DNA from: Paramacrobiotus metropolitanus
Taxonomy: Eukaryota; Tardigrada; Eutardigrada; Parachela; Macrobiotidae
DNA length: 64,000 nucleotides
Direction of reading: 5' to 3'
Assembly (NCBI RefSeq): GCF_019649055.1
Contig: NW_026570236.1
Location: forward strand, 620,001-684,000
The position numbers and the translations under genes were made by a program. Each line of letters begins with the position of its first letter. Within the stretch, counting starts at the first letter, position 1. The notes beneath the pieces were generated by a model. That model saw only the letters and a program-made list of their open reading frames with translations, was not told where the DNA came from and ran no database searches. This document shows, one piece after another, positions 1-64,000 of the stretch.

Positions 1-421
1 TCATCGACGCGATGTGTGTTATAATTCAACTTCCCTGTGTGTGTTGAGCGTCGCAAGTCAGCTTGTGCAAGTGCGCTGGCCGATGGTAATATGCATTAAG
101 CCATTTATGTGATATGTCGACAGAGTGAAGCAGCATCTCATCTGTCTCTCTGTCTGCTCTCTGTCTCCGGCCAGCAACGTTGGCGCGGCTGTTATCGACC
201 TGCAAAGTGTATTGAGAGTAATTTTGTTATATCCGTCTTCTGTCTGCCTCCTCTCGCGTCGGTGCTGCTTCTTTGACCAGCGCTGCACGGTTTTGTGTGT
301 TTCGTGGAAGTTGGAGAGCATTCTGACCGGGCGGAATATTTTATTCATTTAAATTATTCGACCAGCGGGCGGAGTGTTTCTATCTGGATACCTGCCATTC
401 GAATTTATTGGCGGTGATACG
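1..421. other. upstream region of CtBP, probable 5' UTR/promoter
   Basis: This stretch lies just before the CtBP start codon. It holds a pyrimidine-rich run of CTGTCT-type repeats around 140-175 and no reading frame that resembles a known protein. An in-frame GTG at 374 precedes the ATG at 422, but no upstream ATG is in frame, so 422 is the preferred start. No TATA box or other core promoter element stands out. Confidence 0.4.
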
Positions 422-8402
<7,981 letters not shown>

Positions 8403-9533
8403 TCCCCTTCCCCGCCGCCGCCCGACGTCGACCGTGAAAAACGACACACGTCACACGTTGGACACAATCTTTCCTTTGTTTTGTTATTCTCGTCTCGCCG
8501 CTGCTGGTCCAAAATGAGGATAGAAACGGGAATGGGGGACGGGATGTCGTCGTTTATTGGGCCACTCGCACGCGCACCGTTGGATTCTATGTTTCTGCTG
8601 GAGAATAGTAATCGCGGCTCTGTTGTTATTATTCTAGCATGTTTTTTTTCTGTTTTTTTGGCACACGCACGCACTACACGCGGATCATTTGGGGGTGTAT
8701 AAAGAAAGTCTTTTTTGAGGAAATTTGTCGGTGTGTGTGTGCGCGCAGCGCTGACCGCTCTGCTGTTGGGCAGGGAGGGAATTCTTTCTTTTTTTTTGGT
8801 TGGTTTCAGTGTACGGTTCTTATTTTGGAAATTAGTATTTTCTGGAATTTCATGATTTTTGTTTTTAGCCATCTGTTAATTTTATCTTGGGCGCCCTTGA
8901 ATGTTTTCAAAGAAGATTACTTGGGAAAGAATAATTAAGAATGAAAACTCGATTGTTCGCCACGTTGTTGATTTGTACTTCCAGTCTTCAGACAGTTGCG
9001 TGATTTTAAGTAACACTCCTAACATACATTTTAACACGAAATTTTATACATCTAGTTCCGTAATGTCAAGTATTTTTGTGTGCAAAGGCGTGAGAATTGC
9101 ACAATTTGAGAATTTACTCTTCGTACTTTTTATCCAGATTTTCTAGTTTCACCAGCACACCCGCTGGGTTCACACCCGGCTGGGTTAATTCTAGCATTGA
9201 AGTACATGTACTCGTATTTATGCCGAATCACCGACCGATATTTTATTAGAACAGTATTATAGGCTGCCAACTTCGCACCGGTTAAAGTCATTATAAGGAA
9301 GCCTGTATACTGCAGAAACCGAAAAACTCTTGCGTATCCACATATTAAAGGGAAACTAAAAAAGCTGCTATGGATAAATTTTTTTGGATATGCGTACTTA
9401 TTCTGGTATTCAAAAGACACACTAGTGGTCTCAACGCAAGATCCTGCAAACCAGCAGACACAAGAAAAATTTGTTAATTAAATTCTGAACAGTGATGTCC
9501 CCGTGTTCTTGGCCTACTTGACCAGCGCCCGTT
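8403..9533. other. convergent intergenic region between CtBP and the 631-aa gene
   Basis: This 1.1-kb spacer separates the CtBP stop codon from the stop codon of the minus-strand gene. It is T-rich, as expected of 3' UTRs, with long T runs near 8640 and 8780. A short imperfect direct repeat (CCCGCTGGGTT / CCCGGCTGGGTT) sits at about 9160-9187. I see no convincing gene; the open frames here have no recognisable domain. Confidence 0.5.
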
Positions 9534-11993
9534 TCAGTTTGAAAATCCGTCTAGAAAATGTAACGCACACCGACTCAGTGCCGACACGTCCAGTTCTCTC
9601 AAATCCGCTCCATCCCACCACGATGAGGTATGATCGGGGCCAAAACTGCTGAAGCTGCCGAAGAACACACAGTACAGTGAGTGAACGACGTATTGTACTG
9701 TACACATATGTAATTTATGCACTTGTACTTTAAGATTATGTAATTTCATAATTTTCATTAAATTATATATTACTCACAGTTTACAGAAAGCCCGAACAGC
9801 GCCCCATTCAGGTGCATCCGGATAGGCCAGCGTCTCCCTCCAGTGCGCATGCATCGCCGTGACCTTTGCGTAGACCTCGGGCGTAACGGCCGGGCAGTTA
9901 TCGTTGACGGCCGTCATCAAGCGTCGGCTCTGCTCATCGGCGGTATCCGTAGAACGGAAATGCAGATACGGAATGTCCACGCCCAATTCCGAACACTGCC
10001 TACTCCCGCCAAAATTTACGTCCCGCAGCCATACGTGGGCATTTTCGAACAATTCGAGCAGTAGAACGGTGTTGTCGGCCGGATGCGAGGCGCTGTAATT
10101 AACCAGTATCAGTGCGTTACAGAGGGCCCATAAATATCCGAGCGTGTGACATCTGTAGCTGGTAAAATCGTTATTCGATTTCGGCCGGAGGCCCAGAAAT
10201 GCAATGATCGGCGCACAATAATAATCGCATCCGTCTTTGGCGATAATCGTTTGCACACGAATGTTCTTCGCTCGCAGAACGGCACGCAGCATGGAAAACC
10301 TGCCCGATAAGCAGCGTGTGTACCGATCAGAAGCCCGTCCACTCTCCAGCAACGCCACCGTTCGCGTCTCCCGGCTAATAGCGCGGTCCAACAGTGTCAC
10401 AAGTTCGTATTCGCATCGGTAGCGTTTAATGGGAAATTCGGTGTTATAGGGCTCGCGAGCGTGCAGCCGGCGGAGATCGAGGATAATGTTCTGGCTACTA
10501 GCATATTCATCTAAAAGCAGTGTCCACAGCATGCATACCCTGCTCGACAGCAACAAAATCGGTCAACACGCTCTTACGATCAGCTTACTCGTGGGAACTT
10601 TTTGAAATTTTATAACGGGCACCCGAATAGGTTCGTATGGATTTTCAGTAAGTAATTTATCAGCAAGATCGCGTAGCAAACTTACCGGCGCGTTCGAAAC
10701 TGCATGACGCGATCCAGGTTCAGCAGAATACTCGCCATGACGGGTTGCGGAAGATCACTGATTCGCACTTCACCATTATCTGCACAATAATCACTGGTTA
10801 ATTAATTAAAGCACTATCAACATGGACGCCTTGGCCAATGAACAGCAATAAGAAAGAAAAAATTAGAAATGTTCCAAAATTTATATTTACAGAAGTTTTT
10901 TGAATAATTTTTAAAATTGCTGCTTAAAATTAGTAACGTAATAGCATTTCATTTTTAATGAAAAATTTGTAATCAGTTCGATTCAATCTTATGTCGAACA
11001 GACGCGAATTAAGTGTGTTTAACTAATCGCAACTATTACCAGTAAATAATAACAGCATTATTGATCGGTGCGCTTACCATACTGTATTGCTCCATTGATG
11101 CAGGCTTCTTTCATCAAGTTACCGGCTTCTCGCGCTTCTTGCTCATGCAGGTAATTCTGGCAAGCTTCTTTCAGTGCGTCTTCGTTCCAGAACATGCTGC
11201 GCCCCGCTGCGTCACCGTGCACTTCAGCGCACAGGAACATGACCGTGTCCATCCCCGCTCGCACAAATACACGACAGCCGACATTGAAACTGTATGGAGC
11301 AGTTTTCGTATGGTCCTTTTCGGCGCAGAAAACCACACAGGTGTCGGGGCTGTCGACGCCGTACTGCCGCATATGAAATTGGCAGCTGGCATCACACGGA
11401 TCGCCACTGACCAACGTCAAGCGGCATGAATGCGACAGGAACTTGGGCATAAAGTCCACACCACGCAGGCGATGCGCTGCCTCAAACCGGATAACGTGTT
11501 TCCGGTATGTGATTCCGCAATTTCCGCAACGACGTGTGAAGAAGCTCTCTGTTTCTTCTGCCGGCAGTTTGGCGACGAACTGTGAGGCGTGCACAATACA
11601 GCGGGCAGCCTCCTCGGGTGGCTGCTGATTATACGGCCGCACTGAGTAGAACATGCGGCCAACGGACTCAACATTGTGGGCCCGTCGGAAGACCAGCGGT
11701 CCATCATCGCCGTCCCGCAGCGCCACCTGCACCGAAGCACTACCGCCGACACTGCCGTTTGTACGCTTTGGATGGTAGAAACGATGTGGCCAGATACGAC
11801 TGGAATGTATCCACTTCGCGGCGACGGTGTGAGCATCGAAGTCAATGAAGAAGTAATCGTCGTCAATATCCTGAACATATCCCAGCCACCACTCGGCGTT
11901 GTCGCGCTGCACGAGCACCGTGTTCCCGTAGTTGATCTGCCGTGCAGCGTTAGGGGAGCGCAGATCGCGGAAGTAGCGTGGAGTTGCGTTCAT
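9534..11993 (-). CDS. unrecognised 631-aa protein
   Basis: Minus-strand exons: 11993-11078, 10779-10686, 10542-9778 and 9654-9534. Phases agree and total 632 codons including the stop. The ATG at 11993 is preferred; the open frame extends upstream only to a GTG. I cannot name the family. The N-terminal 60 residues carry an aromatic, acidic stretch (EWWLGYVQDIDDDYFFIDFD) that looks like a small tudor/agenet-type barrel; this is inference only. A cysteine pair follows (RRCGNCG, about residue 158), then many scattered Cys, Arg and His residues. The C-terminal half (exon 3) is predicted mostly helical, with no signal peptide or transmembrane segment. Exon 3 could read on to a TGA at 9776-9774, but the GTGAGT donor and the in-phase last exon (adding 39 residues after the junction codon) fit better. 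The gene is real by exon structure and coding bias; its function is unknown. Confidence 0.8.
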
Positions 11994-13081
11994 GGCGGCA
12001 AAGGAAATGAATAGGAAAGGCACTAACAGTTGTCAGTCTAAAACAATAACTTCAGAGTGACGGGAGCAAAGAACTGTCGATCAGCTGTAGTGAGAGGGAT
12101 GCTTGCTCGGTAAAACACTGGGAGACTGTACGGAAGCTGGCTAACGCACAGGATCGGGATGGATTGCACAAAATCAATGACCGTAGACAGAAGAACAGCG
12201 AGAGTTTTGCACTTCTGAATCGCATCGCATTATACGCGATTTAATCAGTACGAGTACTACATAATTCTGGTGGAGGTGATTTGTACGGTACCTTCTACAG
12301 TTGTTCGTAGTTCGTACCACGTACGACCGGGTACAGTCCAGCAGTGCATTGACGGCTGCGCAGGCGCACCTCTCCAGGTGAAAAAATTACTAGGTAGTAG
12401 GTAAGTACACATGCTGGCACAGCTGATCTGACCATGAGCAAGATGGACAAACCTAATAACTTCGATCAAATATTATTACTAATTTCATATAATTATTTAA
12501 TTATTAGTTTATTATGGTCATTTGAAAAGAGTTCACAACTCTGCAGGAGTCTGAGCATGTTTAGTCCTAAGAACCTCAGTGACTGGAGAATTTTTCAATT
12601 AATTTACATTTTTACTGCTTTTTTGGCTCCAAATACCCTCGGCAGTTGCTTCAGCGCGCTACGCACCCTACGCTTTGGAAAGCCGTCGCTGCGGAGGGCG
12701 ATCATGCAGTGCTGATAAGCTCACTTCACCAGCTTAGGAAGTGCTCATACATATTCGTGAAATTTGCAATTTTTTATTTCGCATCTTTATCCTGATTGTT
12801 CTATATGTAAATTCCTTCTTACGCATTCTTATTCCTCTTCGGATTGTACTATGTATTCGGGAATGTCGAGTGCATTTGGTATGTATGTCATTGTATGATG
12901 CTGCACGAATGACTTCGTCATGTGTACTTGTATCCAGTACGAATCTCGTTACCATCCTAATCTGTGCAGTTTGAGTGTTTCTGCGCGTACTGCATACGAT
13001 GGTTTGTCTGATTCATGGAGCAGAAAACAGGATGCAGTTAATCCATGATGTGGGATTGTAGGGCGGGTGTTTGTGCGGCGG
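11994..13081. other. divergent intergenic/promoter region
   Basis: This 1.1-kb region lies between the starts of the minus-strand 631-aa gene and the plus-strand 116-aa gene, so it should hold both promoters. It contains a perfect palindrome-like GTACGAGTAC at 12248-12257, one of a family of such motifs in this window. No other gene is supported; open frames near 12434 and 12734 have no recognisable features. Confidence 0.45.
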
Positions 13082-14419
13082 ATGGCGTCGCATGGAGGTG
13101 GTAGTGGTCCCTTGTATGGAGTGGCGGCGTACAGGAAAGCCACACTGAACGACTTCCCAATTCCCAAAGGTTCCTGGCAGGAGGCCCAGAATAAACGCAA
13201 TGCCAAGGGCAATCTGATGATGGCATTCGGGACAGGGCTTTTCGTCGCGACGTGCATATATGTGAGTTATGGTCTTTGTACAGTGTGGTCCTTTTAAGAA
13301 CTTTATAGCAAGTAAAGAACGACGATGTGATCAGTTACTGCGCCAAGTAGATTCTTGGCTTATCTTGCCAGACTGGCATAGTTAGGCAATTCTGTTAATT
13401 TAAAGTGAAACTGGAGAGTGATCAGAATCGCTTCTCAAAATTTAGTTTTCCCTGTATGAAATTTTTGTTTGGGATGTTAAACGTTCTCCTAAGTGCGAGC
13501 TTTTATGGCATTGGCGTCGCTGCGACTTGTGGAACGTGAACCGAAATGCTTTCATTTGTACACTGGGTAGACTTAATTCTTGCATTTAAAAGCTTTGACA
13601 CTGCTGAAACCTTTGTTTTCGCGTTTTCCTGGTTAGGACGTTATGGCTGACTTTAATATTATCTAAGAATTGTTTTTAGTTTTACTCATTTGATGTATTG
13701 AATGTGTTACAGCACCGTTCGACCAGCTGCTTGTTACTTAACACTTTAACAAAATTAATTAAGAGTTAAGATATACAAATTAAGAAATTAGTGTAGTTCG
13801 TTTTGCTGGAATACTACTATGTATTAGTGTAATATGCATTACCTGGTAAACGATGACGTTTAATTTCTGTATGGTTAAGTGAACTGATGGTTGATATTTT
13901 TATTTGAATCTTGAACTTTATTTTGGTGGATTGTAAAGTACTTACTTTTTCTCTTGCACTCCATTCTAGAAGTGGTACATTTTGTTGTTCGGGACTTCAG
14001 GAATATGTTGTGTAAATGTTTTTTTTGGTGAATTTGCGATATTTGTAATTTATTTTGTCCTATTCTCTTACAAAATATTTTTTTGCGGTAGCGGTTAGTG
14101 TAGAAGTTGTAGGCCATAAAAGAGAAATATTTTAGATCTCCAACGTTGATACTTAACTGAGGCACTAATATTAATGTGAATTGAGTGAACTTCTCGCCAA
14201 AGTATTCGGTTAATCAATGGCATAAAAGGCTCTTGTGCTGTTATATAGATTTGGAAAGTGGACCCCTTTCAGTTCGAGAAGGTCCTCGGTCCCTACAAAT
14301 ACATGAAGAATCCCCCGGCCTTTGAGAGCCCCGTTCTGGAGCCCAACATCCTCCTGGAGCACATTGACCGGGTATCCGTTGTGGGTCCAGTGGAGGGCGA
14401 GAAAAAGAAGAAGAAATAA
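13082..14419 (+). CDS. small single-pass membrane protein, possibly a mitochondrial respiratory-chain accessory subunit
   Basis: Two exons, 13082-13261 and 14249-14419, joined in phase 0, give 116 aa. The first exon ends in a hydrophobic segment (about residues 46-60, MMAFGTGLFVATCIY) preceded by a basic stretch (QNKRNAKGN). The second begins with an aromatic-basic junction and ends in a Glu/Lys tail with five Lys. The segment PIPKGSWQEAQ followed by an Asn and one TM helix recalls the short inner-membrane proteins of the deltamethrin-resistance (prag01)/COX7-like group. That is a loose resemblance, not an assignment. The codon choice is GC-rich, as in neighbouring exons. The ATG at 13082 follows an upstream in-frame GTG at 13067. 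A small inner-membrane subunit of complex I or IV is the most likely class. Confidence 0.7.
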
Positions 14420-15338
14420 AAACGTGGCTTTCACAAAATACTGCATCGCTTGGCGCCGTTGTAAATCCATCACTGATCCCATTGTACCGTATCAGACCAG
14501 ACTGTTTGTGCATTATTGAGCATCTTTTACTTCTGATGTGGTTACTTCAGGGATAGTACGCTTTGTATATTAGTGTCAGGTCACGAGTGATTCTGGTGTT
14601 GTCTGTGCTGTGCCGATCGTTGTTTTATCATTGCTAACATTAATAAAGTGGCACCGAGTGATTGGATGGCCGCGTGTTCCGGGAACATGTTATGGTCTTT
14701 TACTTTGTTAGAAAGGAAACATACTGCTTGGCCCGATCGACCAGTGTTCTTATGAGCAACACAGATACAAAGTCTTTAGAACAATATACTGGTATAGCCT
14801 AACTCTTTAATTAAGAGTGACACACGTCTATAATGTTCTGTATATATAGTATTTCTGCGTGCTAGCTAATCATCCTTCTAACTACGAGTAATTTATTGTT
14901 AATGGTCACAGAAATTGTGGTAATTTGTACGTGCTCACAGCACCGTCGAAACAAAACACGAAACAACTGGAATAAAAAATCTTTGCACCCGATTGAAATG
15001 CGGAACACAACAGTGGCAACACGGCAGTAAAATATTCATAACCAATCCTTGGACAACGAGATAGAAGTGGCTAGCACTGGCTACATGCTCTATTCCTGAC
15101 TCTTGTATTGTGCATCCGTTGGAGTAGCGTGATATTATTTTATTCGAAGCTTCGTTTTTATCACCGCAAGTGCTCACGAACTACCCCTTTATCATTTTTC
15201 AATGATTTCAGTCATGAGCAGTAGGCACAACAGTTGTGTTCCTACGACAATCAAACTAATAAGCACGGATTTCAGGAAGAACACAGTAGCTAGTAGCTAC
15301 AGCCGCAGCATTACACAGCAGCATTAGCATCACATCTG
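14420..15338. other. convergent intergenic region
   Basis: This 0.9-kb spacer lies between the stop of the 116-aa gene and the SUV3 stop codon. It includes an AATAAA at 14642-14647, a plausible polyadenylation signal for the 116-aa gene about 220 bp past its stop. Otherwise it is AT-rich with no supported gene. Confidence 0.45.
14642..14647 (+). promoter_or_regulatory. probable polyadenylation signal of the 116-aa gene
   Basis: A canonical AATAAA follows the stop codon at 14417-14419 by about 220 bp, on the coding strand. Confidence 0.45.
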
Positions 15339-18300
15339 TCATCTTTTAGTACTTGATCCGCGCGGCCGTCGCAGCGTGGATACAACTACCGGAGGCTCGG
15401 ACCGTTCCGCTTTGCCGGCTCTGGGCATTTGGTTAACCGCCGAGCGTAGCTTCTTCACAACATATGAATCCCTTCCACCGCTGCTCTTGGCAATATCCTC
15501 CAAATTTTCTAAACCAAAAACAAACAGATCATTGTAGTGTCGAACGATTCTTTCCACACTTTATCCCAAACAGATTATTTAGAGAAAGACAATTTTAAGC
15601 TAATTAAATTGAGTTTAATAAACAAGTAAATGTATGAATAAATTTAATTTCGAAATTTCTGTCTGGTAAATACTATACTCGTAGTAAATTTTAGCATATC
15701 AATACGTAAGCACAGAAAAATATGCAATCAAATCACAATGTACCGGAACTCTGTTGCTGAAGGATCAATTTGGTTATCTGCGACACTCCCTCATGGATAA
15801 TTTTATCCAGATCCTTCTGTGCCGCTCGCATAGGTACCGCATCGGGGAACATATCAGTGAAGCGGTAGGACAGCCATAAATACAAATCAAACACATCGAA
15901 CACGTTCTCCAGATGCTGCAGCTCGGCGATGGTTTGCGGTACTTCGAATGGCCAGCCCAACTGTGCAGTCACCCATTCAAACGTTAGCGCGTCTCCACGA
16001 CTGAATTGGCGGGCAAACTGTGAAAAAAACAAATGAAGGGATTGGAATGTGCTTTCAAATATTACAGAAAAGTCTTTCACAGTTTGCAGCACGCATATTA
16101 CTTGGGAAATTTCACAGAACTACAAAATCGTCGAAATGCATACTTCGAAGTATGTGTAATTAAATATGTACTTAGTCCGAGCTGAACCGACAATGAGCTG
16201 AGCTACGTAAATGCGCCAACGCAAAATATTAAGGCATGTAATGCGAACTGGCGTAGTACTGCGGCTGTAAACACCACTCCAGTAAAACCGGAAGCGCGTT
16301 CGATTCGCAAACGTACTACGGCAAAATTTAATAAAATCTGTTAACTTTTTTAGATTGTTGTCGCATGAACGACTTCGCAATAGCTTTTCCTTGTTGGCTA
16401 GCTTCAACGAGATAAGAACATCTGACAGCAATGGATTTTTACGAAACTTCCTGTTGATGTGTACGGTTCGACAAACGCTTACTTTGAGGAATACGCTGCA
16501 CACAAAAGGTTGTTTGCGACTGATGGGAGCGCAGCAGAACGCATAGCGAGTCTTCAGCGGCAAGGGGACGTGTTGAATAGTGTCGGCCAAGAACTTGAAG
16601 TCTTCGATATTGCACATAAAGTACAACGAATGGTCCACTTGACAAATGCTGACAAAAATATCCTGAAATTTAAATACAGCTAGTTATGGTTATGCACTTC
16701 AACAGAAAAGCTGCTATGCAAATTTTAGTACGAGGACAAACTAAACTACCTTCTAAAGAAAAATGGAAAGCCAATTTTAAAATAAGCGTCCATACTTACA
16801 ATCAGATTCGACAAGGTGGCATTCGGAAGATGGTACGCAAACAGTTCGATTTGATCAGCGGTTGGATGAAGACCAGCTGCCTGTTGGACAGTAATATAAA
16901 ATTAACAAAATAATTCCGACAATACAATAAAAACAATCCGCGCATGTTAGAAAGGAAGCTTACCTCGATAGAATCTACCGAGCGTGCTAGAATGTCTTTC
17001 AATGTTGGCAAATCTTCGCCCCGAAATGTGGTAACTTCGCCGTTCTCATACTGCGTACCGAAACGACCGGCTCGGCCGGCAATTTGCAGGGCCTGCGACG
17101 TTGTCAACAACTCGATATCTTTTTCGCCTTTTTCGTTGACGTTCGGTTTGAGCAAGGAATAAAATATCACCCGTTTGATGTTCCTATGAAACATAGCAAA
17201 CTACAATGGTGTTACTGGAAACTGTTTACGACCGACCAAAACTTATTAAATTCTGCGCAACCGTATAACAAGTATGTTTATGGCAAGTTGAGGATACGCA
17301 CTATTACGCAGTATGTGCACACTGCAGACGTTTATATCTGTACCAGATGAAGTGGTGGAGTGGCACAGGTGATGAAAAAAGGTTGGAAGACTGCAGCTAA
17401 TATCATTTATACCAAATACAGTCACCAAAAATGATTGTAATTTCCTAAAATTTTTGCTCTTATTTATTTAGTTATGGTACAAACAGTTCCCTACCTTTTG
17501 AAACAAATTTGTTTCCTAAAATTCGGTAACATTTGCAGTTTAGTGCAGATACGTGCGGAAACGACTGCTGCTGTACGAGTTGTACCCTTTAAATTATCGA
17601 AATGGCTACGCGCGAGAGTATCGCGCGCGTAGTACTTTTGACTATGCGCGAGAGTTTCTCGCGCAAAGTCAAATAACCACGCGCGCGAGTTACCGAAATT
17701 AGAAAGTTATCGATTTTGAACTGACTATTATTATATCTGAATTAACAACCAAGGTCAACATTAATGTTATACTAGTGTCCGAATAATTTCTTGCATATAT
17801 ACCAGAACTGTGTACAAGCCAGCATAATTTCGTATTACAAGCCGGCACAATTAAGCAGTTTGAGGCTTTGAGCTACCTACCGGTACTTGTGACGGTTGCA
17901 ATTTTTAATTTTGTACTGTTTACTCGTCTAAAATGGACTCGCCTTTGCTTAAAACTGAAGATCGTTTTATGTCATACAAAGCAGCTGTAAAAGTTGTCCA
18001 AGATCAAGGACAACTGATCAACCAAGTTTTTGCAAACCCTGGACGAAACGCGAGGACATCGAAAACACATCCGCACAATGCAACTTTCCCATACAGTTCC
18101 GCCCGCCCAATCTATAAAAAGGGAGGCGAATATCGCCCACACGGGAAGGACGAGCAGGTTACCCACCAGTCCATCACAACGACGCTGAGGAGTGGTTGCA
18201 ATTTGCAAACCATACGTTCACTTCGCATCATCGCGGGTACCATCAACGCGACGCGTCGGTCGACGAGAATGTTCGCGACAGTCATCACGAAAGACAGTTT

Positions 18301-21300
18301 TAACCAAGGGACGAGAATTTGCAAAGAAAAACGACAGGGGCGTCGGGAGGACGAGATTCTAACGCAGGCTAACATCGCTAAATAGTAAAACACCAAGACT
18401 ACGTCAAACATTGCAAAGTCAACGGTAATGCATAGCCTTCCGATTCCGGAAGTCGGCCGAGCGCTGGGCACTGCCGTTACTGAGTCTGCCGCGAGAGGTA
18501 TCTAAGGTCAGTGTCTGCTGTTTCTCACCACGTGTGCGTACTGTACGATTGTCTGAAGCCTGACGCTGTAAGGATATTCTGCTCGACGGGACAACAGCCA
18601 ACAAATCTTCTAAAGTTGCAACTATTTCGTATGTTCTGTTTCCCGGATTCAAACGGTCAGATCGAAACTGAGTACGTCGCAGTATACGGACAGTCGCCGG
18701 TGAGGAGCAACTGTTAAATTTATCCGTCTGCATTTGCTTATGACCTGCTGCTGCAAAACCTATCCATATAGCAAATTACTACCCCGACCGAAAATTTCGG
18801 GAATGGTTTCGCGGACTCGTTATAACGGGAGTGTTGAGGCAACCGCCAAAAACAAAGGGGCGAAATACCCGTAGTAAGACTGTGATCACCTTTCAAATCA
18901 TACGCGTTTCGGCAAAAGAAGCCAAAGCGGTGGGAAAAGCAGTGAAGCTGCCGCCTAACGAAGAGATACTGCTCTCTGAACTCAAATTATGATTTTAGAA
19001 TTATTATCTGTAATGCTGCGGCATTTGTGCCAAATTTTAGTTTATCATTGCTCGTTTATGAAAATAAAAAACAACAAAACTCTCGCGCGTAGCCGATTCT
19101 ATACAAGTTTTACTACGGGCGAGAGCTCTCGGGCGTAGTCAAACTACTACGCGCAGAAGCTCTCGCGCGTAGACAAAGGGCTACGCGCGTGAGTACTCTC
19201 GCGCGTAGACCTGACCTTAAATTATAGCAGCCTACAAGGATATTTACAACATTCGTTAACGTTACTATTGTCAATTGATTTGAAGCCATAAAAAAACCAA
19301 CTATATATTCCGAAAACGTTGATATGAAGTATCTTAACCGACAAGTATAAGTACGACCGACATGATATGAAGTATTCGTGTCACGATTGAACACATACAG
19401 ATTAAGACCCATGCCGATCGCATCTGTGGCGACGAGGACATTAGTTTCATGTTCGGGATCGTTGAAATTCTTCGCCTGTGCCAATTTCGTCCCTAAAAAC
19501 AATACGCAGAATGTATTTCTAAATAATTCCACAGGTAAGTGTATTCTGTAAATACCAGGAGGTAACCCGCCGTATATAACGGCACAGCTCATCCCTCGCT
19601 GCTCAATCTGCCTGCTGATTGAATAGATATCGTTTTTACTGAAGGCTACAACACAGTCCCCGTTTTGAATGTTATCCATAGACTCTGAAAAGATATCATC
19701 ATAAAAATTTTGCAAATCTGCCGAGCTGTTCTATGCAAAAAAGATCACCAAAAATTGTGATAATCGGCATAGTTGATGATTGCCATTTGACGCCTGCTGA
19801 AGCGTGCACTTACGTAAAGGTTTATCAAGGACTGTTAACGGTGTTAGGCGTTTATATGTTTTCACTTCCAGATCTTCGCCCGTATCTAGCAGCATCTCGC
19901 GAATTAGTTCGATAGCTGAGCCTTCTCCACAAATATGCAATTCGTCTACGCATAATCCTGGCAAAAATCAGGAACGTTGCACAGATCATTATCAGCTCAT
20001 AATAAATCATCACATCGTGGAGTTAATGGCACGAGAAACTGACAAACACAACATCCCAATATACCTAGGACAGATCTGCTCCAGGCCCAACCCCTAACAT
20101 TATCCCGAATCATTTGGATTTCATCCACGATTCCCACTTCATCTGTTAAAAAAATCGCAAGATAAATGTTACACGAACACATTTCCTTGTAACAGCTAGT
20201 CCATACATCGGTTTGTGGAGCTGGCCATCTCCACTGTACAGGCCACATGTGCGGACGGATTCCCTTCGGGATCAGCATAACGCCGTTCTTCACCGGTGAT
20301 CAAGTCGCATTTTACTCCCTGCTCAAGAAATAAGATATGGAGGCCAACACGAAAAATAGAATACTTTACTTCGGAAAAAAAGAAGAGTAATGAAAGAAGT
20401 ACTTCACACAGCAAGGGCGATACTGTTATACGAATACACTTTTAACGTAATTTTAAGTCCACCAACCTAAGCCAGTGCACTACAAACACCACAGTACCGA
20501 TAGTATTCTGGGCCAATTCTGGCTGGCTATGTGAAAATCAAGATGGTCAGTCCCGTTAAAGTCGTAGCTCATTTAACCACTATACTTCTATTAACATTTA
20601 ACTGCTCATTTAAAACAACCAAAAATTTAAGAATTCAGAAGAAAACGCAGGTGTTCACCTTTAGCACTTGTGAACACCGGAACTTTATGCATTTAGGAAA
20701 TTAAGATACTGTACATGTAACAGTACGAGTAGTACCACCAAAAAATTTTCCAAAAAAGATCGGAAATTTTGCTGCTCACTCTGCCATTTGTTTTATGGAA
20801 AACTTCGCTAGCTAGCAGTTTCAGAGGCCCACAGTAAATGCCGGATTTTGCTCTGAGAAAATGCTCCATGGCTTCATACGTCTTTCCACTATTAGTCGGT
20901 CCAGCGTGAAATATCACTTTCCTCCTCAGCAGGCGGGCTTCCGGATACCAGTTAGCCGGTGAGCGCAAATCACTGATTTTTCGCAAATCTTCCATGCATT
21001 CCAAATGGGGAAAACACTGTTTGGCATGCTTGAGAAAATAGGGAAATAGATCATCGATGTGTCCCGCACCAGAAATTAAATCGCTAAATAAAATGTGCAG
21101 TTCCGGCGGCAGGGAAGACGATTTGGCGCAGTATTTGCGGAAGCTGATGAAGGCTTGGTGGAAGAGCCTCGCTAATAAAAAAAATTTGACGATTAACAAA
21201 TTATGAAACGAAATCAGAAGACAACCCTGAAAAACTGGGAGGTGCAAGTGATATTATCGCTTTTTGACAATAATTACGGTAACATGGGCAAAATTATGAG

Positions 21301-21996
21301 CCTTCTGACCAAATATTTATCGATTACCGAGTTTCCGTAGAGCAGTGGCATCCTCCAGGCTTAGAAATTCGCTAATATAAATAAATGCTTACCGAATAAC
21401 TAATATTGCACAAACGGGAAACGCAGAGATTTTATGCCCAAAATTTTTATCGTGAATAATCTGTCAACAAAGTTTATTTTGTCCAGAAAACATTTAATCA
21501 AAAACCCCATAATGTGCACTTCAATCTCCATGGGAAAAATTCAATGAACCAAACTAATAAACGAGCGAAGAGTGCTGTACTACTTTTTTATGTTTGACGA
21601 CACGGATTTTTACACAATCAAGAAAGAAAGAGTCTTGTTGAAGTGAAACTTACTATCGAGCCCATGTTCTTCGGCGAGCTTCTTAATCTCCGAGCGACGG
21701 TAGAAGAGATTGAGCGCCTTGAGGAGCTCCTCGCGGTCCAGCTTGCCCGTGATTTCCTCGCCAACATCCGCAGCGCCATCCACACGCGCCGCTGGCTCGA
21801 CAGGCACCGGGACAAACAAAGCGCTAAGTTCCTGCGTTGATTTGTGCCGTACACCTCCTAAAAATGGAGGGTAATGATCGAGGTGCGCCGCGGATTGCCG
21901 TAATACAGAAGTGGAAGAACAGGGAAGGAGACTGCCGCCGCATCGTGTGCACGAATGGCTGATGACACGCAGCAGCGGACGGAAAAATATCCTCAT
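15339..21996 (-). CDS. SUPV3L1: mitochondrial ATP-dependent RNA helicase SUV3 (SUPV3L1)
   Basis: Twelve minus-strand exons: 21996-21654, 21171-20780, 20318-20207, 20142-20065, 19957-19814, 19717-19556, 19492-19399, 17183-16964, 16880-16800, 16662-16483, 16017-15744 and 15508-15339. They total 2250 nt, 749 aa, phases consistent. SUV3 is the superfamily-2 helicase of the mitochondrial RNA degradosome, working with PNPase. Seen: an Arg/Ser-rich N-terminus fitting a mitochondrial presequence; Walker A GPTNSGKT (residues 205-212); the DExH-box variant DEIQ (289-292, within [10 protein letters not shown]); VCF-type motif [21 protein letters not shown]; and motif [12 protein letters not shown] (475-484). 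The C-terminal SUV3 domain follows ([11 protein letters not shown] is clear), then a basic tail. The 2.2-kb intron 7 carries a transposon. A fold-back element begins 119 bp upstream of the ATG. Identity is certain; the last exon is the least conserved. Confidence 0.96.
17589..17597. repeat. left target-site duplication, TTAAATTAT
   Basis: This nine-base sequence is repeated in direct orientation at 19217-19225 and brackets the palindrome-rich element. Confidence 0.7.
17598..19216. mobile_element. 1.6-kb DNA transposon-like element with palindromic terminal repeats, in a SUV3 intron
   Basis: The element is bracketed by perfect 9-bp direct repeats (TTAAATTAT at 17589-17597 and 19217-19225). 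Its ends are inverted copies of each other over roughly 100 bp. Each end is built from repeated units of CTACGCGCGAGAG and its complement, so each could fold into several hairpins (left about 17605-17690, right about 19080-19210). A 9-bp target duplication with long terminal inverted repeats is typical of Mutator-like elements; that class assignment is inference. The interior has only short open frames (the longest is 17933-18385 on plus, 150 codons, Arg/Thr-rich) with no recognisable transposase. It is therefore probably non-autonomous. It sits in SUV3 intron 7 (17184-19398) and does not touch exons. Confidence 0.75.
19217..19225. repeat. right target-site duplication, TTAAATTAT
   Basis: This is the direct copy of 17589-17597, immediately outside the right terminal repeat of the element. 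Confidence 0.7.
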
Positions 21997-23741
21997 TGAA
22001 ATGTTAAAATCTTGCACGCAACAGTACGGTACGATGACATGGAAAACTGACAAAAACTTATACAGTTGCACTTTTATTAATGTCAAAATTATTCCCGAAA
22101 TCTTTAGGAGTATATCGTACGCCACTTACTGTATGCCAGGAGGCGCTTTTGAAAAGCAGTTTGTGGAATTACCAAAACAGCTGCGCATTGGGCAACCCCT
22201 GCAGGTTTGGTGTTTTTTCGATTTGTTCAAACTCATACAATCCGTCCGTACCATAGCTTAAAAAATGCAGAAAAAAAAGTTAAGTTTAAAAACGAAAAGT
22301 TTATAAGTAAAAAGTTTTGAAAGAAACGTTTGATTTGCAATTTAAGGGAATTTCGTTCAGCATAGGGGTCTATGGCAGACCGCCTCGTAGACCTCCATGC
22401 TGAACGAAATTCCCTTAAATCGCAAATCAAACGTTTCTTTCAAAACTTTTACTATAAACTTTCGTTTTCAAACTTAACTTTTTTTCTGCATTAAGCTATG
22501 GTATGCACACATTGTGAATTGAACAAATCGAAAACAAAACTAGCAAGGCTGTTTAACAATTCCACAAACTGCTTTTCAAAAGCGCCTCCTGGCATACAGT
22601 AAGTGGCGAACGTATATCATGATGCAAGCATGCAACAGATTTTTTCAGTTTTTGAAAAGTGCTCGGATCACTTCAGAACGCTTTGCGCTGCGGATCGGGT
22701 AGCGTTGTGAAGGTTCAGATAGGGGGTAAATCAAACCTAGCTAAAATGTTTCTGCCGGCTGAGAGCTTTGTCCGAACCTTTCCCGCGGTTTCCCACAGCC
22801 TAATAATCAAAATTATCATCGGTTATAACGTTGGGGCGATAGATAGTTTGTTTGTTCAAGTATGTTAATGTTCATACGGGATAAGTAATTAAGTAAGTTA
22901 TCTTCTTTTGATTGTTTCAATAATGATTTGATGGCCGGATTGTTTCAGTAGCCAGCACTTTTCACGTACTTGCATCGGTCAACTAACCATAAGATTGAAT
23001 ATCATCCTTTGTTTTGTGAGTACAGACGATAGAAAGCTAAAGGAAAGTAAGGAATTAAGAGTATTTAATAATTTATTTGTAATGCTATTGAATTATCAGT
23101 TATATTAATTTTATTTTATGACGTTACTTATATGATTTATATTTTTTATTATCACTTCCGGTTATGTAACCGAGATCTTATCGCTTAAGCTGCATTGGTG
23201 CGGCTGTATTGTACAAGGCAGTCAAGGCTACAAGACAAGGTGAATTAGGTGATCAAACGAAGGCAAATTAAGGCAACTCACAACTTCAAAATTCGAATAC
23301 CTCTTTTTTAGCTGAATTTTTTGTTTACGGATACTGTTGGCGAATTCTGCCTGCGTGCCTGCATAGAAAAATATTAAAATTTAAAACCCAGTTGTTTTCC
23401 TTTGATATGACGGTACGAATGTCTAAATAAAAAAAACTACATTCTGACATTTCCCTGTATGCCGGTTACCTGTGAGCTAGGAGATCATCGGCATTAATTT
23501 TCATTTTTTTTACAGTTTACTCACTTTACTGGTTTTGTCAGTTTTTTCGTTGTCACTCTTCGTTTGGCACTGACTTCTCAGGTGACTTCTGGATTTCCGG
23601 TTGAGTCTCGATCTAGCAGCTTGATTTTGCTGCAGTTATCGATGATTCTTATTTTAGGGATAACACCCCTGGGTTAAAACACTGTACTGAGTACTTTTTC
23701 TTCGACTTGTGCCTGTTCCGTGCTGCTGCATCCTGCAAACC
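21997..23741. other. divergent SUV3/CHK2 intergenic region
   Basis: This 1.7-kb head-to-head spacer should contain both promoters. About 500 bp is taken up by a fold-back element on the SUV3 side. The remainder (22613-23741) is AT-rich, with a pyrimidine-rich stretch just before the CHK2 ATG. I see no additional gene. Confidence 0.5.
22115..22612. mobile_element. about 500-bp fold-back (long inverted repeat) MITE upstream of SUV3
   Basis: The two halves are imperfect reverse complements along nearly their whole length. The outer ends read CGCCACTTACTGTATGCC in both arms, and the inner arms (about 22265-22357 and 22400-22492) are close to perfect, leaving a small central loop of about 40-50 bp near 22360-22400. 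Both ends are flanked by TATA, which could be a TA or TATA target duplication as in Tc1/mariner-type elements. It contains no coding sequence. Its left end is 119 bp from the SUV3 start codon, so it lies in the SUV3 promoter or 5' UTR. Transcription through it would produce a long double-stranded hairpin RNA. Confidence 0.8.
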
Positions 23742-26700
23742 ATGGCAGACGATGAGAACACCAATGAACCCAAAGTTCGCGGATCACAGGCGTCTCCGAC
23801 CCAGAAAGTGGAGGACGAAATCGAAGACTATTCGCCTGCTGATTCCGAACAAGACGAGGAGAATTGCCTGGGCCAGCTCGTGCCCATTCATCCCGCGTTC
23901 CGTCTCTTCAGTACGCGGTCTCGCGATACAGCGCTGAAATCAGAAAAGCTGCGAAAACTACGAACTGTTCTCTTCCAGGTGTAACGGAGGATACGCACAC
24001 GTTCGGCCGCGATCACGACTGCGACTACAATCTGAACGACCTGAATGACGGCTCCACGACGTCGCAGACGGAGCAGCATGAGAAGATGAAGAAGATGTTC
24101 TCCAAGCTTCAGTTCTCCCTGGTGAAGGTCGGTATGCTCGCTTTCCTTGTGTCGTGGATGATCCACTGAATTCTTTATTCAAGAAATCATTTTTCTGGAA
24201 ATACAGGTGCATGGAAATCCACCGCTTATTGCGCTGCGGGATGAGAGCGCCAATGGAACTTTTGTGGATGGTAGAAAAATCGGTTCGTACGGTTATCAAT
24301 CAGAATTAAGAAACCGTAGGACGGGACAGGAATGATTATAAAAAAAATATTACTGTGTAGAGACAAATTTTCTAAATGAAATGCTTAAATTTTTACCGTC
24401 AACGGATTTGTGCTTGAAATACAATTTACACGAGTTCTGCTCTGTGAATTTTTTTTTGTTGATGGTGCCTTGGTGCGTACAGAGATTACCATTAATCAAC
24501 TATGCGTCATTGCGTGATTGATGCGTGTAGCGAATAATAGCGATTGGTTTGAGACAGTTTGGTGATGCTAAGGCCTAATGGTTTTAGGTTTGTACTATTC
24601 AAGTTTTTTTTATTTTTCTTCTAGGAAAAGGGAACCAGCAGATATTGAAATCCGGAGACAGGATTTCTTTGGCTTGGGCAAGAAATGACGGTAACTTAAT
24701 TATATTAGGAATGCGTTGGTTCATTTGTGTGACTCGCGAAATTTATGTTTTGGTTTTGTATTTAGCTTGGTATTTCAAAGAACGAGCCCAACACCTTCCC
24801 TTTCCGGTGCCGGATGATTTTGCCGCCAAGTATCATGTGTCGAAGCAGCTGGGTAAAGGCGCGTGTGGCACGGTGTATCTGTGCTTTGACAAGACACAAT
24901 CGGCCAAGAAGTATGCGGTCAAAATCATCAGTAAATTGCTGGTGGCGAAGAAAATTCCGGAAGAAACGCCACTGGATGGTGACACAACGGAAGCGGTAAA
25001 GCTCTTCGATCTTAAACTCGCAGCAGTTTGCTGCCAGGCTTATGTATTTTGCAATGATGGACAGCTTATTTGCTTATAACAGGACTGGGATCGACGGGAG
25101 GTGGAAATCTTGCGCAAGATTGATCATCTAACATTGTGAAAGTGTTTGGAGTGTCGGAAACGTCGGATAAGGTTTTTGTTGTGTTAGAGGTAATTTTGCG
25201 GAGACCGGTTATTTACGTATAGTACGAGGTTTGGCATTCTAATCGCTCTCTTCGAGTACAGAAAAACTGGAGAATTAGATTCAGTTGCAGCAAAAGCATA
25301 AGTTCTGCTGTTGATGATGCGTTTTACTGCATTCGTTTTTTGGTATATTTCGCCGCATATATGAGATCTAATGGAATTCGTTTTCGTCTTTTTAGTTGGC
25401 GGAAGGAGGAGATCTCTTTAACTGGTAAGTTGTGCACCTCTTCTCTTACCGTCGCCTTATTTTGCCGCTTTTTATCGATGTTTGTTTTTCAGGTTTCCCA
25501 GGTTAGCGAATGAACCAGCAGAACGGCGCTGCAAATTCGTGAAAAATGCCTTCGCTCAGATGGTGTTGGCCATCAAGTATCTTCATGATCAGGGAATTAC
25601 GCACAGAGATTTGAAGCCTGAAAACATCCTGGCGTCTGGTGATATAGATAAGCTTGTCATTAAGGTAAAAGCATGGTTAATTGGGAAATGATACTTACTC
25701 TACACGGCAAATCTTTTCTATGTTTTCAGTTTTTACATTGTTTTTAGAGGTTGTGCTGGATCACTGTAGGTAATCTAGCTTTATGGGGCTTTTAGATTAC
25801 TGATTTCGGACTGTCCAAACTGATGACAGAAACAACTATGTTGAAAACGTTCTGCGGAACACCAGCCTATCTTGCGCCGGAAATCTTGGTTGTAGAAGGC
25901 AACGGTGGATCTTATACTAAAGCCGTCGATTGCTGGAGTATCGGGATTGTCCTGTTTACTTTGTAAGTTCTCCGTCCACTTTCGCATAATTATTTCTCGG
26001 TGTTCTTGTAAATAGACATTTCTAAATTAGGATTTGCACTGCTTATAAGATTTTAAGAATTAGAATGTACCGGTACAGTGCGGCTCAAGAAGGTTGAGTT
26101 TACAATAATAATGTGGATAGAGATAAGAGTTTTGCTGTTTTTCCAATAATTGGGAATTCTCTTGAATTGTAGGCTGGTGAATTACGCTCCGTTCTCGAAT
26201 AGTTATCCAGATATGTCGTTACCGGAGCAGATTAGAACTGCTCGAGTGAAGTGGTACGAAAGTGCTTGGGGAGAAATTGATCGTGCCGGTAAGTGGGAAG
26301 ACAGGCTTATTGCATCAGTTAGTATGGCCGTCTCTGGTCGCGTAAATTCGTACAAGTACCGGGTATCTGTACAAATGATCCCGTAAATTCGTACAGTTTT
26401 ATTGCATTTAAAAAAAATTCTGTAATGAATTTTCTGGTCAGTTTTAAGTTTTTGTTGTCGTGAGCGGCAGTTGAATTATCGAATATACATATTATATATA
26501 TGAAGTTAAATTATGAAATGTACATGTTTGAAATATCTGTATTGGTAATTTTCGAATGGTTGCATACAATACAAAATGTGTTTTGTTTTGCAGCAAGAGA
26601 TATTTGTGAGAAGCTCATCAAGAAAGATCCCTTAGAACGGCTGACTATTGACCAAGTTTGGAGTCATGAATGGTTCAACGTAAGATTTTTTTTCATTTTC

Positions 26701-27290
26701 TCTTAGATTTTTGTCTGTTTGGTTTCTACCAGACCTGGGCAGTTAATTTTAACTATTTAACTTAACGCGAGTTATTTTCGAGTTATTGAGTTATAACTTA
26801 ACTCTTTAGCGTAACTCGCTCAGAAGAAAACTTAACTCTAACTCAACTCTCATAAAAATACTATATATTGTCTATGGTAGCGTAACTCGCTGTGTAACTC
26901 GAAACTCGGTTTTCCTGCATAAATACCTTAACTCTTAGCGTAACTCGCACGCTCCTTGTAACTCTTAACTCTAACTGTGGGCCAGTTTTCTATAACTGCC
27001 CAGGTCTGGTTTCTACATGCAATTATTATGGGCTTACCGGGATAGACGATTTTTGAAAGCTCTGATTATTGTGGTTTCTGAATTTCCCTATAGTATAAAG
27101 TAATCCACAAAATTTGCAGGATAAAGAATTGAAACCGCATCTGATGGCACTATTGCCGAATCTCCAATGGCCTGCTCAGACTTTTTCGCCGGCAGTGCCT
27201 GGGAAGAAACGCCCAAGAGGAGTTGCATTCTCGCCCCCTCCGCCGCCTACGGATAATAAAAAGAAGCGGACCGGGAGGCAGCTGAAGTGA
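23742..27290 (+). CDS. CHEK2: checkpoint kinase 2 (CHK2), with an apparent one-base frameshift
   Basis: Twelve exons: 23742-23910, 23979-24127, 24207-24282, 24625-24690, 24766-24995, 25083-25189, 25396-25424, 25493-25664, 25796-25962, 26173-26288, 26594-26679 and 27120-27290, about 512 aa. CHK2 is the DNA-damage kinase activated by ATM. Seen: an acidic N-terminus with SQ and TQ sites; an FHA domain with TFGRD (residues 64-68) and NGTFVDG; a glycine loop [14 protein letters not shown]-type Lys206; HRDLKPEN (Asp315); DFG (336-338); AYLAPEI; and a basic C-terminal nuclear signal ([18 protein letters not shown]). Exon 6 has one base too few: after the codons for ..KIDH at 25122-25127, the frame shifts by one before [10 protein letters not shown]. 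All other exon phases are consistent only if one base is missing near 25128. As written, translation would stop a few codons later. Either an assembly error or a null allele. Confidence 0.93.
26722..27016. mobile_element. hAT-type MITE (279 bp, 26730-27008) with 8-bp target duplications in a CHK2 intron
   Basis: The terminal inverted repeats are perfect over at least 16 bp (CAGACCTGGGCAGTTA at 26730 and its complement ending at 27008). The flanking GTTTCTAC occurs at 26722-26729 and again at 27009-27016. An 8-bp duplication with CAG-starting ends is the hAT signature. The interior is made of degenerate short repeats of TAACTC / GAGTTA type and has no reading frame. It lies in the last CHK2 intron (26680-27119). 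It is non-autonomous. Confidence 0.9.
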
Positions 27291-27937
27291 TTGTCGCGTC
27301 GATCGTCTCTTTTTTTGTTTAATATTTCGTCTGCGGAATATTCCTGAATCAGTTTGTGCTTTCGAAAGATTATTTCTCCGGCGTCCATTTTTGTAGAATT
27401 ACTTACTTAACAATTATTATTAAGTTCCATTTCCGCTGGACCGCTCATTGTTAAATGTTAAAGCCCGCTGTGGAATGTGTATAAGTGGTTGCAACTTGCA
27501 TGGTGTATTCGCTGATTGAATACACGGCACTTTTGGTTGGCTGGTATTGATCGTCTGGTTTAGTATCTGAGCGGATTATTTCAACTCACGGTATGATGCA
27601 TTTTAATATTCTCGTCGGGACGAACCGACAAGCGGAATGGTGGTAAACAGTCGTATGGTGGAGAAATCAAACCGGTTGGCTTTAATGGTGATGGTAAACA
27701 GTCGAAGGGCGACGCCGTCGCGGAACATGCATGGCCGCGTACAGATAGAGTACATACGAGATAGAAAAAGCACGCAACGATATATGTTGCTGTCAAATAT
27801 GCTACGTATTGGGACTCTGATGCGAATTGTATCTAGGTCAAAACTCTCGAGTGCGCAGCAACTCACGCACTGATTTGTGAGTCAGACAGATTCACTGATA
27901 ACGCCGCGCGCATTGGTCAGATGGCGAATCAGTTGCT

Positions 27938-27977
27938 GAATTAGAAAACCGAGCTGTTGAGCTCGGTTTTATAATTC
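27938..27977. other. perfect-stem hairpin, 17-bp stem with one mismatch and a 4-nt loop
   Basis: AAAACCGAGCT (27945-27955) pairs perfectly with AGCTCGGTTTT (27960-27970) around the loop GTTG. After one mismatch the stem continues with GAATTA/TAATTC. It lies about 650 bp past the CHK2 stop. It resembles a processing or regulatory hairpin, or a tiny insertion footprint. It does not match the histone mRNA stem-loop. Confidence 0.6.
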
Positions 27978-28515
27978 GCGCTCACATTCATGACCGCTTG
28001 TCAACTCTTTAAAATTATTCTGCGCTGCTAATAAACATTCGTAGTGATCCAGGCTGCATTAAACTGTATGTAATTACGCTGTACTTACTGTAGTTCGTCA
28101 ATAAGTTTTAAGATAATGAGGTTTAATTAATTAACCTAATAACTAGTAACTGAGCGAAAATATGAACTACCTACAGTAGAGTCATTGACGCCTAATTAGC
28201 ACATTTACAGCTAATTAATTAGCGAATCTGCCCCTAATTAGTAATTTCGCACCTCGTTTTTTTTAGCACCTAATTAGCAAATTTATTACACATGAAGAAA
28301 AAAATTAATTACATGTTATTAAGCTATGTGAGATTATTTTTCTTAACAAGGTTGCGCTTGTTGTGTTGCGTTGTCCATGGTAGTGAATGGCACTGAATGC
28401 AGATTTATTGCAGAATTCACGGTGCTGTCAGATTTGGTGTTTATTTCTACGAGTGTATCCGTTATCAGTGGTGGGAACATGTTTCACTTTTTTTCTCTTA
28501 GTCATAGCGGAAAAA

Positions 28516-28654
28516 ATGAGTAACCGATACGTGCGCAGCAGTCGTGCCGCAGATACAAGCAGGCTGCTGATATTTGACAGTCCTAATAGAAGTATTCACG
28601 AATCTGCCGCGGCATTTATTGATCAATCGACTGATTGGCGGCAGTGGTGTGCGG
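28516..28654 (+). other. possible upstream coding exon of the zinc-finger/BEN gene
   Basis: An ATG at 28516 opens a 46-codon segment with Ser/Arg-rich content, ending at a GTGAGG donor (28655) in phase 1. The next gene's first recognised exon has a CAG acceptor ending at 29285 that is also phase 1, so joining the two keeps the frame and places the ATG at 29288 internally. Phase agreement has a one-in-three chance of arising by accident, and no homology supports this exon. Without it, translation simply starts at 29288. Confidence 0.3.
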
Positions 28655-29287
28655 GTGAGGCGGAAAATGTGTCGGAGGCGGAATATCACCGCTTACGCGT
28701 GATGATTGGTTGAAAAGCTGCGCCACGCCCACGGAAATGCACGCGACACACCAGCCGGCCACCACTGGCGTCGAGCATTTCGGAAAACATCGCAGTGAAA
28801 AGCGATTTGACTTCATTCGTATCAGCATTCAGCAGACAGACCAGGCACAGTGATAGTTGTCTGCAGCGAGCCATGCAGCGTGTTTTCAAAGCCTAGCCGA
28901 GGCATATGATACTTGCATCTGCAAACGGAGTACCTTAGCTTGTACGTACAGAATAGGTACGAACTCGTATCGTACAATTGGGTGAAATCTTTTTCTGAAT
29001 GTTCTCTGATAAGTACGTACAACAGTCCAGTTTTTCTTTCTTAATAAAAGGACGAGCAAATTAGCGGAGCGATTTGAACCAGGTTTGTAAGTGTATGTCG
29101 TCCGCAGCGGGATACAGGAATAATCCTGTCCCATGGACAGTATTCGACTCCCGATTATGCCACGTCAGAGGCCAGCAGCAGCATCCCGTCTGCATCCGCA
29201 GCATCTCCAGTGTGTGTGTTTTGCAGGTGACTAATCTTCCTCCCGTGGTCTGGTCTGCATCGATCCCTGTATAGATATACAGCAGGC

Positions 29288-32200
29288 ATGCATAACGGCA
29301 CCGTCAGCCTGTCCAGTAACCCCCCGACCATGGTGCTGCCGCCCAGTCTGCTGGGGCAGCAACCCCCGCAGGACACCAGCAGCGCCGGGGGCACAGGCAG
29401 CAGTAGTCAGAGTGACAGTGCCGTGGCGGATGTCCACTGTGTGGTGTGCCAGCAGTCCCTGTTCGTCAAGGATATGACGCCGCCGCGCCAACAGAAACCC
29501 TGGAAGTGCAATGGCTGTCAGCAGTGGTTCACGGTGAAGTCCAGTGCCAAACGCCATGTGGTCAATGTCCACAAGGACCGGGTGTGCCGGGATTGTGGGG
29601 AGCGGGGGATGGGCGGGGAGGGCGTGGCCAGTGGGGGCAAGGGGGCCGGGACGACCGGGGGGATGAATGATATGATGCACATGCATCAACAAGGTACGGA
29701 CATGAGGGAATTCCCCAGGGAATTATGAAGATTAATGGCGTCAGCTGTTCCATTGTTTTTGTACTGGGATGTTCAGTGGTCACTTTTTCATTTGATTTCA
29801 ACGCCACCCTTTAAAATGTTTGCAGCTTATTTTTCTCAGACTTAAATTAGTTTCAATTTAACGTGAAAACCGGATCCTGATTTAGTCTTTAACATAAACC
29901 TTTAACAGTTAAAGCCATTTAACGCCCAAGCGTTAAATGACGTTAACGCAGAGCGAGCTCACGTGTCTTGGCAACCATGGTTGCATCCTTCAGAATGCTT
30001 CCAGGGCCACTTTGCCACGTACACGCAGTTTCACGGCCAGAAAAATTCGCAAATTTTAAATTCGCAAACCTTTAAAGGACCTTATTTATCATGCCGCGTA
30101 AAAAGGCGCAACGTCTTAGAAGTTCAGTGTCGGAACCAGAAGTAGAAATGGCATCTCCAGCACGTAAATCTAATAGAGGGAAACGCCCAACCCAGCTTGA
30201 TTCACTGACCGAATCCATCTCGAATCTACAAAGCCAGATGACCGCATTAATGGACAAGCAACGGGTGGTGGCCCCCATGCCCCATGTTCAACAGTTTTTT
30301 CCTCCTTTAGTTGATCTGGTGGGCACTAATACCCAAGTGAACTCACCCGCCCGTCCACCAGCATACATGGCTCTACCTGCAATGGAGAATTCGATCCTGA
30401 AGACGCTCTCAGATCGGCGAGCATTCGTTCATCTTAACAAACTGCAGCCAAACAATCGCGATTTTGACACATCTAATGAACGGACGGTATTTGTGTCTGA
30501 CGCTGAGGGAAAGTTGGTTCCCTCTGTTGCTCCACCCGCTCGTCGAAAAATTGAAAGTTTCCTGTCGTGGTTGGAGGCGTTTCTGCTCTTCGCTCGTTTC
30601 AGAACGTTTGTTTTTTCGCATATATTGAGATAATCCGTGGTTTGTCCGTATCGCGCCCATTGTTTATCTGGCTTGAATACGATCGCCGTTTCCGGGAGAA
30701 AATGACCTTCCCAGATGTAGCTGAGTTGGCCTGGTTTTCTGAAGATTCTGCAATTATGGCTGATGTGGTGCGCTCTGTACCTTTAAGCGATAACTCTAGC
30801 CAGTTGTTAGCCACCGCTGTTCATGCATCCACAACTCCTGCAACTTCCGGAATTCCCCCCTTCGGTTGCTTTATATGCAAGGATCCTTTTCACTACGCCA
30901 ACCTTTGCCCACAGCGCGCCGGGGTGAGCCCTACTGGTTCCGGTAGCCCTACCATTCCCAGCCTGAGCACTTCTTCTACACAAAGCCTCGCAACTCCGCA
31001 GCAAGTTTCGCGCAGTCCTCGCCCTGTTATCTGTCGAGACTATAATAATGGCCGTTGTGCAACGCCCTGCCCGCACCACCGGATACACGTCTGCGAGCAG
31101 TGTTACGATACAACACACATTCGTGGTTTTCATCAAATGAATTCTGTCTAGATTCTTGTTCGTTGCGCTTTCTTTATCGAGTTTGCAATTATTTCTCAAA
31201 TTATTTTGCTAAATTTAATTATTAACCCAATTTTTTCTTTGCAGTCCTCCTGTGTGCCTCCGCGCGGTTGGGGGTTGCCTGTCGGTTTGAGGGTGTCCGG
31301 CGCGGCTTGTATCATAACCTGGGTGACCGACGGCACCCTTCAGCGTGTCGTCTGGACATCGCTCAGGCTGATCACTTGCCCCGGCATCCTCAGGCGGCAA
31401 CTTTCGGTCGTGAGCGAGCTCATAAGCGTTAAAGCCATTTAACGCCCAAGCGTTAAATGACGTTAACGCAGAGCGAGCTCACGTGTCTTGGCAACCATGG
31501 TTGCATCCTTCAGAATGCTTCCAGGGCCACTTTGCCACGTACACGCAGTTTCACGGCCAGAAAAATTCGCAACCCTCCCGCCCGCCCGTTTATGCGCATT
31601 GTATTGTATCTCAACGTTGTTCGGTGTTTTATCTCGTGTTTTTCTTTCTCATACTGCTTGTACCAATTCGATTTCAATAAAGGGGTGTCCGGCGCGGCTT
31701 GTATCATAACCTGGGTGACCGACGGCACCCTTCAGCGTGTCGTCTGGACATCGCTCAGGCTGATCACTTGCCCCGGCATCCTCAGGCGGCAACTTTCGGT
31801 CGTGAGCGAGCTCATAAGCGTTAACTGCATTATTAGAAAATCCAGTTATAAATCGCGGCACATGCATTACTGCACCGTCTGCACGTAAGCTGTAAAATTG
31901 AAAAAAATGAAAAACTATTACGTTTATTGAAATTACTACAATAAATAATAAAATTAATACGATGAATTACCGCGCATTACAACACGTAAGCTGTAAACTG
32001 GGAGTAATGAAAAATTACTACAGTATTATTAAGATTATTATGAGTACGTAATATTAAAGTTATGATAATTTAATTGACAATAATCATTCGCACGTTGGAT
32101 TAATACGAAAGTTGCAACTATGTGTTATAGAAATTGGTAACCGCTTGCAGGAATTTGCACGGAATATGTTTTGCAAATAATGGGTGTTATTCTGATTTCT

Positions 32201-34567
32201 TCCAGTCGCCTCGCACAATCTTGATGGAAATTTTCGGTTTGCAGTTGTGCCAGAACCCAGTCAGCCGACCTTCATGTCCAATCGTTCGGCGTCTATGATC
32301 GCCGACCCCACCGAACACCAGCAGAAAGTGTACATCCAGGCCAGCCAGCCGACGCACATCCAGATCCAACCGACCGCTCAACACCCGGCCGGGACCACCC
32401 TGACCATCCACGACACGCACGACCTGCAGGCCGATCTGGCCCTGCTCTCCCTGATGCTGGCCAACAATCTCGACCTGAAGACTATGGATGCCATCATCAT
32501 GTTGCTCAACAGCGGGCGGGATTTCTCCAAAATCAAAAACGCCGCCCACTGGCTGGAGCGGTTGGGACGCGGGGCGGCGGTCAATGTGGCCACGCATTGT
32601 AATGTGTGTAAACGGCCGGCCACACAAGCCTGCCTCAACTCCGGGCATCAGACGCACAGTGCGCCTGTTCTGGCCGCACATCCGGTTGTAAAAAGTAAGA
32701 ATTTTTTTCATGGTTGTGTTTCAGTAATAAATAATATTATAAAATGAAATCATAAAGTTTTTATGAGATAATGAATAAGTAAATAAATTATAACAAAGAT
32801 AATATTAAATAAATAAGTAAGATATGCAATAATAAAAAATTAATAATAAAGAGAACATTAAATAAATGAATAAAAATATATAATAATAATTAAATAATGG
32901 CGATGATAATATATATTATTAATAAAATAATACTAATTTTAATCGTAATTGAACTGATTATTTGGCTCTTTGCAGCAGTGCCGCAGATGCAGAATTCCGT
33001 GGCATCGGTGGCGTCTGTGCCTTCTCTGAGTCCGTTCCCAGGAGGAACGGTGATCGGGATCTTCGATGCCAGTGGACAGCTTCTGCCCACTAATTCAATT
33101 CCTATGGCGGCGACTTCAGTGGTGACCGGTTCGGTAAGTGTTGGTTATTCATTGTTGTCTGTTGAAGTTGGAAGAACAAGTGTACTTGTCGGTGTTTGCA
33201 TTATTGGACGATTGCTTCACTGGTATTCACTTGTATCTCATTGATATTGCAGCAAGCCCCCCAGCCAGTCGCCCAAGCACAGGCCACGCCGAAGAAAGCC
33301 AAATCCCGAAAGAAGCGCCCTGCTGCAGCCAACGCCCCGAATGGTCCGCCACGGGAAATACCAGCGACCCCGACAACGCCCCACACCGGAAACAAGGTGA
33401 GCAGTTCGAGTGTATTTCGCTCGTTTGGTTTACGTTCTGATTTACGCGCATTTGTACGGTGTTAGGTGGGATCTCTGGCGACGTCCTGGAAGGCCATTGC
33501 GCGGAACAATCTCTACAGTCTTCACACTCCTCAAGAGCTTCTTGGACTGTGTGTGGTGGGACGTCGGGTGGATAAGACCGTGGATACTGGACTGCAGCCG
33601 ATGGACACGGAAAAGCGCCGCGTCATTGCAGGTACCGTATGCGTACTAAAGAGTGAATAAATTTTCCTTGAGTTTGCTTGCTCCCCAAATTTTTGGAAAA
33701 ATTGGTTCATACAGTTCAGTCATTTCAAAAGTTTTCGTTAATAATTTGTCTAGCTATGGTGATCTGTGGGGATCGTCGGGCGCGGATAAGCCACTGTACT
33801 ACGAAGAACGAAGACGTACTTCAGTAGGGTGTTACGTGTTCAACCTTGTCAGTCACGACGCGATTTCTTTTACAAACAGTTTTTTTGTTTTTCAGTATTT
33901 TCCACGTTATTAAAGTTTTAATAAAGTAGTAGATCCTAGGTGGCTTCGAAAGTCTTAGCATATTGCTAAGCATAAAGTTAATACTTTAAATAAAGTGCGG
34001 TACATCAACGTATCTGTGAATGTGGTGCTTATGTATGTACTTACTTAATAGATGTAGATACTAAGATATGTGAAGTAAAGAGTTTTTATTTGAAGAAATG
34101 TTTAATAATGAGTTATAATTTGATTGTAAATGAGTTTTGACATTTGTACTTTAGATGATGAGTATTTTTAATTGTTGTTAATAAAATTAATTTGTACTGC
34201 AGCCGGTGGATGCACGAGGATTGAGGTCGAATTTGAGAGAATTACAAACAAATATTCTTTGATCTTTGCAGAAGCGGTAGCCAATCACTGCAACAACGTG
34301 GGCATCCCCATTCCCAGTGAGACGCAGATCAACCATTTCATGTCGCAGATCCTGTGCGATCTCCGCCGCAAAGAGTCATTACAGGCCACCGGTCAGACGC
34401 CCACCCGCAAGAAGATAAAGAAGGAGGAAGCCGCCGCCGCCGCGGCGACGACCCCCTCATCCACGCCGACAACGAGCAGCACCACACCCGCGGGCATCAC
34501 CATGGTGGAGCCGCAGCCCCCGCCGTCGCTCTCCATCAAGCACGAAAGCATGAGCCTGCTGCCGTGA
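29288..34567 (+). CDS. nuclear protein with a zinc finger and probable BEN-like domain
   Basis: Six exons: 29288-29693, 32245-32694, 32976-33133, 33253-33396, 33466-33631 and 34272-34567, giving 539 aa with consistent phases. The first exon holds a Ser/Gln-rich lead, then Cys/His pairs (CVVC, then CNGC..., H...H, then CRDC), suggesting one or two zinc-binding modules of C2H2-like form. Exon 2 has a helical Leu-rich segment and another CNVC motif. The fourth exon is Lys/Pro-rich and basic (KAKSRKKRP, a nuclear signal). Exon 5 into 6 (LHTPQELLGLCVVGRR... to ..INHFMSQILCDLRRK) fits the BEN pattern of DNA-binding or corepressor proteins by helix spacing; this is inference. The tail is poly-Ala, Thr and Ser. 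The 2.5-kb intron 1 contains a retroelement. I do not recognise an orthologue; a transcriptional regulator is likely. Confidence 0.82.
29908..30052 (+). repeat. split repeat A1
   Basis: This is a 145-bp direct repeat, with an apparently identical copy at 31428-31572. It begins GTTAAAGCCATTTAACGCCC and ends AAAAATTCGCAA. Confidence 0.85.
30091..31151 (+). pseudogene. gag-like ORF of the DIRS-like element, broken by a frameshift
   Basis: An open frame starts at ATG 30091 (basic N-terminus, then a heptad-like segment SISNLQSQMTALMDKQ) and reads to 30633. Homologous-looking sequence continues in another frame from about 30600 to the stop at 31151. The join falls near the tryptophan-rich segment around 30570-30620, implying an indel or programmed shift there. 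The second half has ICKDPFHYANLC and a terminal CRDYNNGRC..CPHHRIHVCEQC Cys/His array, like the C-terminus of DIRS-type gag proteins. No protease or polymerase follows. I infer a capsid/nucleocapsid-type role from family resemblance. Confidence 0.65.
31291..31432 (+). repeat. split repeat B1
   Basis: This is a 142-bp direct repeat starting GGGTGTCCGGCGCGGC, duplicated at 31683-31824. Its last five bases (GTTAA) are also the first five of repeat A2. Confidence 0.85.
31428..31572 (+). repeat. split repeat A2
   Basis: This is the second copy of the 145-bp repeat A1 (offset 1520 bp). It directly follows B1, giving the B-A junction expected of split-direct-repeat elements. Confidence 0.85.
31676..31681 (+). 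promoter_or_regulatory. AATAAA inside the element, just before repeat B2
   Basis: A polyadenylation-type hexamer lies at the end of the 110-bp spacer between A2 and B2, downstream of a T-rich stretch. It may serve the element's own transcript. Confidence 0.35.
31683..31824 (+). repeat. split repeat B2
   Basis: This is the second copy of the 142-bp repeat B1 (offset 392 bp) and forms the right boundary of the element. GTTAA at 31820-31824 matches the GTTAA at the left boundary (29908-29912). Confidence 0.85.
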
Positions 34568-36472
34568 AATGCTGCTTGCGGACGAAGAGCATGATGTGTG
34601 CAGTTGGAATTACGCCCCAATGTTTGTTGAGAGAAGTTGTATTTGTTGGTACATATGCTATTCTGGACAGTTTAATTATTTAAACGCGCGCTTTTTTTTA
34701 TTAACGCCGGTGTATAATTAATCCCCGCTTGGTCTGCCCATACGCCATGTGCCCGTTTGTATAAGTGGTTCTTCTTGCACTGTATAGATCCGGCATTGCG
34801 GTGTGTGTTCCATACTGTTTTTAAGGATGCAGTACAGTTTTGTCTCTTTTGTGATTATTAACCTTCGGTGGAATGAGTGAAGTTTTTGTTTTTGTGGAAT
34901 GATGTTTTCCAGTTTTTCCCCCTTTAATTATTTTCTGCGGAATGATTGCTTTTTTGCGCTTTTTGTTGGATTGGATTTCTGTTGGCTGGAATCAGCTACA
35001 ATTATTGGCATTTGTTGCGCGCCTTTATTCGACTTTGAACAATTTTGAATGAAAATTTAAAGAAATTTCATGAATCACGTCGCAAGCTCTAGGTGTTCAT
35101 TAACGATAAGCACTGTAACTAGAAGTGGGCTTACTTACACGTTATAATGTTAGCAAAGTTTACACACTGCTCACCGGTCCGTGCTGGTTGCTGAATAGTA
35201 CCCCGCAACATCATTGCACATTTTCTACTCAAACCGGAGAAAAAATTGCAAACTGTTTCTATCGGTAGTGTTGCATTGGTGGGTACGTAATTATTTTCTT
35301 ACTTCTCAACCGAACTGTAAGCCACATTTATGCGTCGACAAACGTGTTGACGTTATGTAAGGACACTTACAATTAGGACAGTAAGGTTACAGTACCTTTA
35401 AATTGGCTATAATAATACCTAGTGAATCAGTAGTGGTTCCATCATGTAATGAGAATATTTGGAAAAATCCGTGTAATTGTTGTAATCCTAAACATAAAAA
35501 AGCTGATTTCAAAAATTTAAATGGAATCAAGTACTAAATCAACCAAATTGTGTAATAGTGGGATTACTGATCACGCGTGCTTTTTGAATGTTGCAACCCC
35601 AGATGGCCTGATGGGAGCTAGCAACCACTACACTACGTTTCCCACCTCAAAGTTACTACGGAGTACGGACGTGTGTGAAACTGTAGTCTGTACTCCATGA
35701 TAGCCGTGGTCGGAAAGATCGAAAGATCCGACTGCGTGCATTTCCGGTTATAGCATGCACTTCTATTGCGACATTTAAAAGTGTTGAATAGATACTAATT
35801 ACTCAATGAAAAAAGTAAAGATGCAGACGCCATGCAGAAGTCACGGATGCCGTTTTGGAACTTCTAGTCTTATATTTTGTGGAATGCCGGCTACAGAGCG
35901 ATGGGACCACCACTGCAATTCCACTTCCATTGGAATGCATGTTGATGAGTTGGCCTGCGAGAAACTGTAATTGTGCCAACGCGAAATTTGAGCTGGCGAG
36001 CCGGATCGAAAGGCAAACACATTTTCACCATGTTATCGGTTTTTTTGCTTTGTTGATTCTCTGGCTAATTCTTTTTCTTCTGCTCCCTTTTATCACCAGT
36101 AATAATTCCTGTCGAATCTCTTGAATGCACGCGGAACTCGGGACGGCACGTACTGACGTCTCATGGATGCGAAACCGCAGTGTTATCGTTTGTAATTCTC
36201 GTTGAACAGCAGTGAAGATCGTCTCAGTCAGAATCTGTCAGTTTCCACAAGGTGAGAATGCTGCAAAACCATGGTTTGCAAGCTTCTGTTTATGCAGATG
36301 ATTTTAAGATCCATGAGCATCACCATCAGCGACGTGATTTGCACTGTGCTGACGTTTGACAAGTCGATTGACAGTCAGAAGATGAAAATATGGTGTTTTT
36401 AAATTTTGCAGTTTCGTTGGTGTTTCGCGCTCCGCAGTCCGTATTCCCTTATCAGTATTTTCGACTGCAAAC
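34568..36472. other. intergenic region between the zinc-finger/BEN gene and STT3B
   Basis: This 1.9-kb spacer holds the T-rich 3' UTR of the upstream gene and the STT3B promoter. An 89-codon open frame at 35855-36124 ends in a hydrophobic stretch, but it shows no homology or coding bias that I can support. No repeats stand out. Confidence 0.4.
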
Positions 36473-39400
36473 ATGGCAAAAATCACGGAGGTGGAAGAGA
36501 GCAGTCCGGAGGAATCGCACACCAAGCCGGCCAGCAGTGAAGTGGCCAAGAAGACGAAACGGCCGCTGATCGCCGGGAAAGTGGGTTTTTTGGCGCTCTT
36601 CCCGATACTGGTGCTGGCGTTAGCGTGGATTGTCGGATTCTGCTCACGTCTGTTTGCGGTGGTGCGGTTTGAAGCCATTATCCATGAGTTTGACCCGTGG
36701 TTCAATTATCGCGCCACGCACTACATGGTGAAGAACGGGTTTTATAATTTTCTAAACTGGTTCGATGAGCGTGCCTGGTATCCGCTGGGACGCATCGTTG
36801 GAGGCACGGTAAGGTTGAAACATCAAACATGTTTTATATTATTAATTCCCTGCAAGAATATAGTCTTTTTATACACTTTGCTTTTTTTCCGGAAGTTATT
36901 TCCTGTTTCTAGCAGCTTTTGTGGGGCATGTACATGTCTAATTTATGTTCTGAAAATTTTCCCGTGTTAGCGTTTTTGTGGGGGTAGGTAATTTTCGTTG
37001 CCGCTGTTCGTGATTCTGTCATGTAGCTCAGCAGATCTGCAATTCTCTAAAATTTCGCGCATAAAACACTGTTATAGACTTATAGTTACTTTGCTAATTA
37101 AAAAGATAAGTAAGGGTTGTCGAAAATCTGACAGCTGAAACAACCATTTTTCGAAAAAAACATTTTTTGGACAACTGTTGAAGATTTTTTTTAAAGAAAA
37201 TAAATCGAACATGTACTTTATTCTGTACTCGTACTTATCATAAGTAATTAACTGAAATAGTAAATATCATAGTGCAGTGTTTCGTAGCGCACTTTTCGAG
37301 CTATTTCTGTCTCGTTGTCAGTGATAAATATGACGCACGATGTGATTATGAAGGAAATTATTAATTAATATTTACAGTTTTTAGCTTTTTACTGGTTTAT
37401 TCCTATCGCATGGCGTTGAACTTTGTCGTCTTGTCGGATAATTTATTTTTATGAGCAATAATAATATGTATTATTATGTTCAGGTGTATCCCGGTTTGAT
37501 GATAACATCCGGCGCCATTCATTACGCGCTGAGTCTGTTGAACATTCCCGTCCATATTCGTGATATTTGTGTCTTTCTGGCACCCATATTCAGTGGCCTG
37601 ACAGCCATTGCTACATTTTTATTGACCCGGGAGTTATGGAGCACGGGAGCGGGACTGTTTGCTGCCTGCTTTATCGCCATTGTGCCTGGATACATTTCCC
37701 GATCAGTGGCCGGTTCTTATGATAATGAAGGCATCGCCATTTTTGCTCTTATATTTGTTTATTATTTATGGGTAAGACGCTGATTATTTACTGGCACTTT
37801 TGCGCATAGCTAAAGTTTTCCTAATTTAGCAGCACTATGTGACAATGATTTTCATTTGATATTATTATTATACTTAATTAACGATGTTATTTTTGAATGA
37901 AAACAAATTTAGTACAGCACAAATTTAGTCGCCCGAGTATCGAACAGCATTCGCGGTACCATAAGCAAAATTAATTTTTCTCAGCGCGATATATACGCCT
38001 GTTTTAACACTGAATTAGCTCGTTATTAACTATAAAAGTTCCATTTTGATATTGTCTGCGTAAACACTTGCAGTTTTAATTAGAGATGCAATTTGGCTTT
38101 CCGCTTCGAGTTTGGCTAATTACTTTTGACGTTCCCTGCGGACTCACGCATTATATGTGCTGTGTGTACTGACAGGTCAAGAGTGTCTCCACGGGATCCG
38201 TCTACTGGTCGGCCCTGAGCGCCCTGGCCTATTTCTACATGGTATCCGCCTGGGGTGGCTACGTGTTCATCATCAACCTCATCCCGCTGCACGTCTTTGT
38301 CCTGCTGCTGATGGGCCGCTTCACCAGCCGCATCTACGTGGCCTACTCCACCTTCTTCATCCTGGGCCTGATCCTGTCCATGCAGATCCCCTTTGTCGGC
38401 TTCCAGCCCATCCGCACCAGCGAGCATATGGCCGCCGCGGGCGTTTTTGCCCTGCTGCAGGCCTACGCCTTCCTGAAGTACATCCAGCGTTTCCAGAAGC
38501 ACATTAATCTGTGGCTGCTGGCGGGCGGCGCGGCCGGGGCGGTGTTCGCGGTGGTGGTGGGCCTCACGGCGCTGGGATATATTGCTCCGTGGAGCGGGCG
38601 GTTCTACAGTCTGTGGGATACCGGGTATGCCAAGATCCACATCCCCATTATTGCGTCGGTTAGCGAGCATCAACCGACCACTTGGGTGAGTGTCAACTGG
38701 ATTTAGTGTACGAACGAATCTGTCAGGAATAGTGTTGACGTTAAACTTAATTAGCATTTAGTAGAAAAGACTAATTTCTGTAGTGTCTATCACAAAGCTC
38801 TTACGTTGGAAAAAGAAGGTGGTTCGTAGAAAAATGGCTTTGGTTGCATTTGCCTGTCAGGCTAATTGGTTCCTTAATGCTTTTTGTAGCGAAAACAGTG
38901 GGATATTTTGATGTTGACATATTTTTCGGTTTCGAATACACTATTTTCGTACTGCTGTTTACTAAATAATTGTATTTTATTTTGACGTCTGTACACCCAA
39001 GCACTTACACTGATAGAAGAAAGAAATTTCGTAGGTTAATGGCTCTGGTTGTTGGAACCTTCATGGCTTGTGTGTCGTTATTTGACATTGCCTTAGATTT
39101 TAGTGTGAACTTTTGGATGTTTTTCGTTTTTAAAATATAGATAGTATCTTGCTCATATAAAGACCTAAATACTGACCGTAAATGGAACAGGTAGCTTCGC
39201 GCCGGTTTCGCGGTAGTTTTAATTACGGCGCATCATCGTGAAAATTACTTCCTCAATGAGTTTTCTTGTTTTACGCTTGGTCGTAAAATTGCCGTATCGA
39301 GTATCTGGTGCACTCCTGATATTGGCACGATGGGGATAATATTTTTCTCAATATTTACATAATCGATCGCCAGCTATGTCAGTCGGCGGATCCTTGATTG

Positions 39401-41663
39401 CCAGTTGTAATGAGGGTCACGGGGATCGCCGGCTGTCACAAGCCATCATTCACGAGAGAATGCCGACACATTTGATGTAAGCCACATTGTAATTGTCATC
39501 ACTGGGGTCTGTGTTGTAGACATCCTTCTTCTTCGATCTACATGTGCTGGTGTGTTTGTATCCGGTGGGAGCCTACTACTGCATCAAGAACATCAACGAT
39601 GTTAGGGTGTTCATTGTGCTGTACGCCGCCACGGCGTCCTACTTTGCCGGTGTGATGATTCGGTTGATGCTGACGCTGACGCCGGTCGTGTGTATCCTGG
39701 CTGGAATTGCGCTGTCGCAGGTAAAAACATGCAAGAAAATTTGGGCTTTGCATCGAATGAGGAATTAAAGCTAAAAAAACCGTTTTGGTTAGTATGTACT
39801 TCTGTTTATTAGTTCACTTATTTTCCCGGATGTATTACTATTTCGCATTCGCCTAACTTTTACAGCGATTGGGAATTAACTAGCTTCGTACTACGTAGTG
39901 GCATGCGCATTGTAGCGTCAAATTCGTAGTGTGTTGGCTATTGGACTCGCCTGCCGTTGATGGCAATTAGGCTGTTAGTAATTAAAACACATTTACCGGT
40001 TGCAAACAGTTTTTTACGTAAATGTACAAAATTATCGTTTTTCTCAATATTTTTCCTTTTTGTTTAGGTCATGGACAGTTACTTGATGGGAATTGACGGC
40101 TCAGCCGGGGCATCCACCACCGACACGACCGTGTCGGAAGCCAGCTCATCGAAGAAATCCAAGGACCGGACCAAGAGTATGTTCGATGAGGCCGGCAAGG
40201 CGCAGAAGACGCCGGCTGCTGCTCAACTGGGCGAGAATGATCCCACCGGGATTGGTATCAGTGTTCGAAACATTGTCACGGGGATCATCTGCATCCTGCT
40301 TGTGCTGTTCGCGGTCCATTGCACCTGGGTGACATCCAACGCCTACAGTTCACCCAGTATCGTGCTGGCCACGTACGGACATGATGGAAGTCGGAATATT
40401 CTGGATGATTTCCGGGAAGCTTATTATTGGTTGTGGCAGAATACGGAAGAGAAGGCGACTGTTATGAGCTGGTGAGACAGTTACAACGAGATCCGGATTC
40501 TGGTTTACAAATGCGAGCTTGTGTGTTGTTTGACGTGTTCCAGGCAAATGTGGTCTCTGGTTTTGAGCGGTTGATGACTTTTGAGATTTGCGTAATTGCT
40601 GTAGATAGATATCTGCCATATTACCTGATATACTGTTTTTTTTTCACGCGTTACAACGATAGCCATACGCTAAATATTATTGCTTTTAGTACGGTAGATA
40701 AGTAGGAAGCCGTACATTTAGCGTATGTATGTAGATTCCGTAGTGCACGGGCACATTGATACGCAACATCATTGATTTGGCTTCGCTTATATTGTGCTGA
40801 AAAGATTTGTGAATTATTTCCAACTATTTTTTTTCGAAATCTGATAGTTTTTAATTTAAATAGAGTGGCCAGACACTTTTGTGTCCTATTTTGCCGTACA
40901 AAATTTGGGACTTGTATGGGCATGTTATAATTACTGCTCTGACCGTTATGTACAGTACAATTGTATGTTAGTACACGTTTTGCTGAAGCCGAGGCGTATC
41001 TGTATAGTTTTCCATGATAAATTGCGGAACTTTACTGCTTGTAGGTGGGATTATGGCTATCAGATAGCGGGAATGGGCAATAGGACGACAATAGTTGATA
41101 ACAACACGTGGAACAACAGTCACATTGCTCTCGTTGGAAAAGCTATGTCCTCCAACGAAACCGCCGCGTACAAGATCATGCGCGAACTGGACGTGGACTA
41201 CGTGCTGGTGATCTTCGGTGGCATCATCGGCTATTCCGGCGACGACATCAACAAATTCCTGTGGATGGTGCGCATCGCCGAGGGCGAACATCCGGCCGAG
41301 ATCCGCGAGACGGACTACTTCTCGCCCGACGGGCATTTCCGCGTGGACAGCGGTGGATCGAAGACGCTGCTGAATTGTCTGATGTACAAACTGTCGTATT
41401 ATCGTTTTGGGGAAATTCAGCTAGGACACCGACAGCCATTCGGATATGATCGGGCGCGCGGCGTGGAAATCGGCAATAAAGATATTAAATTGGAGCATCT
41501 GGAAGAAGCGTTCACTAGTGAGCACTGGTTGGTGAGAATTTACAAAGTGAAGAAGGAGAAGAATCACCAGGCTGTGGGGAAGCGAGTGGCGAAGGTGCGA
41601 AGGGTTATTACGCAGAAGAGCGCCAGGAGACAAGAGGGCGTGCTGAAGAAGGCCAAGGAGTGA
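36473..41663 (+). CDS. STT3B: oligosaccharyltransferase catalytic subunit STT3B
   Basis: Six exons: 36473-36808, 37484-37771, 38176-38685, 39520-39720, 40068-40471 and 41045-41663, giving 785 aa with consistent phases. STT3 is the multi-pass ER membrane enzyme that transfers the lipid-linked glycan to Asn in N-X-S/T sites. Seen: [10 protein letters not shown] with the catalytic Asp74; the second acidic motif in [19 protein letters not shown] at the end of exon 3 (residues 369-378); the hallmark WWDYG (580-584) followed by [10 protein letters not shown]; and the DxxK-type [10 protein letters not shown] dozen or so hydrophobic segments precede the lumenal C-terminal domain, which ends in a Lys/Arg-rich tail. 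DPWFNYR (rather than DPYFNYR), a TRELW segment and the longer N-terminus favour STT3B over STT3A. Downstream, its 3' end is duplicated at 44495-44680. Confidence 0.97.
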
Positions 41664-42801
41664 GATTTATGTTGTTCGGCTTTTTGTTATTTATCTCGTT
41701 TTTCTGTCATTGGTTTTTATTCCACTTTGGACTGAAGTTTTCGTTGGTTTTTCATAATACGGTAATTAAATTAGAGTTCAAAGAATTTTTATTTTGACGT
41801 CTTGATTGTAATCGCATGACTGTACTGTTATTAAATTTATGGAGGAATGTTTTCTATAATCATGTTGAAATTGTGATGGGCTGATAAGGTTTTAGCTTCG
41901 CTGATGAATAATTCAGCGTAAGAAAGCAGTCGAAACAATCGGCATCAATGGATTATCGTACTCGAAAAAGCTTTGCGGATTGTTACATTTGATCAGAATT
42001 TTATTCTTTGGGACGGCTGACATGTGCTGACGTTTTCTCTGGCAAGCGTGCGACATTTACAGATCACTTACAGACTAACCAGAAGGCTGCTTATTTCGTG
42101 AACACTTGGATGTCGCTCTGCAAAGTGCGCACCGAGGCACCAAAACCCGGGACTGCACTGTCCTCCATATATTGTTTTGTGAACGATTTATCTCGATTTT
42201 TTATCGAATCTCGAATAAACAAATCTGTCAAGAGTCAAAGTACAGTACAAATTTGAATGCCGATGCGAATTTTAAAACTTTCCAGCGTTTGCGCACACAC
42301 CTGTACTGCAAAATACTGTGTAGAAATTTACAATTGTTAGTAACAATAATGCACTTCGTCCTTTAAAGCACATCGACAGATTTGCAGGCAGGCCCGGCAC
42401 AAGGAATTTTTGGATGGGGGGGCGGAAGGCCGCCGGGGGGCACCCGAGCGCGCCAGATTCGCCGGGGGGCGGACTGATTTTGGACCGTCCGCCGGGGGGC
42501 GGAATGAAATTTTTGAAAAATTTTAATAAAAATTTTTGAAAAAACTTTTTTGAAAAATTAAAAAAATCAAAAACAAATTTTAAAAATTCGGAAAAAAAAT
42601 AAAATTTATTCCGCCCCCCTGGCAGCTCACCTCCAGCCACGTTTTCCAGTCCGCCCCCCGGCGGTCAAAAATCGAAAACAGGGGGGCGGACCGCCCCCCC
42701 CCCCCTTTGTGCCGGCCCTGTTTGCAGGTGTCGTTTCGAAACAAGAAGGCCGGGAGAGATACTGCTTTTTTTTTAGATTAACCATATATCGGACATGTCA
42801 C
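41664..42801. other. STT3B 3' UTR and first copy of the duplicated spacer
   Basis: This 1.1-kb stretch aligns in blocks with 44575-46328. Examples are the TCATTGGTTTT..TTTCACTTTG segment after the stop codon, the TTGTAATCGCAT..TTATTAAATT segment, and CGATTTTTTATCGAA..CTCGAATAA. A hAT-type MITE interrupts it. No intact gene is present. Confidence 0.6.
42381..42728. mobile_element. hAT-type MITE (332 bp, 42389-42720) with 8-bp target duplications
   Basis: TTTGCAGG flanks the element on both sides (42381-42388 and 42721-42728). The ends are inverted (CAGGCCCGGCACAA on the left, and the complement CAGGGCCGGCACAA read from the right). The interior has G-rich and C-rich arms around an AT-rich centre, with repeated GCCGGGGGGCGGA-like units that pair with CCGCCCCCC units. 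It has no reading frame. An 8-bp duplication with CAG ends places it with hAT elements. The duplicated block at about 46210 lacks it, so it inserted after the segmental duplication. Confidence 0.88.
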
Positions 42802-43812
42802 ATGAAGTACCGATTGTAACTATTTCTTGCATGGGCATCCGCAACAGAAAGAACTTTCTCAAAAGGTTATGTGCTAAGTACATAAACTAATGGGAACGTA
42901 ATACAGTATAAACGTTAACATAACGTATACTGTACGCTTTAAAAATATGTAGAGGCGACGGGTACCAACCGATTAACAGTGGATTATGAGCTGTGTAGTC
43001 TTAATACTACCGATGCCGTCGCAGCGCCTGGAATCAAGGAGAACATCGAATTTGGGATTATCAATGGGACAGTGACTTCCCTACCTAAGATCGAAATTGA
43101 AGGTGGCTGGTACTACGAAAAGCCGGTAGCCGATGCTTTGGTGGAGTTCCGTACCGAGAGTGATAATTATACGGGTGAGCCAATTATTTCACTTCAAACA
43201 TCAGAAAAAGGGACTTGGTAAGTCAATTTACACACGGGGTTCTATACATTAACGGCGTCCAAGATGGGATTCATCAACGAAACTTTGAATGTTAACATTA
43301 TAAGCGAGAGAACGCACATTGACTATCCAGCGTTGACGCCCCTGCCAGATCGTGGCATGATTCGAATATCGTGGCGAGGAGTAGCTGCTTTTGATGACCC
43401 CGAAGTAGCCCACTCACTGCATGTTCAAGGACCACTGGCAGGAAGGTCTGATCGATCCCATGTGTACTGGAAACACAAGGACAGTGTGGATAACCTTATA
43501 TCAAACGATGCCCATGGCCCGGTATACCAAAGTACATTAATTAAACAGCAGTTACCCGGCAGGGCCGGCACATACCGTATTACGGTGCAGGCTTCCGTTC
43601 AAAACGCCAGCAGCCCAAGCGTCATTTGGGGGCTAGCCAACTCTGGTGCTGTAGTGGAAGTTTACCGCAACACCGGTTTGTGGGGACAGTTTTTCGTCCC
43701 CAACAGAATGGGAAACGTCTGGAATGTCGCCGAAATCAACGGAAATCTTATAACACCGCTGAACCAGATGAAAACATCGCAACAGACCAGGATCTTATTG
43801 AAATGTTGCTAG
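42802..43812 (+). pseudogene. broken paralogue of the secreted DUF2135-like gene
   Basis: The sequence matches the downstream intact gene (46329-49200) but is disabled several times. The signal-peptide region starts at ATG 42802 and hits TAA at codon 6. Most of the central part is missing. The C-terminal part from about 42985 is recognisable until a nonsense change at 43219-43221, where TAA replaces CAA of the intact copy. The frame then stays open through the conserved GPLAGRSDRSHVYW and VYRNTGLWGQFFVPNRM segments, until a one-base shift near the end changes the last residues. The nonsense change incidentally creates a GTAAGT string, but the sequence after it still aligns to coding sequence, so it is not an intron. 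The encoded role would be as for the intact gene. Confidence 0.88.
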
Positions 43813-44494
43813 ATGACCATTTCTGATTGATGATTTTTCTCAGTTTTTGTGAGTTTGAATGTTTGATGCATCGTACGATCACGAAAAACACTGGCGGCTT
43901 CGTAAATTAGTATAGACTACAGACTACAGTATTATATAATCACGCGTCTTGAAATACTGTATCATCGGATTACTGCAAAGTGCAAATTTCTTGTTTTTGA
44001 CTGCTGCTTTTGAATTTTTGGCAGTTTAACCTTTTATAACATTTCACGTATTAGTATGTAATCAGACTGAAATATGATTAGACTATCAAACCAGAAAAAG
44101 CAACCGAACTTTATGGATTTACCCGTAAACGGTTTTATAAAAAACTTTAAAACGTTGCAGCATCAACTGCCCCGAATTCTCTTCGACACAAAAGGTGTTA
44201 ATATATTATGTGGACAGCGAACATTAATTTAACAACTACCAACATCACAGGATACTCCCGGGCCGTTCCGCTTATTGTGTCACATGTTTCATGAATGTCT
44301 CGCGCCTAGTATTGTGAATACTCTGAATACTGTAACGACAGTAGATGCGCGCAGCACGCCGGTTAAAACTAAATAGGGATGAAATAGTTTCGAAAGCACC
44401 GGCACACAAATATCTCGTCATAGATCGATGTTCGTGAAGCTCTGAGGTCTTTATACAAATAACATGAACCAACAAGCTGGGGGGACGACTGACG
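43813..44494. other. spacer between the two copies of the tandem duplication
   Basis: This 0.7-kb AT-rich stretch lies between the end of the first duplication copy and the start of the second. I see no gene and no strong repeat. Confidence 0.4.
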
Positions 44495-44680
44495 AGAGTG
44501 GAGAAGGTGCGAAGGATTATTATACAGGAAATATCCAGGAGACAAGAGGAGGCGCTGAAGTACGCTAAAGAGTGAGATTTAGGTGGTTTTGCTTCTTGGT
44601 ACTTACCTCGTTTTTCTGTCATTGGTTTTATTTCACTTTGAACAGAATTTTCGTTTGATTTTCTATGATAATTAACCTAG
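44495..44680 (+). pseudogene. duplicated fragment of the STT3B 3' end
   Basis: This segment matches the last about 80 bp of STT3B coding sequence and the following 3' UTR (41575-41765). GTGCGAAGG, CCAGGAGACAAGAG and the stop-codon context AGAGTGAGATTTA recur in order. Substitutions and small indels have accumulated, and nothing upstream encodes the rest of STT3B, so it cannot make a functional product. It marks the left edge of the second copy of the tandem duplication. Confidence 0.85.
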
Positions 44681-44859
44681 GATAGTGCAGTTGCTTTTTG
44701 CAGGCACTGCATGATCGAAGCGCAACAGGATTATGTTAAGAAACTTGGATCACTACTGCTGATGATTAATTATGTATCTGAAGTTAACAATTTGATTAGG
44801 CAATGTTGGCCCTCCTGGAAGCTTCAGAAGGGTCATCCATTAAATTTTCCGTTCATTCT

Positions 44860-45295
44860 TTCATTTCAGTGATTTCGCCATTCTGGCCAACGAGTTACCA
44901 TTTTATCCACGACTCATATCAAAAGCAAAAATACCTGTTGGGCAGTTTTACCGGTCCGGTACATTTAAGAACCGTCCAGTTAAGACCTTACACTTCGGCA
45001 AAACAAAAATTTATGCCGGCAAAACTGTCCGCATAGGGTTACGGTTGACGGATGGCAGTAAAGAAAAGCAACAGCAATGCTGGAAGGGCAGATTTACGAC
45101 GAACGCTTTTGTGAACCGACGGATAATTCTGTCGGTTATGAGCGCAACGCTGAACAACAGTTTCGCAATGTCTCCATCACCACGGACACTACAATCATCA
45201 TTGGTAGTTCGGTCATGGACCGACGAACGGACAGCAAGCTTTCTATTAATTCTGAACATAGAAGACCTTCGTTACGCTTCGGTCGATTAATTATT
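44860..45295 (+). pseudogene. degenerate coding remnant of unknown family
   Basis: Protein-like sequence is spread over all plus-strand frames, as if broken by indels. It runs through a Lys/Arg-rich part with FGKTKIYAGKTVRIGLRLTDG and then, after a frame change near 45075, a Glu/Asp/Thr-rich part with YDERFCEPTDNSVGYERN. No single frame runs through, and I do not recognise a family. It may be a decayed gene fragment carried by the insertion at about 44690-45410. Chance open frames cannot be excluded. Confidence 0.35.
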
Positions 45296-46136
45296 TAATT
45301 TAAAGAGCGGAAAGTAGGAAACAAACAGAGCAGCCCACTCCCGAGTCCCGGTGTGGGTGCCTTTCTGAGCATCGGTGTCCAGATGAAAGCGTTCATGAAA
45401 ATAAACAGACTTCTGTTTGTTTCGTTCGTCATTTGACACCTTCATTGTAATCGCATACTTAACTTTATTGTTATTAAATTCATGGTGAAACAAATCCAAG
45501 ATGCAAAACATTTATATATCGAAGTATTTGTGATGCGGCGATAAGATTTATTTTGGCTTCGACGATCGATGAATGATTCAGCATTAAAGACTAACTGGAC
45601 AGTCTTCAATTTAATGAAATACCAGAGTCAAAAGTTTTGCAGGTTATTATAGCTAATCCGAATTATTATGGTTCTTGGGAAGAAGATTTGTGACTGAAAG
45701 TGTGCAGTGTTTTTATATAAGTGATGAGACGAAGTAAACAGAAGTCTGTTTATTTTCGTTTATCTGGACACCGCTGTAAAAATGCTAAGAAATGTACCCA
45801 CACCGCCACACGGGTAGTGCAATGCCCTGTTTGTTTACTTGTTTTCATATCGCATATTTGAATCTGTTGACGGAAAGGCACTCCGAAACAGCCCTTTGCC
45901 TTATTTCGTCATTTGTATCTTTCAGTTGCAGACAATTGCAGTCAATTGCACGCGATCGGTTCTTCCTTTGTACATGTCCGTTTTACTGTTAATTATCACG
46001 ATTTTTTATCGAAACTCGAATAACAAAACGGGAGGGAGTGTTGAATGTTGACCAATGTACATAATTAACTAGCAATGGGAAATCTTCGAAACGTTTTCAA
46101 CACATAATAGCGGATGTATGGAATCATTTTGTGTAG

Positions 46137-46186
46137 AAATTTGGAAGCAGTGTACATTCTAAAAATTTGGAAGCAGTGTACATTCT
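46137..46186. repeat. tandem pair of 24-bp repeats
   Basis: A 24-base unit containing TTTGGAAGCAGTGTACATTC occurs at 46137-46160 and again at 46163-46186, separated by two bases. It lies about 140 bp upstream of the secreted-protein start codon and is absent from the corresponding first-copy spacer. Confidence 0.85.
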
Positions 46187-46328
46187 TTTCACTGCTGGAA
46201 CGTTAAATCTTGCAGTTTCCGTTGCCGGTACTAATGAGCAGGAGGATCGGAAGAGATACCTGCATTCTAAAACCGACTAAAAACATTTGCTAGTACGTCT
46301 TCCGGGATATTATAACCAGTTACCGGAC

Positions 46329-49200
46329 ATGCATTACCGACTGATCCTGTTACTCGCAGTAACATGTACATCCACAGCAAATCGAGTCTTGTCACAAGGT
46401 AGAGTACAACATATTGTACAACAAAATTAATATCTATATATTATGCAGTCGTACGCACAGGTAATAATTACCGTATCATCAATTCTTTTATGGCCTTCTG
46501 TTTACTTAAATGCACCACTGCTTAGAAGCGTAATGGTCAGACTTATCTCACGCTGAATCTTATGAGATTTGCTTGCCATGCATCACACTGAAATCAAGCA
46601 TATATTAACTTTTACTTAATAATATTATTTACATTTATCTTTTGTTAAACGCTGAATCTTAACCGCTTCGCAGAGAGGAAGCGTTTCTTGGCTTTGTGGA
46701 TGAGCTGCCATCTAACGTGATAATTATACAGTTGCAATAAGAGCGAATGCTTATTTAATATTTACGTATAACAGAGTAAGTACTTGCTTTAATATTTGCA
46801 ACGTACTAAAATAAATCCTACTTACTAAAATGGTTATAATAATTGGTATTGTATATAAGTAACAACTGCTACTAATAGTTGCCATCTACACTGTATAGGC
46901 ACTCCGGATCTGTCCGCACCCGCTTTTACCTTACCGTACCAAAGCTATCACATCGAAATTTATCCAGCTTTTAACAATGGTTCCACTCCGGTATACTATT
47001 ATATGCCAGCTTGTGTATTTCTTCCGAATGCTACAGTGTTTTCACCAAGAAACACCTTACCGCGTTCAGTTACGCTTAAGATAAGGCTTTGGAATGAAGA
47101 TTACGTCAACCACATTCATACATTACTCTCGCAACACACTGGAAGCAGTAACATTCAACTTCGACCAGTTCCCTTCAAGTGGATGCGCGTCGTGTCAATA
47201 GGCAACTGGCCTGGCAGTCACATCGGGCCGAGCTGGAATTCTATTGCCCAGTTTCCGCAAACGGTCACTTTTAACATTGCCTGTACCACCGCTGCAGCGT
47301 GTGAACAGATCGAAAGGTCATTAACTAATACCGAGCGATTTGCATTCAATGCGCACGTGACCTTTGGATATCGCGTACCCAGCGTGGCGGAAAAGAACTT
47401 CACCATTCATCTCGCATCCACCTCAATGCTGCGCGCGATTAAGGAACGATTTCCGGACTCTGAAAATGTTTTCATTCAGAAGGCAGATTTTTATGATTTG
47501 GTACGAGAAACTGTGACGAAGTGCCTGAATTCACAGTTATCCGGTAACGAACTTGTAACGGACGATCAGGTGGACGACCTGGTCGAAGAAGTTGCTGAGA
47601 GTTTTCGGAGAAATGTTACCTCCACTGAAGACTTTACGGATGCCATGTGGCAATCCACATTCTGGAAGGAGACTGTCCATCGTCCAGATCTGAAAGCAAA
47701 GAACCTGGAAATCTTGTTCAGCAACGGAAAGTACTGGATACAAAAAGCGACAAAAGGGGACAACGTTTCAGGAGAAATAGGTACGTATATAAGTTGTCTG
47801 CTGCCAGGTTTAATCTTTTTGACAAGAAATTTGGAATTTTATCAGGTAGCGCGTTGGCAGAGTTGACGCCTTCTTCTGGTTATGTGAGATGGACAGGTGA
47901 CAGATTCGTTCTTGATTCAGTTGACCTTTACTGCGTTCCTTTGGCTGCACTCCGTCGACAACAAAATTTTGGTAACTTTGCGGCAGCTGTTACCCTGCGA
48001 ATTGCTGATTACGTAACGTCGCTGCATTTACCGCATCGTGCTTACGAAGAAGCGGCCTCTAGAACGGTAAAATTCGTAATGCCACCGCTGTCAGCGGACA
48101 GTAATTGTACAACCAACGATCGGCAGAGTGCTACGCATCATTACATTGCAAGCGAAAAAAACATCACTATCACGTGGTTAGTGCGAAACGGCGATACCTG
48201 GGAAGCATTGACTGGCTTTACTGTACATGTAACGAAAACAAATTCCATAACGGGTAAATTGGATGCACGGTTCTTCATCACATCAAACCAATCCGGAGAA
48301 ATTTCACTGATTCTCTCACAAAGTACTAATTTCATATTCACCTTCGAGGCGACAGGCTATTATCCAGTCACAGCGAATAATCTACAGCGAAATCTCATTA
48401 ACGGTGCGGTCGCAACGGCTGGGTATATTGAACCGTTAGTGCTCATTAGCAAACAATACAGCGGATCTGGGATTGTCAAAGGGACGCTTTCTTCCGTACC
48501 TGGCGTAAAGAATACCCGTAGCTACGAATCGCTGGCCGATGCGGTTGTGGAATTCCGTTCTGGGCTTGATAATGTTACGGGAACTCCTACTATTTCACTC
48601 CGAACATTCACAGACGGGGCTTGGCAAGCCAGTTTACCCACTGGGTACTACACACTGACTGCGTCTAAGGTGGGATTCATAAATGCCACGATGAATATTA
48701 TTGTCATTAGCGGGAAAACACTGACTTACGATACAGCGATTCCGCCCATGCCAAAGAGTGGTGAAATTCGAATACTATTGAGAGGCAAACATGAACACCA
48801 TTCCGGAGTACTAGACATGACATTGCATGTGCGAGGACCATTGGCAGGAAAGAGTGATCGATCTCATGTGTATTGGAATTCCTTAAATAGCCCGGATAAC
48901 CTCGTATCGCACGATGTCAATACCTACGTATACAGAAGTACGGTAATTAAACAACAACTACCCGGTGCATACCGGATTATTGTGCAGAATTATTTCAAAG
49001 GCGCCAGCTATCCAAATGCCATTTCGGGTCTAGCAAACTCTCGTGCGGTGGTGGAAGTTTACCGCGACACCGGTCTGTGGGGGCAGTTTTTCGTTCCGAA
49101 CAGAATGAGAAACGCTTGGAATGTCGTCGAAATTAACGGAAATCTTATTACGCCGCTCAACGAGATGAAAACAGTTGCAGCTGAACAGGATCTTAGCTAA
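46329..49200 (+). CDS. secreted protein with probable carboxypeptidase-regulatory-like and DUF2135-like domains
   Basis: Three exons: 46329-46398, 46899-47780 and 47846-49200, giving 768 aa with consistent phases. The first exon encodes a classic signal peptide (MHYRLILLLAVTC...). The middle is extracellular-looking, with several N-glycosylation sequons and paired Cys. From about residue 540 a beta-sandwich-like segment (LADAVVEF ... TGYYTLTASKVGF) resembles carboxypeptidase regulatory-like domains. From about 623 to 755 the pattern GEIRILL ... MTLHVRGPL ... HVYW ... YRIIVQNY ... VVEVY ... FFVPN ... WNVVEI resembles the DUF2135 (YfaP-like) fold. Both domain calls are inference from pattern. 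The function is unknown; an extracellular binding or matrix role is possible. A broken paralogue lies upstream. AATAAA at 49302 is the likely poly(A) signal. Confidence 0.85.
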
Positions 49201-49301
49201 AACTGACTTGCTCTGAATTGTGTGATTTGTGTCTGTGTTTGGATGTGATTCCACAATGTGTGTGTATGTGATGCAAATCATGCAATCATAACAAGGAAAG
49301 T

Positions 49302-49307
49302 AATAAA
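49302..49307 (+). promoter_or_regulatory. probable polyadenylation signal of the secreted-protein gene
   Basis: AATAAA lies about 100 bp after the stop codon at 49198-49200, following a TG-rich stretch. Confidence 0.55.
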
Positions 49308-49423
49308 AGCTACGTAAATGCTTTTTGATAAAATCGGATGAATATTACATTCTGCTGACACTTAAGTGCTGGACTAATAGTGTTAAATTTTCAGCATTTT
49401 TACACTTAACGGTGTACCAAGCC

Positions 49424-49475
49424 AAGTACTGTTCTGATCGAAGTACTGTTCTTGTGATCGAAGCCAAGTACTGTT
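49424..49475. repeat. short direct repeats, AAGTACTGTTC x3
   Basis: The 11-base unit occurs three times within 52 bp, twice preceded by GCC and twice followed or preceded by GATCGA. The units suggest local slippage or a footprint cluster. Confidence 0.7.
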
Positions 49476-52379
49476 CCCAGGCTTGTCATTTAGTCAGAAT
49501 CTGGTCGTTGACGTCAAGTTGTCAGTCATACTGGATTTCAGCATTAATCCTTTCGCGACTGCCCAAACCGCTCGGATTCTGATAAAGATTCGTCGACGTC
49601 GACATCTGCCTTTCCACTAAGAATATTTTCTGTCAAACCGCTTCGAGACTGTAGTAGCACTGTAGTACATAGATCTGGCCGTATTAATTCATAATTGTAA
49701 TCGTTCGACCTTTGCGGCAGCCGATACGGAAGGCGGCATGTACGTGGTGGTCGGTTGCCCGAAAGCCGCTGAGACTTTCTGTCCACTCTGTATAACTCTG
49801 ACTTGCTGGTAAAATAGTCTACGAGGAATCCAAATGAATCCTTCAACCTGCAAGTGTAACGATTTCAACAGCATTTTATTAGGAAACTGCATACTGGTGT
49901 GCAACGGCAGACTAAAGCCTTTCGCCGACTTATGTGGTTTAAAGTGCTGCACTCGTAAAACATTTTTAGGTTAGCAACATAACCACTCCCAAGTGCGTCC
50001 GTGTCAACCGGCACTTTTTTGGAATCCGACTCCCGCCTTTTCCCAAAAGTTTTTGCGCGAAACAAAATTTTTCGACTTGAGGCGTTGACACCCCTATCGA
50101 ATAATTTTTTCCCATATAAACTGCAACATTAGCATTGTCCCCCTTGTCAAGTTTGGGGGGGTTTCTGGAACATATTTGCCCCCTGCCAAAGTTTGACACC
50201 CCTTTCTTCCAGCGATAATATGCCCATGTTCGCAATCTTTTGGAACTGGCTTTCGTTGCAGAGTTTGACAGATAGGTAACAGCTTTGCTTTTTCTCTGGC
50301 CATGGTTGCACAGGAGATCTTACAGTGCACTCCTGTCGTCTAATAAATTCTGTGCTTACGATCTACCGTAATCTCTGCACAGACACGTACAGCGAAACCG
50401 GTGTATTACATTCATTATGACATTTCACCAGGTACGATGATATCAACCAAATGTGGCACGCGGAAAACGTGAGGTCATGTGAATCTGAAGGACATTAGGT
50501 TACCCTTTAACTACTGTCTGAACTTAACAAGATAGCATTACACGCAATTGATCATTCTGTTAAAAAGTGATAATCAAAAGAGAGCGATAACGGATAAGGA
50601 TGATCAGTCGGCACGCAGAAAAAGGAGAGATGGCAACGTTGATGCAAAAACCAATGAGACTCGTGCTACCGTGCGAAAATTACGAAAACTTGAACCGTTC
50701 TGTTCACTATTGTTACCATACAATATAAATTAGAGTGGCTTTTGACTTTTTGTACGTATGTCACTAACAGTGGGCCCGTAGGGTAAGTAGTAAGTACGTT
50801 TATGTATGTGTTACAGGGAAGTTGTACTGCATGGATGTTTTTTTAATGTTCTGCATTTTGTTTAAGACTCACACGAATTCCTTAATTTATGATTACATAA
50901 TTTTGATCTGGATAACTATAGTCTTCTTCCTGCATAAGTGGTTTTCTTCCTAGTTTTCTTCTCGCATAAGTGGTATTTTAACGGAGATTTCAAAAAGACT
51001 ATCAACATAGGGTAGCTAAGTTCACATGGATTTCTACGCAACATCCAGGGTTTCCATTATATCTACTATTATGAATAGTATGTAATTAATAATTGTACGC
51101 TTTGTGCACAGAATTTTGTTGCCGCTCGTCGTGAGTGTCGTGTCGGTTAAGAAATTTTCTTTTAACATTGATTTCCATCGAAATAATGGGATCATTTGTA
51201 CGAATATGAAACTCAGTTATGACTATATAGTGCAAAACTTCGTAACTACATAACCATTTTACATGTTCATCGAGCCGGAGGTGTACATTTAATTTTACTA
51301 CAATTTAGAAAAAGTTTCACGATAATATTAGCTTGATAAGAGGGTGTGTATAAAAAGCGTGCAAAATTTAAGCCAGCCGACGCACATATAAAGTTAAATC
51401 CAATGTACAATAAAATTAAAAACGTTTTGCTGTTTACTTTGCTGGTTTGCACCGCAAAACTTATAAATTCCTATATTAACGATAAGTAATGTGGTTTAAG
51501 GATTTTTATAAGCTCGTTAAATTAAACAGAGCGTTAAAAGATTGAGGGATTAGGATTAAGCGATCCCACAACGCCACAATTAGCAAACGGTCTTACATGC
51601 ACATTTTCTGGCTGGTATGCTGTTTTGCTATTTTTTGTCGCTACTATTACACAATCATGTTTTAATGATGTATTATAATAGCGCTTAAAATCCGCCTGGC
51701 TGGCGTGAGTAATTCCAATCCAATACCGGTACCACTGGATAGTTTTTGAAAACTGTGAACGATTGTCACAACAAACGGAAATGGCATTATCCAACAGTTT
51801 ATTCCATCTAGGCATCTATCGACGACGTTATCTTGATAAAATATTTATTACCATCCACCCTCGCTCTCTCCCATCCTGATGCGCGTGGGGTCGGTGTACA
51901 TATACACACACATTACACATTGCACATTGGCCCAGTCAAATCGATCCGGAAGTGCGTGTGCCCAAGTGGACGATTGGTCCAGCGAGGCCACTGCACCGCC
52001 CCGCCATCCAATTGTGCCGGTCACGCCAGCCGGAAATCACATCACCAACCGGCGAGGAGCGCGCACAACTCTGTTCTCCGGCCCGGCCCCGATTCTTCCG
52101 ATATAATCTTCAGCATCTCCTCCGTCATCTACGGCACGATCTCTCTCTCTCCCAACATTATTATGTCGGGGGCGCCTCTTCGCGGCAATTGTTGACGTAA
52201 TCTCCAACGGTCGCCAAGTGCAGTTTGTATAATCATATCGTGCGCACATCGCATAATAACCGGTAATTTCAAATTGGCAAATTCTGGCACTTGACGGGCT
52301 GCAGTGTGTACACACATATTTAGTATAGCGCGGGAGACGGTGCGTCCAGGGATATCTAATTATTTCTCCACCGGTGATC

Positions 52380-55300
52380 ATGGCTGTCTGGAATCCCCAT
52401 GGTGTCGCTCTATCGGCTGTGCCGGATGTGGAATTGAGTAGCGGATATAAGATGCCTATTCTCGGACTGGGAACATGGCAGGTATGTCGCATTGTCTACC
52501 GCATACATACGTACAATTATTGAAAGTATCAGAAGAAATAATTATGGAGTCTACTCTTTAATTATTTACATTAGTAATGGCAATGCAAATATTTTGCCGG
52601 TATCCCAAAATCTAAAACTTGTACTGCTATGATGGAATATTTGGCTGTACGATCAATAGAATAATGTGTTCATCTAACAAAGGGATTGACATTCTTTGTG
52701 ACAGTACGCAAGCACGGTACTGATTGGGAGATTGAAAGTTATGATAGTTATGAATTTAATAGAGCACAGCGAAAAATTATTTGAATGTTTTGCTATTTGG
52801 GAATAAACCGTTAACGCTTCCACTCAGAGAAATTCTCAAAAATTTTCTCTTTGGTGAAAATATGTTCATAACAAATCTCGCATTCGCTTAATAAACGTAA
52901 TTTATGCATGCAAAGCAAGTAAAATAAAGCACATATATCCAGTTCTATGAAAATCGTAATATTACAGTTTAATCTAGCCTACTTCCTTAACTGAGAAGTT
53001 CCTTCGAGGTGCTCCCAAGTCTGGTTATTGTACTGCATAACAGAAGCCTTGAAGGAAACCTTTCTTTCATATGCACTAAACAGTGTAGGAAATAGATCAA
53101 CTGAATAATCGAAGCAAGGGATAATGTACTCGTACCAAGTGTTTACATCGGTTAGCACCGTTCGACTAGACATAAATGGCTCGATAGCGATTTTTGATGA
53201 AAAAACTATTCGACTTTTCACACCAATCAATTGTCTTTTATCCAGGTACGAGTAAATTTCTGGATAAAAACACTATTGACGTAGATTCGCCAATAAATTA
53301 TTGATTTTCTAATTGGATATTCGTACATAGCGTTTTCAGACTAGGTACGTGCTTAAATAATACAGAAGTTCATATCATAACTACGAGTACATACTCTGTA
53401 CTTGTTTTCTGCCGAATACGGCCATATGTCTAAAGTATTACAGAGTACATGTACGGTGATGTACCTACCAAAAAATGTTTAAAGCCTTTTTTTACCGAAT
53501 ATTACCGAATATTTTTACCGAATCGTGGCATGTGTAACTGACTTTATTGTTATTCGTATTCGTCGTTTTACAATCAATGTATGACTAGAGTAGTATGACA
53601 GCAACAAAAATTCTATATGGAAAGTGTGTACGTCATCGGCAGTTTTTGCGTACATTTCGCCTATATAAACTTTTTTCTTTAGGCTGTTTCGGGTGAAGTG
53701 GGAAAAGCCGTGGAGGATGCCATCGATATTGGTTATCGGCATTTTGATTGTGCCCTGATCTATGAGAACGAGGAGGAAATTGGTAATGCGATTAAACGAA
53801 AAGTGGATCAAGGTGTCATCAGCCGGGAGGATGTATTTCTCACGACAAAGGTCAGCCGAGTGTAATTAGGCACCATGCCGGGAAATACCGGAGCGATCAA
53901 TAGTCTGCCTATATGTAAATACGCGTGGATATCTTTGTAGCTTCCAGTCTATAAAAATGATCCCGAGTGTGTGCGAGAGGCAATTAGTACATCTTTGAAG
54001 AGATTAAAAACCAGTTACGTCGACCTGTACCTTGTCCACGCGCCGGTGTCTATTGACGGGAAACAGTTTGCCAAATTAGGTGAGCATAAAGTCTGTAATT
54101 ATAGGAAAATTGTTGTGTCAGCCGTATTGGATTACGGTGTCATCCGTACACGGTAAACCGAGACAAGCAATTAAAAATTTAAGAAAATTTTCGTGAGACG
54201 GATGTTTTGATGCAGATTTGTAACCCGGTGTCACAATGTAGGTCGGGATGAATTTTTCAACAAGCCGAAGGATCCTTCAACATTCTTTAAAGATATGGAT
54301 GCTGCGCTTGTATGGAAGGTATGCAATGATTACCTGTTTCAATTTCATGGGTACAGGTAGATTTTAAAAAAAATAAGAATATGCAGTTCTTACCAGCATC
54401 GCGAATGCTTATTACAAATCCTTAAAGTAACTTGCAACTACAAGTCCGACTATTACAGATGCTACTAAATTTTTTAATGAGCATTTTATATTTGTACTTA
54501 AAAATTTAAAATACAACAACACTTTTAAGCGCGTAAAATTGCGTATACTTTACCTCCATAAAGCTAATCTGTCAGGTTAAAAGTAGTATTGCACGAATAT
54601 TCAAATCGGTGTAGTTCAAATTAAACTCTAAACGAATAAATTAATATGTTCCATTAAATTTTTATCCGGAAGCTAAATTGTTTCAGCTACCGGTGATTGT
54701 CAAAGCTCCTGCTTGCACTGTTCTCAGTTGTCAGTGCTTGCATGTTTACTCACAACTTAGTGTGTAAGTAGGTAAAAAATACCTTAAATTTTCTACTTGT
54801 TTCTTCGTGAAATGGCTATTCTGCGCAGATTTAAAATAAAGCTTTTGCGAAACCTATTTTTGATCTTGACCAGAAAATTTAGTACAATTTTATACCGGAA
54901 ATTCGGATAACGTCGCACAAGGTTAATCCCGCTCATCTGATAATTTATAAAATAACAAGCTTAATAAGCGAATCTTGCCGACAATCAAAAAATGATCGAA
55001 GCAGTCCATCCTTAGTTTTCTGATCTTGTACACATTGGCCGACGCTGATGTAATTAAATTAGCTATAAATGTAAACTGTCAACTTGGTCGGTGTTTGGGC
55101 CCAGCGCTGCAAGGGATGCTGCGGAATACATTATCCCCCGTTTGGCAAGTGCCGGCGTAACTAGAGTTGACTCCGCTTTGGGACGGACGAGATTACTATT
55201 GATTTCCATTTTCCCCGGCCAAACTGATGTATATGTATGTGTGTGTTTCTTGTTCAAATTTCCATTTGTGGGGAACGCGGGAGGAACAGGGCACAGCGTG

Positions 55301-57429
55301 GGCGTGTGGCTACGCCGTTGCATCAACATGTACATCGGTGGTTGATAGACACACCGGAAGTTGCAAGGAAACCCATTCAGCTGTCAGCATACTTAGCATG
55401 TTCCGTGTTGCGTCAGAGTGATTCCGCTGCTTGACAAAAGCCGCTGGTCATGATCGGTTTAAAAGTAGATTATGTAAAGATAAATTGCGTGAATGTCTGG
55501 TCGATTTATCCGGAGATTGTGCATCATAATTTGTCTATTTATTGGCATTTGAATTAGAATTGAAAAGCAACCAGCTCTTCTTCTCTGTCCCGGGTATTGC
55601 GCTACTCTAGGCAAAAAAGCTTGATTGGTTTGGTGCCGATTCCACTGCTTACTTTCCAACATCTTCTCATAAATATAAGAAACCATTAATACATATAATG
55701 CATCAATCAGTTAGATAATCTTTATTTCCGTTTCCATATTACCGAACAGTTAATTCTTGTTTTTTGGCTGAAGCCTGGACGGCTTAGCTTTCTAGCCAAA
55801 ACAAATGCTAATTCCGTTTTCCTAATGTTAATTTAAGATCGTACAGCTCCTACACCGGCGGCGGTATATATGTAGACTAATATCAGTTCTGCATATATTT
55901 TACAGGGTGAATTTCACAAATTTAAAGTTGAAGCATTGATCACTGTACGAGTCCCAGAAAGCATCTGGAAGTAGTGTTCTCGATTCTTTCGTTTTGTTAC
56001 TACGTATACTCGTGTGGATTTTCATTTCAGTTACTTTTACGTGGAAGAAGTTAGGAACGGGTTTTATATACAGACTGGTCAACCTGATACCATAACACTA
56101 GTGTTACAGTTTATAGAAACAAGCAGCTGTATGTAAACACTTCGCACGTGCAAACAGAAAACAAGCGTTTAGGTTAAGTGACTTTACAGGAAATGGAAAA
56201 ACTCGTGGAAGAGGGATTCGCCAAAAGTATCGGTTTGTCCAATTTCAACGAAGACCAAATCCAGCATGTACTGAATAACTGCCGTATAAAACCGGCTGTG
56301 CTCCAGGTACGATAAGCTTGGACAAGATGTTTGTATTAATTTTGCTTTGTATGTTAGGTAGATAAAGCTTTCAAAAATTGAATACGATTTTTGAAATTTG
56401 AATTGAATCGTATATCTTTATTAAAAATCTCATATTGATTTCTCGTTGTAAAGTGCTCCGCGCTGGTATATTTTCGTATTTATGTATGTATTAATGCAAT
56501 TCGAAGCGCAATGTAGATTACTGTATAGCATAACCGAATACGGGTATATATTCTTATTTATTACGAAATAGGCGACAATGTCAGAACAATTATTATAAGA
56601 ACATTACGTAGTGAATACTGGCCGACGTTATCGTATTGTGATATCGCATTCGTACGGCGGTAAATAGACAGACACAGTTATATAAAACTAATGGTTGTAA
56701 ATACGCAGATTTCATTATTTATAATAATATTACGTGTTCACGTATAGTACAAATTTTGTTTCTGTTATTTGATTTTATCATACGAGTACGAATTTGAGTT
56801 TGTTTAATGTCATTAGTATAAAATTGCATTGTTGTTAGTACCGGTATGTTGTTGTTCATACATCGCATTTAATGCGATACTGCATATAAATATACGTGCT
56901 ACTGTACGCTGCACCCACGGTTTCCGATAACTGGAAAAACTGGAGTTATGTATATTAGGTGGAATGTCATCCATACTTGCCACAGGAAGACCTGCAAACA
57001 TTTTGCCGGAAGAATTACATCGTCATGACCGCGTACGCACCGCTCGGCTCAGCAAAATTTCAATCAGCCAAAACCAACAATGGCAACCGCCACGGGGCGC
57101 TTCTTCAGGAGACACTGTTGGGTCGAATCGGAGAAAAACATGGAAAAACATCGGCACAGATTTTACTGCGCTGGTTAATTCAGCGCAATATTGTCGCCAT
57201 CCCGAAAAGCGTCAAGAAAGAGCGCCTGCAGGAGAATTTTGAGCTGTGGGATTTTTGTCTCAGTGAACACGAGATGGGCCAAATCAGCGGTCTGGCCAAA
57301 TCGGATGGTCGAATGTTCACGCTCGATATGTGAGTTAATCGAATTAACGAGCTCAAGCGTTATTTTGTATTAATTTATTTAACGCTGTTTTTAAGGTGGT
57401 CGGATTCCCCAAATTATCCATTCAAGTAG
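52380..57429 (+). CDS. aldo-keto reductase (AKR1-like)
   Basis: Seven exons: 52380-52481, 53683-53850, 53941-54079, 54242-54318, 56190-56306, 56959-57329 and 57396-57429, giving 335 aa with consistent phases. AKRs are cytosolic NADPH-dependent TIM-barrel enzymes that reduce carbonyls. Seen: [28 protein letters not shown] with Asp56 and Tyr61; Lys90 (LTTK); and His123 (LVHAP), with the spacing of the catalytic tetrad (5, 29, 33) exactly as in aldose reductase. Also [19 protein letters not shown] and the cofactor-binding [13 protein letters not shown]. The tiny last exon adds WSDSPNYPF, matching the usual AKR C-terminus; otherwise the frame stops at 57333. Intron 4 is 1.9 kb. The substrate cannot be told from sequence. 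Confidence 0.96.
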
Positions 57430-58439
57430 CAACCTTTCACCGAGCGTTCCATGTCTTTATGGCGGCAAAGGTCATCGGCATATAGCCATGCGATACTTTT
57501 TAATCAAACCTGTTTTCTGTGAATTTGTATGATTACTAACCGTACTTTATTGATTTTTGTGTTTCGTCATAGCGCTCATACGAACATTGGACACATCCTG
57601 TAGTTGGGTAGACTTGTGCCAATTGGTAAATTCATTTCATCGTGTGGTCGTCATCCCATTCGCTGTTGACAACGTGCGTTTACCTGGTTCAATAATATCG
57701 GTTATCCAAAAAACGTGCAACCACAATTGTACTTTTTCGACGAGAAACTTTTTTGAAAGATACTTCACGAGCAGAAGGAGAACTTTCCCCTCGCCAACTG
57801 CGTCTGTCTGCCTTGTAAAGTACCGCTGTGCGGCCTATGTCATAAGACGTTAACAACTTAACACTCACCATCAGCATTTATTCATGCCTCATCGTGTCGA
57901 AAAAATGCTTAACTTATTATTCATTCCCGGGGATGAAATGAACAAAAAAGTTCTACTAATATTCTTAACCGTCAACTTAACTTGCAAATTGGGAACATAA
58001 TTTTCAACAATCAAGTGTCAGAAAAAATGTTATACTTTTGCAAATATCAGTATTAGCCAACGTTTGCCGCAACCTTTTAATCTGCTTACATTTTCCTTGG
58101 TCTGTGCCATCTCACTACGTAAGTGTATTAGTAATGCGCAATCGGACCTGGATCCCACATAAAAACAAAATTCCAGTTTAATTATCATTAAAGATACCTC
58201 GACAATAAACAGCTGGACACTCGCTCCCGAAAGCCAAATGTCAGATCAGCGTCAACATACTTTCAGATATTAAGCAGAAAGTTTTAAAAACCCGACCTTT
58301 CACGTATCCCAAACAATCAACAACGGATACGATGAACGACTACAAAGATCAACAGCGCGCACTCCAAGCAGTTTTACCGCGTAGGAAAAAAAACAATCAC
58401 TACAAAATATATCACCCGAGATCTAGGAAGACTTATTCC
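57430..58439. other. convergent intergenic region between the AKR and PIG-T
   Basis: This 1.0-kb spacer holds both 3' UTRs. No gene is supported: the plus-strand frames at 57557-57853 and 58332-58778 have no recognisable domain, and the second overlaps PIG-T coding sequence antisense. Confidence 0.45.
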
Positions 58440-61400
58440 TCATTCCTTGTGCTCCTCATTCTTCCCTCGCCACCGTCGCAATCGCCCCTTCACGCGCTCC
58501 ATCACCCCGGCCACCACCGTTTTCAGCCTCTTCAGCGGAGGGGCGTGTTTCTGCGGATCGAAGACCACAAAGCGTTTGGTGGTGATGGCATGGATCGGGC
58601 CGAACGCCAGCGCCAGCACCGTACACGTCATACAGATGACATTGTACGGCATACTGAAATCCGGTGTGGGCAGACTCACCAGCAGCGCCTTGGTATACAA
58701 GCGCAAAAAGCAGGCATTCTCAGTAGAGCGGAGTTGTGTGAAGTTCTTGGGGAACTGGAAGTCTTGGCAGTCGGCTAGACGGGCGCTGATGACGGCCGGC
58801 GGAATGTGAAAACCGTGATTGGCATCCGGAGGGTATTCCGTCCACTTCAGTAAAGTGTAGTCGAATTCGACGGAGAGCTCGACGGTGGTGGCCGGCGGGA
58901 TAGTAAAGAGGAGTTCGATGTGATGAGGGAGTTGACGGTCACGGGCCAGGACGAAGTGCTGGCGGGTTATGGGAACCGGTGTGCCTTTTTCCAGATCTAC
59001 GGTGTAAATGGGAATTCATAAGTCGGAAAATGCTACGGTTATTAGATGATCACCATTATCCATACGTTACAATGTAGAAAGACTGAGCCTGTCTGCTCCT
59101 GCGGACAAGCAGTTCTATTCAATGCTTTTCACGAATAACTAAGCAAACTGTGCAACTCTTTTAAGCGAAGGTCCCTAAAAAATAATATACCATGATTATT
59201 CGTATCAACAACGAGACCGCGAACGCTATTTCGAATTTTTTTTTGTCAAAAGAAGAGAAATTTCGCTCGGAAATACAATGCTGTGGTTACCTACAAATAT
59301 TATGACACAGTTTTAGTTTGTCTGCTTTTCGTGGCGAACAATTCCAGATCATGCTCTACTTTAAGCCATTTGGTAATAGGTTTTCTAAATTTTTCCACAA
59401 CACAGTTTCGACGGAGAATCAGTTTTATTGGTGATGCACGCAAGAAAACCGTCTAAAAATAATGCAAAATGAGACTACTTTCGGAAATAATATAACAAAT
59501 TACGCCGTAGAAGTACCACGAGACTTGGAAACGGCCATTAAGCTACGTCATTTAACACACATGACGGTAACTCATTCCTACCTTGCAACCGGATTGTATG
59601 GAAATACAATCTCAGAAACCATGGCACAATTTCCATGTACGACACCGTCACCGGCACGTCCGGATTATTGTTTTTCATCAAGCATTTGATTCCACCGTAC
59701 TGTTGACCGACGCCGGACACATAGCGATGCACCTCCAAAAAGGGCGACTGGGTGTGCGTGTAATCCATCGCATGGGAACTCTTGCCGCCGATGTTTCGCT
59801 GCGGTTTCGGGAAGGTAATGGTGTTGCGCAGATCGTACACAGCAATGTCTTCTTCATGGGCCACGGTGAAATACGTGGGAGCGGGATAGAACACCATCCC
59901 ACGACTTTTCATGGACTGGTTAACGTACACCAAGGAGTGGGTGGCCAGTGGGCAACCGGAATCCACGTCGATCTCCAGTAGATCCCGTAATGACCAATCT
60001 GCAACAATAAACTGAACATTTTGACATCCTGGCAAATGTACTTTTTTAACTATAACTGCCAAAATTTCTGCTACTGCCACTGTAACTAATGTACACTAGC
60101 ATTCGCTTAAACCGAATCTTCGCTCCAACCTGAACACAAATGACCAAGTAAACTAGAACAATCCCGTTACGCCACAACGAATCGATCAAAGATGCGTACT
60201 AATACGGTATCTCGTAGTTCGTTTCCATATAAATTTCATCAAGGTATGCAGTATGTACCACATGCCTAAACAACTAGAACGCGAACAGTGCAATACTCTT
60301 AACAGAACAAAATAAATTTTAAAGGTTTTTCTGTAAGAAAAAAAACTATAAGATAAAAAGAAAACTGTTTATTAATTGTTTAAATTACTGCAAAAAAAGC
60401 AGCCTAGCACTCATCTTTTGATACGTTCTCTAGTATGCACTTCAGAAAAAGCACAACGCTATGTAGGATATCTTTTACGCTCGTGTAACAGTCTGGTTTA
60501 GCGATCATATTGTCAACGGTGAAATATCGACGAGATTCAGAAAAAATCCCCGGCTTATGTTAGTTTTCCTTACTAAGTTTGTCTTCGTCTTCGATGCTGC
60601 CCGGCAGAACAGCAGCCGTGGCAGAAACCTCCAGCTGCAATCGTTGTTCATGGCATTCAGGATCCCCGCACACCGGTTTAACGTCAAAAGCAATGTTGAA
60701 ATAATGAGCGGATAACAATTTGACGGCGTTGAGCAGTTTGGCCAATCCAGCACGATCGTAGCACGGCAAAAGTTTCTTCCAGGGTGTTAGGTTCTCCGTG
60801 CACAGATTTTCTCGCGGTAGCATACTGTAGCGAAGTAAGCTGGTATTAACGGATCGTGACGAGTCTACCAAACCTATAATGGTTTAAAGACTGGGTAAAC
60901 TCACATGTCACGCTTGAAACTGCGGCCAAAGGGCGCTAACATATTTTACTCCAAACAGAAGCCGTTCCTAATCAAAGCATTTTTACGCTGCAGAATAACG
61001 TAGAAGAGCGACGAGAGATAGCGTGAAACCAGTTGCACTTACATTAGCACATTAGCACCAAGTCGCACGACATAACTTTCCAATATGTCTGCTTTAATTA
61101 GGGACGAATCTATTTTTAATCTAAAGAGTTAGTTCTCTTAGTTGGCCTTTCTGAAAATCAATCATCATCTTTTTTTAAAGTTGAAGGAAGCTTTATTTCT
61201 TATTCGTTCATATAAAGATATACGAAAAACTCCAAATTAGCCCACGCGCAACTAACCTTCGGGCCGGAAGTTCCACTGCGGCGAAATCGAGTTCACACTG
61301 CTAATATCGTTAAAGGTGGCGCATAATAATCCAGCCAGTGAATTTGTCAATCCCCGCCACTTATCCGCAATACTGTCATAACACAAGTTGTCAATAATAT

Positions 61401-62329
61401 TGTCATCATTGATAGATAATACTGATAAATTATATAAATTATAGCGATTTAAGAGCTGAACAACGTTACAGTGCACAAACACATCAGTGCCGGTGTAAAC
61501 GAAATTACGCGCAACCGTCATTCGTCATCGACCAAATTTCTAAGTCACGAACTATCCTTCAATAATAAATTAAATTTATTCAGAAAAATAAAAATTCGAC
61601 AGCGGCATATTATGACCCCCGTCTGACGTGATCCATCAAAGCTGTGCGACAAATATCAAAAATCACTGCGAGCAATCTGTGGAAAGTATCGTAGTGTGTG
61701 GGCCAAAATATCCCAGACTGTAGCCGAATTGGCAATTCGAACGATCATTGGCACGTCAAAGGTGTACGCAAACATTATTAAATTTTTTTACTTTTACACA
61801 CAAAGATAACGCATGCATTTACCTGGACGCATCGTCCTGGAACCAGGCCCACACTTCAGCTCCGGAAGGCGCCGACAGAATGGGATATCCCCATTTTTCA
61901 TGCCGAAATGCACCTTGTGTCAGACGTACATGCAGCTCACGCACGTTGTGCGCTTGGACGATATCAATAACGGATTTAGGGAAGTAGTCCATGTGGACAT
62001 CTATAGGAAAGCAAACTTAACAGCATCTTCGAATGACTAATCTGGCTTTGGTACAGGAATTTGTAGCTGCGTAGTCAGAACGGCGTTCTGAGAACGCTAA
62101 CCAGTTAGGTATAAATGTATAATTGTTGTGTTCCTGTTTTCAGTGCCTTACATTTACTCCGTAAAGGCGTGCTGATGGAAAACTTGAAATGCAGATACAC
62201 GTGCCCTGTACTGAGAGGAGAGACAAAGAGTTCTTCGGAAAATCTATCAGAGTTTTGGCTTGAAAGGGTCTCCACAGCAGCCAGAAGCAGGAGCGCAGGC
62301 AGCACAGCAAAAGCACCAACACGTCCCAT
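58440..62329 (-). CDS. PIGT: GPI transamidase subunit PIG-T
   Basis: Six minus-strand exons: 62329-62152, 62000-61823, 61372-61257, 60873-60574, 59998-59582 and 58996-58440, giving 581 aa with consistent phases; human PIG-T is of similar length. PIG-T is a type I ER membrane subunit of the complex that attaches GPI anchors. Seen: a signal peptide (AVLPALLLLAA); FSEELFVSPLSTGHV; VRELHVRLTQGAFRHEKWGYP; LPRENLCTENLTPWKKLLPC; HRYVSGVGQQYGG; VPWFLRLYFHT; LLKWTEYPPDANHGF; SLPTPDFSMPYNVICMTCTV (the C-terminal transmembrane segment); and a basic cytosolic tail. The end of exon 1 has two in-phase donors six bases apart (after 62158 or 62152), so two residues are uncertain. Five gene-wide introns are short to moderate. 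Identity is certain. Confidence 0.96.
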
Positions 62330-63140
62330 TCTGAAGGCGCCTCCGACGAAGAACGAACAATTCCGCGGAGGATCAAACAGTCTAGCAGGAATCAGCGACA
62401 GCACAAAATTTTCTTAAAATAACCGAGAATCCGAGATCTTCAACAAGAACTGTAACTGCAAAAAGGCATCCAGTACATGGTAGGATCGAGATGGAATCAT
62501 CGATGGTCGAACCGTGTCAGGACGGAATATTCTAAAACTCAAGATTGCGTATTCATCAACAAGATAGAATGGATGTGCTAATGATTTTCTTCCATGACTT
62601 GGATCCCAACAACATTTTACTGGTTAATAAAATGGTACTAAACGTTCTAACAAATGTGCTCGAAAGTCAAGATCAATAAAAAATGGACATCATCGAAGAA
62701 AAACTGAAAAAGGCAAAAACACCTTAGGCTTATAATAGCTGCTTTATTAGGCTGTCGTCAAAGCAGTTTTTGGATGCTTACTACATTTTGCGACGCAACA
62801 GCATCCGCCCGGTAGGCGGTTAGCGTATGAAAAATTTATGCTGAAAGTTTGAAGTCATGAAGTGCTTCAGTTTTTTTTGGCTGCTAATTCTAATACATTG
62901 TTAGTATTCTGCCTGTTTGCGGCTTGCCTTGTTGTTGTTTTTTTGCTTTGGCTGTTTCGATTTTACCAACAGTAATTGATTTTGAAATTTAGAGTGCTTT
63001 GAGATCCGGGCTTTAATTTGACCACTGACAGTGAGTGCCAAACTCCCTGCTGAACATCGAAGAATGGTTTTCACACTGGACTAAGTGATAAGTGTCATAA
63101 GTCACTCAAGTTTCACAACAGTTTGTGCGAGCCACGAAAC
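62330..63140. other. divergent PIG-T/GatA intergenic region
   Basis: This 0.8-kb head-to-head spacer should contain both promoters. It is AT-rich with a T-rich tract near 62920-62950. No other gene or repeat is seen. Confidence 0.45.
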
Positions 63141-63573
63141 ATGCGCTCCCTTCCAGCAGCATCCATTGCGCACTTGCGAAATGCTCTGCACAGCGGCTCT
63201 AAAACCCCCGAAGAAATCCTCTCCGTGCATCAGACAGCATGGGAGAAGTCTGCGGCACTGAATGCATTTGTAACCAGCCTATTTCAGCACGGATCAGCCT
63301 CTGCATCACAATCTCAGCAGCAACAGCCGCTGCAAGGGATTCCCTTTGCTGTCAAAGACAACTTCTGTATTAAGGGTATTCCCACAACATGCGCATCCAA
63401 AATGCTGCAGCCCTTCGTTCCGGCCTACGATGCGACGGTGGTGAAGCGACTGCGGGATGCCGGAGCGGTGCTGGTAGGAAAGACGAACATGGATGAATTT
63501 GCCATGGGCTCCGGATCAGTGGACTCGGTTGTCGGACCAGTCAAGAATCCCTGGAATCCTCTGCACATAGCAG
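63141..63573 (+). CDS. QRSL1: mitochondrial glutamyl-tRNA(Gln) amidotransferase subunit A (GatA/QRSL1), first exon, partial
   Basis: The first exon runs from the ATG at 63141 to a GTATTT donor at 63574 in phase 1; the rest of the gene lies beyond the window. GatA releases ammonia from glutamine so that Glu-tRNA(Gln) can be converted to Gln-tRNA(Gln) in mitochondria. Seen in 144 residues: LNAFVT, then the amidase-signature start [12 protein letters not shown] with the catalytic Lys, [42 protein letters not shown] and the following GPVKNPWNP. The catalytic serines of the signature must be in later exons. An in-frame GTG lies upstream at 63123, but ATG is preferred. A related amidase is possible, but MDEFAMGSG followed by PVKNPWN favours GatA. 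Confidence 0.92.
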
Positions 63574-64000
63574 GTATTTTGTGATTCGTATTTGTGTCTT
63601 ACAAATTTTGTGCAATAAAATGAATAGCTTATGTCGTTTCTGTCGATTTCAGTTGAACGATATACATGCATGGCTGATCGATATAATATGACTGCGCAAC
63701 AATTAGGAATTATCAGTATTTCTACACTTTCCTTTTTTTCGCAATTCTTGAAAGCTTGAATTTGGAACAGCAACTGGAGCAATGTGTTCGCGCTTTAATA
63801 TTGCGTACGATAAAGGGAAGAAATTTTATTGTTCTTTTGGATGGAATAAGTAAACCGAAAAAATTTATCTGCACAGCGCGTGGTAATTGCCAAATTTTTT
63901 TAATTTCTGTTTAATTCTAATACTCTAACACCCGCCGGGGATTTAGCCACTTAACTACAGCACAGTCACAATTGTTAGCGCAGTACTGGTCGGAGTGAAT
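63574..64000. other. start of GatA intron 1
   Basis: This AT-rich sequence follows the exon 1 donor. I could not find the next GatA exon (expected to begin near the PGGSSGGS segment) before the window ends, so the intron is at least 427 bp. Confidence 0.5.

Follow-up and report, generated by a model that had tools for sequence, protein, structure and literature searches.

Among retroelements with a tyrosine recombinase (YR), Ngaro elements are defined as having split direct repeats, with the internal ones lying 3′ of the YR, and no methyltransferase, and PAT elements encode a methyltransferase, according to the available part of one account (PMC4157794). In trypanosomatids, SIRE corresponds to the A2–B2 stretch of VIPER, and the portion of the source at hand leaves its origin and mobility open (PMC6681497). 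Here we describe an element from a 64,000-nt stretch of DNA (the window; coordinates without a locus or contig prefix are positions in the whole window) together with its relatives in the genome (169.8 Mb in 533 contigs). The element likely derives from a Ngaro-like retrotransposon, one with split direct repeats and a tyrosine recombinase, of which it would be a gag-only, non-autonomous form.

A direct-repeat search followed by alignment resolved the window element into the order A–body–B–A–spacer–B, with repeat pairs at 29903/31423 and 31291/31683 (Table 1). This is the arrangement that had been claimed in a sequence-only reading, and both pairs are indeed identical: A1 and A2 match over 145 nt from 29908/31428, with the first difference at 30053, and B1 and B2 over 142/142 nt, far beyond chance. 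The sequence 5′ of A is variable and NTTAN-like. Across 34 left flanks, which include the internal, mutated A2 of L001 and L015 (register off by one base), positions −4 to −1 are T in 26, T in 29, A in 31 and A in 29. B terminates in GCGTTAA in nearly all copies seen; L003 has GCGTTGA. Because the bases before A vary and B ends in GCGTTAA, the GTTAA at the left boundary is target DNA and the motif is owned by B. The identical A part inside the element is accordingly 140 nt, and the element proper spans 29913–31824 (1,912 bp). The right end of the extent first proposed, 29908–31824, was therefore kept and its left end moved to 29913; GTTAA, initially read as common to B1 and A2, was assigned to the end of B and removed from A. 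An inverted-repeat search of 28000–34000 yielded one weak 27-nt pair, located outside the A/B design. Separately, a GAGCGAGTTACGC...GAGTTAA motif occurs at window 26798–26928 (−) and at L050:97 (−); it resembles a B end by loose pattern only, and these stretches appear to be a different repeat or chance.

Table 1. Features of the window element and its left boundary
Feature	Position	Strand	Basis
Target-site GTTAA left of element	29908–29912	.	34 left flanks; empty sites of related solo
A1 repeat, three of four palindromic arms (TTTAACGC, GCGTTAAA, GTTAACGC)	29913–30052	+	Repeat search, alignment
gag, first frame piece	30091–30633	+	ORF; similar to L021 gag aa 37–177
gag, second frame piece	30567–31151	+	ORF; similar to L021 gag aa 186–359
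Post-gag non-coding stretch	31152–31290	+	Position of RT and YR in full-length relatives
B1 repeat with terminal GCGTTAA and without a poly(A) hexamer 5′ of it	31291–31432	+	
A2 repeat	31433–31572	+	B1A2 joint 31432/31433 with full four-arm nested palindrome
Spacer, AATAAA at its end directly 5′ of B2	31573–31682	+	
B2 repeat, right end of element	31683–31824	+	

The genome contains a second near-full copy at a different site (C166, 96% identity), a partial copy at C79, solo A–spacer–B units at C22 and C26 that are 99% identical to the window A2–spacer–B2, an A–B fusion at C18, and divergent relatives besides. The identical A and B pairs, together with these two solos, bear out the proposed recent movement. 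Four full-length relatives (L010, L013, L018 and L021) carry their ORFs between repeats of the same design: gag of 363–381 aa, an overlapping reverse transcriptase (RT) frame that matches RVT_1 at E 7e-14 to 2.8e-11, and a YR frame 325–340 aa long. Pfam scores of the relatives' YRs, 14 to 25 bits, lie below the curated cut-off of 27.1, and the residues R, K, HxxR, W and Y, which we take to be the YR catalytic set, are present in all four YRs inspected (L013, L018, L021 and L024). The search for full-length relatives that had been suggested thus returned both RT and YR; for RNase H behind the RT, a single weak match in L013 (E 0.068) stayed below threshold. The window body shows no RT or YR similarity at E 1e-3, in keeping with the split-direct-repeat YR retroelement without polymerase that had been postulated. 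A genome search with one Ngaro-like YR gave at least 125 matches, many of them in frames that stay open for more than 300 aa, and the genome is rich in YR elements. In the left flank of L021, a 34-nt sequence was observed that is repeated directly right of the element; tyrosine-recombinase insertion would not explain it, and it is perhaps a local tandem repeat. At L009, RT and YR similarity lies on both sides of an F3 element (L009:235–1238 and 5218–5577), which seems to be nested in another, divergent YR retroelement.

Two Ngaro traits are evident here. The window element and its relatives have split direct repeats in the order A1–body–B1A2–B2, and the four full-length relatives show the order gag–RT–YR with the internal repeats 3′ of the YR. 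Pfam detected no methyltransferase in the relatives' ORFs, and the Pfam Dam model (PF05869) gave 0 matches genome-wide, in a search whose control was positive only in E. coli and which a divergent domain could escape. Because no methyltransferase was found, we consider the element Ngaro-like rather than PAT-like, retaining one half of the PAT/Ngaro assignment made earlier and abandoning the other. Pat1 too has split direct repeats and a zinc-knuckle-like gag in the available part of its description (PMC4157794), but with the methyltransferase missing by these searches, membership in the PAT-like elements of the DIRS group proper is very improbable. A DIRS1-like element with inverted terminal repeats and an internal complementary region was also considered and rejected, the terminal repeats being direct and split.

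Insertion sites were examined through the joined flanks of several copies. The flanks of solo L005 lie within a repeat, and when joined they match more than 15 places nearly full-length and uninterrupted; all six empty sites fetched run through the junction without a gap (92.5–96.7% over 120 nt). The L005 insertion measures 392 bp, with neither duplication nor loss of target. For the full-length L026, another repeat supplied the comparison: two of its copies align with the joined flanks over the junction, L026 having one additional A. The joined flanks of the window copy are single copy in the genome and gave no empty site, so that the empty sites proposed as a check were obtained, cleanly, for the solo L005 and not for the window copy. 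These results bear on a further alternative. TR-GAG elements are short non-autonomous LTR elements that have kept gag and depend on a partner, and the window element is likewise short, gag-only and repeat-flanked. Its repeats, however, are split in A–body–B–A–spacer–B order, the solo tested (L005) lacks a target duplication and the relatives carry a YR; we attach almost no weight to an LTR-type, TR-GAG-like origin.

The gag frame that had been noticed in the body is present, but in two pieces instead of as one intact frame. Together the pieces span aa 37 to 359 of the 365-aa gag of L021; a Pfam search with them found nothing above cut-off, and the translation of the second piece contains further Cys/His motifs besides a CCHC-type one (CFICKDPFHYANLC). 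Among intact gag frames the best match is C37:10469–10993, which shares 59% aa identity with this second piece. The window frame is broken because 22 nt near 30608, present in the C166 copy, are missing from it; gag is also broken in C166, at another place. Within the element, 17 substitutions and 26 gaps separate the two copies, 23 of the gaps being bases that C166 lacks. There are 15 one-base gaps, divided equally between runs of five, runs of two or three, and positions outside runs (five each), and assembly error is a possible, though not clearly the actual, source.

Two further loci, C253 and C51, share 71–79% and 73% gag DNA identity with the window, respectively. No RT or YR was found in either locus as fetched, and A1 was seen for neither; gag runs straight to B, and their post-gag DNA is alignable with that of the window, with gaps. 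This comparison suggests one old deletion, after which the lineage may have persisted as gag-only. Alternatively, the window copy might be the dead remnant of an internal deletion that removed RT and YR in place, now decaying and with no mobilised lineage behind it. Such a remnant would fit the broken gag of both near-full copies, the low copy number and an omega of about 1 between the window 5′ gag piece and the L001 gag (108 codons). It is harder to reconcile with two near-full copies of the same structure at different sites, with solos that are 99% identical, with gag breaks that are not the same in both copies, or with the same passage from gag to B in C253 and C51, and we regard it as unlikely. 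Divergence between the window 3′ gag piece and C253 (dS about 0.64, dN 0.34) is a rough estimate, the C253 gag being broken, and against the full-length gags synonymous sites are saturated.

The B–A joint comprises four arms, GCGTTAA, 5 nt, TTTAACGC, 4 or 5 nt, GCGTTAAA, 4 nt and GTTAACGC, that form two nested palindromes. Three arms lie in A1 and one in B2, and all four are united in B1A2. Of the 10 subfamilies that were tabulated by hand, all 10 have an inner pair that forms a perfect dyad, and this pair occurs in three versions (TTTAACGC/GCGTTAAA, TTTAACGT/ACGTTAAA and TTTAATGC/GCATTAAA); since all three are perfect, the changes are compensating. The central gap is 4 nt in the window family F1, F2 and F3 and 5 nt in the RT- and YR-bearing families, a mismatch that speaks against simple sharing of the recombinase. 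A genome search with the 4/4 arm pattern, allowing up to 3 mismatches, gave 28 matches, and the reversed control 0. At the inspected loci among these matches (the C7 match left out), no RT/YR element with a 4-nt gap was encountered; they proved to be non-autonomous families F1–F3 or fragments.

We then classified the copies by cassette content. Of the 51 sequences collected, 28 are loci that retain both outer ends, 13 are truncated or cut copies, and the other 10 are empty sites, host genes or extra flanks. By hand, the 28 loci were divided into 13 composites (A–body–B–A–spacer–B; in three of them, L009, L027 and L031, an end is partial), one triple (L013), eight A–body–B copies (including L017, with a much shortened body), five A–spacer–B copies (including L049, whose A was seen by its arms only) and one A–B (L012). 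Copies showing the A...B unit alone had been named in advance as refuting the DIRS-order reading. Such units do occur (the five A–spacer–B and eight A–body–B copies), but they stand beside composites with RT and YR and therefore extend that reading instead of overturning it.

The two kinds of unit differ in their poly(A) signal: a hexamer precedes B in 17/19 spacer units versus 0/22 body units. In composites it lies just 5′ of B2 in 13 of the 14 tested (exception L009; L019, with A1 missing, is included and L031 left out) and 5′ of B1 in none of the 14; among single units, it is found 5′ of B in four of the five solos (exception L049) and in none of the eight A–body–B copies, and the A–B fusion has none. 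Because the hexamer is placed on spacer units and not on body units, the spacer cassette seems to be the source of the RNA 3′ end. The triple, L013:1023–2031 (−), consists of A–body–B, A–spacer–B and A–spacer′–B with exact joints. Compared with L014, its body unit is 99.8% identical and its middle unit has one difference. The last spacer is distinguished from the middle one by indels of 12, 10 and 1 nt and 6 substitutions, whereas the two units are identical in B and in the initial part of A. No exact relative of this third-unit spacer was found in the genome; the matches of nearly full length comprise three u2-type units at 93%, one of which is truncated, and a C42 solo at 89%.

These forms raise a tentative alternative, in which A–body–B and A–spacer–B each form a recombinase cassette of their own. 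With its two B–A junctions, a composite circle might conceivably be split by the recombinase into two single-junction circles, and each of these could, on the same doubtful footing, insert alone or beside a resident unit. Single-cassette copies of both kinds (eight and five) in several families, the clean empty sites of solo L005, the exact joints and two differing spacers of the triple, and the confinement of the poly(A) signal to the spacer cassette all agree with this arrangement. Against it, recombination after insertion between A1 and A2 or between B1 and B2 yields the same single forms, none of the 28 loci with both ends shows the permuted order A–spacer–B–A–body–B, and the paired repeats in composites are mostly 97–100% alike (the A pair of L001, 92%). 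This likeness shows that composites also spread as whole units. That the cassettes move independently is an inference, in our view less likely than not, and its generalisation to a gene cassette and a terminator cassette, each bounded by recombinase sites, movable alone as a circle and joined by site-specific tandem integration at B–A, is speculative.

A split-direct-repeat family with a deoxynucleoside kinase (dNK)-like frame in its body was identified at L030:1267–5203 (C26), L029 and L031, and also at C49 and C496. The frame at L030:1406–2017 matches Pfam dNK with E 1.9e-30, and no gag, RT or YR match was found in L029, L030, L031 or L044. Similarity of the L030 frame begins just after the P-loop (GNIGCGKS) of a single-frame dNK at C81 and spans the site of a ~360-nt interruption in the dNK-like gene of C23; it looks like a captured, processed host gene minus the P-loop. 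Among the kinase frames, dN < dS is significant in 1/10 pairs. A literature search for a retrotransposon-captured deoxynucleoside kinase found none, its match concerning host factors in retroviral infection. Additional dNK-like fragments at C130:91420–91691 and C7:2157577–2157831, each a few kb from a gag match (C130:94996 and C7:2162581), are possibly further captures. It is an uncertain, less favoured idea that one two-cassette system carries different loads in the gag-only element, in the kinase-bearing family and in the solos.

For the gag-only Ngaro-like derivative that we favour, we propose the following cycle. RNA would start in or near A1 and be polyadenylated just inside B2 via the AATAAA 5′ of B2, and would consequently be short of most of B2 and probably also of the A1 edge. 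The internal B1A2 joint, itself presumably a copy of the circle junction, would supply the missing halves. Acting in trans, the RT and recombinase of full-length relatives would copy the RNA and close circular DNA; the recombinase would bind the nested palindrome at the B–A junction and exchange strands with an NTTAN target without duplicating it. The element may still have made use of the gag protein, and it probably depends for its enzymes on longer relatives within this genome. Directly observed are the anatomy, the exact ends, the clean empty sites of the solo, the RT- and YR-bearing relatives with similar arms, and the poly(A) placement.

In the literature searched, mostly without subscription papers, no description of a gag-only Ngaro element was found. 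A single genome here holds full-length, gag-only, gene-carrying, single-cassette, solo and triple forms together, and the clean empty sites, the compensated palindromic junction and the restriction of poly(A) signals to one cassette make the replication model testable. Whether A–B sub-units of split-direct-repeat elements move as solos is the question left open for SIRE in the available text (PMC6681497). The closest likeness is to Ngaro-like elements, which in the portions of the sources at hand share the A1–ORFs–B1A2–B2 repeats, the overlapping gag–RT–YR frames, the internal repeats after the YR and the lack of a detectable methyltransferase (PMC4157794, PMC8547959, PMC9210276). In contrast to them, the window element has gag only, and among its relatives there are also single cassettes, a triple and elements in which a kinase-gene fragment takes the place of the ORFs. 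VIPER/SIRE likewise has split direct repeats, and SIRE resembles the A–spacer–B solos; the window element belongs to another lineage, and its gag-only form and the A–body–B single form are absent from the accessible descriptions (PMC6681497). PAT-like elements share the split direct repeats, and Pat1 a gag with a zinc finger, as far as the consulted text goes (PMC4157794), whereas the methyltransferase reported there has no counterpart found here. TR-GAG elements are similar in being short and keeping gag, but end in LTRs, where the present element has split repeats and YR-bearing relatives; the gag-only lineage would be the DIRS-order counterpart of such gag-only LTR elements.
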